Shown: positions 1 to 64,000, counted from the first letter of the stretch. The stretch: DNA of 64,000 nt from Bacteroidia bacterium (GCA_022180565.1 BQML01000008.1:62001-126000); one strand, 5' to 3'. The notes: generated from the sequence alone by a model not told the origin. Numbers and translations are program-made.

Positions 1-1111
1 TTTCAAACCGTGACCAATCGAGGAGTTTGTTCACGAGCGATAACTGATCCTGGGCGGCTTCGCGGATGTACCGAATAAACTCGTTTCGCTCTTCGGCAGG
101 CATGGTATCCCCCTCGGTGGCGAGGATCTCGCAGAATCCGAGAATGCTTCCAAACGGGGAACGGAGATCGTGGGACAGAATGGAAAACAGTTTGTCTTTT
201 TCGCTGTTGAGTCGGGCAAGCTCCTTTTGAGACGCCTCCAGGGCCTCGACATACTGTTTCAGTTTCTGTTCAAGCGCTTTCCTGGCCGTGATGTCTTCGA
301 GGATTCCTTCGAATCCGACAAGCCGTCCGTTCGCATCTTTCAGGGCTCTCGAATACTCCAGAACGGTTATCACGCCGCCGTTTTTTCTCTTCAGTTCGAT
401 CTCAAGGCCGATCAACGATCCTTTGGAATCAACGGCTTCTTTGATCTGATTTCTCAGTTCCGGTTTGACGTAGAGGTCGGCCATGTTGATGCGCGCCAGC
501 TCTTCAACATCCTTGTATCCCAGGAGCCGCAGAAGGGCCGCGTTCGCATCAAGCAGTGTTCCGTCCACGGAAGTGCGAAACATGGGCTGGACGGCGTTGC
601 GGAAGAGGTCCCGGTACTTGGCTTGCTCTTCACGTATCCGCTGTTCGGATTCCTTGCGGTCCGTGATGTCACGGACAATCCCGAGGATCGCTTCAATCCG
701 ATCGGCCTTTATTTGCGGGGCCCATGAGAAATCGCCTGTGAGGTACCTTCCCTCGCGGGTTTTGACGCGCAGTTCGACGGTTTGCGGACGATTGCTTGTG
801 AGCTGACGTCGGAAGCTATTCCACGCGGGAGTGATATCGTCAGGATGAAGCAATTGGCCGAAGTGTCGTCCCAGCCATTCCTCCCGCTTCCAACCCGTCC
901 GGCGCTCGAACTCAGGATTCGCCATCAGCATCGTGCCATGTCGGTCAATGACGAACAGGACATCTCTGGCAGTTTCAAAAAGAGCGCGGAACAGATCATC
1001 CCCCCTCATAGCCAGTTGCGTGTCTGGAGAGGATTTGGGAGTAAACCTCAGGACTTGTCCTTGTGGTTTTGTTGCGGAATCTCGATGGGTTATTCGGCGT
1101 GCAGGGTTCAT
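1..1111 (-). CDS. PAS-PAS sensor histidine kinase, C-terminus cut by window edge
   Basis: This is the N-terminal 370 residues of a soluble-looking sensor kinase that runs off the left edge; no stop is reached. Translation shows two PAS folds (about residues 38-155 and 163-280), each ending in the typical RDIT/EDIT-x-RK link, a short coiled segment, and then a HisKA dimerisation domain with the phosphoacceptor in ILSHDLRSPFGSI (His314). The ATP-binding domain must lie outside the window. The ATG at 1111 has a GGAG eight bases upstream (1120-1123). No transmembrane segment is visible, so a cytoplasmic signal, for example redox or a small ligand in a PAS pocket, is likely by inference. No partner response regulator is seen inside the window. 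Confidence 0.9.
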   Translation of the reverse strand, partial: MNPARRITHRDSATKPQGQVLRFTPKSSPDTQLAMRGDDLFRALFETARDVLFVIDRHGTMLMANPEFERRTGWKREEWLGRHFGQLLHPDDITPAWNSFRRQLTSNRPQTVELRVKTREGRYLTGDFSWAPQIKADRIEAILGIVRDITDRKESEQRIREEQAKYRDLFRNAVQPMFRTSVDGTLLDANAALLRLLGYKDVEELARINMADLYVKPELRNQIKEAVDSKGSLIGLEIELKRKNGGVITVLEYSRALKDANGRLVGFEGILEDITARKALEQKLKQYVEALEASQKELARLNSEKDKLFSILSHDLRSPFGSILGFCEILATEGDTMPAEERNEFIRYIREAAQDQLSLVNKLLDWSRFE

Positions 1112-1570
1112 TATTGACGCTCCGTGTGAAAAACCTTTGTCATGGGCATCAACGTGCATACCATTCCGGTCCTTTTGGGACATCGAGGGATTACCAAGAA
1201 AAAAACGTGCGTGAGGTTCTGTTTCGAAGGCTCTTTTTGAAAATTCTACAATAGTAGAGAAGGTTTTTATCACTGGCGGGATGGTGACTTTTTTGCGAAT
1301 CCCGGGGTGATCCGCGGCAGGATGCTCATCGTGCCTTGCGGGCGTCATTTCCCCCTGGCGCCGGGGAATCGAATCGGGCCGTGGACGACAGCATATGCAC
1401 GCCTGCTGGAAATCGCAACCGATAGTGGTGGATGAACGCCTGCAGTGCCCGGGGGCTCCTCTGGTCTCTTCCTGCGCCGTGAATGAGCGGTTATCTATGC
1501 GGGGACAGTCATCTGGAACCGGTTGGTAGGCCGTATCGCGCGGCCACTCGATTGTCCCGGTCCATCTCGA
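1112..1570. other. Intergenic stretch without a supported gene
   Basis: About 460 bases between the kinase start and the TSUP permease stop. Only short, non-overlapping open frames without family resemblance occur. A weak inverted repeat (TCTAC / GTAGA, 1245-1258) sits upstream of the kinase on its strand; it is too short to call. Nothing else is supported. Confidence 0.6.
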
Positions 1571-2308
1571 TCAGCGTCCTCGAATGAGAAACAGTAGCCC
1601 AGCCGCCGTCATCGTCAACTCGACGAGAAAGACAAATGCATGTTCCGGGAGTCGATCAACGATCCGTTTCCCTGTCCAAGACCCGACAATCATAAGTGGA
1701 CCGATTGCGAGACCCGTGAGAATGCTCTCCATTGGGAGCACGTCTGCACCGCGGTAGGCCACAAGCTTCGTAACGTGCATTACGACCGTGGAGAGCGCCT
1801 CGGTGCCGATATAGGCGCCTTTCACCAATCCGTAGGCGAGGAAAAATGGTGCCATGAGCGGGCCCACGCTTCCAAGCAGCGCCGAGAGGAAGCTTCCTCC
1901 GGCTCCAATGAGTGCGAAGGACTGCAGAGTGGGTCGGACGGAGGTTCGGGTCCCCAGCCTCCGCCAAGCCACGATGAGTAGCAGAAAGAGGCCAAGTAGC
2001 CGGGTGAGGCCGGCAAGTGGTGCCCCGGCGAAGAGGACGCCGCCGAGCAATGCCAGTGGAACGCCGCCGAGGGCAAACCAGCCAACGACGCGATAGTCCA
2101 GCTCGCGTCGGTTGAACCATACTCGGCTGGCGTTGCCGATGAGTTGCGCGACGGTCAGTATCGGCACCGCATCGCGCACGCCGAAGGCAATGACAAGCAC
2201 TGGGAGCAGAACGGCCGCTCCACCGAAGCCGGTCACTCCGGCGAGCGTGGATGCGAGCAGGGCAACAGCGCCGACAAGTAATGAAACTCCGAGATCAATA
2301 TGCGGCAT
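1571..2308 (-). CDS. TSUP (TauE/SafE) family membrane permease
   Basis: About 245 residues with roughly seven to eight hydrophobic segments and the family's glycine-rich N-terminal repeat (LAGVTGFGGAAVLLPVL) plus a second related half (GGSFLSALLGSVGPLMAPFFL). TSUP proteins are inner-membrane exporters or importers of sulfite, sulfoacetate, sulfonates or related anions; the substrate cannot be read from sequence. I prefer the ATG giving MPHIDLGVSLLV because it places the first membrane helix directly after the start. An in-frame ATG at 2356 would add 16 polar residues. It lies downstream of the DUF gene on the same strand and could be co-transcribed with it. Confidence 0.85.
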   Translation of the reverse strand: MPHIDLGVSLLVGAVALLASTLAGVTGFGGAAVLLPVLVIAFGVRDAVPILTVAQLIGNASRVWFNRRELDYRVVGWFALGGVPLALLGGVLFAGAPLAGLTRLLGLFLLLIVAWRRLGTRTSVRPTLQSFALIGAGGSFLSALLGSVGPLMAPFFLAYGLVKGAYIGTEALSTVVMHVTKLVAYRGADVLPMESILTGLAIGPLMIVGSWTGKRIVDRLPEHAFVFLVELTMTAAGLLFLIRGR

Positions 2309-2392
2309 AACGGTTGGGAGTTCATGCCGACCCGCAGGGTTCCCTTGGAAAGGCATCCCTTCGGAAGCTGCAGCGGTGCCACTGACCCTCTC

Positions 2393-3259
2393 TCAGTGCA
2401 TGAACTCGTGAGCGATATCAGTGATGTGACCACGCCAGTACGCTTTTGTGCCGGTTGGAAGAAGCCACGCTACCTCGCCATCAAGCGGTACCAGCATTCC
2501 ATTGCGCTCCCCATAGTTCCAAAATCGACCTTGCCACGGTGTCGGGACCAAGTTGCCACTCACCATCCGACTGCGGGCTTCTGCTTGAACAGTCTCGATG
2601 AGCCCCGCTTCGTTGAACACAAACAGCAAGGTTACGGAACGGTTTCCATCGGATAACGTGGCATAGGCCGAGCGATCATCAACAGACTTCCAGCGCACCC
2701 CTTGGCTGGGGAGCAGGGCGGTTGCGTACCACGTTGCCTCTGCGAGGAATCGCATCAATTCGCCCTCCGCTATGTGGCTGGTATCGCGTATGCTGGCCAA
2801 CGTGAAGAGGCCTAGCAGTGAAGCGTGGAGTATTCCTTCCCCCGCTACGTAGGCATCGTGAACACGCACCGACAGTCCGGGCATCATGGCTATGCGCCCA
2901 TCCCAATCAAAGCCGGGCCGCTTCGTGACCACCTTCTGATCCGAAGTGAACGGTTTCCATTGGTCCGTGGTTTCGCTCATGTTGAACGTACCGGTATGCC
3001 GCACACGCATCCCAGTGACCATCGGCTGTCTGTCCCTGAGCACCGTGCGGAAGTAGCGTTGAACCGGAGCAGGCAAGTCTTTCAATTCACGGAAGTCAAC
3101 AAGAGACGGCCGGATTGGTGAGCGGGCCAGATCCAATCCTGCACGCAGTTCTTGCGTGCCGGAATTCCAATGGTACGCTCCATACCACAGAGCGGCCGCG
3201 GCACCGGCGGCAAGTGCCGGGAGGATGATGAGGAGAACTATCAACATCTTTCGTCTCAT
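2393..3259 (-). CDS. Conserved protein of the DUF6544/DUF6920 type, N-terminal membrane anchor
   Basis: 288 residues starting with a basic n-region and one hydrophobic helix (about residues 5-27), so probably anchored with the bulk outside the cytoplasm. The rest matches, from memory, a family of uncharacterised proteins with the signature blocks LPAPVQRYFR (about 61-70), AEATWYATALLPSQGVRW (about 173-190) and a C-terminal PLDGEVAWLLPTGTKAYWRG block. The exact DUF number is uncertain. No catalytic motif is recognised and no function is assigned. It is followed 36-84 bases downstream by the TSUP permease on the same strand. Confidence 0.7.
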   Translation of the reverse strand: MRRKMLIVLLIILPALAAGAAAALWYGAYHWNSGTQELRAGLDLARSPIRPSLVDFRELKDLPAPVQRYFRTVLRDRQPMVTGMRVRHTGTFNMSETTDQWKPFTSDQKVVTKRPGFDWDGRIAMMPGLSVRVHDAYVAGEGILHASLLGLFTLASIRDTSHIAEGELMRFLAEATWYATALLPSQGVRWKSVDDRSAYATLSDGNRSVTLLFVFNEAGLIETVQAEARSRMVSGNLVPTPWQGRFWNYGERNGMLVPLDGEVAWLLPTGTKAYWRGHITDIAHEFMH

Positions 3260-3621
3260 GCCTATCTTCGATTGCCTGCCTCACCGTGAGACCGATCAGC
3301 AAAAGTGCCTCCGAGATTCTGGGCCGTCAGTCTCACTCCCCAGATGGGGTTGTCATCACTCAAGGTAGAGCAAGACGATCAACAATACGAAAACTTCGAT
3401 GATTTTCAAACTCCGCTGAGGGGAGCGGTCAATTGCTGTCATAGGTTCGATCCATTGCCGTCTGACACTTCATCACCAAAGCTCATGAGGAATTCCTGAG
3501 CGTTGGCAGATATCGGCCCCTCCAACATGATCCCACCATTTTGACAAATCTCCTTTCCACAGCGTTCAACCGTTAACCTTCGCCGGCGTCTCGCATTGTC
3601 GCCCCGCGACCATCATTCCGC
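3260..3621. other. Intergenic stretch between divergent units
   Basis: About 360 bases between the DUF gene start and the mer-type promoter. Small open frames here show no recognisable family, no ribosome-binding context and base composition like the non-coding DNA around them. Nothing further is supported until the promoter at 3622. Confidence 0.6.
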
Positions 3622-3650
3622 TTGACAGGGAACTTTCCGCGCAGTACACT
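3622..3650 (+). promoter_or_regulatory. Sigma70-like promoter of the mer-type operon
   Basis: TTGACA (3622-3627) and TACACT (3645-3650) are separated by exactly 17 bases, 41 bases before the ArsR-type start codon. The match to the vegetative consensus is close and the palindrome starts 6 bases after the -10 hexamer. Confidence 0.8.
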
Positions 3651-3655
3651 GGTTC

Positions 3656-3681
3656 AGTATTTTAGTATTCACTAAATTACT
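3656..3681 (+). promoter_or_regulatory. Palindromic operator for the ArsR-type repressor
   Basis: Arms AGTATTTTAGT (3656-3666) and ACTAAATTACT (3671-3681) are an inverted repeat matching at 10 of 11 positions around a 4-base centre. It covers the expected transcription start, just downstream of the -10 box and immediately before the GGAG ribosome site of the regulator. Position and 12-2-12-like geometry fit autorepression by an ArsR/SmtB protein; binding itself is inferred. Confidence 0.75.
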
Positions 3682-3690
3682 GGAGAACCG

Positions 3691-4095
3691 ATGCGAAAAG
3701 TCATCATCGAAGGAAAGGTCTGTATCGGCCCTACGTTCTCAAAAGCCGAGTTTGCCCTCATCAAGCGAAACCTGGCCAAACAGAAAGGACTCGCAACGCT
3801 GGCCGACCTGCTCAACGTCGCCGGCAACATCCAACGACTCAGAATCATTTACCTGCTCCATGCCCATCGGGAAATGTGTGTCTGCGATCTGGCCGAAGTA
3901 CTCGGACTTACCGATTCTGCCGTCTCACAGCATCTGCGGAAACTGAAGGATAAAAACATTGTAAGAAGTCGGCGCCAAGGGCAAACCATTTTCTACTCCT
4001 TGGTGCAGAATATCTTTACGACGAACTTGCAAAACACGTTCGCACTCGATGAAACCAAAGAACCCCATGCTTTCATGCACAAGGAGATTGCGTGA
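3691..4095 (+). CDS. ArsR/SmtB-family metal-responsive repressor of the mer operon
   Basis: 134 residues with a winged helix-turn-helix; the recognition helix is around SAVSQHLRKL (76-85). The metal-sensing box of the family is present as EMCVCDL (Cys63, Cys65), with a further Cys11 near the N-terminus that could complete a three-thiol site. Canonical mer operons use MerR, but ArsR-type mercury regulators are known in several phyla. Here the location directly ahead of merTP and merA, behind a promoter and a palindrome, makes mercury the likely inducer (inference). The stop codon overlaps the merTP start region, so the genes are translationally coupled. Whether Hg(II), Cd(II) or As(III) is the true ligand cannot be read. 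Confidence 0.88.
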   Translation: MRKVIIEGKVCIGPTFSKAEFALIKRNLAKQKGLATLADLLNVAGNIQRLRIIYLLHAHREMCVCDLAEVLGLTDSAVSQHLRKLKDKNIVRSRRQGQTIFYSLVQNIFTTNLQNTFALDETKEPHAFMHKEIA

Positions 4096-4700
4096 TGGAA
4101 AAAGGAAAACTTACAACCACAGGCGCCGTCACGGCGGCGATCATCGCTTCGCTTTGCTGTATCGGACCCGTTGTCGTTGCGCTTATCGGCGTGGGAAGCA
4201 TCGGCGCATTCGCCGCGTTTGAGCCCCTCCGCCCGTACTTTATCGGACTCACCGTCGTACTGCTCGCTCTCGCCTTCTCTCTCACCTACCGCAAGCGTGA
4301 AGTGATCTGTGCCGACGGCACGTGCAAAATCGAAAGCGCAGGCACATGGAACAAGATCGCGGTCTGGTTTGCCACGCTCGTTGCTGCCATTGCCCTCGCA
4401 TTCCCATCGTTCGACTTCACCAACGCCGCTGCAGCACAATCGATGCTTGATCAAAACCGACAACAGCACCCGACCATGATCATAACCGTGCTTGACATCG
4501 AAGGGATGGATTGTAAAGGCTGTGCAAAAGGATTGGAAGCGACATTGGGTCGTGCTGCCGGGGTGAAAAAAGCAGCGGTGGAGTTTGAAAAGAGTCGTGC
4601 CGTCGTGGAGTACGATTCCAGCAAAACTACTCTCGAACAGCTCATCGCCGTGGTGGATGAGGCGGGATTCACGGCAACACCCAACAAAAAGCCGCAGTAA
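4095..4700 (+). CDS. merTP: MerT-MerP fusion, mercuric ion uptake protein
   Basis: 201 residues. The N-terminal half is MerT-like: the vicinal cysteine pair Cys21-Cys22 lies in the first membrane helix, two more helices follow, and a cytoplasmic-side loop holds Cys72 and Cys77 (CADGTC). The C-terminal part (about 127-195) is a MerP/heavy-metal-associated domain with GMDCKGC (Cys140, Cys143). In separate systems periplasmic MerP hands Hg(II) to MerT for import to reductase; the fusion keeps both steps on one chain. The ATG at 4095 is preceded by AAGGAG (4081-4086); a GTG one codon earlier is less likely. It overlaps the regulator's stop by one base. Confidence 0.92.
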   Translation: MEKGKLTTTGAVTAAIIASLCCIGPVVVALIGVGSIGAFAAFEPLRPYFIGLTVVLLALAFSLTYRKREVICADGTCKIESAGTWNKIAVWFATLVAAIALAFPSFDFTNAAAAQSMLDQNRQQHPTMIITVLDIEGMDCKGCAKGLEATLGRAAGVKKAAVEFEKSRAVVEYDSSKTTLEQLIAVVDEAGFTATPNKKPQ

Positions 4701-4717
4701 CCCACAAGGTTCCACAC

Positions 4718-6130
4718 ATGAACAACTACCCTCTCATCATCATCGGCGGCGGGGCGGCGGCATTTGCCGCGGCAACCAAAGCCAACGACCTCGGCGCTGA
4801 AGCGCTCATCGTCAACAGCGGACTTCCAATCGGCGGAACATGCGTGAACGTCGGATGCGTGCCGAGCAAGCATTTGCTCGAGGTCGGTGCACGCTACTAC
4901 TACGGGCAACGGCCGGGCTTCTCGGCCATTCAGACCAACGGACAGTTCCGGTTCGACTTCGCACAGGCGATCGCGTACAAGAATCAGCTCGTTGATGCGC
5001 TGCGCCAGAGCAATTACAGCGACGTCATCGCCAACTTCAAAACGGTGGAGTATCGAGAAGGGACTGCGCGATTTGTTTCACCACACGAGATCGAGATCGA
5101 AGGCCATCGTGTGCGCGGTGAAACGTTCATCATCGCGACCGGCTCGAAGGCGAAGATTCTTCCCTTCCCCGGCATCGAAAAGGTTCGCTATCTCACCAAC
5201 ATCGAAGCGTTAGAGTTGAACACGCTTCCGTCATCGATGATAGTTGTCGGCGGCGGGCCGCTGGGACTTGAATTCGCCCAGATGTACGCACACTTCGGCA
5301 CAAAAGTCACGGTGCTCGAAAAAATGAAGCGCATTCTGCCGCTGGAAGAGCCTGAAGTTTCCGATGAGCTGCAGACGGTTTTGGAAGAAGAAGGGGTGAC
5401 GATTCACACAGGCGTGGATATCCGACAGGTGCGAGAAGATGGTGGGAAGAAAATCGTGGTGGCGCTCGTGAAGAATACGGAAAAGGAATTCCGTGCCGAT
5501 CACTTGCTGCTGGCAACCGGTATCGAGCCGAACACGAACGGGTTGGCGTTGGAAAACGCCGGCGTGAACGTAGATCAGCGGGGCTTCGTTGTGGCCGATG
5601 AGACCCTCCAAACAACACAGCGGCACATCTGGGCTGCGGGCGATTGTGTGGGGAAGCTTGCGCTGGAGACTGTTGCCGCCAAAGAAGGTGCAATTGCCGC
5701 GGACAACGCACTGAACACCTCCGGTGCGCGTAAAAAAATCAACTACGACGAAATTCCCCATGCAGTGTTTACGATGCCGCAGGTGGCAAGTGTCGGCTTG
5801 ACCGAGCGAGAGTTGATGAAGCGCATCAACGTGTGTTCCTGTCGCACCGTGCCGCTGTCCGCGGTCCCCAAAGCGAAAGCAGTCGGCGAGACGCGCGGCG
5901 TCATCAAGCTGGTGGTTGACCCGCACACCGGTATTATCGTGGGTTGTCATATTGTAGCGCCCGCGGCGGCAGAGATGATTCACGAAGCCGTGCTGGCCGT
6001 GAAGTTCAAGCTGACGATTGATGATATCATTGATACCGTGCACACCTTCCCCACGTTCAGCGAGGGAATTAAATTTGCGGCACAGGCCTTCACACGCGAC
6101 ATCAGTGTGATGACGTGCTGCATAGGATAG
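4718..6130 (+). CDS. merA: Mercuric reductase MerA (no NmerA domain)
   Basis: 470-residue flavoprotein of the pyridine-nucleotide disulfide oxidoreductase family. It has the N-terminal FAD fold (IIIGGGAAAFAAA), the redox-active CVNVGC (Cys42, Cys47), a second Rossmann GGGPLGLEFAQ, the WAAGDC FAD motif and the C-terminal dimerisation domain ending in the vicinal pair Cys467-Cys468 that defines MerA among its relatives. It reduces Hg(II) to volatile Hg(0) with NADPH in the cytoplasm. The N-terminal heavy-metal domain found in many MerA proteins is absent, and such a domain is instead fused to MerT just upstream. It is 17 bases from merTP and 17 bases from the next gene. Confidence 0.95.
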   Translation: MNNYPLIIIGGGAAAFAAATKANDLGAEALIVNSGLPIGGTCVNVGCVPSKHLLEVGARYYYGQRPGFSAIQTNGQFRFDFAQAIAYKNQLVDALRQSNYSDVIANFKTVEYREGTARFVSPHEIEIEGHRVRGETFIIATGSKAKILPFPGIEKVRYLTNIEALELNTLPSSMIVVGGGPLGLEFAQMYAHFGTKVTVLEKMKRILPLEEPEVSDELQTVLEEEGVTIHTGVDIRQVREDGGKKIVVALVKNTEKEFRADHLLLATGIEPNTNGLALENAGVNVDQRGFVVADETLQTTQRHIWAAGDCVGKLALETVAAKEGAIAADNALNTSGARKKINYDEIPHAVFTMPQVASVGLTERELMKRINVCSCRTVPLSAVPKAKAVGETRGVIKLVVDPHTGIIVGCHIVAPAAAEMIHEAVLAVKFKLTIDDIIDTVHTFPTFSEGIKFAAQAFTRDISVMTCCIG

Positions 6131-6147
6131 ACAGGAAAGGAATTGCC

Positions 6148-6693
6148 ATGAACTCCTGTTGCACCTTACCCGTCGAAACTCTTGCTTGCAATGAGCATCG
6201 TACCGATGGCGAGTGTTGCCTTATGACGGATGTCTCGCAGGCTCCCGAAACCGCTCAATGCCCCGTTTCCCAGGTAATCGGTCGAAAAATCCAACGCCGC
6301 ACTCTGGAGAGTCTCCTGAAACCTTATGCCCGTACGCACCTTGAACCTGTGCAATACTATTACTGCGCCGATCCAACCTGTCCGATTGTGTATTTCTCCA
6401 ATGTGAATGTGCGAACATTTTCGATTGGCGAACTGACCGTTCCCGTTTTCGGGAAAGACGAGGAGGAGGACACTCCCGTCTGCTATTGCTTTGATTGGAC
6501 GCGCAGGAGAATCCGAAGGGAGATTGTGCAAACGGGCAGGAGCACAGCAGCGGTTGAGATCGCGAAACGAGTGAAGGCGGGTGAATGTGCGTGCGATCTG
6601 AAGAACCCAAAAGGCCGTTGTTGCCTGGGCGATGTGAATCGTGTGGTGAAGGAAACCATCGCACACACCTTACATTCACCGCACAGCCCTTGA
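6148..6693 (+). CDS. CopZ-N-like Fe-S/zinc-binding metallochaperone candidate in the mer operon
   Basis: 181 residues with 14 cysteines. The central and C-terminal part matches, from memory, the N-terminal domain of Archaeoglobus CopZ, which binds one [2Fe-2S] cluster and one zinc: CADPTC (73-78) with an aromatic-Asn stretch, CYC (112-114), and GECACD...GRCCLGDVNR (146-165). An extra N-terminal region has CC pairs at 4-5 and 23-24 and single Cys14 and Cys38; it is not part of the family as I know it. The ATG at 6148 follows AAAGG well; an upstream in-frame ATG would overlap merA. Position directly after merA suggests a role in handling Hg(II) or feeding electrons or metal (inference). No fused heavy-metal domain is present. 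Confidence 0.78.
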   Translation: MNSCCTLPVETLACNEHRTDGECCLMTDVSQAPETAQCPVSQVIGRKIQRRTLESLLKPYARTHLEPVQYYYCADPTCPIVYFSNVNVRTFSIGELTVPVFGKDEEEDTPVCYCFDWTRRRIRREIVQTGRSTAAVEIAKRVKAGECACDLKNPKGRCCLGDVNRVVKETIAHTLHSPHSP

Positions 6694-6727
6694 CAGACAC
6701 CCCCCGCCCTTCCGTATCTTGTACGGA
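6690..6727 (+). promoter_or_regulatory. Promoter-like TTGACA plus MerR-like dyad
   Basis: TTGACA (6690-6695) overlaps the stop codon of the CopZ-like gene. It is followed by TATCTT (6715-6720, 19-base spacing) embedded in a perfect dyad TCCGTA (6711-6716) / TACGGA (6722-6727). The half-sites resemble those bound by MerR-type regulators, and long spacing is typical of MerR promoters, although in classical cases the dyad lies between the two hexamers. An internal promoter for the small peptide and CsoR-like gene is inferred. Confidence 0.5.
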
Positions 6728-6745
6728 GAAAGGAGGTGAAATGTC

Positions 6746-6886
6746 GTGAATAAGAAAAAAGGCTTGCTTGCTGCGTTGCTTGCACTCCTGTTTGGCCTCG
6801 CATCCAGCCATGCCGCATCGAAGGCAGAGACGGCTACTGGATGTTGCCCGGCGTGTAGCCCGCCCGAAATCTGCTGTTGCAGATAA
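6746..6886 (+). CDS. Small secreted cysteine-rich peptide (46 aa)
   Basis: A GTG at 6746 begins a 46-codon frame, nine bases after a near-perfect AGGAGGTGA (6731-6739). The alternative ATG at 6741 is closed by a stop after two codons. The product has a textbook signal sequence: MNKKK, a leucine/alanine core of about 14 residues, and an ASSHAAS-type cleavage region around 19-24. The mature tail of about 22 residues ends in GCCPACSPPEICCCR, so six of the last 14 residues are cysteine. I recognise no family. An extracytoplasmic soft-metal (mercury or copper) binding peptide is an inference from composition and from its place between the mer genes and a CsoR-like regulator. It is too short for most gene callers. 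Confidence 0.7.
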   Translation: MNKKKGLLAALLALLFGLASSHAASKAETATGCCPACSPPEICCCR

Positions 6887-6897
6887 AGTCTCTGTTG

Positions 6898-6929
6898 GGG
6901 ATTACCTTCACATCGCTGAAGGTAATCCC
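6898..6929 (+). terminator. Strong intercistronic hairpin
   Basis: Arms GGGATTACCTTCA (6898-6910) and TGAAGGTAATCCC (6917-6929) are perfect 13-base complements around a 6-base loop. There is no T-run after it, so it is either a processing or stability element or a weak terminator between the Cys-rich peptide and the CsoR-like gene. It starts 12 bases after the peptide stop. Confidence 0.65.
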
Positions 6930-6948
6930 TGCTTAAAGAGGACGATCT

Positions 6949-7302
6949 ATGCTATCGTTGAAAGAGAAGAAAACTCTGACGAAGCGCTTGCATTACCTTC
7001 AGGGACAGTTGAAGGGCATCGAAGGCATGATAGATGACGGGCGGCCGATTCAGGAAATCTTCAATCAGCTCAAGGCTGTCGAACAGGGCATTCATACGAC
7101 GATCCACGATGTGCTGGCGAATCAGTTGAAGATGCATCTCGCCGAAGTGCTCTCGGCGCGACTTGCCGCCTGTCCTGGCAACTGCAGCGACGCGGAACGA
7201 TTACAGTACACGAAGAAGCAATTTGCAGAACTTGATTTGAAGGGGGTCATTGAATCTTTATCCTGGCTTGTCACGGACAACGGACAAGGTCACCGTCAAT
7301 GA
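6949..7302 (+). CDS. CsoR/FrmR-family (DUF156) regulator lacking the canonical copper ligands
   Basis: 117 residues, all-helical, with the family core LQGQLKGIEGMIDDGRPIQEIFNQLKAVEQGI. CsoR copper sensors need Cys-His-Cys; aligned by eye those positions read Ile34, Gln59 and His63, so a CsoR-type Cu(I) site is not expected. An atypical C-terminal extension adds Cys75 and Cys79 and ends in a region rich in charged residues. The ATG at 6949 has AGAGGA upstream. DNA binding by the tetramer and de-repression by a metal or reactive sulfur or aldehyde species is the family behaviour; the inducer here is unknown. Confidence 0.8.
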   Translation: MLSLKEKKTLTKRLHYLQGQLKGIEGMIDDGRPIQEIFNQLKAVEQGIHTTIHDVLANQLKMHLAEVLSARLAACPGNCSDAERLQYTKKQFAELDLKGVIESLSWLVTDNGQGHRQ

Positions 7303-7331
7303 GGCACACAAGGCGAGTTCTCCTTGTTCTG

Positions 7332-7354
7332 ATGCTGAAACCACCATTCAGCAT
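7332..7354 (+). terminator. Hairpin or operator between CsoR-like and CRP-like genes
   Basis: Perfect 8-base arms ATGCTGAA (7332-7339) and TTCAGCAT (7347-7354) around ACCACCA. There is no T-run, so it may equally be a regulator site ahead of the CRP-family gene. A further ACAAGG/CCTTGT pair lies just upstream. Confidence 0.4.
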
Positions 7355-7404
7355 GCAGACCGTCCGCGTTCTTGGGTTGAGGTGAACTGACGAAGGACCG
7401 AATC

Positions 7405-8097
7405 ATGCCGCAGCAATCCAAGTTCTGGTATCTGAAGCACTTTAACATCTTCGAGGGGATGGATGAGGCCGCAATGGAGCGGATCAGTCAGATGTCGTCG
7501 CTAACAATGGTCAAGCCAGACCAGCCCATCTATTTTCCCGACGAGCCGGCAAAGACCATCTTTTTCTTGAAAGAGGGGCATGTCAAGATCTCGCGGTTGA
7601 CAGCCGGCGGCAAGGAAGTGATTCTCGATGTCATCGGTCCGGGAGAGATATTCGGTGAGGTTTCCTTCAGCCGTGAAAAGGAATCGACGGGAGAGCTTGC
7701 ACAGGCGCTCGACGATGTGATCATCTGTACGATCAAGAAATCCGATTTCGAACAGCTTCTAACGATGCATCCGGAACTCAATCTGCAAGTCACGAAGCGC
7801 ATCGGACTCCGTTTGAAGAAGTTCGAGGAGCGCGTCACCGATATGGTTTTCAAGGATGTCCGACAACGCATCGCCGCATTTCTCGTCCGTTACGCCGAAG
7901 AATTCGGCAGCATCAAGCGCGGCATCGTTACGATTACGATGCACCTCTCCCACCAGGAAATAGCCCTGCTCGTTGGGGCTGCACGCCAGACCGTCACCAC
8001 CACGCTCAACGAATTCCGCTCCGAAGGCCTGATTGATTTCTCCCGCCAGGGCTTCGTCATCCACAATCTCGACCGGCTCAAGAAAATCTCCCGGTAG
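7405..8097 (+). CDS. CRP/FNR-family transcription factor
   Basis: 230 residues: a cyclic-nucleotide-binding beta roll (about 15-120, with PGEIFGEVSF in the phosphate-binding cassette region), a dimer helix and a C-terminal winged helix with the HTH in SHQEIALLVGAARQTVTTTLNEF (about 180-202). It lacks the N-terminal cysteine cluster of FNR, so an Fe-S oxygen sensor is unlikely. The cassette lacks the Arg-Ser/Thr pair that CRP uses for cAMP, as far as I can see, so the effector is open. It sits in the metal/redox island and could control the small redox genes that follow on the same strand. Confidence 0.9.
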   Translation: MPQQSKFWYLKHFNIFEGMDEAAMERISQMSSLTMVKPDQPIYFPDEPAKTIFFLKEGHVKISRLTAGGKEVILDVIGPGEIFGEVSFSREKESTGELAQALDDVIICTIKKSDFEQLLTMHPELNLQVTKRIGLRLKKFEERVTDMVFKDVRQRIAAFLVRYAEEFGSIKRGIVTITMHLSHQEIALLVGAARQTVTTTLNEFRSEGLIDFSRQGFVIHNLDRLKKISR

Positions 8098-8215
8098 TTT
8101 CCGCTTCTTTTCGCTTTCCCATCTGCGGGCACATTGTCACGCAGCGGACAGCCTGTCGTTGCGCATCCGATTATCTTACAGGCGTTCACCATGTTCAAAG
8201 TCGAATGGAGAACTT

Positions 8216-8470
8216 GTGGAAAAGATAACGGTGTACTCAACGCAATGGTGCGGCGATTGCCGGGTTGCGAAACGCTTTCTCAAGGAGAAGGGCATCGCGT
8301 TCACCGAGATCGACATCGATAAAGATGAGGCGGCTTCTCGACGGATAATCGAATGGTCGGGCGGCAGGCGCGTGATCCCCACCTTCCTCATCGAATGCAG
8401 CTCGTCGGGCCGACGCATCATTCTACACGATCCGTCGCTTTCAGACCTGGCCAAGGTATTTTCACCATGA
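8216..8470 (+). CDS. Glutaredoxin-like small redox protein
   Basis: 84 residues in a thioredoxin/glutaredoxin fold: KITVYSTQWCGDCRVAKRFL with the active site CGDC, then the cis-proline RVIPTFL and a C-terminal helix. Start GTG at 8216 is chosen because GGAG (8207-8210) lies five bases upstream and the protein starts directly with strand one. Its stop overlaps the next ATG by the ATGA arrangement, so the two redox proteins are coupled. A role in thiol-disulfide exchange, for example re-reducing metal-stressed thiols, is inferred from the setting. Confidence 0.82.
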   Translation: MEKITVYSTQWCGDCRVAKRFLKEKGIAFTEIDIDKDEAASRRIIEWSGGRRVIPTFLIECSSSGRRIILHDPSLSDLAKVFSP

Positions 8471-8715
8471 CGAAAGGAAAGCGACTCGTAGAAGTATTTG
8501 TCGAACGAGATTGTCCTTCATGCGAAGAAGTGTTGAAACTGGTCGACACGTATCGTGATGACTCTTCGATCGACGTGCAGGTCTACGAGCGAGAAGCGCA
8601 CGCGCCGGTGTTTCGCGAACGCCGGGTGGTGATCTGTCCGGCAACGTTCGTTGATCACCGACTCGTCTTCTACGGCGCATTTACCATGAACGAATTAGCG
8701 CGGTATCTGCTATAA
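8467..8715 (+). CDS. Thioredoxin-fold protein with CPSC active site
   Basis: 82 residues beginning at the ATG that overlaps the preceding stop. It opens with beta strand VEVFVERDC and a CPSC dithiol (about 16-19), followed by a helix, strand VQVYEREAH and cis-proline-type CPATFVDHRLVF. It is shorter than thioredoxin and resembles minimal thioredoxin-like domains. No export signal is seen, so it is cytoplasmic. The tandem with a CGDC partner suggests the two could pass electrons to each other or to a common target. Confidence 0.8.
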   Translation: MTKGKRLVEVFVERDCPSCEEVLKLVDTYRDDSSIDVQVYEREAHAPVFRERRVVICPATFVDHRLVFYGAFTMNELARYLL

Positions 8716-8741
8716 TGTTCTCACCAACCAAGGAGGTTTTC

Positions 8742-9191
8742 ATGAACAAACTCAATATCCCCAAAGCCATCGGGGCAGGGATTGCAGGAACGATCGTTAT
8801 GACCATCATGACGATGGTTGCGCCGATGATGGGCATGCCGGAGATGAACATCCCCGCGATGCTCGCCGACTTCATGGGATTTCCCGTCGTCGTGGGCTGG
8901 ATCGCTCATTTCATGATCGGCACGGTGCTCGCACTTATCTATGTGTATGCATTCATCGGAAAGCTTCCGGGCGCACCTTGGCTCCAAGGAGCGCTCTACG
9001 GACTCTTTCCTTGGTTCCTCGCCCAGATCATGGTCAATCCGATGATGGGTGCAGGAGTCTTTGCCGTCAACACCCCGGCACCAATGATGATGGTGATGGG
9101 GAGTCTGATCGGACACCTTGTCTACGGTACCGTCGTCGGCCTTGTCTACGGCGGCAACGCTCGACAACCAATCCCCGTTTCACAACACTAG
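8742..9191 (+). CDS. Small four-helix membrane protein, methionine-rich
   Basis: 149 residues, chosen to start at the ATG behind AAGGAGG (about 8731-8737); an upstream ATG in the same frame lacks this site. Four hydrophobic segments are seen. The first and third loops are strikingly methionine-rich (MTIMTMVAPMMGMPEMNIPAM and related runs). It resembles DUF6789-type inner-membrane proteins of unknown role. Methionine clusters suggest soft-metal contact but that is only a composition argument. Confidence 0.65.
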   Translation: MNKLNIPKAIGAGIAGTIVMTIMTMVAPMMGMPEMNIPAMLADFMGFPVVVGWIAHFMIGTVLALIYVYAFIGKLPGAPWLQGALYGLFPWFLAQIMVNPMMGAGVFAVNTPAPMMMVMGSLIGHLVYGTVVGLVYGGNARQPIPVSQH

Positions 9192-9219
9192 CATTCACAA
9201 CTCATTAAGGAAAATCACG

Positions 9220-9603
9220 ATGAAAGGAATAAATCTTTTTTCCGCAGTACTCCTCTCCCTGCTCTTGTTTGTCGGTATTGTTTCGGCACAAGACAAGAAA
9301 GAGATGAAAGAGATTTCCGTGACGGGCGAGATTATTGACACGAAATGCTATCTCACGGGGATGATGGGCGGACGCGGGCCGGAACATGAGGACTGTGCAA
9401 TCGCGTGCATAAAAGGTGGACTGCCGCCGGGAATCGTTGAAGACAAAACAGGAACCGTCTACATTCTTGCGCCCGAAAAGGGAACAAAAGGTGGAAACGA
9501 GGCGCTCGTGCAGTACGCTGCGAAAATCGTGACGGTCAAAGGAAAAGTCATAGAAAAGGGCGGATCAAAACTGCTGCTTTACTCGGCAATTACAGCTAAA
9601 TAA
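9220..9603 (+). CDS. Periplasmic protein with three conserved cysteines
   Basis: 127 residues with a clear signal peptide (MKGINLFSAVLLSLLLFVGIVSA then Q, cleavage about residue 23). The mature part has IDTKCYLTGMMG, then GPEHEDCAIACIKGGLPPGIV, and a beta-rich C-terminus (TVYILAP, KIVTVKGKVIEKGG) that looks like a small OB-type barrel. I have seen similar small secreted proteins in Acidobacteria and Chlorobi but know no function. It is last in the plus-strand island and is followed by a terminator. Confidence 0.7.
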   Translation: MKGINLFSAVLLSLLLFVGIVSAQDKKEMKEISVTGEIIDTKCYLTGMMGGRGPEHEDCAIACIKGGLPPGIVEDKTGTVYILAPEKGTKGGNEALVQYAAKIVTVKGKVIEKGGSKLLLYSAITAK

Positions 9604-9626
9604 TTGCTGCCCCTCCGCATAGTAAC

Positions 9627-9653
9627 AGAAGCCCGGGATTCTCTCGGGCTTCT
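9627..9653 (+). terminator. Rho-independent-type terminator
   Basis: AGAAGCCCG (9627-9635) pairs with CGGGCTTCT (9645-9653) around a 9-base loop and runs into TCTTC. It closes the plus-strand metal/redox island 24 bases after the last stop. Confidence 0.75.
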
Positions 9654-9699
9654 TCATGTCAAGCATATCCTTGTGGCAAGGGAAATCCCAGGCTCTGCG

Positions 9700-9921
9700 T
9701 TAGGTAGTCCAAGGTTGGCCCCCGTGAGTAATCCGTTGCCAGACACCCCCGCCTGATACTGCGACTCGTGGGGCAATCATGCAGTTGCTCCACAAACTCA
9801 ATGCCGACATACGGGCGTCATCGTCACTCGTAATCCGGAAACCATTTACGACGTTGACCGCTGCATCCATTTGAAGGAGGGGAAACTTTTTATGGAAAGG
9901 ATCGGCGGGGCACTCTGGTGA
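9700..9921 (+). pseudogene. Decayed C-terminus of an ABC-transporter ATPase (LolD/MacB type)
   Basis: Read across frame changes, the DNA still spells ABC-ATPase landmarks: remains of the QQR-LA helix at about 9709-9720, SNPLxxD-P (compressed Walker B) to about 9750, D-TATRGAIMQLLHKLNAD (about 9758-9807), and in another frame GVIVTRNPETIYDVDRCIHLKEGKL ending at TGA 9919-9921. Deletions and at least two frameshifts separate the pieces, and no intact ATPase or partner permease is beside it. It is a relic, perhaps of a metal or macrolide exporter once attached to the island. The remaining bases up to 10107 hold nothing I recognise. Confidence 0.6.
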
Positions 9922-10107
9922 AACGGCATCCGCAGAGTTGGAGAAGGAGCGATTGTCGTGTTTAGCGTCGACTCCGGTCTAAAGTGACCGATAAGTGTGA
10001 ACCTGCCGGCATCCCTGCCGCTATCAAATCAACTCGCTACGGCGGAGGTAAGAGCAGACTCATCAAGATGCCGGGAACGAAGGGCCGTTGCCTTCCACCG
10101 CGGAACA

Positions 10108-11136
10108 TTATTCGCACGCCGACCACAGATCCGGACGGCTGGTTTGCATGACCACGGGGAGGTTGACCGAGATGGTGTCAACAACGTACCCTCCAAACAC
10201 CCCCAATCCCCCGGGGAGAGGAGAATAGTCGGGCTGATCGATGCGGATCGAAAACCGGTCCTGAAACGCTCTCGCGCTCGTAAAGTACTTGTACCACTCG
10301 TCATTAAACTGTACAACCGTAAACTTTGCGCGAAGGAATCGGTTGTTGTAGGACCGTTCATTGACAAGCTCGACGCACCGGCGATAGGAAAAATGAGGAT
10401 AGTCGTACCTTACGAGTTTCCCTGATGATCCTCCCGTTGAGGCTGCAGTCCGAAACTGAAAATCATACACTTCCTGGAAACAGCTCACGACAACCAGCCG
10501 GTCCGGGACTTCGATGCTTTTCTGGACGACACCCGACGGCGTCACGTCCTCATACTCGATCCGGAAGCGTACGAGAAAGGCCGATGCACCGGGGGAGATG
10601 ACAAACGAAACCACCGGATTCAAAATGCCCGTCCATGGATTGCGAATCACCACGTTCTGGGCGTAATCCGTGCTGAGGGTCGATTGTGGCGGAACCCGTG
10701 TTGTCGCCGTGAGGGTCCCTGCCGAAGGCGACGTCACCGTGAGCGTATACGAGGCGCCTGGAACGGGTTTGAAGCCCCGGGCAACGTACACAAATACGGA
10801 ATCACCAAATTCCGAAGGTCCCGGGCGGGGAAGGACCGTATCCGAAAACACGACGGTCTGCAAACCATCCGAGATCTCCACCACGGCATCCCTGACCGCA
10901 AGGTCTGCCTTCGAGGAATCGTCGGGAGATCGGTAGGACCGCACGACTCTCACATATTGCGTGTCGCTCTCGGCGCTCAGAATCGAATAGATCGCCATCC
11001 GCGGCACGAATTCTCCGAATGGATCCACAGAATCGTCGCACGAAAGGAGAAGGACCATCATCAAAGACAAGACGATCGCCTGGCTCAGACGGAAGATGAA
11101 CGAAGAAGGTGGGCCAAAAGGTCTTGGAATTCTCAC
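10108..11136 (-). CDS. DUF4249-family outer-membrane lipoprotein
   Basis: 342 residues with a lipobox at the end of the leader (VLLLSCDDS, Cys33), then a mostly beta chain typical of DUF4249. Such proteins are usually coded next to TonB-dependent receptors in Bacteroidota and are thought to sit at the cell surface. Its start overlaps the end of the receptor gene by four bases, so they are one operon. The substrate of the pair is unknown. Confidence 0.85.
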   Translation of the reverse strand: MRIPRPFGPPSSFIFRLSQAIVLSLMMVLLLSCDDSVDPFGEFVPRMAIYSILSAESDTQYVRVVRSYRSPDDSSKADLAVRDAVVEISDGLQTVVFSDTVLPRPGPSEFGDSVFVYVARGFKPVPGASYTLTVTSPSAGTLTATTRVPPQSTLSTDYAQNVVIRNPWTGILNPVVSFVISPGASAFLVRFRIEYEDVTPSGVVQKSIEVPDRLVVVSCFQEVYDFQFRTAASTGGSSGKLVRYDYPHFSYRRCVELVNERSYNNRFLRAKFTVVQFNDEWYKYFTSARAFQDRFSIRIDQPDYSPLPGGLGVFGGYVVDTISVNLPVVMQTSRPDLWSACE

Positions 11137-13361
11137 GGGCGGAACTCCAGAGAAAATGCCGCCGTCGGGAAGAATCTGAGCATGTTCGTTCTTCGACCCG
11201 TCGTCCTGTCGAAATAGAAAATGTTTTTTCGATCGTACACGTTCGTGACACCGGCCCCAACGGTGGCTTCCAACCCCGGCAATCGGATCAGCGTGTAATT
11301 GAAGTTCACATCCAGCCGATGGTATGTCGGCAAACGTGCTCCGTTCTTGAGACCGTAGATCGGAATCGCTTGACCCGTTTCATCGACGTACGAGTTCGGA
11401 TATCCTTCGCCGAGATTGAGCTTTTCATAGAACCCCACGAGGCGCGTAAACGGAAGGCCCGACCCGAATTCCCACCGCAGGGAAATATCGAGTCCCGTCA
11501 ACGGATGCAGAACCTGGAGAAGATTCACCGTGTGGCGTCTGTCGTACCGGGGCGGATACTCAAAACCGGGCTGTTTCAGAACTACTCTGGCCAGCGTGTA
11601 CGACGCAAAGAAATCCATGAGGGGAACCGAATACCGAAGCAAGATCTCGCCTCCGTACGAGGAGCCTTCGGCATTGATGTAGTCGGGCTCTTTGACCTCG
11701 ATTTTGTCCCGATTATAGGCGACGAGCGAGGGATATTGTTTATAGAATGTCTGGAGTGTTACGGAGAGCGAGGTTGTCACCGGCCCTTCCACTCCGAGCA
11801 CATAATGGTTTGAGGTCTGCGGCTTGAGGGACGTAGGGATCACGATCCACGGGGTGAAGATGGGCAGAACGTCATCCTCGTTGCTCACGGTGATGAGCCC
11901 CTGGCTGAAGCGTCCGTACGACGCCTTTGCCTTCCACTGTGCTGTGAGCGGAATGCTTACACTTGCCCGCGGCTCAAGGGCCGATTCAACGTCGCCCCAG
12001 CGGAAGAAGTTGCCGATCTCGGCCCGGAGTCCCAGGTCTGCATTCAAACCTTCCAGATTCATCTGGTAGCGCATCCACAGCGAAAACTGCAGAAGGGTCT
12101 CCGCCAGCCGCACCTGCGTTCCGAGTCTGTCGACGAACTGATACTCCGCTTTCGGGAAGTCAAGTTCGAATCCGAAAAAATAGATGTCCTTCGAATCGGT
12201 ATACGAGGTAATGTTCGCGCGCAGTCCGAATTCGCTGATCGTGCTTCGACCCGGCGGCGCGGAACTGAACTCCCGGACGATCCGCCGCGCTTCATAGTCG
12301 CTCAGCGACAGCGTGAGGTTCCAGAACAAACGGTCAGACATAAGGAAGTTCCCCTCCACTCCGACTGCCTTTGTCGACCAGGAGTACGCCGCATCGGAGC
12401 TTGATGAAGCGGACAATTGGTCGTCCGTCACCAAAGCCTGGATGCTGTACCGGTCCTGGGAAGAAGGATCCTTGATGGAGAGTTTTGCAAAGGCATCATA
12501 GAAGGAAAGCGGAACATCCTGTTTCAGATAGGTTTTAAAGGTACGGGAAAACAGGGACTTGCGGCCCGTGAAAATGGCCTGAACGGAATTTCCGACAGGG
12601 CCCTCAAGTTGGAGTTTAGAAGAAAGGAAATTAACGTTCAGAGTGGATGAAAACCGCGAGGCGTTTCCATCACGCGAGATCATATTGACCACGGCCGAAA
12701 GGCGCCCTCCGAAGTCCGCAGGAAACGCGCCGGTGTACACTTCCGTGGTACGCACAATGTCGGGATCGAAGGTGCTGAACAATCCGAAAGCATGAAACGG
12801 ATTGTAGATTCTCATTCCGTCCAGCAAGAACAGGTTCTGATCGCCTGCTCCCCCGCGAACGTAAAACTGCGCATTCACATCGCTTGTCGTCACAAACCCG
12901 GGAAGGATCTGAATGCTCTTGAGAATGTCGGCCTGGGGGCCGACCGGGACCTGTTTGAGCTCGGCTTTGTCGATCACGTGGACGCTGGTCTGCGTGCTCA
13001 GCAATTCGGGTTTCATGCTCTCCGTGACGACCACTTCGCTGAGGCGGACTGTCGAGGGCGGAAGGAGGAAGTTCACCGTAACGGTTTTGTCGTCCAGCAC
13101 GACGACGCGGACCGTACGTTTTTCAAAACCGACGGCAGAGGCCTGGATGTCGTATGCGCCGAGGGGAAGACTGGGGATGCGATAATAGCCGGCCGTGTTC
13201 GCGGCCGAACCCTTCGAGAGGCCGAGAATCATAATGTTGGCATACGGAATCCGTTCCCCCGTTGTGCTGTCGGAAACCGTGCCATGAATGTCTGCCTGCT
13301 GGGCAAGGGCGGTACAGAAGGCGCAGGCAAAGAAGAGGAGGAACAACAATACCCGGTTCAT
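11133..13361 (-). CDS. TonB-dependent outer-membrane receptor with CarboxypepD-like N-domain
   Basis: 742 residues: signal peptide (1-20), a carboxypeptidase-regulatory-like beta domain (about 21-100, VSDSTTGERIPYANIMI...), plug (about 115-225, with RGGAGDQNLFLLDGMRIYNPFH), then a 22-strand type barrel ending in aromatic LEFRP. It imports a ligand across the outer membrane using TonB-ExbBD energy, none of which is in the window. Compared with SusC proteins it is short, and the partner is DUF4249 instead of SusD, which fits small-ligand or siderophore-like uptake better than polysaccharide (inference). Confidence 0.92.
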   Translation of the reverse strand: MNRVLLFLLFFACAFCTALAQQADIHGTVSDSTTGERIPYANIMILGLSKGSAANTAGYYRIPSLPLGAYDIQASAVGFEKRTVRVVVLDDKTVTVNFLLPPSTVRLSEVVVTESMKPELLSTQTSVHVIDKAELKQVPVGPQADILKSIQILPGFVTTSDVNAQFYVRGGAGDQNLFLLDGMRIYNPFHAFGLFSTFDPDIVRTTEVYTGAFPADFGGRLSAVVNMISRDGNASRFSSTLNVNFLSSKLQLEGPVGNSVQAIFTGRKSLFSRTFKTYLKQDVPLSFYDAFAKLSIKDPSSQDRYSIQALVTDDQLSASSSSDAAYSWSTKAVGVEGNFLMSDRLFWNLTLSLSDYEARRIVREFSSAPPGRSTISEFGLRANITSYTDSKDIYFFGFELDFPKAEYQFVDRLGTQVRLAETLLQFSLWMRYQMNLEGLNADLGLRAEIGNFFRWGDVESALEPRASVSIPLTAQWKAKASYGRFSQGLITVSNEDDVLPIFTPWIVIPTSLKPQTSNHYVLGVEGPVTTSLSVTLQTFYKQYPSLVAYNRDKIEVKEPDYINAEGSSYGGEILLRYSVPLMDFFASYTLARVVLKQPGFEYPPRYDRRHTVNLLQVLHPLTGLDISLRWEFGSGLPFTRLVGFYEKLNLGEGYPNSYVDETGQAIPIYGLKNGARLPTYHRLDVNFNYTLIRLPGLEATVGAGVTNVYDRKNIFYFDRTTGRRTNMLRFFPTAAFSLEFRP

Positions 13362-13464
13362 GGGGTATTCACAATCTCAAAAAAAAACCCGGAAGTCAAC
13401 TGCGGAGTGGACCGGACGATCCCTTTCGTCACGAAATACCGCCCGTTGGTCACAACAAAGTGAG

Positions 13465-14406
13465 CTAATCCGTAACGCGCTCCAACTTTGTTATCCTCCC
13501 CCCTACAATCCATTCCACGACATACAGATTGCCTTCGCCATCGGCGGCAATGGAGTGAGGGCTATTGAACTTTCCGTCGGCCAGCAGGCGCGGCGGATGA
13601 TTCGGCCATCCCGGAATGGAACAGGTCGCCTCGTTCCCACCGAGATAGCACACAACCCGGTTATTCCGATCAAGGACGGTCACCCTGGCCTGGAGTTCGG
13701 GAACGATGAGCTCCGAGCCGACGATGATCGCCATGCAGGGGGAAGAAAGCCCGTGCCGGAAACTTCCGCGGAAGACCCCGCTCCCGTCATACACTTGAAA
13801 CTGTTTGTTTCCCCGATCCGCGATCGTCAGCTCCGGTTTTCCCCTTCGATAATCAAACATGATCCCGTGCGGACAATTGAATGCTCCTGCTGTCCCCTCT
13901 TCCCCGCTCAGACTCACCTTGTACTCTCCCCTCTTGTCATAACAATGGACCAGGTTCATCCCATATCCGTCCGCCACCCACACGTCCCCATTTCCTCCGA
14001 ACCGCTCCTCATTGACGGCCACCCATGTGGGAGAGTATCTCCCCCCCTTGTATGCCCGGTGATTCGGCGGATCCAGCTTAAGCACCGTCGTTCCGTCAAG
14101 TGTCGTTTTGACGACCTCTGCGGTATCCTGGTCTGTGAGCCAGAGGTACTCCACATCGTTCTCGCGGACGAGCGTCATTCCATGCGCTCCCGGAAAGCGT
14201 TCACCCCACGCATCCAGGATCGCACCATGGGAATCGAACACAAGCACGGCGGGGCTTGCCTGATGGAACACCAGCACATTCCCCGAGGCCGCCACGACAA
14301 CACCGTGGGTTCGCCCGTTTTGTTGAGAACTCGGGGTGTCCGGAATGACGGCCCATCGGTTGATCCAGCGGTAGCGGTGACGGCCTTCTCCAATGATCAC
14401 ACTCAT
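13465..14406 (-). CDS. NHL-repeat beta-propeller protein
   Basis: 313 residues with repeated NHL-like blades: RTHGVVVAASGNVLVFH, GAHGMTLVRENDVEYLWLTD, SPTWVAVNEERFGGNGDVWVADG, CPHGIMFDYRRGKPELTIAD and NSPHSIAADGEGNLYVVEW, enough for about six blades. No signal peptide, so cytoplasmic. The start overlaps the cupin gene's stop by four bases, making it the last gene of the methyltransferase operon. NHL propellers serve as scaffolds or as lactonase-like or lyase enzymes; no catalytic set could be assigned. It might act on the same sugar-like substrate as its neighbours. Confidence 0.82.
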   Translation of the reverse strand: MSVIIGEGRHRYRWINRWAVIPDTPSSQQNGRTHGVVVAASGNVLVFHQASPAVLVFDSHGAILDAWGERFPGAHGMTLVRENDVEYLWLTDQDTAEVVKTTLDGTTVLKLDPPNHRAYKGGRYSPTWVAVNEERFGGNGDVWVADGYGMNLVHCYDKRGEYKVSLSGEEGTAGAFNCPHGIMFDYRRGKPELTIADRGNKQFQVYDGSGVFRGSFRHGLSSPCMAIIVGSELIVPELQARVTVLDRNNRVVCYLGGNEATCSIPGWPNHPPRLLADGKFNSPHSIAADGEGNLYVVEWIVGGRITKLERVTD

Positions 14407-15614
14407 ACAACTCTCCCGTAAGGTTTCAGCATCGGGACGTCGGGACAGACATCCGGCCCGAAGAATTTCAGAATCACCAGATCCTCGTTGCCGGTGTTCC
14501 TCACCGTAAGCTCCTCGACGGCCTTCGCGTGCGACACCAGAAGCTCGTCCTTTCCCGCCTCGCCGGCTTGCACTTCATGTCCGTCAAACGATCCGCGTCC
14601 GCGCCACACGAACAGGCTGTACACTCCGGGATCACGGGTGGTCATGGTCTTTCCCGGTTTCACTACAAGTCGTTTACCGCTGAACTTCGTCGTGTTATAG
14701 AAAATCCACTCTTCTTCTCCGTCTGACGAACGCCGGATAGTGACCGGCGGCGTATGGTGGTTCTCATAGAAGTAGGGGTCGCCGTTTGCCTCCCAGTCGA
14801 TCATCTCCAGAAGTGCGCGTTCACCGAGCCGTGCACGGTCTTCGGGGCGAACATCTTTGAAGAGCAATTCCTTGTCGAGGATCCTTCCCGCCACGCGTGC
14901 CTGAAACATTGCAAAGACGTCCGAATCCTCCTGCAGTTCCACCGTGAGCGCCGAACCGGGTGCGTGCAGTATTCCGGCCGGAACGTGCCAGCCGTCCCCG
15001 GGGACGAGTCTGTATGCCCTCGATTCCCGCAGAATGAGATCGCTGTTCCAATCCTGAAGGTACGAAAGAAGCACGTCATATCGTCTCTGCTCGACGATCG
15101 ATGGATGCAGGCCGAAGTAGGTTTCCGGCTCATGACCCAGTGAAACACCTTCGGGAAAGTAGTAAGCTTCCTCTTTCGGATTTCGCCCCACCAGGTCCGC
15201 GTGCTTCTTCATTTGGTGCAGATGGTATGGGATTCTGAATTCATAGTCAAACAGTTTGGCAAGACGGTCCAGTCCCCGCGGATGCGTTGCCGCATAACGG
15301 CTTCCCATCACAAGGTCCGGCGCCGCGGCCACGGCATCCTTGAGCGTCAGGCGCGTGTCCCCCGCCAGGGCGATGAAGCTCAGCCCCTCGCCGGGAACCT
15401 TGATCCGGTTGTCGGCTTCTGTCGTAGACGCAAGCCAGCGTTCCCCAATCCCTCCCCGGCTTCCGAGATCGTAGAGCTCCTCCGGACAACCAAGCCGTCT
15501 CCCCGGTGGGAGGAAATCCCGCGCCACCCATGCCGGCTCAAGGGGCAGAATGCCGTTGTGATCCGCGAGAATCTTGTCGACAAACGCTTTCAGGTCTTTC
15601 GTTTCAGACGTCAT
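14403..15614 (-). CDS. ManA-like cupin (mannose-6-phosphate isomerase homologue)
   Basis: About 403 residues. The central part reads like a type I phosphomannose isomerase cupin: HLHQMKKHADLVGRNPKEEAYYF, HEPETYFGLHP, and GDGWHVPAGILHAPGSALTVELQE, where the metal-binding His and Glu set would be expected; a second cupin half follows (YSLFVWRGRGSFDGHEV). It could isomerise an aldose/ketose or bind a sugar-like ligand. I prefer the ATG giving MTSETKDLK, 21 bases inside the longest frame; it overlaps the MtaB-like stop by 11 bases. Coupling to methyltransferases is unusual for this family. Confidence 0.78.
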   Translation of the reverse strand: MTSETKDLKAFVDKILADHNGILPLEPAWVARDFLPPGRRLGCPEELYDLGSRGGIGERWLASTTEADNRIKVPGEGLSFIALAGDTRLTLKDAVAAAPDLVMGSRYAATHPRGLDRLAKLFDYEFRIPYHLHQMKKHADLVGRNPKEEAYYFPEGVSLGHEPETYFGLHPSIVEQRRYDVLLSYLQDWNSDLILRESRAYRLVPGDGWHVPAGILHAPGSALTVELQEDSDVFAMFQARVAGRILDKELLFKDVRPEDRARLGERALLEMIDWEANGDPYFYENHHTPPVTIRRSSDGEEEWIFYNTTKFSGKRLVVKPGKTMTTRDPGVYSLFVWRGRGSFDGHEVQAGEAGKDELLVSHAKAVEELTVRNTGNEDLVILKFFGPDVCPDVPMLKPYGRVV

Positions 15615-16983
15615 CCGGAATGCCGTATTCCCCATAGTTCACATGGTCCTTCCATTTTGGTCTTTCTTCGGCAATGAAACCCATCGAATCCGAGGGAAGT
15701 TCAGAGACGGTGTGTTCGATCCTCGTGAGCCATTCTTGCTCGCGTTCGCTGAGAAGCAGATGTTGTTTCGACAAGCCTTCCCGCAGGAGATCAACGGCCT
15801 TGACGGCGACGGCAACCCCCCGCCGGTAATCGTCCTGCTCCGAAACGATGGCCCGGGCCAGCGCCTCGACCGCCCTCGGAGATAAAATAAAGGCTTGCGG
15901 ATCAAGACCGGCGTCGGATTCCGAAAACCAATCGCGGAGTCTGCGGCCCTCTCCCCTGCCCGCCGCCACGTTCATCAGTCTGCAATCATACACAAGTTGT
16001 TCCATGGAAACAACAGGCGCCATGCCGGCCAGCAGCTTGATGTTCTGCACGGATTCATTGCTCCAGAGGTCCGCGTAGCAACCGGCGATATTGCCTACAG
16101 GGCTCAGATGCGCGCAGGCGGCGGATTTGCCTTCCATGGACATGGGAAGCCCGGTGATCGCCTTGAGAATAGCGTTCTCATATCCGCAATCCTTGCCCGG
16201 TCCGGCGGCACCGACCTCGTAGGCAACCAGGGAGCGGACTGCCGTAACGGCGCGGACAACGGCGGCAAACACCCGCGGAATATATCCCTGGTCTGCCAGT
16301 ACCATAGCCGTATTGCCGATGCCGCATGCCGTGTCCCCCGCAGGCACGGTACCGGTTTCCCTGGCAACGCGAACGATCTTTTCCCAGAGAAATTCCATGT
16401 CCGCACAGCCCAGGACGACTGTGCCGAAGAGGATTCCCCTCACATCTGCCGCCATGATTGCCTGATCCGTGACTTCCTTGCCGCCGGTGGATTCAATGGA
16501 CAGAAGATCGGCACCCGCCCGTGCACACCGGCGAAAGCTCTCCAGAAGCAATTCCGTTTCACGCCCGCGCCTTCTCTGGGGAGGTTTGTTCTGCTCCCGA
16601 ATATCGACGGGCGTGATCCTCAGCAGGGACTGCAGACCATGCGATGTCCTGAATTCTGCCAGGATCCCCGCAATCAGTGAGGTGATCGACTCACCCATGG
16701 GCGGATCGACGGTCATGGGCGGCAGGAGCTCAAATTCGACGACAACGGATTGCTGGCCGAGATGGACAGCCCGTTCGCACACGGCTGTGACGATTTCGCG
16801 ATACATCGCCTCGATTTCCATGGCAGGCGTGTCCTCGATGCTCATGGGCGGAAGCGTGAACTTGATCTCCGGAAGCACCTTTCCACCGCCGATCAACACG
16901 CCGTTTCGTCTCAGGGGAGTTCCTGCGACACCAAAGAGGAGAGCATCGGCTCCCAGGGTAAGGCTGTTGAATCGCTTTCTCAT
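15604..16983 (-). CDS. MtaB-like corrinoid-dependent methyltransferase (methanol type)
   Basis: 459 residues, the usual MtaB length. In methanogens MtaB breaks the C-O bond of methanol at zinc and passes methyl to the Co(I) corrinoid of MtaC. The zinc ligands known for Methanosarcina MtaB (Glu164, Cys220, Cys269) have counterparts here at Glu164 (LLSIESTGGKE), Cys220 (DTACGIGNTAMVLADQ) and Cys266 (GAAGPGKDCGYENAILKAITG). An active enzyme is thus likely, but the substrate may be methanol or another methoxy compound. It overlaps the corrinoid gene by four bases. No methyl-CoM chemistry is expected in this bacterium, so tetrahydrofolate is the plausible final acceptor (inference). Confidence 0.88.
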   Translation of the reverse strand: MRKRFNSLTLGADALLFGVAGTPLRRNGVLIGGGKVLPEIKFTLPPMSIEDTPAMEIEAMYREIVTAVCERAVHLGQQSVVVEFELLPPMTVDPPMGESITSLIAGILAEFRTSHGLQSLLRITPVDIREQNKPPQRRRGRETELLLESFRRCARAGADLLSIESTGGKEVTDQAIMAADVRGILFGTVVLGCADMEFLWEKIVRVARETGTVPAGDTACGIGNTAMVLADQGYIPRVFAAVVRAVTAVRSLVAYEVGAAGPGKDCGYENAILKAITGLPMSMEGKSAACAHLSPVGNIAGCYADLWSNESVQNIKLLAGMAPVVSMEQLVYDCRLMNVAAGRGEGRRLRDWFSESDAGLDPQAFILSPRAVEALARAIVSEQDDYRRGVAVAVKAVDLLREGLSKQHLLLSEREQEWLTRIEHTVSELPSDSMGFIAEERPKWKDHVNYGEYGIPDDV

Positions 16984-17618
16984 CGGCTGTTCAGCAATTC
17001 TTTGACGACATCCACCGCCGTTGCGGCATCGCGCGCATAGCCGTCGGCGCCGATCTCGCTTGCGAAGTTTTTGGAGATCGGCGCGCCTCCGACGATCACC
17101 TTGACGTGCGCCCGCAGATCGCGCTGTTTCAATGCCTCAATCACCGTTTTCATATGCACCATGGTTGTCGTGAGGAGCGCCGACATGCCGACCACATCCG
17201 GATGTTCCCGCTCGATCGCATCGATGAACTTCTCCACCCGCACATCCGTCCCGAGATCCACCACGTCGAATCCCGCCCCCTGGAGCATGATGGCAACGAG
17301 GTTCTTGCCGATGTCGTGCATATCGCCGCGCACCGTGCCCAGGACCACCTTGCCAAGCGGCTCGTGTCTCGCGGCGACGAGCAGCGGCTTCACAAGTTCC
17401 ATGCCCGCTTTCATGGCGCCGGCAACGGCCAGCACTTCCGGAAGGAACATTTGTCCCGACTTGAACTTTGCCGCAACCACTTCCATCCCCGCAATCAATC
17501 CTTCCTTCAACACCCTCTCGGCAGGGCATCCTTCCGCAAGCGCCGCCTCCACGGCCTTGCGCGCCCGTTCCGAGTATCCGTTTTGAACATGCTGAGCTAT
17601 TTCCGCATATCTATCCAT
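16980..17618 (-). CDS. Corrinoid-binding protein (MtaC/MttC type)
   Basis: 212 residues: a helical cap (about 1-85, B12-binding-2) and a Rossmann corrinoid domain with the base-off/His-on signature GDMHDIGKNLV (Asp99, His101, Gly104), then SALLTTTM and VGGAPIS loops that hold the nucleotide tail. It shuttles a methyl group between the MtaB-like and UroD-like partners. The ATG at 17618 is chosen because GGGAG lies six bases upstream and the longer frame would run back into the preceding gene. It sits 10 bases after the UroD-like stop. Confidence 0.92.
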   Translation of the reverse strand: MDRYAEIAQHVQNGYSERARKAVEAALAEGCPAERVLKEGLIAGMEVVAAKFKSGQMFLPEVLAVAGAMKAGMELVKPLLVAARHEPLGKVVLGTVRGDMHDIGKNLVAIMLQGAGFDVVDLGTDVRVEKFIDAIEREHPDVVGMSALLTTTMVHMKTVIEALKQRDLRAHVKVIVGGAPISKNFASEIGADGYARDAATAVDVVKELLNSR

Positions 17619-17628
17619 TGATTGCTCC

Positions 17629-18777
17629 CTAATATCGTCCATAGGTTTCCGCGACCTCCACCATCGCAAAGATGTTCTCATGCGGGGTATCGCGTCCGCA
17701 CTGATCGCCCGTCGAAAGCACAAAACCGCCGTCGGCCGCCGCTGCATCAATCAACCGGCGGCACTTTTCCTTCACTTGTTCCGGCGAGGCGTTCAGCATG
17801 AAGTCGAACGTGTTGATGTTTCCTTTGATACACAGCTTGTCCCCGACCCTGCGCTTCGCCTCAGCAATATCGACATTGCCGCCGGGCGGCTCTTCCATCG
17901 GCTCCATCACATCGATGTCCGTCTCTTCAGCCACGATCTGCACCAGTTCCCAGGATCGCCCGCAGACATGGAGATGCGCCAAAACACCCTCCTCATGGCA
18001 GACCTTCGCCGCTTGCTGAAGGAGCGGAAGTTCGTACGTTCGAAACAACGCCGGCGAGCTGATGCTGAGGCTTGCCGAGGAACCCCCGAACATCACTTCG
18101 TCTGGATGCGCTTGTGCAAGCGCCCTGACGTACGCAAGCGCCCAATCCAGGTACAGCTCATGGACTTCCTGCATGAATTTTTCCTCCTCATGAAAGTCCA
18201 TGAAACATCGCTCGAATCCGCCATGACGCAGATTGAACCACCAATCCTGAAACACCGGAACAACTGGCGAGTAGACCCCAAGGTCCCCGATACGATCCCT
18301 GTCTCTGAAGTCGGCCTCATACTTCCACGGGCCTGTCCCCATCCACAACTTCAATTTCTTGAAGTCTTCTTTCAAATCCTTCACCGGTTTCGTCTCCTTC
18401 CAGGGCGGTTCATCGTGGAAGAACATTTCTTCTTCCGTGAGATCGCCCAGCGGGGTATGACAAACTCGCTTCACCAGCTTTCCGTCCTGAACAGGCTCAA
18501 TCGTTTCGACAAATTCGGGCGCGTCCGGAGGACGAATCTCCTTTAATCCTCCATAAACGTACCATCCGTCTATGCCAAAATATTTGACCGTATCGACATA
18601 GACGTGTGTGTAAGTCTCGGATGTCCATCCCGTATGATCGCTTCCATCAAGAAACAATTCATGGAACGGCCTTCCTGTGCGTTTCGCAGGCACCATCACC
18701 GAGATGTCGGGGCATACGGGCACACGGTCTGCCTTCTTCCTGCGAAACGCCATTCTTAACCTCTCTTTTGATGTCAT
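17629..18777 (-). CDS. UroD-fold methyltransferase, MtaA/MtbA-like
   Basis: 382 residues of the uroporphyrinogen decarboxylase superfamily. Methylcobamide:CoM-type enzymes carry a zinc motif His-x-Cys...Cys, present here as His270-x-Cys272 (HLHVCGRS) and Cys360 (STGDQCGRDTP), whereas true HemE lacks it. It would move methyl from the corrinoid to a thiol or to tetrahydrofolate, or act as a second substrate-specific demethylase. Gene order beside a corrinoid protein supports the methyltransferase reading over haem synthesis. It overlaps the isomerase gene by four bases. Confidence 0.87.
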   Translation of the reverse strand: MTSKERLRMAFRRKKADRVPVCPDISVMVPAKRTGRPFHELFLDGSDHTGWTSETYTHVYVDTVKYFGIDGWYVYGGLKEIRPPDAPEFVETIEPVQDGKLVKRVCHTPLGDLTEEEMFFHDEPPWKETKPVKDLKEDFKKLKLWMGTGPWKYEADFRDRDRIGDLGVYSPVVPVFQDWWFNLRHGGFERCFMDFHEEEKFMQEVHELYLDWALAYVRALAQAHPDEVMFGGSSASLSISSPALFRTYELPLLQQAAKVCHEEGVLAHLHVCGRSWELVQIVAEETDIDVMEPMEEPPGGNVDIAEAKRRVGDKLCIKGNINTFDFMLNASPEQVKEKCRRLIDAAAADGGFVLSTGDQCGRDTPHENIFAMVEVAETYGRY

Positions 18778-19736
18778 GGTATGGATGCCTTGGTCGAGTT
18801 TTGGTCACGGGGCGGCCAAAAACGGGAGAGAAAATTCGCCCCTCTGAGAAGAGCGTCTTTGATCGCCTCTTCCGAATCCTCCCACTCCGGATCCTCCAAT
18901 TCAATAGAGAGCGTTCCCTCGAACCCCGCCTCGTGAAGCGCCCCTGTAAACCTTGCCCAGTCGATGCTTCCCTTGCCCGGCAGACGGTACCGCCACCACC
19001 CCGGATCGCGGGGCTCCGAGGTCAACTGCGGCCCATAGATACCGTATCGATACAAACCCTCAGGCAGAAGCTCACAGTCCTTTGCGTGAACATGGAAGAT
19101 CTTTTCTCGGAAATCTCTCACCGCTTTCTCGTAATCGATGGCGAGCCAAAAGAGGTGAGACGGATCAAAGTTCAATCCGAAATTCTCGAACGGCAGTTCG
19201 TGAAAAAGAGCGCTCCACAGTTCAGGAGAATATGCCAGGCTCCCCGGCGCGTTGAACTTCTGCCATCCTGTCATAGGACAGTTTTCAATCATGACTCTTA
19301 CTCCCCTGTCTTTCGCAAAACTGAGAATTTTTCTCAGCTCTTTTACAATCTCCCGGAAAGATTCGGAGGGGGTCAGATTTGGGTGAGCGCCGACGAACGT
19401 GCCGACGAGGTTCACGTTCAAGGCCGCCGCGGCGTCGATCACCTTCCGCAAGTGACTTCGCACATGATCTCTGACGGCGGCATCCGGGTCCAGAAGATTA
19501 TCGTAATAGGCGAGCGCAGAAATCGTTTTTCCCTTTTCAGCAAGGAGATCTTTGAAGCGGTCGGCGGAAGCGTTGAGAGAGTCAACATCGATATGACTGC
19601 CCTTGAACTTACGCTTGGAACCAGACGGCCACGCCGCCACTTCAAGGGCATCAAATTTCGTGCCCTGGGTCCATCGAATCAGGTTCTCAAGTGAAGTCTC
19701 GAGGAGGCAGGAAGTAAGAAATCCGATTCTCTTCAT
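18774..19736 (-). CDS. Sugar-phosphate isomerase/epimerase-type TIM barrel
   Basis: 320 residues of the xylose-isomerase-like/AP-endonuclease-2 fold. Metal-site landmarks appear in order: MIENCPMTGW (Glu), FGLNFDPSHLFW (Asp and His), KIFHVHAKDCE (His and Asp), and LSIELEDPEW (Glu). Members include inosose dehydratase, hydroxypyruvate isomerase and tagatose/psicose epimerases. It is first in the six-gene operon and starts 62 bases after the -10 box at 19798-19803. There is no Shine-Dalgarno on this strand; GGAAGGAGG occurs on the opposite strand. It is the best pointer to a polyhydroxylated substrate for the operon. Confidence 0.85.
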   Translation of the reverse strand: MKRIGFLTSCLLETSLENLIRWTQGTKFDALEVAAWPSGSKRKFKGSHIDVDSLNASADRFKDLLAEKGKTISALAYYDNLLDPDAAVRDHVRSHLRKVIDAAAALNVNLVGTFVGAHPNLTPSESFREIVKELRKILSFAKDRGVRVMIENCPMTGWQKFNAPGSLAYSPELWSALFHELPFENFGLNFDPSHLFWLAIDYEKAVRDFREKIFHVHAKDCELLPEGLYRYGIYGPQLTSEPRDPGWWRYRLPGKGSIDWARFTGALHEAGFEGTLSIELEDPEWEDSEEAIKDALLRGANFLSRFWPPRDQNSTKASIP

Positions 19737-19797
19737 GAGTGCGGAAGGAGGTGTGTGGGAAAATCAGAGGAAGACGGATGAAGAACTCGCTCGAGGA

Positions 19798-19826
19798 AAT
19801 ATATCTGTTTGAGAAAGGTGAATCAA
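19798..19826 (-). promoter_or_regulatory. Sigma70-like promoter of the corrinoid methyltransferase operon
   Basis: On the minus strand TTGATT (19826-19821) and TATATT (19803-19798) are 17 bases apart and point at the isomerase start at 19736. It is back to back with the promoter of the respiratory operon; the two -35 boxes are 33 bases apart. Confidence 0.7.
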
Positions 19827-19859
19827 GGAGTTCAGCGGAAATCGACAATCGTTATTATC

Positions 19860-19888
19860 TTGACTTGTCTGAGATTTTTTTGTTTAAT
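19860..19888 (+). promoter_or_regulatory. Sigma70-like promoter of the ACIII-caa3 operon
   Basis: TTGACT (19860-19865) and TTTAAT (19883-19888) are separated by 17 bases and point at actA. Transcription would start near 19895, upstream of the hairpin at 19940. Confidence 0.7.
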
Positions 19889-19939
19889 TAGGAATCATTC
19901 TTACGTCGGTTTTTTCCATTCTTTTGAAAAATGTTTGAT

Positions 19940-19964
19940 GCCGCGGTCCTTCCGCGGCTTTTTT
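19940..19964 (+). terminator. Leader terminator or attenuator ahead of actA
   Basis: GCCGCGG (19940-19946) pairs with CCGCGGC (19952-19958) around TCCTT and is followed at once by six T residues (19959-19964). It has the full shape of an intrinsic terminator on the plus strand. It lies about 45 bases after the predicted start of the respiratory operon transcript and 52 bases before actA, with no plus-strand gene upstream that it could serve. It is therefore either an attenuator or the end of a short leader RNA. Confidence 0.75.
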
Positions 19965-20015
19965 CCGTTCCCCTGAGCCCTTCCGGGGATTCACAGCAGA
20001 AACAAGGCAGCACTC

Positions 20016-20666
20016 TTGGCCCAAATATTCCGTCCAAGCATGAAGGTTGTATCCCGCGCCAGTATTGTCGCGTTTTTGCTGGTGCTGGCTCTTCTTGTTT
20101 GGGTGGGATCAAGCATTTACCGCGCGGGGTACACAACAGGCGTGGGAGTGCCCAGGGAACAGCCGATTCCCTTCAGTCATGAACATCATGTGAGCGGGCT
20201 GGGAATCAGCTGCGAGTATTGTCATGTGTCCGTCACCGAGGCATCGTTTGCGGGCATTCCTCCGACGTACACATGCATGACCTGCCATTCGCAGATTTGG
20301 AATACGAGTCCCATGCTTGCCGCCGTGCGGACGAGTGCCGCGACGGGAAAGCCGCTCACCTGGATTCGCGTTCATGATCTCCCCGATTTCACGTACTTCA
20401 ATCACAGTATTCACGTCAACAAAGGCGTCGGGTGCGAAACCTGTCACGGACCGGTGGACAGAATGCCGTTGACGTGGAGGGTGAACACACTGTTCATGTC
20501 GTGGTGCCTCGAATGCCACCGCGCACCCGAAAAGTTTATCAGACCCCGTGAAGAAGTCTTCACCATGAACTGGAAAGCAGCGGGCACGGAAGAGGGAAAG
20601 GAATTGGTGAAGAAGTACGGCATTGCCGTACAACAGCTTTCGGACTGTTCCATCTGCCACCGTTGA
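20016..20666 (+). CDS. actA: Alternative complex III pentahaem cytochrome ActA
   Basis: 216 residues with one N-terminal membrane anchor (about 15-37) and five CxxCH haem sites: CEYCH, CMTCH, CETCH, CLECH and CSICH. ActA is the periplasmic multihaem subunit of alternative complex III, which oxidises menaquinol and passes electrons on to a cytochrome c or caa3 oxidase. The TTG at 20016, with AAGG eight to nine bases upstream, is preferred over the ATG at 20040 because ActA proteins commonly begin with an M-x-Q-[IL]-F-x-P stretch, which is MAQIFRPS here. First gene of a 12-gene operon. Confidence 0.93.
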   Translation: MAQIFRPSMKVVSRASIVAFLLVLALLVWVGSSIYRAGYTTGVGVPREQPIPFSHEHHVSGLGISCEYCHVSVTEASFAGIPPTYTCMTCHSQIWNTSPMLAAVRTSAATGKPLTWIRVHDLPDFTYFNHSIHVNKGVGCETCHGPVDRMPLTWRVNTLFMSWCLECHRAPEKFIRPREEVFTMNWKAAGTEEGKELVKKYGIAVQQLSDCSICHR

Positions 20667-20673
20667 GAGACGC

Positions 20674-23655
20674 ATGAGCACCACTACCCCACTCGATCTC
20701 CACCAGATCAGGGCGAAACTGCAGAGCAAGCAGGGAAGCGAATACTGGCGCTGTCTTGAAGAACTCGCCGAAACGGAGGAATTTCGGGAATTCCTTCATC
20801 GCGAATTTCCGCGGGAGGCCTCGGTGTGGGACGATTCCTCGATGGGTCGAAGGCAGTTCCTCATGCTCATGGGCGCCTCCTTGGCACTCGCCGGGCTCAA
20901 CGCGTGCACAAAACAGCCCGATGAGAAAATCATCCCGTTTGTCCGCTCGCCCGAATTAGTCACACCCGGCGTACCACTTTCCTTTGCAACCGCGATGGTC
21001 CACGGCGGCTTTGCGACCGGAATTCTGGTCACAAGCCACATGGGACGTCCGACCAAGATCGAAGGCAATCCCGACCATCCGGCAAGCCTGGGGGCCACCG
21101 ATGCATTCACGCAAGCATCCATCCTGTCACTCTACGATCCCGACCGATCGCAGGTTCCTCTCAACAGGGGCCTCATCAGCACGCGTGATAAGTTTCTCCA
21201 GGCACTTTCCCAGTCCCTTCAGGCAAAGAGAGCCAACGGGGGTGCGGGATTGCGAATCCTCACTGAAACGGTGACCTCGCCGACCCTTGGAGATCAGCTT
21301 GCGCGCCTCCTTCATCAATTCCCCCATGCCCGCTGGCATCGGTACGAACCTGTGACTCTGGATTCCGTCCGGGAAGGGGCACGGATCGCTTTCGGGTGGA
21401 TCATGAGCACGAGGTATCATCTGGACAAAGCCGACATCGTGCTGGCGCTGGATTCTGATTTTCTCACTCATGGTCCGGGAGCTGTGAGATACGCGCGGGA
21501 CTTTGCGCAGAAGCGCAAAGTTGCCGGCGGCAAGCAAACAATGAACCGTTTGTATTCCATCGAGTCTTCGCCAACCAATGTCGGCGCGATCGCGGATCAT
21601 CGGCTGGGAGTGAGACCGCACGAGGTCGAGTCCTTGATACGGAGAATCGCTCGAGGGCTCGGCATTCCTGTTCAAACGCCGGCGGAATCCGACGGGCATG
21701 ATTCGTGGCTTGCCGCGCTCGTGCAGGACCTCCGAACGCACCAGGGATCTTCGGTTGTCATTCCCGGCCCTTATCAGCCCCCCGCCGTGCACGCGCTGGC
21801 CCACGCCATCAACGAGCGTCTTGGCAACGTCGGGAAGACGGTGAGTTATTCTGACCCCGTGGAGATTCAACCGGAGCAAAGCCAGGCCGAATCTCTTCGC
21901 GAACTGGTGAGCGACATTCGCGACGGCCAGGTGGACATGCTGGTCATCATGGGCGGCAATCCCGTGTATCATGCGCCCGTGGATCTTGACTTCGGAGGCG
22001 CACTTGCGTCAGTGGCGTTCTCGATTCACCTCGGTCTCTATGCCGATGAAACGGCGGCAGAATGCACCTGGCACGTTCCACAGGCTCACTATCTTGAAAC
22101 ATGGTCCGATGCCCGCGCCTATGACGGCACCGCGACTATTGTTCAGCCCCTCATCACACCGCTCTATGCCGGAGTGTCCTCCGACCACGAGCTTCTGGAA
22201 TTGATGCTGGGAGCCGCTGAGCCGAAATCCTACGACATTGTGCGCGATTTTTGGCGACGTCACTCGGCTTCGCGTGACTTTGAGACGTTTTGGAAAACCT
22301 CGCTCCATGACGGTCTCGTCGCGGGCAGTGCTTTCCCTTCACGGAATGTCCGGGTCCGCATGAAGGAGGTCCAGGCTCTTTCGGCGAAGAACGACGCGCC
22401 GAAGGACGAACTTTGTCTTGTTTTCCGTCCTGATCCGACCGTGTGGGACGGACGGTACGCAAACAACGGATGGCTACAGGAATTGCCCAAGCCGCTTACG
22501 ACGCTGACGTGGGACAATGCCGTGCTCGTGAGTCCCGCGACAGCCGGAAGGTTCGGCTTGCAGAATGAGGACGTTGTGGAAATATCCGGTGACGGGCGGA
22601 CCATATTCGGTCCCGTTTGGATAACACCCGGCCATCCCGATCAGACAGCGACGGTCCATCTTGGGTATGGTCGCGCGAAGGCCGGACGTGTCGGTTCGAA
22701 GCGGGGATTCAGCGTTCAAGCAATCCGGACTTCGAACTCTCCGTGGTGGGTCTCGGGCATCCGGATAATCAGGACAGGCGCAAAAGCAAGGCTTGCCGTA
22801 ACCCAGCACCATCACTTGATGGAGGGGCGGAATCTCGTGCGCTCTGCGTCCCTCGCCGAATATGTGGCAACCCCGGATTTTGCCTCGGAGCATCAGCCGG
22901 CCGCACAAGCGAGCCTGTACCCTGATCATGAGTACGACGGGTATGCGTGGGGCATGTCGATCGACCTGAGTGCGTGCACGGGCTGTAATGCCTGCGTCAT
23001 CGCCTGCCAGGCGGAGAACAACATTCCTATTGTCGGGAAGGACCAGGTGCTTGCCGGACGCGAAATGCATTGGATCCGGATTGACCGGTATTACAAGGGG
23101 TCGCTTGATGATCCGGAGGTTGTCTTTCAGCCCGTCACCTGCATGCACTGCGAGAACGCACCATGCGAAGTGGTGTGCCCCGTCGCTGCGACGGTGCACG
23201 ATTCCGAAGGCCTGAATGTGATGGTGTACAACAGATGCATCGGCACCCGGTACTGCTCCAACAACTGTCCCTACAAGGTTCGGCGATTCAACTTCCTCCA
23301 GTATTCAACTGCAGAGCCGACCCTCGCCATGCAGAAGAATCCTGAGGTGACCGTCCGCAGCCGCGGCGTGATGGAGAAGTGCTCTTATTGCGTGCAGAGG
23401 ATCAGTGCGGCGCGGATTGCGGCTAAGAAGGAGGGACGGGAGATCAGGGATGGTGAGGTGGTGACAGCCTGCCAGGCCGCGTGCCCCTCGCAGGCCATTG
23501 TCTTCGGCAACCTCAACGATCCGGAAAGCCGCATCGCCGGTCTGAAAGCCGATCCCCTGGACTACGGTTTGCTCACAGAGCTTAATACCAAACCGAGAAC
23601 GAGCTATCTCGCCAGGGTGACAAACCCGAACCGGGAGCAAGACATCTCAGCATGA
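20674..23655 (+). CDS. actB: Alternative complex III molybdopterin-like/Fe-S subunit ActB
   Basis: 993 residues starting at the ATG seven bases after actA. A twin-arginine-type motif GRRQFLMLMGASLALAG (about 57-74) marks export. The first two thirds are a molybdopterin-oxidoreductase fold that in this family has no cofactor; the last third (from about 765) is an NrfC-like ferredoxin part with CTGCNACVIAC, CMHCENAPCEVVCP, CIGTRYCSNNCP and CSYCVQR...CQAACP, enough for four clusters. The fused form is the standard ActB1-ActB2 arrangement. Its stop overlaps actC by four bases. Confidence 0.95.
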   Translation: MSTTTPLDLHQIRAKLQSKQGSEYWRCLEELAETEEFREFLHREFPREASVWDDSSMGRRQFLMLMGASLALAGLNACTKQPDEKIIPFVRSPELVTPGVPLSFATAMVHGGFATGILVTSHMGRPTKIEGNPDHPASLGATDAFTQASILSLYDPDRSQVPLNRGLISTRDKFLQALSQSLQAKRANGGAGLRILTETVTSPTLGDQLARLLHQFPHARWHRYEPVTLDSVREGARIAFGWIMSTRYHLDKADIVLALDSDFLTHGPGAVRYARDFAQKRKVAGGKQTMNRLYSIESSPTNVGAIADHRLGVRPHEVESLIRRIARGLGIPVQTPAESDGHDSWLAALVQDLRTHQGSSVVIPGPYQPPAVHALAHAINERLGNVGKTVSYSDPVEIQPEQSQAESLRELVSDIRDGQVDMLVIMGGNPVYHAPVDLDFGGALASVAFSIHLGLYADETAAECTWHVPQAHYLETWSDARAYDGTATIVQPLITPLYAGVSSDHELLELMLGAAEPKSYDIVRDFWRRHSASRDFETFWKTSLHDGLVAGSAFPSRNVRVRMKEVQALSAKNDAPKDELCLVFRPDPTVWDGRYANNGWLQELPKPLTTLTWDNAVLVSPATAGRFGLQNEDVVEISGDGRTIFGPVWITPGHPDQTATVHLGYGRAKAGRVGSKRGFSVQAIRTSNSPWWVSGIRIIRTGAKARLAVTQHHHLMEGRNLVRSASLAEYVATPDFASEHQPAAQASLYPDHEYDGYAWGMSIDLSACTGCNACVIACQAENNIPIVGKDQVLAGREMHWIRIDRYYKGSLDDPEVVFQPVTCMHCENAPCEVVCPVAATVHDSEGLNVMVYNRCIGTRYCSNNCPYKVRRFNFLQYSTAEPTLAMQKNPEVTVRSRGVMEKCSYCVQRISAARIAAKKEGREIRDGEVVTACQAACPSQAIVFGNLNDPESRIAGLKADPLDYGLLTELNTKPRTSYLARVTNPNREQDISA

Positions 23656-25016
23656 AGCGGGAGAACACAGTGGACACTGTTGAGACCGCGCCTCTCATCG
23701 GGCACGGGCAGACGTACGGGACGATCACCGACAAGATAACGGCTGATGTGCTGGAGAGGAAGACCCCACGCGGCATGTTGGTCGGCCTCGCCATTGCCTT
23801 TGTCCTCACCATGGTCCTGTTCATCTCGATCGGGTGGCTGATGATCAAAGGTGTCGGAATCTGGGGAATCAATATTCCCGTCGCGTGGGGATTTGCAATC
23901 ATCAACCTCGTCTGGTGGATCGGCATTGGCCACGCCGGTACCCTGATTTCAGCGATTCTGCTATTGCTCAACCAGCATTGGCGCAATTCGATCAACCGGT
24001 TTGCAGAAGCCATGACACTGTTTGCCGTCGGATGTGCGGCCCTCTTTCCGCTCCTCCACCTTGGCAGACCGTGGGTGTTCTATTGGATTATTCCGCTCCC
24101 GGACACCATGGCGCTCTGGCCACAGTTCCGTAGTCCGTTGACGTGGGATGTCTTTGCGATCACGACCTACTTCACCGTGTCCTTCATGTTTTGGTTTGTC
24201 GGACTTGTGCCGGACCTGGCGACGATGAGAGACACGGCGAAGAAGAAATGGATGAAGATTGTCTACGGCGTGCTTGCCATGGGTTGGCGGGGTTCGGCCC
24301 GGCACTGGCATCGCTATGAAATGGCCTATCTGCTCCTCGCAGGCCTGGCGACCCCTCTTGTGATCTCGGTCCACAGCGTCATCAGCTTTGACTTTTCGGT
24401 GAGCGTCCTTCCGGGCTGGCACGCGACGATTTTTCCTCCGTACTTCGTTGCCGGGGCAATCTATTCCGGATTTGCGATGGTCTTATGCCTGGTCATTCCG
24501 GTGCGAAAGGTCTACGGGCTTCAGGATTTCGTCACCGATCGCCACATGGACTACATGGCAAAGGTCATGCTGGCGACGGGATTGATCGTGGCATACGGGT
24601 ATGCGATGGAAGCTTTTTTTGCCTGGTACAGCGGGAATGAGTTTGAAAAGTACATGATGTTCAACCGCACTCAGGGACCCTATGGGTTTATCTACTGGGG
24701 ACTGCTGTTGACCAACATTGCGATTCCCCAGCTGTTGTGGATCGGCCGCATCCGCAAGAACATGGTCTGGCTCTTTCTGATCTCGATTACCATCAACATC
24801 GGCATGTGGCTGGAGCGGTTCGTCATCGTGGTAACCAGCCTGCACCGTGATTTCCTGCCGTCATCCTGGGATATGTACTATCCGACAATTTGGGATTGGG
24901 CGACCTACATCGGAACAATCGGCCTCTTTCTTTGCCTCATGTTCCTGTTCATCCGCTTGATGCCGATGATTTCGATTTTTGAGCTGAGACAGCTTTTGCC
25001 CTGGAGGGGCAAATAG
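23652..25016 (+). CDS. actC: Alternative complex III quinol-binding membrane subunit ActC
   Basis: 454-residue NrfD/PsrC-like integral membrane protein with about ten helices. It carries the quinol-site region of the family near the first helices (WWIGIGHAGTLISAILLL) and a second NrfD half. It anchors ActA and ActB and is the likely menaquinol oxidation site. Overlaps actB by four bases and is followed 24 bases later by actD. Confidence 0.94.
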   Translation: MKRENTVDTVETAPLIGHGQTYGTITDKITADVLERKTPRGMLVGLAIAFVLTMVLFISIGWLMIKGVGIWGINIPVAWGFAIINLVWWIGIGHAGTLISAILLLLNQHWRNSINRFAEAMTLFAVGCAALFPLLHLGRPWVFYWIIPLPDTMALWPQFRSPLTWDVFAITTYFTVSFMFWFVGLVPDLATMRDTAKKKWMKIVYGVLAMGWRGSARHWHRYEMAYLLLAGLATPLVISVHSVISFDFSVSVLPGWHATIFPPYFVAGAIYSGFAMVLCLVIPVRKVYGLQDFVTDRHMDYMAKVMLATGLIVAYGYAMEAFFAWYSGNEFEKYMMFNRTQGPYGFIYWGLLLTNIAIPQLLWIGRIRKNMVWLFLISITINIGMWLERFVIVVTSLHRDFLPSSWDMYYPTIWDWATYIGTIGLFLCLMFLFIRLMPMISIFELRQLLPWRGK

Positions 25017-25040
25017 GTTTTTCACTTTTCGGTTTTATGT

Positions 25041-25577
25041 ATGCATGAACCTCGCGTTTTCGGTTTGATGGCTGAGTTCTCCGGCCCGGAGCAGGTCCTC
25101 GAGGCCGCGCGGCAGGCGTACGCCAAAGGATACCGCCAGATGGATGCGTATTCTCCGTTTCCCGTCGATGGACTTGCCGAAGCGATCGGCTTCCGCCGCA
25201 CCCGCTTGCCGCTGTTTGTTCTGGTCGGCGGCATTGTCGGAGCACTGTCGGGATTCTTCCTACAGTACTATGCTGCGGTCATCAGCTATCCCCTGAACGT
25301 CGGCGGGCGGCCGTTCAACAGCTGGCCGTCGTTCATTCCGATCACCTTCGAAGCCACGGTCCTTCTTGCGGCCCTGTGCGCGGTGGTGGGGATGCTGATG
25401 CGCAATGGACTCCCAAGGCCGTATCACCCGGTTTTCAACGTCCAGAGATTTGAACGAGTCACCCGTGATAAGTTTTTTCTGTGCATCGAAGCAACCGATC
25501 CGCTGTTTGATGAGAAAAAGACGCTGAAATTTCTTGAATCCCTGAGTCCTGCGAATGTCACAACGGTTGATCCATAG
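25041..25577 (+). CDS. actD: Alternative complex III subunit ActD (DUF3341)
   Basis: 178 residues, two membrane helices (about 57-80 and 98-120) and the family N-terminus VFGLMAEFSGPEQVLEAARQAYAKGYRQMDAYSPFPV. ActD is a structural peripheral-membrane subunit of the complex with no cofactor. The end overlaps the actE start by 23 bases in another frame, a tight coupling. Confidence 0.93.
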   Translation: MHEPRVFGLMAEFSGPEQVLEAARQAYAKGYRQMDAYSPFPVDGLAEAIGFRRTRLPLFVLVGGIVGALSGFFLQYYAAVISYPLNVGGRPFNSWPSFIPITFEATVLLAALCAVVGMLMRNGLPRPYHPVFNVQRFERVTRDKFFLCIEATDPLFDEKKTLKFLESLSPANVTTVDP

Positions 25578-26136
25578 CATCGTTGTTTCCGGCCTCGTCC
25601 TCCTGCTCTCCGGATGCCATTTGGACATGTACGACCAGCCCAAGAATCCTCCGTTGACGAGCAATGCGTTCTCTTCGGACAGCTCATCGGCCAGGCCTCT
25701 GCCTGAAGGCGTAGTTGCACGGGGCCATGCGAGGACGGACGAATTGTTGTACACCGGCAAAACTCAGGGGAAATTCTCGGTCTTCTTTCCCTTCCCCGTC
25801 ACCGAGCGGGTTCTCAGGAGGGGGCAGGACAGGTTCAATACCTTCTGCTCGCCCTGCCACGGGAGACTCGGAGACGGAAACGGAATGATCGTGCAGAGGG
25901 GATTCCCCCGGCCGCGATCGTTTCACAATGACACCCTTCGGGCCGAACCGCCCGGATATTATTTTGACGTGATCACAAACGGTTTTGGGCGCATGTACAG
26001 CTATGCCGCCTCCGTGAAACCGGAAGACCGGTGGGCCATCATCGCCTATATTCGTGCGCTTCAGCTGAGCCGGCGCGTGCCCGTCGAGACCTTATCGCCG
26101 GACGAGCGAGCGCTCCTGATCCGGAACAATCCCTGA
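25555..26136 (+). CDS. actE: Alternative complex III monohaem lipoprotein ActE
   Basis: 193 residues with a lipobox (LVLLLSGC, Cys21) and one class I cytochrome c domain: CSPCH near residue 99, with the methionine ligand expected in MYSYAASV near 147-152. It would take electrons from ActA and pass them to the caa3 haem c domain. The start lies inside the actD end; the stop is two bases before actF. Confidence 0.93.
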   Translation: MSQRLIHSIVVSGLVLLLSGCHLDMYDQPKNPPLTSNAFSSDSSSARPLPEGVVARGHARTDELLYTGKTQGKFSVFFPFPVTERVLRRGQDRFNTFCSPCHGRLGDGNGMIVQRGFPRPRSFHNDTLRAEPPGYYFDVITNGFGRMYSYAASVKPEDRWAIIAYIRALQLSRRVPVETLSPDERALLIRNNP

Positions 26137-26137
26137 C

Positions 26138-27325
26138 ATGGAACAGCAGACAAGAGAACGGCTGAAGGGTGTGCAGAGACGCGCGTGGCTTGCGGCCGGA
26201 GGCGGAGCGGCGCTGCTCGCGCTCGGAGCCTGGCTTTCCTTCGGAGATTTCCTCGAATCGTATCTGTTCGCTTACGTGTACTGGACCGGACTTTCCCTCG
26301 GATGCTTCGGCCTGCTTCTCCTTCATCATCTCGTCTCGGGTCGTTGGGGACATGTCATCCAACGCGTCCTCGAAGCGGGTACGCGGGTTCTACCCGTGAT
26401 GGCGATTCTTTTCCTCCCCATCGCCTTCGGCATGGACCATCTCTATTCCTGGACCGGACACGGCGAAGGGGAAGTCCATGGACACGTTGTTGCGAAAGCC
26501 GCCTATCTGAATGCTCCATTCTTCCTTATTCGCGCCGGCATTTATTTTGCATTCTGGATTCTCCTTGCCTTCCTCCTGAGCCGTTGGTCACGATTGCAGG
26601 ACCGAAACGGGGACACCGGCGAAACACGCCGAATGAAGATCGCAAGTGCGCCCGGAATGATCGCCTTTGTCCTCGTGGGAACGTTTGCTTCTGTGGACTG
26701 GCTGATGTCCCTGGAACCGGAGTGGTTTTCCTCCATCTATGGGCTGATGATACTCACAGCACAGGGGCATGCCGCGCTTTCGTTCGGCATCGTCATGCTC
26801 TGGTTCCTCAAATCCTCCAAACCTTTCTCCGACATCCTGACGACAACGCACTATCATCACCTGGGGAATCTGCTCCTGGCCCTGACAGTGTTCTGGACGT
26901 ACCTCGCTTTCTCGCAGTATCTGATTATCTGGTCCGGCAATCTTCCTGAGGAGAATTTTTGGTACATCAACCGCCAGACAGCCGGGTGGAGCATTGTTGC
27001 GGTAGTGATTCTGGTCGGGCATTTCTTTGTGCCGTTTCTTCTCCTCCTTGTGCGCAGAATGAAGAAATCCATCGATTCCCTTGCCCTCCTTGCGGCGGGC
27101 TTGTTGGTGATGCGTCTTGTGGATTACTTCTGGCTTGTCAAGCCGGCGTTTTCGCCGGATGCGTTTTCGTTCTCGTGGACTGATGCGGTGGCTCCGCTTG
27201 CCCTGGGAGGCATCTGGGTCGCCGCGATGGTACGTCAGCTCCAAGGCGCGCCCTTGATGGCGAAGAACGATCCGAGATTTGAGCACGGCCAGCTTCGGGG
27301 ACGGGAGCACGGAGGGCACGGATGA
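26138..27325 (+). CDS. actF: Alternative complex III membrane subunit ActF
   Basis: 395 residues with about ten membrane helices; a structural relative of the NrfD-like ActC (HGEGEVHGHVVAKAAYLNAPFFLIRAGIYF and SVDWLMSLEPEWFSSIYG are familiar ActF stretches). It forms half of the membrane core together with ActC. Overlaps the next small gene by four bases. Confidence 0.93.
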   Translation: MEQQTRERLKGVQRRAWLAAGGGAALLALGAWLSFGDFLESYLFAYVYWTGLSLGCFGLLLLHHLVSGRWGHVIQRVLEAGTRVLPVMAILFLPIAFGMDHLYSWTGHGEGEVHGHVVAKAAYLNAPFFLIRAGIYFAFWILLAFLLSRWSRLQDRNGDTGETRRMKIASAPGMIAFVLVGTFASVDWLMSLEPEWFSSIYGLMILTAQGHAALSFGIVMLWFLKSSKPFSDILTTTHYHHLGNLLLALTVFWTYLAFSQYLIIWSGNLPEENFWYINRQTAGWSIVAVVILVGHFFVPFLLLLVRRMKKSIDSLALLAAGLLVMRLVDYFWLVKPAFSPDAFSFSWTDAVAPLALGGIWVAAMVRQLQGAPLMAKNDPRFEHGQLRGREHGGHG

Positions 27326-27708
27326 AACCAAAGCAGAACGCAGCAACGTACGAAAGCCGCGACGCGCACTTTCGTCCCCTCATGGTCACCGGGTTTGGTT
27401 TGCTGGGACTCATGATCCTGATTCTCATCATGGCCTGGGGTGCGTATAAGCTGTTCCAGGACACCTCTGTTCAACCCGGCGCATTTCCCGAAACGTTTGC
27501 CACGCCCGAAACGACGCCCCCTCAGCCGGCGTTACAGCCAAACCCACGCGCAGAGATGCTGAAGCTCAGGGCGAGGGAAGATTCCCTGCTGACCGGATAT
27601 TCGTGGAGTGACAGTGCCGCCGGGATGGCGGCTGTGCCCATTGATACTGCCATTCAACGGGCCCTTCGACAGGGCTTCCCTGTCCGGCCCGCGGAGAGAC
27701 AACCATGA
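27322..27708 (+). CDS. Small single-helix protein of the ACIII-oxidase operon
   Basis: 128 residues: an N-terminal polar segment, one membrane helix (about 22-42), a proline-rich linker, then a conserved-looking tail with LRAREDSLLTGYSWSDSAAGMAAVPIDTAIQRALRQGFP. Similar tails, with a line like VxIPIxxAM, occur in small proteins beside SCO and oxidase genes in Acidobacteria, as I recall. Function unknown; an assembly role is a guess from position. Overlaps both neighbours by four bases. Confidence 0.75.
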   Translation: MKPKQNAATYESRDAHFRPLMVTGFGLLGLMILILIMAWGAYKLFQDTSVQPGAFPETFATPETTPPQPALQPNPRAEMLKLRAREDSLLTGYSWSDSAAGMAAVPIDTAIQRALRQGFPVRPAERQP

Positions 27709-28520
27709 AAACCATGACCCTCGTTCTTGGAGTATTGCTTGGAACCTCCGTCGCTCAGGGACAGGTGACGCCCGATAAGATCGTGGAGGAAGTCCGCATC
27801 GACCAAAAGATGAATACGAAGCTTCCTCTGGACTTGAGATTCCGCAACGAGCGCGGCGAGAGTATCGCTCTGCGGGAGTATTTCGGAAAGCGGCCGGTCA
27901 TTCTGGCCTTTGTATACTACGAATGTCCGATGCTGTGTACGCAGATCCTCAACGGAATGGTTGCAACACTGAAAACGCTGAAGTTCACGGCGGGAAGGGA
28001 ATTTGAGGTGCTGACCGTCAGCATCGACCCCCGTGAAACACCGGAACTTGCCTCCGGGAAAAAGGAACAGTATTTGCTGACGTACGGCAGGGATGGAGCG
28101 GAAGCGGGGTGGCATTTTCTGACCGGCGAGAAGGAATCAATCGAGGCTCTGACGGACGCGGCGGGCTTTCACTACGTGTACGACGAGAAGACGGATTTTT
28201 ACGCTCACGCAGCGGCCATTATGGTGGTCACCCCGGAGGGAACGCTTGCACGGTATTTCTTTGGCATCGAGTACCCGGCGAGGGATCTGACGTTCGCCGT
28301 CATGGAGGCCTCTCAGGAAAGGATCGGCTCGGCGGTAGATCAATTGCTTTTGCTGTGTTATCAGTACGATCCTGCCGCCGGAAAGTACAGCCTTCTCGTT
28401 TCGACCGTCCTGAAGATCAGCGCCGTCATCACCGTTGTGACTCTGGGCGGGTTCATGGTTGTCATGCTCCGCCGAGAGCGCAAGGCCCGCCGGCGGAATG
28501 AAGCTGGAGAAGACGCCTAA
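27705..28520 (+). CDS. SCO1/SenC-type copper chaperone for oxidase assembly
   Basis: 271 residues with signal peptide (1-18), a thioredoxin-like domain carrying the copper site YYECPMLCTQIL (CxxxC about 80-84) and the partner His in AHAAAIMVV (about 169), then a C-terminal membrane helix (about 233-253) that is less usual than the N-terminal anchor of SCO proteins. It loads the CuA centre of CoxB, encoded next. Stop and next start overlap by one base. Confidence 0.92.
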   Translation: MKTMTLVLGVLLGTSVAQGQVTPDKIVEEVRIDQKMNTKLPLDLRFRNERGESIALREYFGKRPVILAFVYYECPMLCTQILNGMVATLKTLKFTAGREFEVLTVSIDPRETPELASGKKEQYLLTYGRDGAEAGWHFLTGEKESIEALTDAAGFHYVYDEKTDFYAHAAAIMVVTPEGTLARYFFGIEYPARDLTFAVMEASQERIGSAVDQLLLLCYQYDPAAGKYSLLVSTVLKISAVITVVTLGGFMVVMLRRERKARRRNEAGEDA

Positions 28521-29476
28521 TGTGGGACTTTCCCCTTTTGCCTGAAGCTGCTTCATCCACCGCCGCGGAAGTCGACGCACTCTTTTGGCTCCTGATCGGC
28601 GTGGCCGCTTTCTTCGGCGGAATCATCACCGCGGGCCTGGTGTACTTCAACATCCGCTATCGGAAGAACTCCAAGGCCAGCCGTGCCGGGGCGGTTTCCG
28701 AACATCTGCCGCTCGAGCTTCTCTGGTCGATTGTTCCTCTCGTGATCAGCGCGGGGATCTTCGGCTGGGGGGCAAAACTCTACTTCGACATGCACGTCCC
28801 GCCCGAGCACGCCCGTGAAGTGTACGTTGTCGCGAAGCAGTGGATGTGGAAAATTCAGCATCCCCAGGGAAACCGCGAAATCAATGAGCTTCATGTTCCT
28901 GTCGGCGTGCCGATCAAGCTTGTCATGACCTCGCAGGACGTAATCCATAGTTTCTTCGTACCGGCCTTCCGCGTCAAGCAGGATGTGCTTCCGGGGCGCT
29001 ACACGACCACTTGGTTCGAGGCCACGAAACCCGGAGAGTATCATTTGTTTTGTGCCGAGTACTGCGGGACATCGCATGCATCCATGAAAGGGCGAGTGGT
29101 GGTAATGAAGCAGGAAGAGTTTGAACGCTGGCTCGCGGGGAGCAGGCTTGCGGAACCCATGACGGCGAGCGGTGACCAACTCTTCAGGCAGTTCGGCTGT
29201 GTGACCTGCCATTCGCAAACGTCGCAGGAGCGCGGCCCGTCGCTTCATGGCCTCTTCGGCAGTACGGTCCGACTGGCAGACGGATCAACCGTCACCGCCG
29301 ACGAGCGTTACATTCGCGAATCGATCCTGAATCCAGGGGGGGCCCTTGTCGCTGGATACAAGCCGCTCATGCCCACCTACGCGCAGCAAATGAGTCAGGA
29401 ACAGCTTTTTCAGATCATTGAGTATATCAAGTCCCTCGGAGGGCCGCAGATCGCGGGTGAAAGGAAAAACCCATGA
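28520..29476 (+). CDS. coxB: caa3-type cytochrome c oxidase subunit II with fused cytochrome c
   Basis: 318 residues: two N-terminal helices, the CuA cupredoxin with His in [16 protein letters not shown] and the ligands [12 protein letters not shown] (about 177-188), and a C-terminal class I cytochrome c domain with CVTCH (about 229-233) and a late Met ligand region ([13 protein letters not shown]). The fusion makes this a caa3 oxidase that takes electrons from the ACIII cytochromes without soluble cytochrome c. Confidence 0.95.
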
Positions 29477-31092
29477 AAACCGTGAACGAGGACGCCCTGC
29501 AGAAGAACTATATTACGGCCGCGTACGGCATCCGCTCCTGGCTCCTGACCAGAGATCACAAACGGATCGCTCTCCTGTACCTCATTTCGATCACGCTGTT
29601 TTTCTTCGTTGGCGGCTTCTTTGCCGTGCTGATGCGTCTCGAGCTGATGACTCCCCAGGGCGACCTTGTGTCAGCCGAAACCTACAACAGGTTGTTCACG
29701 ATGCACGGCATCGCAATGATCTTCTTTTTCCTCGTTCCTTCCATCCCGGCCGTGCTTGGGAACTTCCTCCTGCCCATGATGCTCGGAGCCCGCGATTTGG
29801 CCTTTCCCAGGCTCAATCTCCTGAGCTGGTATCTCTATATGGTCGGGGGTGCATACACCCTCTATGCTATGGTAACGGGCGGCATCGATACAGGATGGAC
29901 CTTCTACACTCCCTATAGCACGGGGTATTCCACGACAAACGTCGTTCCCGTTGTCGTCGGAATTTTCATCCTGGGCTTTTCATCGATCCTGACAGGCCTG
30001 AACTTCATTGTCACAACCCACAAAATGAGGGCGCCGGGCCTTACCTGGTTCCGTCTCCCCCTCTTCGTGTGGTCCCAGTACGCGACAAGCGTCATTATTC
30101 TTCTGGCCACTCCGGTTCTTGCCATCACGCTCGCGTTGCTTGGCGTCGAGCGAATTTTCCAGGTCGGCATCTTCGATCCGGCCCTCGGCGGGGATCCGAT
30201 CCTGTTCCAGCATATGTTCTGGTTCTACTCTCATCCGGCGGTGTATATCATGGTCCTTCCGTCGATGGGCGTGGTGAGCGAGCTTGTGACCTGTTTTGCG
30301 CGGCGAAGAATCTTCGGCTACAAGTTCATGGCGGCCGCGGTGATGGCGATTGCGGTCCTCGGCTTCCTCGTGTGGGGACACCACATGTTCGTGAGCGGAC
30401 AATCGGTGTATGCGGGAATGGCGTTCTCCGCCCTGAGCTTCTTTGTGGCCATCCCGTCCGCCGTCAAGGTCTTCAACTGGACCGCCACGCTCCATAAGGG
30501 ACGCATTGAATTCCGCACTCCGGTGCTCTACGCATTCGGATTCATTGGCCTTTTCACGATCGGCGGACTTACAGGCCTGTTCCTGGCTACCCTCGCGGTG
30601 AACGTGCACCTGACCGACACCTACTTCGTCGTGGCGCATTTTCATTACATCATGGTCGGCGGCGCGGTCATGGGATATTTGGGAGGGATTCATTATTGGT
30701 GGCCGAAAATGACCGGGCGGATGTACCATGAAGGGTGGGCAAAATTCTCGGCCCTGATTCTGTTTGTGGGATTCAATCTGACCTTTTTCCCCCAGTTCAT
30801 TCTGGGATACCTCGGCATGCCGAGAAGATATTACATTTATCCCGAAGAATTCCAGGTACTGAACGTTCTGTCGACTGCCGGGGCCTCGATTCTTGGCCTC
30901 GGGTACATCATCCCGATGATCTATCTTCTCTGGTCGCTTCGCAAGCCCCGGACGGCCGGACCCAATCCCTGGAATGCCACGGGATTGGAATGGTTGACGC
31001 CTTCGCCGCCCCCGACCCATAACTTCGACAAGACGCCGATCGTCACGGAAGGACCGTACGCTTACGAGGAGAAATCTGCCAATGGCGAATAG
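29473..31092 (+). CDS. coxA: caa3-type oxidase subunit I, A2 subfamily
   Basis: 539 residues, twelve helices, with haem and CuB histidines in [32 protein letters not shown] and HFHYIMVGG. The YSHPAVY motif lacks the glutamate of A1 enzymes (HPEVY), which defines the A2 type as in Rhodothermus caa3. It reduces O2 to water and pumps protons. Overlaps coxB by four bases and coxC by 11 bases. Confidence 0.96.
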
Positions 31093-31723
31093 TTCTTCGC
31101 GCCTCGCCCATCAATTCGACGATCTTCTCCAGCAGCAGGAGGCATCCAACCTGGGTATGTGGGCATTCCTGGCGACGGAGGTCCTTTTCTTCGGAGGGAT
31201 GTTCGCGGCCTACGCCGTGTATCGTTCCCTCTATTACGAAGCCTTCGTTGCCGGCAGTCAGCACATGGACGTCCTCCTGGGCGCGGTCAACACCGCAGTC
31301 CTGCTCCTGAGCAGTCTGACGGTCGCTCTTGGCGTCCACGCGGTCCAACGCGGCGACAACGCGACACTCACGCGATATCTGCTGATGACCATTGCGTTGG
31401 GGTCGGTCTTCCTCGTTATTAAGGGATTTGAATATTCCCACAAGTATGCCGAGGGGCTGATTCCGGGGATCCGCTTCACGCTTGAGGGACCGAATCACGT
31501 CGAACTCTACTTCATTCTCTATTTTGTGATGACGGGATTTCACGCCCTGCACATGATGGTCGGCATCGGAATCATGACGGCCATGATCATCATGACCCGC
31601 AGGGGGCGATTCTCCCCCGAGTATTACAATCCGATCGAAGTCAGCGGACTGTACTGGCACTTTGTTGACATTGTGTGGATCTTTCTGTATCCCTTTTTCT
31701 ATCTCATCCGGGTGCACCCATGA
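31082..31723 (+). CDS. coxC: Cytochrome c oxidase subunit III
   Basis: 213 residues, five helices, of the short bacterial type: [22 protein letters not shown] at helix one, [22 protein letters not shown] at the C-terminus. It stabilises the subunit I proton entry. Its stop overlaps the subunit IV start. Confidence 0.94.
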
Positions 31724-32001
31724 GCGGCCACCACGTATCCCGCAAGGTCTATGTCGCCGTCGGACTCGCCCTCCTCGCGTTGTTCGTGCTCACCGTGGGC
31801 ATTGCCTACATCGACCTCGGGCCTTTCAACATCGTGGTCGCAATGACCATTGCGACTCTGAAGGCCCTCCTCGTTGTGTTATACTTCATGCATGTTCGAT
31901 ACAGCTCCAGGGTCACTTGGGTATTTGTTTCCGCCAGTTTTTTCTGGCTGGTCATTCTCCTTGTCCTCACTCTCAGCGATTACTTCACGCGGGGGGTCTG
32001 A
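31720..32001 (+). CDS. Cytochrome c oxidase subunit IV-type protein
   Basis: 93 residues from the ATGA overlap with coxC, three hydrophobic helices (YVAVGLALLALFVLTVGIAYI, IVVAMTIATLKALLVVLYFMHV, VFVSASFFWLVILLVL). It matches the small prokaryotic subunit IV family. Last gene of the respiratory operon, 70 bases before a tRNA gene. A longer in-frame start at 31675 would lie inside coxC and is rejected. Confidence 0.9.
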   Translation: MSGHHVSRKVYVAVGLALLALFVLTVGIAYIDLGPFNIVVAMTIATLKALLVVLYFMHVRYSSRVTWVFVSASFFWLVILLVLTLSDYFTRGV

Positions 32002-32071
32002 ACTTCCGCCGGCTGTTGCACTTCTCCGTTGAGGAAGAAGAGAAGATTCCGTACTTTGCTTGTCAGCGTGG

Positions 32072-32145
32072 GCACCCGTAGCTCAACTGGATAGAGCATC
32101 GGTCTTCGGAACCGCAGGTTGGGGGTTCAAATCCCTCCGGGTGCA
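32072..32145 (+). tRNA. tRNA-Arg (anticodon TCG)
   Basis: Acceptor stem GCACCCG/CGGGTGC is perfect, D arm GCTC-AACTGGATA-GAGC, anticodon loop CTTCGGA giving TCG, and T arm GGGGG-TTCAAAT-CCCTC with one wobble pair. The first anticodon-stem pair (27-43) is a T-C mismatch. The 3' CCA is not encoded. Confidence 0.92.
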
Positions 32146-32248
32146 CAAGTTGGCGAGAGGGTTGTTTGAATTCGGCATCGAGAGTTTCTATCATCCCTGC
32201 CGTAGAAATCCGCCATGAGAGGCGGCGCACCACCCTCAAGGAAAGAAC

Positions 32249-32314
32249 ATGAGCGCACGATCTGCTTGTTCGTCCTCCATCATCTTCGACGAATTCCGGA
32301 AGCGCGGACTATGA
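32249..32314 (+). CDS. Short upstream ORF coupled to the DHp-only protein
   Basis: A 21-codon frame (starts MSARSACSSS, ends FRKRGL) has AAGGAAAG six bases before its ATG at 32249 and ends in TGA overlapping the next gene's ATG (ATGA, 32311-32314). The geometry fits a leader peptide that delivers ribosomes to the following start by reinitiation. No family; it could still be chance. Confidence 0.4.
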   Translation: MSARSACSSSIIFDEFRKRGL

Positions 32315-32904
32315 AGCGCTTCTTTCGTCTCCTCTTTGAACCCCTTGTCAAGTTCTTCGTCCAATACCCTGCCGTCCTCTCGGGGTACATTATTTACCTC
32401 TATTTCTTCCTTGCTACATTGGATTTCTACCAGGACGTCAAGGCCCACGCGGCCCGGCCGATCTTCGGATACTTTCAGAATTTTGATGCGCTGATCTGGA
32501 TGTGGCTGCTCGCCCTCGCCCTTGTCAAGATCATTGAATACCGCTCGAAAGTACAAGAGCATGCAAGAAAGGAGATTTTGCATAAGCAGGAGTTGGAGCT
32601 CAAGCAAACACAGCTGAATACGATGCAGGAGGTCATTCGCGCGCTTCAACACGACATCAACAATCCCCTGACCATCATTCTGGCGTATCTGCGCAGAGCG
32701 GAAAAAGCGGCGGGGGGTTCCGAAGAAGTTCTGAAGAATCTGGCAGAAGTGAAGAGCGGAGCGGAAAGAATTGCCAAATCGCTCTCCGACTTCGCCAAGG
32801 CAAAGGCTTACGCAACCATAGAATCGCCGGTCGGAGCGCTGGCACAACCTGTTATTGATGACCAGACACGAAGAGTGGATGAAAAAAGCTCTCCGAGAAG
32901 CTGA
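32311..32904 (+). CDS. Membrane-linked DHp (HisKA-like) protein without kinase domain
   Basis: 197 residues from the ATG at 32311; the longer in-frame start at 32215 would read through an unconvincing N-terminus. Two membrane helices (about 15-37 and 59-78), a coiled coil (about 80-108), then a histidine-kinase dimerisation-like helix [22 protein letters not shown] with a phosphoacceptor-like His. The chain ends about 60 residues later with no N, G1 or G2 ATP-binding boxes. It could be a histidine phosphotransfer or dominant partner of another kinase, or a truncated kinase. The 3' end overlaps tadA by 47 bases. Confidence 0.7.
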
Positions 32905-33322
32905 GAGAGCATTTGAATGTGATGAGATTCCCGTCGGTGCCGTCGTGGTGCACGAAGGAAGGATTATCGGACGCGGGTACAATCAGGTTGAGATGCTTCA
33001 GGACCCGACAGCTCACGCCGAGATGATTGCCTTAACGGCGGCCGCAAACCACCTGCGTTCACGCAGGCTGGAACACTGTACATTGTACGTTACGCTGGAG
33101 CCCTGCGCCATGTGCGCGGGAGCGATTGTCCTGTCCAGAATTCCCACCGTGGTGTTCGCAACCTTTGACCCCAAAGCAGGGGCTTGCGGCACTCTGTACG
33201 ACATCCCGGGAGACAAACGTCTGAACCACCAGCCTCACGTCATCAGCGGCGTGTGCGACAAGGAAAGCGAGGAACTGCTGAAGGGCTTTTTTGGGAGGAT
33301 ACGAGGAGTGAAGAATCTGTGA
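32858..33322 (+). CDS. tadA: tRNA-specific adenosine deaminase TadA
   Basis: 154 residues of the cytidine/deoxycytidylate deaminase fold with zinc-site HAEM (His and catalytic Glu) and PCAMC. TadA converts the wobble adenosine 34 of tRNA-Arg(ACG) to inosine. The ATG at 32858 is preferred over the TTG one codon before. It overlaps the preceding gene and is convergent with prfA, 75 bases away. Confidence 0.95.
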
Positions 33323-33396
33323 TTCACAGACTCGTTGCTTCGTCCATTTCGTTGACTGGTCCCCCTCGTTGATTCGTCCTCTTCATTTCTCCACAA

Positions 33397-34464
33397 TCAG
33401 CTCTGTAACTGCAGTTTCTCCGTCCTGTCCGCTATTCTCAACTGCTCGATCAATCCATCCAGCTCCCCTTCGATGATGCGATCCAGATTGTACAGCGTCA
33501 GGCCGATGCGGTGGTCGGTAACCCTGTTTTGAGGAAAATTATAGGTCCTGATCTTGTCGCTCCGGTCGCCGCTCTTGATCATGGACCGCCTCTGAGCAAC
33601 CGTTGATGCAGTCTGCTCCTGGAGCTTCGCTTCGTACAGCTTCGCCCGAAGCATCTTCATTGCCCTCTCACGGTTCTGGAACTGCGACCGTTCCTGCTGG
33701 CAGGCCACGACGATCCCGCTCGGTTTGTGGGTTATCCGGACCGCTGTTTCCACCTTGTTGACGTTCTGCCCCCCCTTTCCCCCGGAACGATAGGTGTCGA
33801 TCAGCAGGTCCGAAGGATTGATCTCAACCTCCACTTCTTCCACTTCCGGAAGAACGACAACGGAAGCGGCGGAGGTATGCACACGCCCCTGAGCTTCAGT
33901 CTCCGGCACGCGCTGAACCCGGTGGACACCGCTCTCGAATTTCATCATGCCGTACGCTCCTTCGCCCTCCACACTGAAGATTACTTCTTTGAATCCCCCT
34001 TTTCCAGTCTCGTTCCAATCCATCAGGGACACTTTCCATCCCTTACGCTCTGCATACCGGGAATACATCCGGTACAAATCGGCCGCAAACAGTGCCGCCT
34101 CCTCCCCTCCCGTACCCGCCCGGATTTCCATGATAAAATTCTTCGAATCGTTGGGATCCTGGGGAACAAGCAGGAGTTTCAGTTCTTCTTCCAGTTCTGC
34201 GATCTGGCCTTTGAGTCTCTCATATTCCTCCCGCGCGAGTTCCTTCATCTCGAGATCGGAGACAGTGTCCAACACTTCCTTCGCTCCCGCGAAATCACTG
34301 CGCATCTTCTTGTACCGCTTATAGGCCTTGACAATCGGCTCCAGCGACCGCAGTTCCCTCCCAAGCTCGCGATACCTCTTCTGGTCGGCAAGAACGGCAG
34401 GATCACTCAACAGAGTGTTCAGTTCCTGAAACCGCTCAAGGGTTTTCTCCAGTCGGTCAAACAT
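33397..34464 (-). CDS. prfA: Peptide chain release factor 1
   Basis: 355 residues. Contains the universal GGQ in GGKGGQNVNKVETAVRI (about residues 226-242), the domain with the PxT-like recognition tripeptide region near ESGVHRVQRVPETEAQGRVHTS, and the coiled N-terminus. It terminates translation at UAA and UAG. It starts five bases after the DUF1385 gene end. Confidence 0.97.
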   Translation of the reverse strand: MFDRLEKTLERFQELNTLLSDPAVLADQKRYRELGRELRSLEPIVKAYKRYKKMRSDFAGAKEVLDTVSDLEMKELAREEYERLKGQIAELEEELKLLLVPQDPNDSKNFIMEIRAGTGGEEAALFAADLYRMYSRYAERKGWKVSLMDWNETGKGGFKEVIFSVEGEGAYGMMKFESGVHRVQRVPETEAQGRVHTSAASVVVLPEVEEVEVEINPSDLLIDTYRSGGKGGQNVNKVETAVRITHKPSGIVVACQQERSQFQNRERAMKMLRAKLYEAKLQEQTASTVAQRRSMIKSGDRSDKIRTYNFPQNRVTDHRIGLTLYNLDRIIEGELDGLIEQLRIADRTEKLQLQS

Positions 34465-34469
34465 GGCAC

Positions 34470-35480
34470 TCAGGCCGCCGCCTCCACCCGGGTGTCTTTG
34501 AATTCATAACGGCCAGCATCCTCGATGCCAAGGGCGCACTTCAAGGCGATCACGGCGACTTCCAGCTGGGTTTCATCGGGTTCACGTGTTGTTACCCCCT
34601 GCAGCCAGAGTCCCGGGGCAATCGCCACCCGACCCCACCAGGTAGCGCTGTGCCTGGCGGAGATCTTGATGAATTCATAAGCCATTCCGCCAACAACCGG
34701 GATGAACGGCACATGGGTGGCAAGCCGCAGGGCAAATGACATCACGCCGATCCATTCCAGCAGGAGAGCATCCAGCAGGGCGAACATGATGATCGCGACA
34801 AACATCACCACCAAAAGAAAACTCGTGCCGCATCGCGGATGAAAGCGCGAATAGCGCGCCGCGGCGGCGGGAGTCAGATCGTCGTTCAGTTCGAACGCAA
34901 ACACGGCCTTGTGTTCGGCACCATGGTACTGAAACAATCGCCGAATATCGGGCATCAGGGAGATGGCAGACAGATAGCCGATCAGGATCAGAATCCTGAT
35001 GATTCCCGCAACGAGGTTAAAAGCCACGGCGGTTTGTTCCACGTCGAACAGAACCGAGGCGAGGAAGAGGGGAGTGACAAAGAATATTCCGATTCCCAGC
35101 GCAAGAGCGATGACCAGGGTTGTGACGAGGGCAACCGTCGTCTGGCCCGACGGCTTTCCTCCGTGTTCCCGCGAGGCGGCATCCTGCATGGCCACTTCTG
35201 CAGACCAATTGAGGGATCGGATGCCCACATACATCATATCAACGAGTCCGAGGGCTCCCCGGAGGATCGGTATCCGCTTCAGCCCCCATCGGTCGACGAG
35301 GGATGTGTACGATTCTTTCTGAACCACAATGTCCCCGTTCGAACGCCGAATCGCCGTGGCGACCGCACCGGGCGCCCGCATCATCACTCCTTCGATCACG
35401 GCCTGTCCGCCGATCTGCATCGGCTGTCCGGGATCAAATGCCGGATTCTTCGGAATCCAATCGCTGGTTGTTTTGCTCAC
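34470..35480 (-). CDS. DUF1385 family membrane protein
   Basis: 336 residues with the family opening MQIGGQAVIEGVMMRAPGAVATAIR, four to five membrane helices and the block FHPRCGTSFLLVVM followed by PVVGGMAYEFIKISAR. DUF1385 is widespread beside prfA and ribosomal genes in Gram-positive and Chlorobi-group genomes but has no established function. It is upstream of prfA with a 5-base gap, one operon. Confidence 0.93.
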   Translation of the reverse strand: MSKTTSDWIPKNPAFDPGQPMQIGGQAVIEGVMMRAPGAVATAIRRSNGDIVVQKESYTSLVDRWGLKRIPILRGALGLVDMMYVGIRSLNWSAEVAMQDAASREHGGKPSGQTTVALVTTLVIALALGIGIFFVTPLFLASVLFDVEQTAVAFNLVAGIIRILILIGYLSAISLMPDIRRLFQYHGAEHKAVFAFELNDDLTPAAAARYSRFHPRCGTSFLLVVMFVAIIMFALLDALLLEWIGVMSFALRLATHVPFIPVVGGMAYEFIKISARHSATWWGRVAIAPGLWLQGVTTREPDETQLEVAVIALKCALGIEDAGRYEFKDTRVEAAA

Positions 35481-35541
35481 CCTTCACCTGCTCCATTGCG
35501 CTCAATATACCAAAGAAACCTGGCACTTCCAACGGTGGTAA

Positions 35542-37758
35542 TCATCGCACAAGCACAATCTTCCTCACCAACACACCCTGCGACGTCTTCATCCGCACAA
35601 AATAAACTCCGGATGTCCATCGTGATCCATCAACGTTCACGGTATAGAAATCCGGTTCGTGAAGACCCTCTCTCAGCACAGCGACTTCTCTTCCGAGCAG
35701 GTCGTGAAGCGTCAGACGAACCTCTGCCCGAACGGGCACATCATAGGCAATAGTCGTTGACGCGTTGAAAGGGTTCGGGTAGTTCTGATGCAGGGCAAAC
35801 GTTGTCGGGATGGCGGGCGGCGCTGAAGACGGGGGTTCGTTTGTGGCGCTGACATAGACCCTCACATAGAAGTCTCCAAGACTCGAATATAAACGTCTTC
35901 CCGCGGTCGGCTCTTGGCGTAGATACAGATAACTCCGCAACCGTGTTTGACCTCCATCGCGCCGAAGCAAGGGATGGGGAGCACCCGATCCGTAAATAAG
36001 CTGAACGACAAATCCGGGAGAGGACCGGACATTTCGGCCGGACACCGAAACGACCGTCCTGAAAAATCCGGTATCCGTAACGGTGAATGCCACCGGTGGA
36101 CCGGACATCCTTGGTCCACCGCTTAACCCGCCCAAAGGCTGAAGCGTCAGGTCATAGTTCGGATTCCAGTCCCTGAAGAACAACTCCCCCGATCCGGTGG
36201 AGGAGAACCAGAACGCGACGCTGTCGACGCGGCCGCCTTCAATCGGATCAAAAGCTACATAGGCCGTATCACCGGAGAGGAACAATGCATTGGGCGTCGA
36301 ATGGGTCGCGCCGTCGTCGTTTCGTAACTCAACGGCGACACTCGCCTTGGAGGTCCCGGCGGAGGAAAAAGTATACGAGGCATTGGTGGCGGCATTTTGA
36401 TTGACAATCACGAGAACCGCTTCCGAGGATTCCGGCCCGTTAAACAACGAACTATAAGGGACACCCGTCGGCAGGGTAACCACTTGCTTAGCGCCGCCCC
36501 TGATCTCTAAGGCTGTTCCCGAAATGGTCCCGGAACTTGTCGAGAGGGAAACCGAAAGGGTTTCCGGGGCAAACAACCGGATATAATCCGCCGCGAATGG
36601 TCGAAGGTCCGTCCTCCCGCCCGTGGCATAGGCGCTGAAACCGGCCTTCAGGAACGATGGCCCCGATCCAACGACGCCGGCATTGACGTATCCGTATGAC
36701 GGTTGGAATGTCCGATCGCGAACGACGTTGGCAATGTGGAACGAACGCACAACGTCCGTAAACGAAGCAGGAATTCCCAGCCCAGAGGCCGCGCCGTTGA
36801 AGCCTCCGACACCCTGAAGGGGGTTCTGCGTGAATGCGGCGACAAAGGCATCGCCAAATTGCTCCAGGAGATAGAGCGACCAGAGTGCCGCGCGGCTGTA
36901 ATCCGCGAGACCGGAATTCCAGCCCAGAAACGTCACGTTCGTGTTCTCGAGATACAGACCCGCACTGCGCAGGCCGTATCCGCAAATATACGTGGAGAGC
37001 TCTGAGAGGCCTTCATTGAAAAACGAGATCTCATTGGGGTCATAGTTCCAATGGATCAGGTGCTGAAATTCGTGAGAGAGCGTACCCAGAGGACGCTCCG
37101 CATCCCGAACGCCGTCAAGATAGATCCCGGGGTATGTATCGATATACAGGAGGTCCCGTCGGTTGCTGACGGGTCCGGAAGGAGACACATCAATGCTGTA
37201 GAAGAATCCCGCTACATAGCTGGTACTGGACGATGTCCAACCGTCCTGGATATCGCAAAGCAGGAAGTGAGTACGTCCGTCCCCCGCGCCCTTGACGAAA
37301 TTTGCATTGATGTTTGGAGGATCGCCGAAAAATGTTCGGGTCAGGTCCAGCACGCCGCGTGTCGAATCCCTTGATGCGCCGGGCGTTCGCGCTTCCAGAG
37401 ATTCCAGGAGCTTCTGCACAACGAGGGAATCGACATGGCCGTTCTGCAATTCGTTCCGCGACACCCACACGAGCGACTTCGGACCCACAGCCCGAAGTTC
37501 CGCGGGAACCGGATCAAATGCATTTGTGGCAAAGTTAAAGACGAAGAAGGTGTCGATGGCTCCGACATCCCAGGTCACGCGAGCGGCGAACCGTTTTTCG
37601 GCCAGCCCGGGGTGTTTTGCCAGAGTTGTTCTGATGATTTCCGGTAATGCGCTTGAATCCGGAAGGAGGGGTGAACCGCAGAGGGGATGAGGGGAGATCT
37701 GGCCCTGGAGAACCGCAGGCATCAGAAGGAGGGCGAGAAGGAGACAACTGCCGCGCAC
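35542..37758 (-). CDS. Secreted zinc metalloprotease-like protein with type IX sorting domain
   Basis: 738 residues from GTG 37758 (the alternative ATG at 37797 would overlap the flippase and put an arginine run before the signal). Signal peptide RGSCLLLALLLMPAVLQGQ, then a gluzincin-like domain with SHEFQHLIHW (HExxH at about 229-233) and a downstream Glu in FFNEGLSEL (about 248). The C-terminal roughly 80 residues are a T9SS type A sorting domain (HQNYPNPFNASTTIAYDVP, DLLGREVAVL, SGVYFVRM). It is thus exported by Sec, then by type IX secretion, and probably anchored outside. Substrate unknown. Confidence 0.9.
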   Translation of the reverse strand: MRGSCLLLALLLMPAVLQGQISPHPLCGSPLLPDSSALPEIIRTTLAKHPGLAEKRFAARVTWDVGAIDTFFVFNFATNAFDPVPAELRAVGPKSLVWVSRNELQNGHVDSLVVQKLLESLEARTPGASRDSTRGVLDLTRTFFGDPPNINANFVKGAGDGRTHFLLCDIQDGWTSSSTSYVAGFFYSIDVSPSGPVSNRRDLLYIDTYPGIYLDGVRDAERPLGTLSHEFQHLIHWNYDPNEISFFNEGLSELSTYICGYGLRSAGLYLENTNVTFLGWNSGLADYSRAALWSLYLLEQFGDAFVAAFTQNPLQGVGGFNGAASGLGIPASFTDVVRSFHIANVVRDRTFQPSYGYVNAGVVGSGPSFLKAGFSAYATGGRTDLRPFAADYIRLFAPETLSVSLSTSSGTISGTALEIRGGAKQVVTLPTGVPYSSLFNGPESSEAVLVIVNQNAATNASYTFSSAGTSKASVAVELRNDDGATHSTPNALFLSGDTAYVAFDPIEGGRVDSVAFWFSSTGSGELFFRDWNPNYDLTLQPLGGLSGGPRMSGPPVAFTVTDTGFFRTVVSVSGRNVRSSPGFVVQLIYGSGAPHPLLRRDGGQTRLRSYLYLRQEPTAGRRLYSSLGDFYVRVYVSATNEPPSSAPPAIPTTFALHQNYPNPFNASTTIAYDVPVRAEVRLTLHDLLGREVAVLREGLHEPDFYTVNVDGSRWTSGVYFVRMKTSQGVLVRKIVLVR

Positions 37759-37762
37759 GGGA

Positions 37763-39238
37763 CTACTCCGGCGTCTCGGACAACTTCCCGACCCCATTCC
37801 GGGTCATACGGAAATCGTCAAGCGAAATCACGCGGGCGAACAACACGAGGATCACGAACGCCGCGACCAGGCCGGCTTTGACAAGCAGATGGCTGTAGGC
37901 AGGATCCGGCGAAAGCAGTTTGAACACTGAAACGATCATGGTCGCCGCCGAGAGCAAAGAAAGAATCTTCCCCCATTCATAGTCAATCTTGTATAACCGC
38001 TGGGAAGGAACAAAGATTCCCGCGGCGAGAACCGCATAGCTCAGCAGAGTAGCATATGCCGCCCCCATCATGCCGTACAGGGGAATGAGCGCAAAGTTTG
38101 CGGCTACATTGACCGCGGCCCCTGCTCCGAAAATGTACGGAAGCACGGATGTTCGCTTTTCCAGATACACGCCCACGAGAAAATTGACGTAAGCCCCATT
38201 CAGCACGTATGCGAGGAGAATCACCGGAATGATCTTCGCCCCCTCCCAGTAGTCCGGATGGATGAAATACACCGACCCGAGGCGGATCCGGATGAGATCC
38301 TCGATGAAGAGGGTGAGAACGACAAACAAGGATATTGCCAGGACGCAAAAGAGCGTGAAGACGCGGGAGAACAATTGTTTTGCGCCGGGTTCGCGCGCAT
38401 GGCGCAAGAAGAAAGGTCTCCAGGCATAATCGAACATGCCGACCACCAGCATCATGAACACCCCCATGCGATAGTTTGCCTGATAGATGCCCACGGTGGC
38501 ATCGTCAGTCAGCGCCTTCATGATGGGCCTGTCGATCACCTGCATCGCTACACTCGCAAGTCCCGCGGGGAGGTACGGCAAACCGAAGGCAAGGAGCTGT
38601 TTGTAGAGTCTGCCGGAGAAACGAAAAGTAAGGTTCGGGAGGATGCCGCGAAGATGAGGAATGACCGTTAGGGCCGATGAGACCAGGTTCGCCAGCACAA
38701 CTCCCTCGGCCTTCATGTCCAGGCCCACGAGAAAGATCACGTTGAAGATGATCGTCAGTACAATGTTCGTGATTCTGATGAACGCAAACGTACCGGCTTT
38801 GTTTTCCATCCGCAGGGCCGCATACGGTACGAGGACGATTGCATCGAAGAAGAGGACCCAGGCGGACATCCGAACCAGAGGAACCGCGCCTTCTCCCAGC
38901 CCCATGGCACTACTCAGCCAAGCGGCGTTCCAGTGCACGAGGACCGACAACAGAAACGAGCTCGCCGTCACCGACAGCAGAGGTACGCTGTACGTCTGCT
39001 TCTTGTCTTCCCCTTCCCAGGATACGGCGAACCGCATGTAGGCGGCGTCCATGCCGTAGCCGAAAACGATCGCCGCGAACGCGAGGTACGAATACAGCGT
39101 CGCGATCAGCCCGTAGTCGGCAGGAAGCAGGAGATTGGTATAGATGGGTACGAGGAGAAAATTCAGGAACCGCCCCACGATGGAGCTCAGCCCGTAGATG
39201 GCGGCTTCCTTGCCCAGACGCAGGATCTTCTCGATCAT
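37763..39238 (-). CDS. Polysaccharide (Wzx-like) flippase
   Basis: 491 residues, about 12-14 membrane helices, of the MOP/MATE-like polysaccharide biosynthesis family (RLGKEAAIYGLSSIVGRFLNFLLVPIYTNLL at the start; C-terminal part with FLVGVYLEKRTSVLPYIFGAGAAVNVAANF). It would flip lipid-linked oligosaccharide across the inner membrane. It is not directly in the exopolysaccharide operon, lying 1.6 kb further on in the same direction. Confidence 0.9.
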   Translation of the reverse strand: MIEKILRLGKEAAIYGLSSIVGRFLNFLLVPIYTNLLLPADYGLIATLYSYLAFAAIVFGYGMDAAYMRFAVSWEGEDKKQTYSVPLLSVTASSFLLSVLVHWNAAWLSSAMGLGEGAVPLVRMSAWVLFFDAIVLVPYAALRMENKAGTFAFIRITNIVLTIIFNVIFLVGLDMKAEGVVLANLVSSALTVIPHLRGILPNLTFRFSGRLYKQLLAFGLPYLPAGLASVAMQVIDRPIMKALTDDATVGIYQANYRMGVFMMLVVGMFDYAWRPFFLRHAREPGAKQLFSRVFTLFCVLAISLFVVLTLFIEDLIRIRLGSVYFIHPDYWEGAKIIPVILLAYVLNGAYVNFLVGVYLEKRTSVLPYIFGAGAAVNVAANFALIPLYGMMGAAYATLLSYAVLAAGIFVPSQRLYKIDYEWGKILSLLSAATMIVSVFKLLSPDPAYSHLLVKAGLVAAFVILVLFARVISLDDFRMTRNGVGKLSETPE

Positions 39239-39289
39239 CGGGCGGGTTCCGGCACTGTTCGCGCCCGGCGGAAGCCGGGCGGGCAGCCA

Positions 39290-39460
39290 TCAGGCCTGTT
39301 CGCCTGCGTCATCGTCGACGAGCATGATCGGAATGTCGTCTTTGATCGGATACACCCGGGCGCACGATGTACAGGTGAGGGTCCGAGCCGCCTGGTCGTA
39401 GCGAAGATCGCTCTTGCAGACCGGACAGCAGAGAAGTTCGAGGAGTTCTGGTTTCAGCAT
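39290..39460 (-). CDS. Trm112-like small zinc-ribbon protein
   Basis: 56 residues, below the size most ORF listings show. MLKPELLELLCCPVCK, then CTSCARVYPIKDDIPIMLVDD: the two CPxC/CxxC knuckles and the C-terminal PIxxxIPxML match the bacterial Trm112 (YcaR/UPF0434) family. Such proteins activate methyltransferases in eukaryotes; the bacterial role is less clear. The stop is 51 bases upstream of the flippase start, and the start is three bases after the thioesterase stop. Confidence 0.9.
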   Translation of the reverse strand: MLKPELLELLCCPVCKSDLRYDQAARTLTCTSCARVYPIKDDIPIMLVDDDAGEQA

Positions 39461-39463
39461 AGG

Positions 39464-39874
39464 TTATCGGGAAGCATTCTGAAGTACCTGGAGAAACTGT
39501 TCGGGGGCCCGCGTAGGGCGTCCCGTTTCGACATTAACAAAACTGTGCACCGTGTACCCTTCCACGAGGGCCTCCTCCTCCCCTTCCCCAAAGATCTTAT
39601 ACGTGATACGGATTCTGGTGACGGGCATTTCATCCACCGTGCTTTCGACGGTAATCAAATCGTCATAGCGGGCCGACCGGCGGTAACGGGCATACGCCTC
39701 AATGACGGGGAGAAAGATCCCGGATTTTTCAACGTCCGAATACGGGAGACCTATGGAACGGAGAAGCTCGGAACGAGCCTGTTCGAAGTATTCGAAGTAC
39801 TTCCCGTAGTACACCATCTTCATCTGATCCGTGTCGGCGTAGCGGACACGGATCCCGGTTCGATGCTTAATCAC
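39464..39874 (-). CDS. YbgC-type acyl-CoA thioesterase
   Basis: 136 residues of the hotdog fold with the 4-hydroxybenzoyl-CoA thioesterase signature [26 protein letters not shown] (catalytic Asp in YADTDQ). It hydrolyses acyl-CoA or acyl-ACP. Overlaps accA by four bases, suggesting a link with fatty-acid or phospholipid synthesis. Confidence 0.92.
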
Positions 39875-40821
39875 TCTTTCCAGGCTCCCATCGCCGCGAA
39901 CTTTTCAATCCGCGTTTTGACGAGCTTGTCCGGCTTGATCTTCCTCAGAGTGTCCAGCTCTTCCACCAGGATCTTTTTGAGAATCGAGGCCGCCTGTTCG
40001 TGATTCCTGTGCGCGCCGCCGGGCGGCTCGGGAACGATTCGATCCACAATGCCCTGGTCCACGAGGTCGGGAGCCGTCAGCTTCAGCGCCTCCGCCGCCT
40101 GTTCCTTGAAATCCCAGCTTCTCCACAGGATGCTCGAACACGACTCCGGAGCAATGACCGAGTACCACGCATTCTCGAACATGAGGATCCTGTCGCCCAC
40201 GCCGATCCCCAAGGCCCCCCCGGAGGCCCCCTCCCCGATAATCACCACAACAATCGGTACGGGAAGATGCGACATCTCGAACAGGTTTCTGGCGATCGCC
40301 TCGGCCTGCCCCCTCTCTTCGGCTTCGATCCCCGGGTAGGCCCCCGGAGTATCCAACAGCGTGACAACCGGCTTGTTGAATTTGGCGGCCAGCTCCATAA
40401 GTCTCAACGCCTTCCGGTATCCTTCGGGATTCGGCATCCCGAAGTTCCGGTAGAGATTCGATTTCGTATCCCTTCCCTTCTGCTGCCCGATCAACATGAT
40501 CGTTCGACCGTCCAGCCTCCCGAATCCTCCCACCACGGCTTTATCGTCGCCGAACCGGCGATCTCCGTGCATTTCGACGAAATCCGTCAGCATATGGTGC
40601 ACATAATCGAGCGTGTACGGCCGCTCCGGATGCCGGGCCAACTGGACACGCTGCCATCGGCTCAGGTTCGCGAAGATGCTTTCCCGCAGTTGATTCACTT
40701 TGTTTTCCAAGGTTGTAATCTCTTCGGCAATGTCGAGGTTGTCCGAGTACTTCCTCATCTCCTCGATCTTTTGTTCCAACTCGATGATGGGTTTTTCAAA
40801 CTCCAGGATCGTTTTTGCCAT
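39871..40821 (-). CDS. accA: Acetyl-CoA carboxylase carboxyltransferase alpha subunit
   Basis: 316 residues with the AccA N-terminal helical pair ([18 protein letters not shown]), [14 protein letters not shown], the crotonase-like core [21 protein letters not shown] and [19 protein letters not shown]. With AccD (encoded at 61256-62095) it forms the carboxyltransferase that makes malonyl-CoA. It lies three bases after the fusion glycosyltransferase. Confidence 0.96.
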
Positions 40822-40824
40822 TCC

Positions 40825-42870
40825 CTAACTCCTTCCCTCATGCGTACCATCCGTTGTTGCCCTGACTCCAATCAGGGTCTCCAGCAAGATCTCCAGGTCC
40901 AACCAGATGGATTGATGCCGCGCATAGGAAACGGCGTACCGGCTGATTTCTTCCGCGGTCAACTCGCGGCCCCGCTGAAGCTGAACAAGGCCTGTCAGCC
41001 CGGGTTTGCCCAAACTGACCGGTGCCGATGGCAAACCATTACGCGTGAAGAGGGCCATGGCCGAGTCGGGGGGACCGACAAGGCTCTTACGGCCTCTCAG
41101 TACATCGGGGAGGCCGAGAATGAACGTGGACGTTGAAGAACCACTGAGGACCGATTTGAAATATACAAAAGGATACACGGAAAGCAAGAGCAACGCAGAG
41201 ATCCCGATGTCCATCACACGCTTGATCAGTCGGTTCGATTTGCGATCGATATTGTTCGAAATCTGCACCAGAGGAACATCGCCAAGAGAATCGATGCCCG
41301 CCTTGCCGATCATCACATCCAGCGTGTCCGGGACGAGATAGTAGTTGACCGAACGCTGTCCGGCGCGGCTCATCACCGAGAGGATATCCATGTAGGAGAG
41401 ACCGTCCGTCGAGAACACGACGTCACGAATTTCGTAATCCCGCACAAGCTTTCCGACATTGTCCATGCTTCCAAGGATCGGCGTGCCGTCGAGTCTCTCT
41501 CCGATTCTCCTCCATCCCCGGTCCGCAAAACCCATCACCGAACGGCCCTCGGACGATTGATCCAGGCGTTTCTTGAGGATCCGTGCGGACCGTCCCGTTC
41601 CGACAATAAGTACCCGGCGGTCGAACGGAAGACCGTGCGGGTGGCGCAGACGAACCAGGAAACGCCATCCCGTCAGGAAGATCATCGTGAGCCCTCCGGA
41701 AATGACGATCACCAGCCTGCTGAAGGCATAATCCTTGAAAAAAGCGACGAGGGCCGAAACAACGGTGTAGCTGGCAAACACCACCGCGGCGGTCCGGGAT
41801 ACCGAGAGCGGATGACGGACGTAGACGCCGGAGAGGTACAGACCGACGGTGACGAGCAAAACCGGGACCGTGTACACCGCGGGGTACGCATACGCGGGGA
41901 AATAGAACACCTGTCCCATGCGAATGAATTCCGCGATCACCAGGCTGAGAATGATCAAAACCGAATCGAGGATCGCATAACGAATCGGGCGGAGAGCGTG
42001 TCTGACTGCGGCGAGGCGCGAAGAGACAGCGATGCCGAGACGCAACAGGAGATTCACAAGCCGGGAACCCTGCAGGTGTTTGGCGACATAGATGTGCATT
42101 GCATCGTAGAACATCCGGACTTCGTCGATGGAACTCCGCCGTGTACTTTCGCCCTTATAATGAATGATGCGGGTCGCCGGCACATAATAGGTTTTCCATC
42201 CGGCTTGCTTGATTCTGTAACACCAATCCAAATCCTCGCCGTACATAAAGAAATCCTCATCCAATCCACCAACAGCTTCATAGGCCTCGCGACGCACCAT
42301 CATGAACGATCCACTGACGGCATCAACCTCATAGATCTCGTCGGGGCTGAGGTACGTCAGGTTATAACGGCCAAAGACTTTCGACCGCGGAAAGAGGGCG
42401 CTGAGACCCGAGATCCTTGTGAAGGCGGTCCATGCCGTGGGAAAGCTCCGCCGGCAGGCGAGCTGGAACGTGCCGTCCGGATTCAGGATCGTGCAACCCG
42501 CGCATCCTGCGTCAGGATGGGTGGAAAAGAAGTCGAGCATGATGCGGATTGTATCCTCTTGCACCACGGTGTCGGGGTTCAGGAGGAGCAGGAAGCGTCC
42601 GCGTGCCTTACGGAGTGCGAGGTTGTTGGCGCGGGCGAATCCGATATTGGATTTGTTGAGGAGGAGACGGACCCCGGGGAAACGGGATCGCACCATTGCC
42701 GCGCTGCCGTCTTCAGAGGCGTTGTCCACAACAAAGACCTCCGCAGAAATTCCCTTGAGGGCCCTGAACAGCGAGGTCAATGCCTGCTGAAGGAAGGCAC
42801 GGACATTGTAGTTCACAATGACAACCGACACCTGCGGTTGTCCCGACCGTTGTTTCTCAGAACGCATCAA
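40825..42870 (-). CDS. GT2 glycosyltransferase fused to a core-less polyprenyl-glycosylphosphotransferase
   Basis: 681 residues in three parts. Residues about 15-260 are a WbbL-like GT2 domain (VSVVIVNYNVRAFL, NPDTVVQEDT with the metal-binding Asp, FMYGEDLDWCYRIKQAGW). About 295-420 is a group of four to five membrane helices and 425-545 a Rossmann-like domain (RVLIVGTGRSARIL), both as in polyprenyl-P sugar transferases. The C-terminus has KRVMDIGISALLLL and LGKPGLTGLVQ but lacks the KFRSM and LDELPQ-type catalytic segment between them. It is therefore probably a glycosyltransferase with a membrane scaffold. It overlaps the polyprenol-mannose synthase-like gene by 14 bases. Confidence 0.82.
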   Translation of the reverse strand: MMRSEKQRSGQPQVSVVIVNYNVRAFLQQALTSLFRALKGISAEVFVVDNASEDGSAAMVRSRFPGVRLLLNKSNIGFARANNLALRKARGRFLLLLNPDTVVQEDTIRIMLDFFSTHPDAGCAGCTILNPDGTFQLACRRSFPTAWTAFTRISGLSALFPRSKVFGRYNLTYLSPDEIYEVDAVSGSFMMVRREAYEAVGGLDEDFFMYGEDLDWCYRIKQAGWKTYYVPATRIIHYKGESTRRSSIDEVRMFYDAMHIYVAKHLQGSRLVNLLLRLGIAVSSRLAAVRHALRPIRYAILDSVLIILSLVIAEFIRMGQVFYFPAYAYPAVYTVPVLLVTVGLYLSGVYVRHPLSVSRTAAVVFASYTVVSALVAFFKDYAFSRLVIVISGGLTMIFLTGWRFLVRLRHPHGLPFDRRVLIVGTGRSARILKKRLDQSSEGRSVMGFADRGWRRIGERLDGTPILGSMDNVGKLVRDYEIRDVVFSTDGLSYMDILSVMSRAGQRSVNYYLVPDTLDVMIGKAGIDSLGDVPLVQISNNIDRKSNRLIKRVMDIGISALLLLSVYPFVYFKSVLSGSSTSTFILGLPDVLRGRKSLVGPPDSAMALFTRNGLPSAPVSLGKPGLTGLVQLQRGRELTAEEISRYAVSYARHQSIWLDLEILLETLIGVRATTDGTHEGRS

Positions 42871-43573
42871 AGAAGCTCTTGAACTTCAGCTTCCATACAA
42901 GCCACGCGGCTTCGTACACGATGTTCCGGGACATTTTCGACACCCCCACACGACGGTCGACAAAAACAATGGGAATCTCGCACACGCGAAACCCCTTTTT
43001 CCAGGCAATGAAGGTCGTTTCGATCTGGAAAGCGTATCCGTTGGAGTGAATGGCGTCGAGGTTGATCGCTTCCAGCACAGCGCGCCGGTAGCATTTGAAT
43101 CCTCCGGTCGCATCGCGTACCGGCATGCCCGTGATGTATCGAGTGTACACGTTCGCCAAGAAGCTCAGCATCAGTCTCTTCATGGGCCAGTTGACCACGT
43201 TGACACCGGAAATGTAGCGGGAGCCGATAACCAGATCGCACTGTTCGGCTTGTTGGAGCATACGTGGAAGCTCATGGGGATCGTGCGAAAAATCTGCATC
43301 CATTTCGAACACAATCTCATAATCCCGCGCCAGGGCGAACTTAAACCCCTCGACATAAGCCGTCCCAAGCCCAAGCTTTGCCTTTCGCTCGATCAAATGG
43401 ACACGAGGATTGCTCTCTTGCAGAAGCTTAACAAGGTTCGCCGTACCGTCCGGAGAGTTGTCGTCCACGACCAGCACTTCAAAGTGGGCACCGAGGCTTA
43501 GGATCTTCGGAATAATCTCCGGAACGTTGTCCGATTCGTTGTACGTGGGAATGACAACGAGACAGCGTTTCAT
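42857..43573 (-). CDS. Polyprenol monophosphomannose synthase-like GT2
   Basis: 238 residues, the usual Dpm1 length. VIPTYNESDNVPEIIPKIL, LVVDDNSPDGTANLV, MDADFSHDPHELPRML (DxD), GSRYISG and TGGFKCYRR fit dolichol/undecaprenol-phosphate mannose synthases. It transfers a sugar from a GDP- or UDP-sugar to a lipid phosphate at the inner membrane. Located in the exopolysaccharide operon, overlapping the aminotransferase by four bases. Confidence 0.93.
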   Translation of the reverse strand: MKRCLVVIPTYNESDNVPEIIPKILSLGAHFEVLVVDDNSPDGTANLVKLLQESNPRVHLIERKAKLGLGTAYVEGFKFALARDYEIVFEMDADFSHDPHELPRMLQQAEQCDLVIGSRYISGVNVVNWPMKRLMLSFLANVYTRYITGMPVRDATGGFKCYRRAVLEAINLDAIHSNGYAFQIETTFIAWKKGFRVCEIPIVFVDRRVGVSKMSRNIVYEAAWLVWKLKFKSFFDAF

Positions 43574-44706
43574 GACTTCGGGGGCACGGCAGACCGGGAT
43601 TCCGCAGCGTCCCGCACCGCCGACACAATGGCGGACTGCTGATCATCGGTCAGCTCGGTATGCATGGGGAGTGACAGAACTTCGCGGCATGCCTGCTCGG
43701 CTTCGGGAAAGGATCCTTCGCCTGCCTCCGGCCTGCGAAATGCGGCCTGCAGGTGGAGAGGGATCGGATAGTAAATGGCATGGGGAATCTTTTTCCGGAC
43801 AAGCGCGTCCACGATCGCTTGTCTCCGGGAAACTCTGATCGTGTACTGATGATATACATGGCGCCCGTACGGCGCCTCAAACGGCACGGTGATTCCCGAT
43901 CCTTCGAAAAGCTCCGTATAGCGGGCCGCAGCCCTTCGCCGTTCACGGCACCAGCCATCGAGATACTTTAGCTTCACGCTCAGAACGGCGGCCTGGATGG
44001 TGTCCAAACGACTGTTCACTCCCAGAATGTCATGATAGTAGCGCACTTTGGAGCCATGGACAATGATCATCCGAACCTTTTCCGCAACCGCGTCGTCGTT
44101 GGTCACCACCATACCGGCATCCCCGAAGGCGCCGAGGTTCTTGCTCGGAAAAAAACTGATCGCCCCCATGAGACCGATTCCTCCCACTTTGCGGCCTTTG
44201 TACTCTGCTCCCATCGCCTGGGCCGTATCCTCGATCACCGGAATCCCGTACTTTGCGGCGATTTCCATGATCGGATCCATGTCCGCCGACTGGCCGTAGA
44301 GATGAACGGGAATGATCGCTTTGGTCCTGGGGGTCAGCGCTTTTTCGAGCCTGGCGGGGTCTATGGTGAATGTCCGCGGATCGATGTCTGCATACACGGG
44401 ACGTGCCCCCAGCAACGCGATCGTTTCCGTCGTGGCCACAAACGTGAACGGCGTCGTCACCACGTCATCTCCGGGACCGATCCCGAGCGCCATCATCGCC
44501 ACCTGAAGGGCATCGGTTCCGGAGGCACAGCCGATGGCGTGCTTCACACCGAGATAGGCCGCCGCCGCTTTTTCGAATTCAGCGACTTCCCTGCCCAGAA
44601 TGAACTGTCCGGAATCCAGTACCCGATGAATGGCCTCATCGATTTCTTTTTTGATACGTCGGTACTGGCCGACCACGTCGACCATGTGAAGAGATTGGGT
44701 TTGCAT
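43570..44706 (-). CDS. DegT/DnrJ/EryC1 sugar aminotransferase
   Basis: About 378 residues from the ATG giving MQTQSLHMVDV; the longest frame would add 24 residues with no support. PLP-dependent fold type I: YLGVKHAIGCASGTDALQVAMMALGIGPGDDV, PVHLYGQSADMDPI, EDTAQAMGAEY, and the Schiff-base Lys in SFFPSKNLGAFGDAGMV. It puts an amino group on a nucleotide-linked keto sugar, probably the product of the dTDP-glucose dehydratase in this locus (inference). Confidence 0.93.
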   Translation of the reverse strand: MQTQSLHMVDVVGQYRRIKKEIDEAIHRVLDSGQFILGREVAEFEKAAAAYLGVKHAIGCASGTDALQVAMMALGIGPGDDVVTTPFTFVATTETIALLGARPVYADIDPRTFTIDPARLEKALTPRTKAIIPVHLYGQSADMDPIMEIAAKYGIPVIEDTAQAMGAEYKGRKVGGIGLMGAISFFPSKNLGAFGDAGMVVTNDDAVAEKVRMIIVHGSKVRYYHDILGVNSRLDTIQAAVLSVKLKYLDGWCRERRRAAARYTELFEGSGITVPFEAPYGRHVYHQYTIRVSRRQAIVDALVRKKIPHAIYYPIPLHLQAAFRRPEAGEGSFPEAEQACREVLSLPMHTELTDDQQSAIVSAVRDAAESRSAVPPKS

Positions 44707-44801
44707 GGAAAGGATCTTGTGAAGAGTCTCGTGATCTGATGCCACGGGCGCAGGAAGCGAGAAGAGAACTAACGCCACTTCTTCGCCTCTTGCTCAACCG
44801 C

Positions 44802-46196
44802 TCAGACATGCCCTTTCCCCCGCATCAGAACGTACAATGTATTAAAAAGTATCTTCAAATCCATCCGCCAGGACATGTTTTCAATATAAAACAAGTCGTA
44901 TTTCAGTTTTGTCCGCACGTCTTCTACCGACTGGTCGTATCGGTATTTTATTTGCGCCCAGCCGGTCATCCCGGGTCTGACCCGCAAGCGTCTGCGGTAG
45001 AGCGGAAGGTCTCGTTCGAGTTTCTCGACAAAATACGCGCGCTCGGGACGGGGTCCCACGAGACTCATGTGCCCGACAAGCACATTCAGAAACTGCGGGA
45101 CCTCATCGAGATGGAGACGCCGGAGAATCTTGCCGACACGTGTCACCCGCGGATCATTCCTCTCCGCCCACTTCGGTCCCGACAAACTCTCAGCGTCCTC
45201 CCGCATGGACCTGAATTTCAGCATCGTGAATTTTTCGCCGTTTCGACCAACGCGCACCTGACGGTAGAACACAGGTCCCGGCGAATCCAAAACAATCGCC
45301 AAAGCAACAAGCGCCCACAGAGGACTGCCGACGATGAGAACAACGAGCGAGACAACGACATCGGTCATTCGCTTCATCGCCTCTTCCCACGGCTTCAGGA
45401 ACCACGGCGTCACTTCGATCAGCGGGAATCCATAGATCGAATTGATCCTCGCTTGTCCGCTCACAATGTCATAGAGATCGGGAATGATCTTCATTCCGAC
45501 CTCCCGTCCATTGCAAAAACGGATGATTTCAAGCAGCTGGTCGTGATCCGTTGAATCAAGCCCCACCAGGACTTCCGTCGCCCTATGGCGATCAAGAAGG
45601 TCCGGCAGCTCTTGCGTGGATCCTACGACGGGGATACCACGGTACCCTCTCTTTCTTTTCTTTGCGTTCTGCGGCGCGACGAAACCCACGACCCGATACC
45701 CCAGGGCCGGATACTTCAGAACCATGTCGCACAAATCAAATGCCTTTTGGGACCATCCAACGATCAGTGTGTTCTTTGCGCCGATCCCGGCCTCCAGGAG
45801 CCGCTTTTGGAGAGCCCGCACAACGAGCCTCCCCGCACTCACGAACACAAACACGAGGGCCCAGTACACGACAATCCAACGATGCGTCGGCCCCGACTCG
45901 GGCCGCCCGCTCAGAAATTCGAGGAAAAACAGGAGGAGCGATCCGAGGGCAGTCGCGCGGAAAATCGTCAGCACCTCGTCGAGACGCGACTGCGCGTACC
46001 AATGACGGTAAAGCCCAAAGAGAAAGAACCAAAGGAGCCAATAACCGTAGTTGATGGCCATCGAAACCCAGAAGTCTTCCGGGGGTTCCGCACTCCTCAG
46101 GGACCACATGAGGGATGAAAGAACAAAAGCGAAGTTGACGGTCAGAAAATCCAGACTCAGGAGGACAATACGGTCGATTCTCTTATGCATGAACAA
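44802..46196 (-). CDS. Undecaprenyl-phosphate sugar phosphotransferase (WcaJ/PssY type)
   Basis: 464 residues: four N-terminal helices, a CoA-binding-like domain ([18 protein letters not shown]), one re-entrant helix ([19 protein letters not shown]), and the complete catalytic core missing from the fusion protein: [56 protein letters not shown]. It starts the lipid-linked repeat by adding sugar-1-phosphate to undecaprenyl phosphate. It is separated by 95 bases from the DegT gene. Confidence 0.94.
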
Positions 46197-46199
46197 ATC

Positions 46200-47336
46200 C
46201 TAGCGATCGACTTCCCAAAAAAGACTCTGCCTGCCGGTGATCGATTTTAAGAAACCGACAATCAGCGCCGCATTCACGGCAAGGAAGTAATAGGGGAGGA
46301 TGACCATCGGCGTCCGGACATTCCATCGTTCGCCCACCCAGCCTGCCAATGCCAGAGCAACGAACGCGACCTCAGCGTAGAAGACCGGAGCCAGAGCACC
46401 CCCGGGGCGGTACAAAGCGGCGGTGGCCGCGCCCAGCGCCAGAAGCGCAAACGGGACAGACCATCGGATAATCTTGTGCGACCAAAGCGCAAAGGCCGCA
46501 AATCCCCTGCGGGGATTCAGGGAAGAACGGACATACCGGAGGGCGTTGAAGTTCTGCGCTCCAATTCTCGCCTTTCTGCGAAATTCCCGTCGGACCGTTT
46601 TTTCCGCCGTTTCAAACGCGACAGCCTCAGGCGCATATTCCACGCGGTACCCCTGCTGAAGAATCATCATGGGAATGACAAAATCGTCCGCCACCGCACG
46701 ATCAAGCGGTAAGGGCCGGTACAAGCTCCGCCTGATTGCATAAACCCCTCCCGTTGCCCCGACAAGCGTTCCCGCACGGCCTTCCAGACGCTTCACCATG
46801 GTCTCGTACTGCCAATAGACGGACTCACCAACGTTCCCCGAACTCGTCAACAGGAGTTCCCCCGACACCGCCCCGACGTGGGGTTCGGAAAACGGCTTCA
46901 CGAGGTTCTCCAGTGTGTCCACACGAAACAGCGAATTGGCGTCGGAAAACGCAATAAGTTCTCCCCTCGCTTCTTTGACGAGATCGTTCAGCACCGCGGC
47001 CTTTCCGCGCCGCCGGGGGAAAACTAGGACTTTCATGACCTCAAGTCGGTTTGCCTGAAGCAAATCCACCGTGCCGTCCGTCGACCCGTCTGAACCCACA
47101 AGGATCTCCAGCCGCCCGGGCGGATAGGCGATCTCTTTGAGATTCTGAATTTTTTCCAGGATTCCTTTTTCCTCGTTGTAGACAGAAATAACGATGGACA
47201 CGAAGGGGAGGCTTTCCTGCTTTTTGTCATCCCTCGAAGGAGCAAAGAACAAGAGAATCTTCAAGACCAGCGGATATCCCACATAGGTATAGATAACGAG
47301 GAGTGTTGATATCCAGAAGACAACCTCGGCCGCCAT
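46200..47336 (-). CDS. Membrane GT2 glycosyltransferase
   Basis: About 378 residues from ATG 47336, five bases after the previous stop. One N-terminal helix (VVFWISTLLVIYTYVGYPLVLKILLFF), a GT2 domain (PFVSIVISVYNEEKGILEKIQNL, GSDGSTDGT, FSDANSLFRVDTL, QxxRW-like region replaced by FRRKARIGAQNF), and two to three C-terminal helices. It resembles processive or hyaluronan-like GT2 enzymes. Acceptor and donor unknown. Confidence 0.92.
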   Translation of the reverse strand: MAAEVVFWISTLLVIYTYVGYPLVLKILLFFAPSRDDKKQESLPFVSIVISVYNEEKGILEKIQNLKEIAYPPGRLEILVGSDGSTDGTVDLLQANRLEVMKVLVFPRRRGKAAVLNDLVKEARGELIAFSDANSLFRVDTLENLVKPFSEPHVGAVSGELLLTSSGNVGESVYWQYETMVKRLEGRAGTLVGATGGVYAIRRSLYRPLPLDRAVADDFVIPMMILQQGYRVEYAPEAVAFETAEKTVRREFRRKARIGAQNFNALRYVRSSLNPRRGFAAFALWSHKIIRWSVPFALLALGAATAALYRPGGALAPVFYAEVAFVALALAGWVGERWNVRTPMVILPYYFLAVNAALIVGFLKSITGRQSLFWEVDR

Positions 47337-47340
47337 TCCT

Positions 47341-48399
47341 TCAAAAACCTCCGAATCCCATGCGCCGAAACATGCTGCGGAAGCGCTGTTCATACGTATG
47401 CTCTGCCAGCGTTCGGCGTCGCGCTTCCTCTTTCATGCGCCTCCTCTCGGCATCGTGCGTCAGATAATATTCTATCTTCTCCACAAGATCGCGGAAATCC
47501 GTCCACACGCCGATTTCCTTTCCGGGAACATAGTACCGGTCAAGACCCTCCGCCGCGGCTGTCAGGAGGAATCCACCGTGTCCCGGGATTTCGAAGTTAC
47601 GGCCTTTGATCTGTTCCCGGCGGCCCGAGAAGAGGAGGCGAACGGACGGCATAACCTCACGCGGGGGGCGGATGGAGTACGATCCATCCGCGCGACGCGA
47701 AAACAAGACCTTTCCGGCTCCCCGAAGACTCCAACCGGCTACACTGCCGGTGAAATTCAGATTCACTTTCGTTCGCTTAAAAACCGTCACCATCTCCCGA
47801 TGAGACAACGGTCCATTCTCCCATCCTCTCCCCCAGGTTTCGACGCGAAAGCCCTCAGCGCGCAATCTTCTGATCAGGCGTTTGCGGTCCGAGTGCGCCT
47901 GCCCAACAAACGATACATCGATATCCTCGGCAACGGAACTCTCCTCCTGTTCATGATGGTTGAACGCCCATTGCGAGTGGATCACGTTCCCGGCACCGAT
48001 GGCCCGGTATTGGTCGACCGCCTGTTCGTCCGTCGTAACACACCACGTGAACAGATGCGCGCGGAAGCGAGAATACACGTCGAACCGCCACTGATCATCC
48101 CCAAACCAGTTCAGAGTGACTGCCCCGCTATGACGCGTCAGCCCCTCAATGGTTTCGGGGAAAATTTCGTCGTTGTACAGCACAAAGAAGAACAGGTCGG
48201 TCTTCCGCCCTGCAAGGGCCTGAAGCCGCCGATTCATCTCCTTCCTTCCGTCGGTTCTCAGGATCTCATCGTAAGGAAAATGATCCACCTCAACTCCTTC
48301 TATACCCCGAAGCGACGGGAGAAAACTGCGGTACTCATAACAATCCCCGCGACGCGGGTCGCCGTAGTCGTACCTCATCCCCACATATGTCACTTTCAT
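47341..48399 (-). CDS. CgeB-like glycosyltransferase
   Basis: 352 residues, the N-half with VTYVGMRYDYGDPRRGDCYEYRSFL and NWFGDDQWRFD, the C-half with a GT-B-type RPPREVMPSVRLLFSGR and EHTYEQRFRSMFRRMGF tail seen in spore-maturation CgeB proteins. Likely transfers a sugar on the growing repeat. Overlaps the GT4 gene by four bases. Confidence 0.85.
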   Translation of the reverse strand: MKVTYVGMRYDYGDPRRGDCYEYRSFLPSLRGIEGVEVDHFPYDEILRTDGRKEMNRRLQALAGRKTDLFFFVLYNDEIFPETIEGLTRHSGAVTLNWFGDDQWRFDVYSRFRAHLFTWCVTTDEQAVDQYRAIGAGNVIHSQWAFNHHEQEESSVAEDIDVSFVGQAHSDRKRLIRRLRAEGFRVETWGRGWENGPLSHREMVTVFKRTKVNLNFTGSVAGWSLRGAGKVLFSRRADGSYSIRPPREVMPSVRLLFSGRREQIKGRNFEIPGHGGFLLTAAAEGLDRYYVPGKEIGVWTDFRDLVEKIEYYLTHDAERRRMKEEARRRTLAEHTYEQRFRSMFRRMGFGGF

Positions 48400-49583
48400 A
48401 ACGATCCCACATCATTATAGAGACGCTCGAAGGCGTCGGCAACCCTGTCCCACGAATACCGCTTTTCCACGAAGGCACGCCCTTCTCTTCCCAATTGCTC
48501 GCGGAGCCCGGGCGAACCCAACAGGTCTACAATCCTTTGTGCAAACGTGGATGGCTCATCCGCACAAATCAAATGGGTGCCATGAACCGCTCCAAGACCT
48601 TGCGCCCCGAGTGTCGTGGAAACCACCGCCTTCCCCATCGCAAGAAACTCCAGCGTCTTCATCCGCATTCCACTTCCCGCACGCAGAGGTACGATGCAAA
48701 CCTGCGATGCGGCGATAAGCGGACGGATATCCTCCACCTCACCAAGGAAATCAACATTGGGATGATGAAGCTTCTTTTTCAGATCTCCGGATCCGCTCCC
48801 TGCAACGCGCACTTTCACGGACGGTACCTCGTCGACCACCACGGGGAGAATCTCGCGAAGAAACCAGGAGAGGCTGTCCCGGTTGGGAAGCCATTGAAGC
48901 GATCCCAGCCATAAGACCGATCCGGGTTCTTCACCTTCCGGTCTGGGATGAAATGAAGCCGTATCCACCCCCACAGGTATGACCTCAGTCCGCACCGATG
49001 GAGCGATCTCCCGAAGCCGTCGCTCATCGTCGTGTGATACAACCGCCACGCGATCGAACATGCCGCACACCAACCGCTCGTAGGCGAGCAATTTTCCCCA
49101 TTCCATTCTCAGGAACGACCGGACAAGGGGGTTCGGATGCAACGGAAGATAGGTGCCGAGATTCGCGGACTCAAGATTGTGGAGACGGAGAACGACGGGA
49201 ACGCGATAGCGCTTCTTAACCTCCGTTCCATACCACGCCGCATGAATCCCCTCGACCTGCACAAGATCCACCCCATCCATCATCGCAAACACCGTCTCGA
49301 GGAGTAACGGCGAATGATTCCTGCTCACGATATACGGAGTACGACGAAACAGCGAATGAACCGCTCCGGCCGCCGAGGGTTTCTTGGCCGCGTGAACAAT
49401 GACCTTTACCTGGAAGTACCTTGCCAGCTCTTTGCGCGCCTCCTCGTTCCCTGCGGCGGAAAGACAAGCCAAACGGACACTGGAATGACGCTCCGAAAGG
49501 CGTTTGAGGGAAAAGAACACATTCCGCCTCCCGCCGTCGACAGGCGGATAAGGAATCGTCGGACAAACAGAAAGGACAGTCAC
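48396..49583 (-). CDS. GT4 glycosyltransferase
   Basis: 395 residues, GT-B fold: N-domain SVCPTIPYPPVDGGRRNVFFSL, linker DRVAVVSHDDERRLREIAPSV, EVIPVGVDTASFHP, then ASQVCIVPLRAGSGMRMKTLEFLAMGKAVVST with the ExxxxxE donor-binding motif. Typical of exopolysaccharide loci. The start is 30 bases after the O-antigen-ligase-like stop. Confidence 0.93.
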   Translation of the reverse strand: MTVLSVCPTIPYPPVDGGRRNVFFSLKRLSERHSSVRLACLSAAGNEEARKELARYFQVKVIVHAAKKPSAAGAVHSLFRRTPYIVSRNHSPLLLETVFAMMDGVDLVQVEGIHAAWYGTEVKKRYRVPVVLRLHNLESANLGTYLPLHPNPLVRSFLRMEWGKLLAYERLVCGMFDRVAVVSHDDERRLREIAPSVRTEVIPVGVDTASFHPRPEGEEPGSVLWLGSLQWLPNRDSLSWFLREILPVVVDEVPSVKVRVAGSGSGDLKKKLHHPNVDFLGEVEDIRPLIAASQVCIVPLRAGSGMRMKTLEFLAMGKAVVSTTLGAQGLGAVHGTHLICADEPSTFAQRIVDLLGSPGLREQLGREGRAFVEKRYSWDRVADAFERLYNDVGSL

Positions 49584-49613
49584 GTCGAAAACCTTCAGTG
49601 TTGATCTTCTTTC

Positions 49614-51005
49614 TCACGAGCTACTCTGTCCGCTCTCCTCCTCCTCCTCGGCAGAGAGGACGGCCCAGCACAACGCGATGATCATCACCGAATCCCGAGC
49701 ATAGAATTGTGGAGAGGTGAAAGAAATGATCATCATTCCGATGAGCAATGCCACCGCCGTTATCGCAAGAGGACGGTTTTGCCCGGTGCGGCGAAAGGCG
49801 TTGATCGCGGCTTTGATCTTACCAATGTATAGAGCGAGAAACACTGCCAGACCTGCCAGACCAAGCTTGAACCAGAGCCACAAATATGCGTTATGTACGT
49901 AGGCATTCGTGTAGGTGACGCCGCGCAGGGGACTGTAGTACGCAAAGTCGGCCCCCAGGCCATATCCCATGACGGGGTTGGCGGCAATCTGAGCGAGCAC
50001 CGCCTTCGATTCCTCCAGACGGGTAAGAAACGAAAGATCCTCCAGAGCCAGACCCGCGGAGAGGAGTCGTCCGAAAACGATTGCTGCCACAGCACCGAAA
50101 CGGTCGCCGAGCATCAGCCAGGCGAGAACGATGCCGCCAAGACAGACCAGGGAAAGAATCCCCGCCATCCTCACGCGTTCCGGCTTCGTCAGGAACAGAA
50201 ACACAACGAACAGAGCGAGGAACGTTCCCAACCAGTATCCCCTCGAAAATGTTGCCGCGAGCGAAAAAGAAAACAAGACGAACACGGAGAGGAGAATTGC
50301 CCGGGAACGAACCTGAGTTGAAATCCCAAGCGACGCTGCCGCCCAGACGACCATAGCCATGAACAGAGGTTCACCTGCCGTTTGTCGTCCGGAAACGATC
50401 TCCCACGCGTAGTGAATCTCCCTGATCCGCTCGCTGTACTCGACAATATTGCGAACCGCCATCACCCCGGCCAGCATGGCAAACGTCACGAGAACGACCC
50501 TCTTCCCTCCTGCTGTCGTGCATGCTTCGCGGAGGGGGAAAGAGAGGAGGAATCCTGCCAGCACGAGGAGCTCACGGGCCCACAAACCCGGATCGTTACC
50601 AAACAGGACGGCCGGGATAGCGGAAGCGACTGCGAGCAGAAAAAAAAGAGCCAGCGGGCGATCTCCCGGCGCAGAAAAGAGGGTTTCCCTTCGGACAATG
50701 ATCCTATCGATAAAGTACGCCCCCAGGTAACCATAGGACACAATACCAAACACCGCTTCAGAGACGCTGATATCGGTCGTCCGCTGGAGGAAAAGCACGA
50801 TATGCCCGAAGAGCACCGCGCTCAACCACCAGACAAGCCGGCGTGAGAGAATGATCGCGAGCGTCACAACGAGAAGCGCGATCGGAAGATAGAGGACGGT
50901 TCCCGTAATCGTCGCAACGGAGACCAACCCAGCGTTGGCAAGGAACACGAGGAGCATCTCTCGGCCCCCGGCGTGTTCCGGATCCAATGGCTGAAGAGTT
51001 TTCAC
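49614..51005 (-). CDS. O-antigen ligase/polymerase (Wzy/WaaL) family protein
   Basis: 463 residues with about 11-12 membrane helices and a large periplasmic loop carrying NPVMGYGLGADFAYYSPLRGVTYTNAYVHNAYLWLWFKLG, the diagnostic loop of O-antigen ligase (pfam04932) proteins. It either polymerises repeat units (Wzy) or attaches the chain. With the Wzz-like and Wza-like neighbours, a polymerase is more likely. Overlaps the Wzz-like gene by four bases. Confidence 0.9.
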   Translation of the reverse strand: MKTLQPLDPEHAGGREMLLVFLANAGLVSVATITGTVLYLPIALLVVTLAIILSRRLVWWLSAVLFGHIVLFLQRTTDISVSEAVFGIVSYGYLGAYFIDRIIVRRETLFSAPGDRPLALFFLLAVASAIPAVLFGNDPGLWARELLVLAGFLLSFPLREACTTAGGKRVVLVTFAMLAGVMAVRNIVEYSERIREIHYAWEIVSGRQTAGEPLFMAMVVWAAASLGISTQVRSRAILLSVFVLFSFSLAATFSRGYWLGTFLALFVVFLFLTKPERVRMAGILSLVCLGGIVLAWLMLGDRFGAVAAIVFGRLLSAGLALEDLSFLTRLEESKAVLAQIAANPVMGYGLGADFAYYSPLRGVTYTNAYVHNAYLWLWFKLGLAGLAVFLALYIGKIKAAINAFRRTGQNRPLAITAVALLIGMMIISFTSPQFYARDSVMIIALCWAVLSAEEEEESGQSSS

Positions 51006-52156
51006 GAGGCAGGAGGGCGGCTCTTCAGGCTGAAGAGGCGCTTAAGAATGTCATACCGTTCAGGCGAGTGTGTTCGCAATTCTTCGAGACGTTCACGGAA
51101 TACGAATCCTACCAGGGAAAGGACGCCTACCGAGAACACTGCCGACAGAACGAGGATCGCTCTCTTCGGCTTTGCTTTCCTCTCGGGGGGCACAGCCCGA
51201 TCGAGCACGACCACCGACGGCAGTGCCTTCCGCTCATCAAGTTTGGCCTGTTCGTACAGCGGAAGGAGCATTTCCAGAATTCGGGCCTGAATTTGGATAT
51301 TGCGGTACAATCTGACGTGTTCCAGGGTCACATCAGGAATCTCGCCGATTCGCTCAGAAAGGGCCTGCAGTTCCGCTCGTTTCAGTCTGATTTCCGGATG
51401 GTCCGCCCCAAAGAGGGCCTTCAACATCTCCACTTCAATTTCCCTGAACGCCTTTTCGGAATACAACTCTGCGACACTTTTCACGGATTCCTGGTTTTCC
51501 GGCAGGATTACAATACGTGATTCCTTTTGCAGGTCTCGGTACGCCTCCTCCACTTTCCTCAGCGTGTCTTTCACGCCCGCAATCGTCGTTTCGAGAAATT
51601 CCCGATAGACGCGGGTCCGTTGAAGGCCGAGTTCGATGTTGATGCGGTTAAGGACGGCAACATAGTAATTTGCCATGTCTGCCGCGCGCTGGCGATCGCG
51701 GTCGTATACCGTGATGACAATGTGGCCTTTCTCCTCAAGATCGATTTCTACGTTGCCCTCAAATTCCCTGATGGCTTTTTCCATCTCATCGACCTCGTAA
51801 AGCTCCATAAGACCGAACGTTCGGATAACATCCTCTTTGGCATTTCTGCTCTCCAGGATCGAAAGATAGCTGTAGGCTTCTGAGGAAGGCGCTGGCCCTC
51901 GGAGGCTGGCAAAATCCCGCAGAAAAGGAGCAAGAGGCCCCAGTGACATTCCGGTGTCCTTGTGGGGAAGGACGCTCGTGATCCCCGCATACCAGTTGGG
52001 CATGAGGAGCGCAATGGCAACCGCCACAATTCCCGCAACCAGACAGTTGAAGAGCACGAAACGGCGGGCACGGACAAGGAGACCTGCAAACCAGAACAAC
52101 GAGCTCTTGTCCACGACGGGAGAAGGCCGGGCGTTGTGCTCGTCCATCGTCATCAC
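51002..52156 (-). CDS. Wzz-type chain-length determinant
   Basis: 384 residues with two terminal helices (about 33-52 and 333-351) flanking a long helical periplasmic part (DLEEKGHIVITVYDRDRQRAADMANYYVAVLN; coiled coil about 185-300). No tyrosine-kinase Walker motifs follow, so it is a kinase-less polysaccharide copolymerase. It sets chain length of the Wzy product. Overlaps the Wza-like gene by four bases. Confidence 0.9.
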   Translation of the reverse strand: MMTMDEHNARPSPVVDKSSLFWFAGLLVRARRFVLFNCLVAGIVAVAIALLMPNWYAGITSVLPHKDTGMSLGPLAPFLRDFASLRGPAPSSEAYSYLSILESRNAKEDVIRTFGLMELYEVDEMEKAIREFEGNVEIDLEEKGHIVITVYDRDRQRAADMANYYVAVLNRINIELGLQRTRVYREFLETTIAGVKDTLRKVEEAYRDLQKESRIVILPENQESVKSVAELYSEKAFREIEVEMLKALFGADHPEIRLKRAELQALSERIGEIPDVTLEHVRLYRNIQIQARILEMLLPLYEQAKLDERKALPSVVVLDRAVPPERKAKPKRAILVLSAVFSVGVLSLVGFVFRERLEELRTHSPERYDILKRLFSLKSRPPAS

Positions 52157-53820
52157 TTCGATCCGGTGAGCTGGAGAATGATCACGGTCATACTCAGCAC
52201 AACACTGACGAAACTTGCCGCTTGGCTGATCAGATTCAGATAATATGCCGTGGGATACTTGATGTCTTTGGGTACCCAGATGAAATCGCCGGGTTCAATC
52301 AATGTGTCGGAGGGATCGAGCCACTCGCGGGTCTTGCCCTTAATGATACGCGTCTTGCCCGCGTCGGCCTCTTCACCGTATCCCCCGGCTTTGCCCACAT
52401 AGTACCGGTAATCCGCTCCTTCTTTGTAGCTTACATATCCCGGCCGCCCCACCTGACCATAGACATACACGGTCTTTGCGGACGACGGAACAAAGATCAC
52501 ATCGCCGTCGCGTAAACGAACGTCGAAAGACCGGTCTCCGCGCTCAAACAATGCCACAAAATCCGTTGGGACGGTTCCCCTCCGCAGAGTGGCCTCAAGA
52601 TCGTAATACGCGCGCTCTTCGGGAGTCACCAACTGGTCGTTCATACGGAGATTCAGAAGCGCTTCCCGGCTCAGGTCCGCCGGAATCCCTTGAGCGGTCG
52701 TTTGTTTTCGCTCCACCTCCGCCATCGGCAAATAAGCCGATGCCGTGAATCCGCCGGCCCGCCCGATAACGTCGGAAAGCCATGAGCTGTCGGGCGTGAT
52801 GGGATAGGTTCCGGGGAACCTCACTTCTCCCTGGACAACAACCTTAAAATCTCCGCGCCTGTCATGAAATTCCCGTACGACAATGCGATCCTTGTTCTCG
52901 AGCGCGATATCGGAGGCTGATCCCGCCAAAATGGGTGAGATGTCATGAAGAAAGCGCCCGGATTCGGAACCGTCGCGCGCAAGCCGGAGAATCTCGACGC
53001 TGGTGGGGTCCGCCGCAAGTGTCAGCCCCTGCGCGATGCGAATCATGCTCACCAGGCTGTCCCCCGGTCTGAATTCATATTGTCCGGGAGCTTGAACGCC
53101 ACCATAGATACTCACGGACATCTGATCCAGGGCTCGTGGAGGCACAATGACCATGTCTCCCTCGCGAAGAAACGGATTGTCCTCGTTACGCCGCAAGGCA
53201 AAGAAACGATCGAGGTCCACGGTCCTGTCCGGCTCACCGTTTCGTCTCAGAATGATATGCCGCGTGGAAAACAGGATCTTGGACCGGTCGGCCGATGGGG
53301 CGGCCCCGGCCAAGACCAGCGCTTTATCAACTCTCATGACAGCGCTTGCAACATAACTTCCGGGTTTCTCGACAGCTCCGAGCACGCTGACGAGGAACGA
53401 TCGGGGTGTCAGGAGAGTCAGGGAAGGTCGCGCGGCGGAAAAGGACGACCGGACCGCTTCCTTCACAGCTTTCAGAGTTTTCCCATGGACGACGAACTCG
53501 CCGCTGCTGGGAATGACCAGAGTTCCTTCCGGACTCACCATGAGTTCAAGGGGAACCACCGTCATTCCGGGAATCAGGAAACTGAACACATCGCCGGGAC
53601 CGACGATGTACTCGCGTTCGTCAACAACTCCCTCAAGGGGTATTTGTGGGATCGTGACGTTCGTCTCGGGGCTCGAAAGTTTTTCCAGGGCCGATCCCAG
53701 CGACCTTCGTTCCCGGCCGGGGGTTGTCTGGGCATCCAGCCTTTCCTGCGCGATGAAAAGAGCCGACAGTATCGCAAGCAGCCGAGTCATGCCCTGAAAT
53801 GCCTGATTACCGTTCTTCAT
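52153..53820 (-). CDS. Wza/OtnA-type polysaccharide export protein with SLBB repeats
   Basis: About 555 residues from the ATG giving MKNGNQAF (GGAAG upstream); a start 30 bases further in, MTRLLAIL, also gives a signal peptide. After the signal: a Poly_export domain (EYIVGPGDVFSFLIPGM...TLVIPSSGEFVV), then at least four SLBB domains (VLGAVEKPGSYV, GVQAPGQYEFRPGDSL, GEVRFPGTYPI, GQVGRPGYVSYKEGADY), and a C-terminal helix. It forms the outer-membrane exit channel. It overlaps rmlB by 14 bases. Confidence 0.9.
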   Translation of the reverse strand: MKNGNQAFQGMTRLLAILSALFIAQERLDAQTTPGRERRSLGSALEKLSSPETNVTIPQIPLEGVVDEREYIVGPGDVFSFLIPGMTVVPLELMVSPEGTLVIPSSGEFVVHGKTLKAVKEAVRSSFSAARPSLTLLTPRSFLVSVLGAVEKPGSYVASAVMRVDKALVLAGAAPSADRSKILFSTRHIILRRNGEPDRTVDLDRFFALRRNEDNPFLREGDMVIVPPRALDQMSVSIYGGVQAPGQYEFRPGDSLVSMIRIAQGLTLAADPTSVEILRLARDGSESGRFLHDISPILAGSASDIALENKDRIVVREFHDRRGDFKVVVQGEVRFPGTYPITPDSSWLSDVIGRAGGFTASAYLPMAEVERKQTTAQGIPADLSREALLNLRMNDQLVTPEERAYYDLEATLRRGTVPTDFVALFERGDRSFDVRLRDGDVIFVPSSAKTVYVYGQVGRPGYVSYKEGADYRYYVGKAGGYGEEADAGKTRIIKGKTREWLDPSDTLIEPGDFIWVPKDIKYPTAYYLNLISQAASFVSVVLSMTVIILQLTGSK

Positions 53821-54817
53821 ACATCTTCCGATAGTATTCCTTGTATTCACCGCTGATGATTCGTTCCCACCATGTGCGGTGTTCCAGATACCAGCGGACA
53901 GTCGCCGAAAGTCCTTCCTCAAACGTTACGGCGGGCCTCCATCCAAGCTCTGACTGGATTCTCGAAGAATCGATGGCGTATCTGCGGTCGTGGCCGGGAC
54001 GATCCTTGACGAACGTAATCAACGACTCGGGTTTTCCGAGCTGACGGAGGATCAGGCGAATCACCTCGAGATTGGTCTTTTCGTTGGAGCCGCCGATATT
54101 GTACACCGTTCCCTCCTTTCCGCGGTGCAGGACTGCGTCGAGTGCCGCGCAATGATCGGCGACGTGCAGCCAATCGCGGACATTGAGCCCATCCCCATAG
54201 ACCGGAAGCGGTTTGTTCTGCAGAGCGTTGGCGATCATGAGCGGAATCAGCTTTTCGGGAAACTGGAAAGGGCCATAGTTGTTCGAACATCGCGTAATCA
54301 GGGCGGGAACCCCATGGGTGTGCTGATAGGCAAGCACGAGAAGATCCGCCGCGGCCTTACTCGCGGCGTAGGGGCTGTTGGGATGAAGCGGCGTGTACTC
54401 GGTGAATTTTCCCTCCGGCCCGAGCGATCCATACACCTCGTCCGTGGAAACCTGCAGGAACCGTTTGATTTTGAATTCCCGTGCCGCGTCCAGAAGCACG
54501 GTTGTTCCGCCCACGTTCGTCTCAACGAACTCGGCCGCTCCGACGATGCTCCGGTCGACATGAGACTCTGCCGCAATGTTCACAATGGCCTCGATCGCGT
54601 GCTCGCGGATCACTTCGTCCATCGTCTGCCGATCGCAGATGTCGGCCTTCACAAACGTATAGCGCGGATTTCCCTCTGCCTCCCTGAGATTCTCGAGATT
54701 CCCCGCGTAGGTAAGCTTGTCAACATTCACGATTCGATAGGAAGGATGCTTCGAGAGCATGGAGAGGACAAAATTGCTCCCGATGAATCCCGCTCCGCCT
54801 GTCACAAGAACATTCAT
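53807..54817 (-). CDS. rmlB: dTDP-glucose 4,6-dehydratase
   Basis: 336-residue short-chain dehydrogenase with NAD motif VTGGAGFIGSNFV, VDKLTYAGNLENL, catalytic STDEVYGSLG, YAASKAAADLLV (YxxxK) and RCSNNYGPFQFPEKLIP. It makes dTDP-4-keto-6-deoxyglucose, the entry point to rhamnose and aminated 6-deoxy sugars. Only this and an epimerase-like gene of the rhamnose pathway are present here. Starts six bases after that gene. Confidence 0.96.
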   Translation of the reverse strand: MNVLVTGGAGFIGSNFVLSMLSKHPSYRIVNVDKLTYAGNLENLREAEGNPRYTFVKADICDRQTMDEVIREHAIEAIVNIAAESHVDRSIVGAAEFVETNVGGTTVLLDAAREFKIKRFLQVSTDEVYGSLGPEGKFTEYTPLHPNSPYAASKAAADLLVLAYQHTHGVPALITRCSNNYGPFQFPEKLIPLMIANALQNKPLPVYGDGLNVRDWLHVADHCAALDAVLHRGKEGTVYNIGGSNEKTNLEVIRLILRQLGKPESLITFVKDRPGHDRRYAIDSSRIQSELGWRPAVTFEEGLSATVRWYLEHRTWWERIISGEYKEYYRKMYEER

Positions 54818-54823
54818 GGGCGT

Positions 54824-55300
54824 TCAGTCGATGACGTAGATCGACGCCGGATCGTGTTCATGCCGGATTTCATCCACCTTTTCCCTTTTCCCCCTTCCTG
54901 CATAGAGTCTGTTCGGAAAGTTGAGAACCCACCCCTCCACGGTGCCGATATTCTTGTACCCATGCACAACTCCGGGAGGAACGAGTACCAGAAGGGGCCT
55001 TTCTTCTCCGGCTTCGAAGGTCACGGTATGGCCGCGGGTGCGCGAATGCTTCCGGCTGTCCCAACACACCACCTTGAAGCGCGAGGGTCCGATGAAGCAA
55101 AAGAGATCGGTTTGTTCTACATGTTCGTGGGGACCGCGGGTGACGCCGGGTTTTGTACCCGAAACGTAACCCATTTCCGGAAAGAAATCGGCTTCGAGCT
55201 CATCCTTCCGAAAGACTTCGATCAGCCACCCGCGCGGGTCGGCATGGGGAACCAGCTCCTTGACCACCAATCCATCTATCGGACCGTTTGTAAACGTCAT
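54824..55300 (-). CDS. RmlC-like dTDP-sugar 3,5-epimerase family protein
   Basis: 158 residues, cupin fold, with DPRGWLIEVFRKDEL, TRGPHEHVEQTDLF, LVLVPPGVVHGYKN and a C-terminal DPASIYVID. It is shorter than RmlC (about 180) and its GPHEH replaces the LRGLHfQ stretch that contains the RmlC base, so the reaction may be an isomerisation or single epimerisation. First gene of the exopolysaccharide operon; promoter at 55454-55482. Confidence 0.85.
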   Translation of the reverse strand: MTFTNGPIDGLVVKELVPHADPRGWLIEVFRKDELEADFFPEMGYVSGTKPGVTRGPHEHVEQTDLFCFIGPSRFKVVCWDSRKHSRTRGHTVTFEAGEERPLLVLVPPGVVHGYKNIGTVEGWVLNFPNRLYAGRGKREKVDEIRHEHDPASIYVID

Positions 55301-55321
55301 GAGATTCTTTGTGGAAAAGAG

Positions 55322-55351
55322 AGTGTACGGATCGGGGACCTCCTGTACACT
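55322..55351 (-). promoter_or_regulatory. Dyad in the leader of the exopolysaccharide operon
   Basis: AGTGTAC (55322-55328) and GTACACT (55345-55351) are complementary 7-base arms 16 bases apart, inside the roughly 147-base leader. On the transcript strand the loop contains AGGAGG. It may be a regulator site or an RNA hairpin. Confidence 0.45.
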
Positions 55352-55453
55352 ACAGAACTGAATAATGCTCGACGGGTAATGCGTGAAAGGCTATGGTCGC
55401 GCAGTAACAAAAGGCGGGCGGGAGTTCCTCATTCACTGTCAATGAATGCGAAA

Positions 55454-55482
55454 AATCTAGGCATTTTTCCCCCGATTGTCAA
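55454..55482 (-). promoter_or_regulatory. Sigma70-like promoter of the exopolysaccharide operon
   Basis: On the minus strand TTGACA (55482-55477) and TAGATT (55459-55454) are 17 bases apart, directly behind the argS stop (55489). Transcription would start near 55447, about 147 bases before the first coding start. Confidence 0.72.
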
Positions 55483-55488
55483 TCCGAC

Positions 55489-57144
55489 CTACATTCTCTC
55501 CGGCGCCGAAATGCCCAATATTTTCAGGCCGTTTGCCAGAACGATCTGAGTGGCCTTGCAGAGCGCAAGTCGCGCTCGGGAGAGATCACGTTCGGGGACC
55601 ACGACACGGTGATCGTGATAGAACTTGTGAAACGCTGTCGCAACGTCCCCCAGATAGGTGGTCAGCCGGTGAGGCTCAAACGACGTACTGCACGACACGA
55701 TAACATCCGGAAAAGACATGAGGAGTTTCGCAAGTCCGATCTCTGCCGCGCCGCTCAGAAGATCCAGATTGGCGTCTGCAAGCACTCGCTGTTCCCCCGC
55801 GGCCAGTGCTCCTTCGGATTCGGCAAACCGGAGGATGCTGGCAATCCGCGCGTGGGCATACTGAAGATAATACACCGGATTCTTTTCCGTCTGTTCCTTG
55901 GCCAGGTTGAGGTCGAATTCGAGGTGGCTGGAGATCGAGCGCATGACGAAAAAGAAGCGCGCAGCGTCGGGACCTACTTCATCGAGGAGTTCCTCGAGCG
56001 TGACGAAGTTTGCCTGACGTTTTGACATTTTGACCTGCTGTCCGTCGCGCAGGAGCGTGACAAACTGGTGAATCACAACCTTGACACGGCTCTTGTCGTA
56101 TCCCAGCGCTTCGATGCCGGCCAACACATCGGGAATCGTGGCAATGTGATCGGCGCCAAAGATGTCCACGATGAACCCGAACCCGCGGCGGAATTTTTCA
56201 CGATGATAAGCGATATCCGGCAGACGGTAGGTCGGTTCCCCGGTGCTCTTGATCATCACCCGATCCTGCTCCAGCCCCAGGGCGGTGGCCTTGAACCAGA
56301 CCGCTCCATCCTGGTCGTACACCAGCCCTTTTGCCCGAAGCTCTGAGATCACTTCCTGCAACGCGCCGCTCGTGTAAAGAGAATCCTCGTTGAAGAACAC
56401 ATCAAACCGGACGCCCATGCGGGCAAGGACCGCCCGAATGTTCTCGAACAGCGTGGCTTCGGAGACTTCCTTGCAAATCTGAAGCGCCTCTTCCTCGGGA
56501 ACGCCTAACAAGGCATCCCCGCGAGCCGATTTCAGCTGTTCCGCGATATCCTTGATATACTCCCCTTGGTATCCATCCTCCGGAAAGGGGAATGAGGGAT
56601 CAAACAACTGCCGATACCGTGCATACGTGGACTCAGCCAACTTACGCATTTGTCGGCCCGCGTTGTTGTAGTAGTACTCGCGCGTAACGGCGTGCCCTGT
56701 CCACTCCAGAAGCGTGGCAATCGTGTCACCGATTGCCGCTTGCCTTCCATGGCCCACACTCAGAGGTCCGGTCGGATTCGCGCTGACAAACTCAACCTGT
56801 GTCCGAACACCTCGGCCGCCGTCCGTTCGCCCGAAGCTTTCCCCTTGCTTCAGAATACCCTGAAGCCCGCGGACAAAGAAGGCCCCGGCAAAATGAAAAT
56901 TGATGAACCCGGGACCGGCGATCTCGACCTTTTCCACAGAATCCGGATCGAGCTTCAGAGCGTTCACGATTTCCTGGGCAAGCACGCGGGGGTTCTTGCC
57001 GGCCTTCTTTGCAAGCACCATGGCGACATTCGTCGTCAGATCGCCGTGCTGTTCCAGCTTTGGCTGTTCAAAGGTGGGTTCAACGCCGGTGTAGGACAAA
57101 GACGAAAGCGCGGCATTGAGTTTTTCTGCGAGGTACGCTTTCAT
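55489..57144 (-). CDS. argS: Arginyl-tRNA synthetase
   Basis: 551 residues, class I: HIGH-like site in SANPTGPLSVGHGRQAAIGDT, N-terminal Add-1 domain (1-85), and the KMSK-like VKMSKRQANFVTL near residue 370, followed by the DALR anticodon domain ending LKILGISAPERM. Adjacent to rsfS with nine bases between. Confidence 0.97.
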   Translation of the reverse strand: MKAYLAEKLNAALSSLSYTGVEPTFEQPKLEQHGDLTTNVAMVLAKKAGKNPRVLAQEIVNALKLDPDSVEKVEIAGPGFINFHFAGAFFVRGLQGILKQGESFGRTDGGRGVRTQVEFVSANPTGPLSVGHGRQAAIGDTIATLLEWTGHAVTREYYYNNAGRQMRKLAESTYARYRQLFDPSFPFPEDGYQGEYIKDIAEQLKSARGDALLGVPEEEALQICKEVSEATLFENIRAVLARMGVRFDVFFNEDSLYTSGALQEVISELRAKGLVYDQDGAVWFKATALGLEQDRVMIKSTGEPTYRLPDIAYHREKFRRGFGFIVDIFGADHIATIPDVLAGIEALGYDKSRVKVVIHQFVTLLRDGQQVKMSKRQANFVTLEELLDEVGPDAARFFFVMRSISSHLEFDLNLAKEQTEKNPVYYLQYAHARIASILRFAESEGALAAGEQRVLADANLDLLSGAAEIGLAKLLMSFPDVIVSCSTSFEPHRLTTYLGDVATAFHKFYHDHRVVVPERDLSRARLALCKATQIVLANGLKILGISAPERM

Positions 57145-57153
57145 GGAAGGAGT

Positions 57154-57597
57154 TTACCGAGCGGATGCTGTTGTGCGGGCGGCGCTTCCCGATTTTGATT
57201 TCAGCGCCGGCAGGATTTTCACGGTCTTCCCTGTATCCTCGATGGGGTGAATCTTCGCGTCACTCCAGAGGCGCTCCAGATTGTAGAATCCGCGGATGTT
57301 CTTATGAAAGACATGAACCACGACATCCACGTAATCGAGCAGGACCCACTGGCGCGCCTGAAAACCCTCGGTATGCCACGCGGGGACGCCCCGTTCCTTC
57401 ATGCCATCGAGGATCCCGTCGGCGATGGCCTTCACCTGGGTGTCTGACTCGCCGGTGCAGATCACGAAATAATCCGTGGCACCGCTCTTCATGCGAAGGT
57501 CCATGAGAACCACATCCAGTGCCTTGCGGCCGATAGCCAGCTCGGCAACAGCTTTTGCAAGCATCCTTCCCGTCAATCGTTTCTCCTTTCGTTTCAT
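57154..57597 (-). CDS. rsfS: Ribosome silencing factor RsfS
   Basis: 147 residues with the family line KALDVVLMDLRMKSGATDYFVICTGESDTQVKAIADGILDGMK and GFQARQWVLLDYVDVVVHVFHKNIRGFYNLERLW. It binds ribosomal protein L14 and blocks subunit joining in starvation. A basic tail (KSKSGSAARTTASAR) exceeds the usual length of about 110-130. Overlaps the LytR_C gene by four bases. Confidence 0.96.
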   Translation of the reverse strand: MKRKEKRLTGRMLAKAVAELAIGRKALDVVLMDLRMKSGATDYFVICTGESDTQVKAIADGILDGMKERGVPAWHTEGFQARQWVLLDYVDVVVHVFHKNIRGFYNLERLWSDAKIHPIEDTGKTVKILPALKSKSGSAARTTASAR

Positions 57598-58079
57598 CTG
57601 AAGGGTCTCAGCGTTTCGTAATCCTTTCCGATGAACACCGAAACATCCAGATAAAGTGTTTTGTCGATCCTCTGCAGAACCTGTTCCATGGGAACTCCCA
57701 GGGCTTCGGCCACCTGGACCGCCGCGCGTGAATTCCCCGATCTGTCGATGACCATCGTTCGCTCGAGGGGCTCTCGGTAATTGCCGATTTCAACGACGTC
57801 GAATCCGCGAGACCGAAGGTAGTCCGTCATGCGCTGGGCAAGTTTCGCCTCACCGGTCGCATTGAACACATCCAGCTGAATCGTATGGACGCGCCCCTCC
57901 TCGACGATCTCTGATTCGGCCCCGCCCCGCCCGCGCGTGGCCAGGATGATCGCAATGACCGCGCTCAGAAAAACAACAAAGGACAGAACAAGGCGTTTGC
58001 GGACAGTTGGACGGCCTGAAGAGTGTTTCCGGCGTGCAGAGGGGGAATCCGTGGAAGCTTCGTGCGGAAGTTCAGCCAT
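57594..58079 (-). CDS. LytR C-terminal domain protein
   Basis: 161 residues: polar N-terminus, one membrane helix (about 31-49), and a C-terminal LytR_C domain (HTIQLDVFNATGEAKLAQRMTDYLRSRGFDVVEIGNYREPLE...VLQRIDKTLYLDVSVFIGKDY). It is a periplasmic domain without the LytR catalytic part. The pairing upstream of rsfS is a common arrangement in the phylum, as I recall. Confidence 0.85.
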   Translation of the reverse strand: MAELPHEASTDSPSARRKHSSGRPTVRKRLVLSFVVFLSAVIAIILATRGRGGAESEIVEEGRVHTIQLDVFNATGEAKLAQRMTDYLRSRGFDVVEIGNYREPLERTMVIDRSGNSRAAVQVAEALGVPMEQVLQRIDKTLYLDVSVFIGKDYETLRPFR

Positions 58080-58165
58080 TCGGTTTCGCTGTGGTCAAAA
58101 GAAAAACCGGACACTCTCTTTGCGGAGAATGGACCGGTTCTCGAACGGCCCAGCCTTTTCAGGAA

Positions 58166-58648
58166 TCAGCGATCCTCCACATCCATGGGAAGAATTCTGT
58201 CATACAATCCATAGCCGGAATTCCACCAGTACATCGGGGGAAGTTGGCGGAATTGAATCTGCAACAAGGTATTCTCGCTGGGCCGATAGTTCAACTGCGC
58301 CCTCGTCAGATAAATGCCTCCAAAATTTGCCATGGTGCCCGGAAGCCCGAACGGCGAATGGAGGACGCTGACGTCAAACCGTACATCGAGGGGGTCTGAG
58401 AACTTGTAGGCCAGGCTGTTGGTATACATCCCCATGGAAAGACCCTGTCCACCGAAGGAGGAATACGACAGCGTGTAGGAATGGTGCATACTCAGCCGAG
58501 CGGGATCCAGCCATCCGAACAGGAGCCCTTCGGAACCCCGAAGGATCGATGAGCTGACTCCCGTCGAAGACGGTGTCGTGGCGGATTTGAACTGCCCGGA
58601 AGCGCTGTTCACCAGCAGAACAACCGCTGCAACAATCCACAATCTCAT
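58166..58648 (-). CDS. Secreted beta-strand-rich protein, unknown
   Basis: 160 residues with a signal peptide (MRLWIVAAVVLLVNSASGQ). The mature part alternates aromatic and polar residues (HHSYTLSYSSFGGQGLSMGMYTNSLAYKF; ENTLLQIQFRQLPPMYWW) as in a small outer-membrane barrel or barrel fragment. No family recognised. The gaps on both sides (87 and 75 bases) leave room for its own promoter. Confidence 0.65.
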   Translation of the reverse strand: MRLWIVAAVVLLVNSASGQFKSATTPSSTGVSSSILRGSEGLLFGWLDPARLSMHHSYTLSYSSFGGQGLSMGMYTNSLAYKFSDPLDVRFDVSVLHSPFGLPGTMANFGGIYLTRAQLNYRPSENTLLQIQFRQLPPMYWWNSGYGLYDRILPMDVEDR

Positions 58649-58723
58649 CCTTTGCCTCCGTTTGATTCCATGATACCCATTTCCCTTTTCAGAGTCAAGC
58701 CCGCTCCAACAGTGAGGTTCACC

Positions 58724-59485
58724 CTATCCGTGGAACTCACGCTCCAGAAAGGCCCGCGCCTCTTCCAGTTGTTCCACCGTGTTGATGCCGCGAATCTCCC
58801 GTTCTTCTGCCGTTTTGACCGCCGCCACCTTCAGACGCTTCTTCCAAAAATAAGCAAAGACATCCGTCAGATAATACTCGTTCTGGGCGTTGTGCGGCGT
58901 AACGTGGGCCAGGGCGTTGAAAAGGGTCTCCTTATCAAACACATAAATTCCCGAATTGATTTCCCGCACTAACCGCTCTTCGTCCGTTGCATCCTTTTCT
59001 TCAACAATTTTCAAGACAGATCCGTCGGCGTTTCTAATGATCCGCCCATACCCATGGGGGTTATCCATCTCGGCCGTCAAAATCGTTGCCACGGCACCAC
59101 TCTCCCTGTGGTGTGTCACAAACGCCGCCAACGTGTCCGGCCTCAAGAGAGGAACGTCACCCGAAAGGACAAGAACATCCCCCCGGAATCCCTCAAGCGC
59201 GGCTTCCGTTTGCATCACGGCATGGCCGGTTCCCAACTGCTCCGCCTGGACCACGGCCTCGGCCTCCGGACACGATACGCGGATAAACTCCATGACCGAC
59301 TCCTTCTGATACCCCACAATGATCAAGATCCGCGAGGCCTTGATCGAAGAGGCAGCGTCCACCACAAAATGGATCATCGGCTTTCCGTTCAGCTCGTACA
59401 TGACCTTGGCGCGGCTCGGATCATTCATTCGTGTCCCTTTTCCGGCGGCCAGAATCACAATTGCGAGTTGGCGCTCCTTGCTCAT
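58724..59485 (-). CDS. GlmU-N-like sugar-nucleotide pyrophosphorylase
   Basis: 253 residues, only the nucleotidyltransferase half of GlmU: AIVILAAGKGTRMNDPSRAKVMYELNGKPMIHFVVDA, QAEQLGTGHAVMQTEAAL, VLVLSGDVPLLRPDTL, NSGIYVFDKETLF. The left-handed beta-helix acetyltransferase is absent. It would make UDP-GlcNAc or a related UDP-sugar if a separate acetyltransferase exists elsewhere. Seven bases separate its start from the panC stop. Confidence 0.9.
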   Translation of the reverse strand: MSKERQLAIVILAAGKGTRMNDPSRAKVMYELNGKPMIHFVVDAASSIKASRILIIVGYQKESVMEFIRVSCPEAEAVVQAEQLGTGHAVMQTEAALEGFRGDVLVLSGDVPLLRPDTLAAFVTHHRESGAVATILTAEMDNPHGYGRIIRNADGSVLKIVEEKDATDEERLVREINSGIYVFDKETLFNALAHVTPHNAQNEYYLTDVFAYFWKKRLKVAAVKTAEEREIRGINTVEQLEEARAFLEREFHG

Positions 59486-59492
59486 GCGGATC

Positions 59493-60344
59493 TCACGAAA
59501 CGGGAATGACGATGTTATCGATCAGCCTTGTTTTTCCGAAACGCACGGCCAGGGCAACCAGAATGTTGGGAGGATCAATCTTCTCCACTTCTTCAAATGT
59601 CTCGGGCCGGACGAAAGCAATATAATCCACGGCGGATACGCGCGCGTTCCAAAGGATTTCCTCCATGCCGCGCCGAATCGTCTCGACGGCCCTCTCTCCT
59701 TTCCGAACGGCGTCCTCGGCGAAACGAAGGCTCCTGAACAACGCAACGGCGTTCTTCCGTTCTTCCGGACTGAGATACACGTTCCTTGAACTCATGGCCA
59801 GACCGTCGGATTCACGGACAATCGGGGCGATGATCAGCCGGATGTCGAGATTCATATCCTTCACCATCCTACTTATGATCGCCGCCTGTTGGGCATCTTT
59901 TTGACCGAACACCGCTACGTGCGGCTTCACAATGTGGAACAACTTCATTACGACTGTCGTGACCCCCCGAAAATGGGATGGGCGGAATGCACCCTCCAGA
60001 ACCGTCGAAAGGCCCTCGGTGAAGACATACGTCTTGAACCCTGCAGGATACATCTCGTCCGCGGCGGGCATGAACAAAATGTCGGTCCCTGCCTGAGAGG
60101 CGAGACGTTTGTCCCTCTCCGTGTCGCGGGGATAGCGCTCAAAGTCCTCGCCCGGGCCGAACTGGGTCGGATTGACAAAGAGCGTCGTAACGACGACATC
60201 GGTTTCCTTCCGTGCCTGCGCGACAAGACTCAGGTGCCCGTCGTGCAAATACCCCATCGTTGGGACCACGCCTATCGTCGTGCCCCTCCGACGCAATTCT
60301 TCGGCGCGCGACTGCATTTCGCCGATGAGCGTGACGGTCTCCAT
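59493..60344 (-). CDS. panC: Pantothenate synthetase
   Basis: 283 residues with the HIGH-like GVVPTMGYLHDGHLSLVAQARK, FVNPTQFGPGEDFERYPRD, FGQKDAQQAAIISRMVKDMN and SSRNVYLSPEER. It joins pantoate and beta-alanine with ATP. Full length. Two bases from the arginase gene. Confidence 0.97.
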   Translation of the reverse strand: METVTLIGEMQSRAEELRRRGTTIGVVPTMGYLHDGHLSLVAQARKETDVVVTTLFVNPTQFGPGEDFERYPRDTERDKRLASQAGTDILFMPAADEMYPAGFKTYVFTEGLSTVLEGAFRPSHFRGVTTVVMKLFHIVKPHVAVFGQKDAQQAAIISRMVKDMNLDIRLIIAPIVRESDGLAMSSRNVYLSPEERKNAVALFRSLRFAEDAVRKGERAVETIRRGMEEILWNARVSAVDYIAFVRPETFEEVEKIDPPNILVALAVRFGKTRLIDNIVIPVS

Positions 60345-60346
60345 GC

Positions 60347-61249
60347 TCAGATGATTTTCTTGCCGAAGCCCGATTGGATCAGTTCAACGGCAAACTCGGC
60401 GGACTGGTTCCTGTTATCCAGAATCGGGTTCACTTCCACCACCTCCAGAGAGGTCATTTTGCCTGATTCATTCAGCGTTTCCATGATCAGGTGAGCTTCG
60501 CGGTAATTCAATCCTCCTTTCACCGGCGTTCCCACGCCCGGCGCCACCTGAGGGTCCACGCCGTCAAGATCGAAGCTCACATGCAGGAGATCGACCTGGC
60601 GCAGACGCCGCAGTGCCCGCCCGATGACCACCGAAATCCCGTGCTTGTCGATATCTTCCATCGTGAAAATGTTGATCCCATACTGTTTGATCACCTTCCG
60701 CTCCCCTTCATCAAGATCCCGCGTACCGATCAGCACCACATCGCGGGGATCCACCTTTCGAAAATCCCCTCCGACGGACGTGAGCTCGATCGCTCCCATT
60801 CCGATCGAAGCGGCCAGGGGCATGCCGTGGATGTTTCCTGACGGCGTTGTTTCCGGCGTGTTGAGATCGCCGTGTGCGTCGATCCAGATCACGCCGAACC
60901 GTTTCCGATGCTTGCGGCAGTACGATGCAATGCCCGCAAGCGTCCCGATCGCGATGGAATGATCCCCGCCCAGGACGAGTGGAAAGCCGCCGGCGGAAAG
61001 CACTTTTTCTACTTTACCGTGAAGCAGGGTACAGGCGCGGACGATTTCCGGCAGGTACTTGAGCTTTTCGTTGCGGATTCTTTGAAGCTCGGGAGGTTTG
61101 ATGCTAATGTCGCCCTCGTCGGCTACCTGGTGACCGAGGGCAATCAACTTCTCACTGAGTCCGGCGATGCGGATGGCGGATGGTCCCATATCGACCCCGC
61201 GCCGGCCGGCACCAAGATCCATGGGTACGCCAAGGATGTGTATCTTCAT
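60347..61249 (-). CDS. rocF: Arginase
   Basis: 300 residues with Mn2+ ligands in VLGGDHSIAIGTLAG, VIWIDAHGDLN, and LHVSFDLDGVDPQVAPGVGTPVKGGL, and Glu in VVEVNP. The N-terminal ILGVPMDLGAGRRGVDMGPSAIR is typical for arginase rather than agmatinase. It splits arginine to ornithine and urea. Confidence 0.93.
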   Translation of the reverse strand: MKIHILGVPMDLGAGRRGVDMGPSAIRIAGLSEKLIALGHQVADEGDISIKPPELQRIRNEKLKYLPEIVRACTLLHGKVEKVLSAGGFPLVLGGDHSIAIGTLAGIASYCRKHRKRFGVIWIDAHGDLNTPETTPSGNIHGMPLAASIGMGAIELTSVGGDFRKVDPRDVVLIGTRDLDEGERKVIKQYGINIFTMEDIDKHGISVVIGRALRRLRQVDLLHVSFDLDGVDPQVAPGVGTPVKGGLNYREAHLIMETLNESGKMTSLEVVEVNPILDNRNQSAEFAVELIQSGFGKKII

Positions 61250-61255
61250 ACATGT

Positions 61256-62095
61256 TTAGTGAGCCAAAAGCGACAGGAGCTTTGAAACCGTCTCTTTCAT
61301 TTCCTTCCGGTGAACAACCATATCGAGGAATCCTTTTTCGAGGAGAAATTCCGCGCGCTGAAAACCTTTGGGCAAATCCTTGCCGATCGTTTGCTTGATC
61401 ACGCGCGGGCCTGCAAAACCGATGAGCGCACCGGGCTCGGCAATGTTGACGTCGCCCAGCATCGCGTAACTGGCCGTCACACCTCCGGTCGTGGGGTCGG
61501 TCATAATCGAAATATAGGGAACACCGGCGTCCGACAACTGTGCAAGCTTGGCACTGGTTTTGGCCAACTGCATCAGGGAGAGAGCCGCTTCCATCATGCG
61601 TGCCCCGCCGCTGGAAGAGACAATGATAAGAGGATGGCGCGTCTTCATGGCCTTGTTGATCGCCCGGGCGATCTTCTCGCCCACAACCGACCCCATGCTC
61701 CCGCCGATGAACGCAAAATCCATGCAGGCAACAACAACGGGTTGTTTATCGATCTTCCCGGTACCGGTCCTCACCGCATCGGTCAACCCGGTCTTCTTCA
61801 TCGTTTCCTTCAACCGGTCGGAGTACTTTTTTGTATCCACGAATCCGAGAGGGTCGGTGGAATGCAACTTTTTGTCCATCTCGCTGAAAGAACCGTCATC
61901 GAGCAAGAGATTGAGATATTCACGGCTGCCGACTCGAAAGTGAAACGAGCATTTTGCACAGGTGAAGAGATTCTGCTCAAGCTGACGGCGGTGAATGATC
62001 TCTCCGCAACCCCCGCACTTCGTCCACAGGCCGTCCGGCGTCTCCTTCTTTCCCTGGGAAACGATGTTTTCTTTTGAACGTCGAAACCACGCCAT
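61256..62095 (-). CDS. accD: Acetyl-CoA carboxylase carboxyltransferase beta subunit
   Basis: 279 residues with the N-terminal zinc ribbon ([13 protein letters not shown] ... [10 protein letters not shown]) and the crotonase-like core [55 protein letters not shown]. Partner of AccA at 39871-40821; the two genes are 20 kb apart. Confidence 0.97.
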
Positions 62096-62112
62096 GGTCT
62101 ACTCCTTCCTTG

Positions 62113-62799
62113 TTACGTGGAAGAGCGAGGTTGCTTCGGAACAAAATTCTTCAAATAGAGCGGCTCAACAACAGCGGGATCACTCCACTGACCCCGCTTT
62201 GCCTTCTCTACCCCGAGAGTCGCGATCAGATCCCCGCGAAAATGATCCTCGGCTTCCTCCACGGCAAGAACACCACTTCCAAGCTCCCCGCGTACCACAG
62301 ACGAATCGGTCACAACCACAAGCCTCTTCACGGGCTCCACCTCGGCCCGGAGCTCGCCGGCCTGGCGGAGGAGCACCTCTCCCGCCGGGCTGACCGCGCC
62401 GTCCCTCACTGTAAACATCCCCCAATAAAAATCCCCTTTTTTTGCGTCTAATGCCACTAGTATTTTCCCCGCTCCCGCATGCTTTTGTGCGGCAGAGACC
62501 GCGACCGCGAAAAACGTGGGGATTGGGATCAGAGGAATCCTCAGGGCAAAGCAGAGTCCTTTTGCCGCGCTCATCCCGATGCGAAGACCCGTGAATGAAC
62601 CGGGGCCCGAAGACACTGCAATCGCACCAACCTCGCGCAGGGAAATCCGCGCTTTGGCGAGAACCGAGCGGATCAGAGGAGGAAGTTTTTCGGAATGAAC
62701 GGTTGACAACGGTACTGACTCCCCTGCACGCGGGCCGGCCTCATCGGCAATGCCGACGGAACAGAGCGGAGATGCCGTCTCGAGACCCAGAACAATCAT
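62113..62799 (-). CDS. tsaB: TsaB, t6A tRNA modification scaffold
   Basis: 228 residues of the actin-like ASKHA fold: VLGLETASPLCSVGI, AVSSGPGSFTGLRIGMSAAKGL. It supports TsaD in threonylcarbamoyl-adenosine 37 formation with TsaE and TsaC. Overlaps tsaE by four bases. Confidence 0.94.
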   Translation of the reverse strand: MIVLGLETASPLCSVGIADEAGPRAGESVPLSTVHSEKLPPLIRSVLAKARISLREVGAIAVSSGPGSFTGLRIGMSAAKGLCFALRIPLIPIPTFFAVAVSAAQKHAGAGKILVALDAKKGDFYWGMFTVRDGAVSPAGEVLLRQAGELRAEVEPVKRLVVVTDSSVVRGELGSGVLAVEEAEDHFRGDLIATLGVEKAKRGQWSDPAVVEPLYLKNFVPKQPRSST

Positions 62800-63269
62800 C
62801 GGCCCACCCTTGCACCCTGCGTAGCGGTGATCACACGCTCGATGATAATTTCGCGGTCGTTCTCGCCCACCCCCGCAGTAAGATGAACATCAATGCGGCG
62901 CGGCGGAAGGAGCGGACCAAGGCGCTCAGCCCACTCCACGACCACAAGTCCATCGCCGAAGAACAGCTCCTCATACCCGAGGTCGAGCACTTCTTCGGGC
63001 GACCCTACCCGGTAGAGGTCAAGATGATGGATGAACAATTCCCTGCCACTCCGATCGCGTCCGCGGTATCGGTGGAGAAGTACAAAGGTCGGACTGGAAA
63101 CGTTTTCGGAAACCCCGAATGCTTCGCACAGACCCTTGACGAATTGGGTTTTTCCCGTACCGAGGTCTCCGTACAGGGCCACAACATCGCCGCGTCGCAG
63201 TTCGGCCCCGCAAGCCGCTGCCACCTTTCGCGTCTCTCCTTCAGACGTCGTTCGATATCGTCCTGTCAT
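62796..63269 (-). CDS. tsaE: TsaE, t6A synthesis ATPase
   Basis: 157 residues, with the P-loop VVALYGDLGTGKTQFVKGLCEAFG, VSSPTFVLLHRY and HLDLYRVGSPEEVLDLGYEELFFGDGLVVVEWAERL. Overlaps the porX-like gene by four bases, an arrangement also met elsewhere in the phylum. Confidence 0.95.
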   Translation of the reverse strand: MTGRYRTTSEGETRKVAAACGAELRRGDVVALYGDLGTGKTQFVKGLCEAFGVSENVSSPTFVLLHRYRGRDRSGRELFIHHLDLYRVGSPEEVLDLGYEELFFGDGLVVVEWAERLGPLLPPRRIDVHLTAGVGENDREIIIERVITATQGARVGR

Positions 63270-64000
63270 GCGGGTTTTGGCCGAAGCGTGGCGACGGGCA
63301 GAATCATTTCTTCCATGGAAATCCCGCCATGCTGGAAGCTATCGCGATACTGATTGAGATACCGGTGGTAGTCGGTGGGAAAGACAAAATAGTAGTCTTC
63401 CCGCGCAAGGACGTAGTTGGTCGTGACGCTTCCCCGGGGCAGTTTGAAATCTGCCGGATTCTTCACAAACACGGCCTGACGGTCATCCACCTTGAGGTTC
63501 CGGCCGTACTTGTATCTGAGATTGGTCGATGCCTCGCGGTCGCCGATGATCTTCGATCCCCGCAAACATCGGATACTGCCATGATCCGTGGTAATCACGA
63601 TCGTCACATTCTTCTGACCGGCCAGGGTTCTGAGCATGGCAAAAAGGGACGAATGCTGAAACCAGGCCCTGGTCAACGATCGATAGGCCGGCTCGTCGGG
63701 AGCGATCTCCTTCAAGAGCGGAGAATCCGATCTGCCATGAGCAAGCATGTCGATGAAGTTCACCACAATGGCCGTCAGTCTGCCAGACAGATAAGAAAGA
63801 ATATTATGCTCCACCTGCCTTCCGAATTCCGCATCGAGAATCTTCAGGTATTTGCTCTCCGGCTTTCCCGGGACCTTCTTCCGCTCGAGGAGGCTATCCA
63901 GCAGGAGGTGCTCATCTCGGTTTCGGCTCTTTTCATCGTCCCCTCCTGCTCCCCAAAGATCCGGAAACCGATGCTCGAGATCGAGCGGAAACAGTCCGCT
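63266..64000 (-). CDS. porX: PorX-type response regulator/PglZ-phosphatase protein, N-terminus outside window
   Basis: The last 244 residues of a chain that is open to the right edge; a shorter frame that begins at GTG 63814 is only an internal position. Alkaline-phosphatase/PglZ metal-site lines AIVVNFIDMLAHGRSD and VITTDHGSIR are seen, and the tail GGISMEEMILPVATL is typical of PorX. PorX couples an N-terminal receiver, not in the window, to a phosphodiesterase-like domain and controls type IX secretion genes in Bacteroidota. Its presence fits the sorting-domain protease at 35542-37758. Confidence 0.88.
   Translation of the reverse strand, partial: SGLFPLDLEHRFPDLWGAGGDDEKSRNRDEHLLLDSLLERKKVPGKPESKYLKILDAEFGRQVEHNILSYLSGRLTAIVVNFIDMLAHGRSDSPLLKEIAPDEPAYRSLTRAWFQHSSLFAMLRTLAGQKNVTIVITTDHGSIRCLRGSKIIGDREASTNLRYKYGRNLKVDDRQAVFVKNPADFKLPRGSVTTNYVLAREDYYFVFPTDYHRYLNQYRDSFQHGGISMEEMILPVATLRPKPA

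Follow-up and report, generated by a model that had tools for sequence, protein, structure and literature searches.

Organization and integrity of the operon

Six tightly packed open reading frames, TIM, UroD, MtaC, MtaB, CUP and NHL in order of transcription, occupy positions 19736-13465 on the minus strand of the window, the 64,000-nucleotide stretch of a Bacteroidia bacterium genome (GCA_022180565.1, BQML01000008.1:62001-126000) that was analysed as a whole (Table 1). A first-pass annotation of this DNA had described a six-gene operon with overlaps of 4-11 bases and one 10-base gap behind one promoter, and all open reading frames were found in the order and at the coordinates that it gave. 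Neighbouring genes overlap by 4 bases at the TIM/UroD, MtaC/MtaB and CUP/NHL junctions and by 11 bases at the MtaB/CUP junction, and the 10-base gap from UroD to MtaC is the sole gap among the operon junctions. The 11-base value applies to a CUP start at ATG 15614, which agrees better with the homologues than the upstream ATG 15635, from which the overlap would be 32 bases. The single promoter did not rise above chance: the -35/-10-like match upstream of TIM is weak, and four such sites were found in the region against 2.6 ± 1.8 expected. The interval that separates the operon from the divergent respiratory complex genes contains a strong GC stem of 7 pairs and a T run (GCCGCGGTCCTTCCGCGGC TTTTTT).

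Table 1. Positions of the operon genes and of other features in the window
Feature	Position	Strand	Description
TIM	18774..19736	-	First gene, 320 aa, xylose-isomerase-like TIM barrel (AP_endonuc_2)
UroD	17629..18777	-	UroD/MtaA-like methyltransferase, 382 aa; candidate metal residues H268/H270, C272, C360
MtaC	16980..17618	-	Methyl-carrying corrinoid protein, 212 aa; DxHxxG motif at residue 99
MtaB	15604..16983	-	Homologue of zinc methanol:corrinoid methyltransferase, 459 aa
CUP	14403..15614	-	ManA-like (type I phosphomannose isomerase-like) cupin, 403 aa
NHL	13465..14406	-	Last gene, beta-propeller, 313 aa
Promoter-like match	19798..19826	-	TTGATT-17-TATATT, upstream of TIM; chance-level
GC stem and T run	19940-19958		Between operon and divergent genes
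TonB-dependent receptor and DUF4249 pair	10108-13361	-	Directly downstream of NHL, 103-base gap
Regulator-like ORF, membrane protein, oxidoreductase	3691-6130	+	Row of three

The differences between the six frames and those of relatives amount to 0.53-0.63 at codon position 3 and only 0.03-0.26 at position 2, with dN of 0.06-0.39 and dS of about 2.4 or saturated. Since these differences concentrate at position 3, the frames are real genes, and all six are under strong purifying selection. Elsewhere in the window, three genes in a row look like a mercury-resistance set, with a small regulator-like ORF as the regulator, a membrane protein as the MerT-like member and a pyridine nucleotide-disulphide oxidoreductase as the MerA-like one.

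Characteristics of the encoded proteins

The protein families named in the first-pass annotation were recovered, with matches to PF01261 for TIM (139 bits), PF01208 for UroD (95 bits), PF02310 and PF02607 for MtaC, PF12176 for MtaB (518 bits, cut-off 25) and an NHL repeat for the last protein. CUP matched no Pfam or NCBIfam family, and its AlphaFold model was unusable (pLDDT 34.8), so that it was placed by profile search instead, with a match to the ManA-type structure 1qwr (E 1.4e-10).

MtaC carries the B12-binding and B12-binding_2 domains together with the DxHxxG motif expected of a corrinoid protein, and its best solved relative is the Moorella corrinoid protein 1y80 (E 3.9e-62). MtaB matched the Methanosarcina barkeri structure 2i2x_A (E 3.5e-87), and its residues E164, C220 and C266, invariant in 104 sequences, align with E164, C220 and C269 of 2i2x, which we take to be the zinc ligands. 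Its score against the NCBIfam equivalog for methanogen MtaB was 416 bits of the 720 required; MtaB would thus be a homologue of the methanol enzyme and not a proven isofunctional protein.

UroD scored 75-80 bits against the MtaA/CmuA subfamily models (cut-offs 235-244), 69 bits against the MtaA equivalog (cut-off 400) and 24 bits against HemE, and by sequence it is a distant relative of MtaA and CmuA. A weak AlphaFold model (pLDDT 60.7), which served for a fold-level check only, gave MtaA of M. mazei (4ay7) as the best match, followed by UroD and MetE. Residues H268, C272 and C360 are invariant among the sugar-linked homologues, and H270 is lost in one compared homologue and kept in the rest. 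H270-V-C272 aligns with the HxC motif of MtaA and C360 lies two positions off the MtaA cysteine; given this offset, the zinc site of UroD is regarded as a candidate. A plasmid search with UroD as the query returned no relevant match.

TIM is weakly related to IolO, IolE and the 2-hydroxy-3-keto-glucal hydratase 8ro4, and shows weak similarity to sugar epimerases. In CUP, H131, H133, K147, E149 and H217 are invariant in 16 homologues. The ManA-type HxH/E/H metal site (H131, H133, E149 and H217) is intact and its region aligns with 1qwr; isomerase activity is predicted. The cytochrome oxidase subunit COX1 was matched in the host with 508 bits, in line with the aerobic chain that had been ascribed to it.

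Distribution among relatives

Genome searches found MtaB in 26 of 100 relatives, and the UroD-MtaC-MtaB trio of the window type only in the host (G000) and in G001, G012, G017 and G019. The trio MtaBs form a supported clade in a tree from which the fragmentary G019 MtaB was excluded, apart from the MtaBs of the other relatives and also from a large Verrucomicrobiota-Planctomycetota group. The sister genome G001 keeps the operon order, including the upstream divergent respiratory complex genes, as far as its contigs extend. Its assembly is interrupted within UroD, so that one contig holds TIM-UroD and another UroD-MtaC-MtaB-CUP, the latter ending in CUP. Its TIM homologue (70% identity) is directly upstream of UroD. 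The NHL homologue of G012 (72%) adjoins CUP, and TIM homologues with 51-55% identity adjoin Gfo/Idh and GH42 genes in G012, G088, G596 and G642.

A class-wide search detected UroD with at least 63% identity in eight genomes of three families, and in all eight UroD lies beside TIM, CUP or the GH10 gene of a glycoside cluster. MtaC and MtaB accompany it only in the family of the host, and MtaC alone does so in two other genomes. G088, of another family, has UroD between GH10 and GH13 with neither MtaC nor MtaB locally; in G596 and G642, of a third family, UroD is also between GH10 and GH13, and MtaC follows CUP without MtaB. The neighbourhood of the six families, on which the first-pass annotation had rested its check, is therefore conserved in part: the exact set occurs only in the host and its sister, as far as the contigs of the latter reach, and TIM, UroD, CUP or their cluster partners are kept together across three families. 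More distantly related UroD proteins (42-46%) make up a second group, whose members likewise occur in sugar-type clusters, together with Gfo/Idh and a GH-like protein.

Several other arrangements were observed. The host has a second sugar-type cluster with another UroD (G000:C13:4892-14229, locus L143), which also encodes a heparinase-like protein of 775 aa, a DeoC/LacD aldolase, PfkB, an SSS-type transporter and an 816 aa protein without a Pfam match; the equivalents of this cluster in G003 and G009 carry MtaC-MtaB, and the host copy is without them. A family of about 770-815 aa, 56-58% identical between families and without a Pfam match in the tested member, lies beside UroD in this second cluster type (L143:10023-12473, L125:11739-14072 and L226:12975-15293). 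Islands with MtaB in Verrucomicrobiota, Planctomycetota and Armatimonadota (L066, L068, L074, L033, L055, L092 and others) hold MtaC, several UroD proteins, RACo and homocysteine S-methyltransferase. Among 49 long MtaB loci, MtaC was present in 36, UroD in 22, RACo in 20 and homocysteine S-methyltransferase in 11. In L034, L035, L052, L056, L060, L062, L064, L097 and L100, MtaB has no recognisable MtaC, UroD or activase nearby, and these lone genes retain intact zinc ligands.

Linkage to a glycoside cluster

Polysaccharides of plants, algae and microbes commonly carry methyl ethers. TIM, UroD and CUP of the operon are three genes of a conserved glycoside cluster of about 20 genes, which comprises GH42, GH10-like, GH13, GH2, epimerase, Gfo/Idh and kinase genes and transporter parts, including a solute-binding protein and a MalK-type ATPase. 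The trio of G012 is inside a large catabolic cluster, directly behind the last of three GH10-like genes, together with GH42-type proteins, DUF6259, Gfo/Idh, the TIM homologue (55%), a second TIM barrel, an epimerase, CUP, NHL, PhyH, an FGGY kinase, an aldo-keto reductase and a solute-binding protein. A GH10-like gene directly precedes UroD in G017 and G019 also. Neither the host nor its sister has the GH10-like protein, and no glycoside hydrolase adjoins the host operon.

A CUP-marked cluster without UroD, MtaC and MtaB occurs in other families of the class, in the order GH10, GH10, GH13, epimerase, GH2, CUP, a small conserved protein, AKR, flavodoxin, ABC ATPase, PhyH, a nucleoside hydrolase-like protein and SBP. 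Because GH10 is directly followed by GH13 in five such UroD-free clusters, UroD is an optional insert in a sugar pathway that is similar in other respects, which fits a gene for the handling of methylated variants. A substrate-defining role of MtaB gained no support; linkage favours UroD as the pathway-linked methyltransferase and MtaB as a lineage-specific partner, since the sugar clusters of three relatives hold UroD without a local MtaB, one of them also without MtaC.

Two candidates were considered in these clusters and rejected. The PhyH dioxygenase as an oxidative substitute for UroD was set aside, as clusters that have UroD and clusters that lack it both contain PhyH, and so was methanol derived from pectin, as there are no pectin enzymes among the annotated cluster genes. 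A protein of about 208 aa without a Pfam family (L163:10399-11025 and homologues) is kept right after CUP in the sugar cluster. The TonB-dependent receptor and DUF4249 pair downstream of NHL could import a substrate; the pair was not recognised in the sugar clusters of relatives.

Activase and methyl acceptor

Family searches, on which the host absences rest, detected no RACo/RamA activase (PF14574, PF17651) in the host genome, which is 100% complete, nor in G001, G012, G017 and G019 (completeness of 72, 94, 69 and 88%). PF14574 is present in 19 of the 20 other genomes with substantial MtaB (Fisher p about 1e-4 for the difference, with shared ancestry ignored). RACo also occurs without MtaB, in several relatives it sits in a separate cluster of UroD, MtaC and homocysteine methyltransferase, and in G088, a genome that also has pieces of MtaB, it occurs together with a window-type UroD. 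The absence of an activase points to a new activation route and is suggestive, short of proof, because RACo lies in separate clusters and occurs without MtaB. To our knowledge, an oxidised corrinoid has no way back without RACo or RamA, and the missing activase raises the question of how the corrinoid is kept reduced.

The first-pass annotation had drawn a parallel with acetogens, in which relatives of the system feed tetrahydrofolate. This transfer was rejected for the host because no folate-type MTII was found there: among the host proteins, Pterin_bind is confined to FolP and MetH. MTII was not found in G001, G012 and G017 either, and was found in G003, G009 and G021.

Proposed function and alternatives

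The tie between a corrinoid methyl-transfer module and sugar conversion, already proposed in the first pass, gained support from the gene content and the linkage to glycoside clusters. Because relatives of the operon sit inside large sugar-degradation clusters, we favour its reading as a corrinoid-dependent O-demethylation module of sugar (glycoside) catabolism, to which we give an even chance of being correct. The intact zinc ligands of MtaB, carrier motif of MtaC and metal site of CUP, together with the purifying selection, also speak for this reading. Against it stand the lack of a glycoside hydrolase beside the host operon, the lack of RACo/RamA and of a methyl acceptor enzyme in the searches, and the offset C360 of UroD. 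Methanol and an O-methylated sugar or polyol had both been named as the substrate; the gene context favours a methylated glycoside, and free methanol is less favoured.

We infer a flow of methyl from sugar to cobalt, and with it the removing enzyme, the destination of the methyl and the substrate. As the pathway-specific enzyme, UroD would transfer the methyl between the cobalt of MtaC and a methylated compound derived from the sugar; zinc-MtaB, a second methyltransferase on MtaC, would serve the side of methanol or an equivalent small molecule. The demethylated sugar may then be isomerised or epimerised by TIM and the ManA-like CUP, and NHL would be an accessory, possibly a lactonase-like propeller. 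The methyl could leave as methanol through a reversed MtaB, or on a thiol through UroD. One specific form of the scheme, in which UroD demethylates the sugar onto Co(I)-MtaC and reversed zinc-MtaB releases the methyl to water as methanol, is offered as a rather improbable conjecture. If true, the net reaction of the two enzymes would be a folate-free hydrolysis of sugar methyl ethers that needs no ATP-dependent activase and runs in bacteria encoding oxygen respiration.

The operon might instead work in the classical direction, with MtaB demethylating methanol or an O-methyl sugar onto MtaC, UroD methylating a thiol such as homocysteine, and the sugar enzymes merely processing the other product. 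This alternative is a tentative one that we consider somewhat unlikely. MtaB retains all methanogen zinc ligands, UroD scores best against the MtaA/CmuA models and has MtaA as its best fold match, and only one of the compared homologues has lost the HxC. Relatives also pair corrinoid systems with a stand-alone homocysteine methyltransferase, an enzyme absent from G000, G001, G012 and G017, where UroD could therefore replace it. However, it is UroD and not MtaB that is conserved with the sugar cluster, which lacks MtaB in G088, G596 and G642, and the third cysteine of UroD is offset from that of MtaA.

Corrinoid methyl-transfer chemistry is near-reversible and MtaB is a methanol enzyme by homology, so UroD might also place a methanol-derived methyl on a sugar or metabolite as a modification; we hold this to be very unlikely, as glycoside hydrolases, a kinase, a solute-binding protein and a MalK-type ATPase mark the gene context as catabolic and no glycosyltransferase is among the annotated cluster genes. 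Equally improbable is a decaying or repurposed remnant whose corrinoid genes no longer exchange methyl, which would suit the lack of RACo and folate MTII in the host but runs against the intact catalytic and cobalt-binding motifs, the strong purifying selection and the order kept in the sister genome.

Comparison with known systems

No described pathway with this gene set, and no description of corrinoid demethylation of sugars, was found in the open-licence literature, in agreement with the first-pass annotation. The operon shares with the methanogen MtaABC system a zinc-MtaB with the same ligands, the MtaC carrier and a UroD-fold, MtaA-like partner. It differs in that the host UroD falls well short of the scores required of MtaA (69-80 bits against 235-400) and has an offset C360, in that the operon carries sugar enzymes, and in that the host is without RamA. 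Complete activase-bearing corrinoid systems differ likewise, as both RACo and RamA are absent from the host. MtaB and MtaC are also shared with the acetogen methanol systems of Moorella, Acetobacterium and Eubacterium, and the host MtaC is closest to Moorella 1y80. In acetogens, MtaA is a methyltransferase of about 30 kDa with tetrahydrofolate as the methyl acceptor (PMC13391211). The corresponding E. aggregans gene lies behind mtaC, and the host has no such gene.

Type 1 mlp gene clusters resemble the operon in combining bacterial MtaA-like (UroD) proteins with a corrinoid protein, and some of their hosts are also without a folate methylase (Kountz and Balskus, PMC10418091). These clusters carry multiple Mlps and a Ram/RACE activase, occur in obligate anaerobes and have been proposed for methyl-sulfur or methyl-selenium compounds (PMC10418091). 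Membership requires at least two Mlps plus Ram/RACE, whereas the host operon has one UroD and no activase, and has in addition MtaB and sugar genes in a genome with cytochrome oxidase. UroD-fold O-demethylases and CdmB are similar in that a UroD-fold methyltransferase I acts on a corrinoid protein; these systems end in a folate MTII, have an activating enzyme and use aromatic ethers or chloromethane, with no sugars among the substrates (PMC13222342).

The route found in the literature for the removal of sugar methyl ethers is an oxidative one, namely the P450 O-demethylation of 6-O-methyl-galactose by porphyran users, which shares with the proposed pathway the catabolic demethylation of a methoxy sugar, yields formaldehyde and proceeds without a corrinoid (PMC10033563). 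With a corrinoid route, glycans would join methanol, amines and aromatics in the range of B12 methyl chemistry, and methylated glycans could be used with little or no oxygen.
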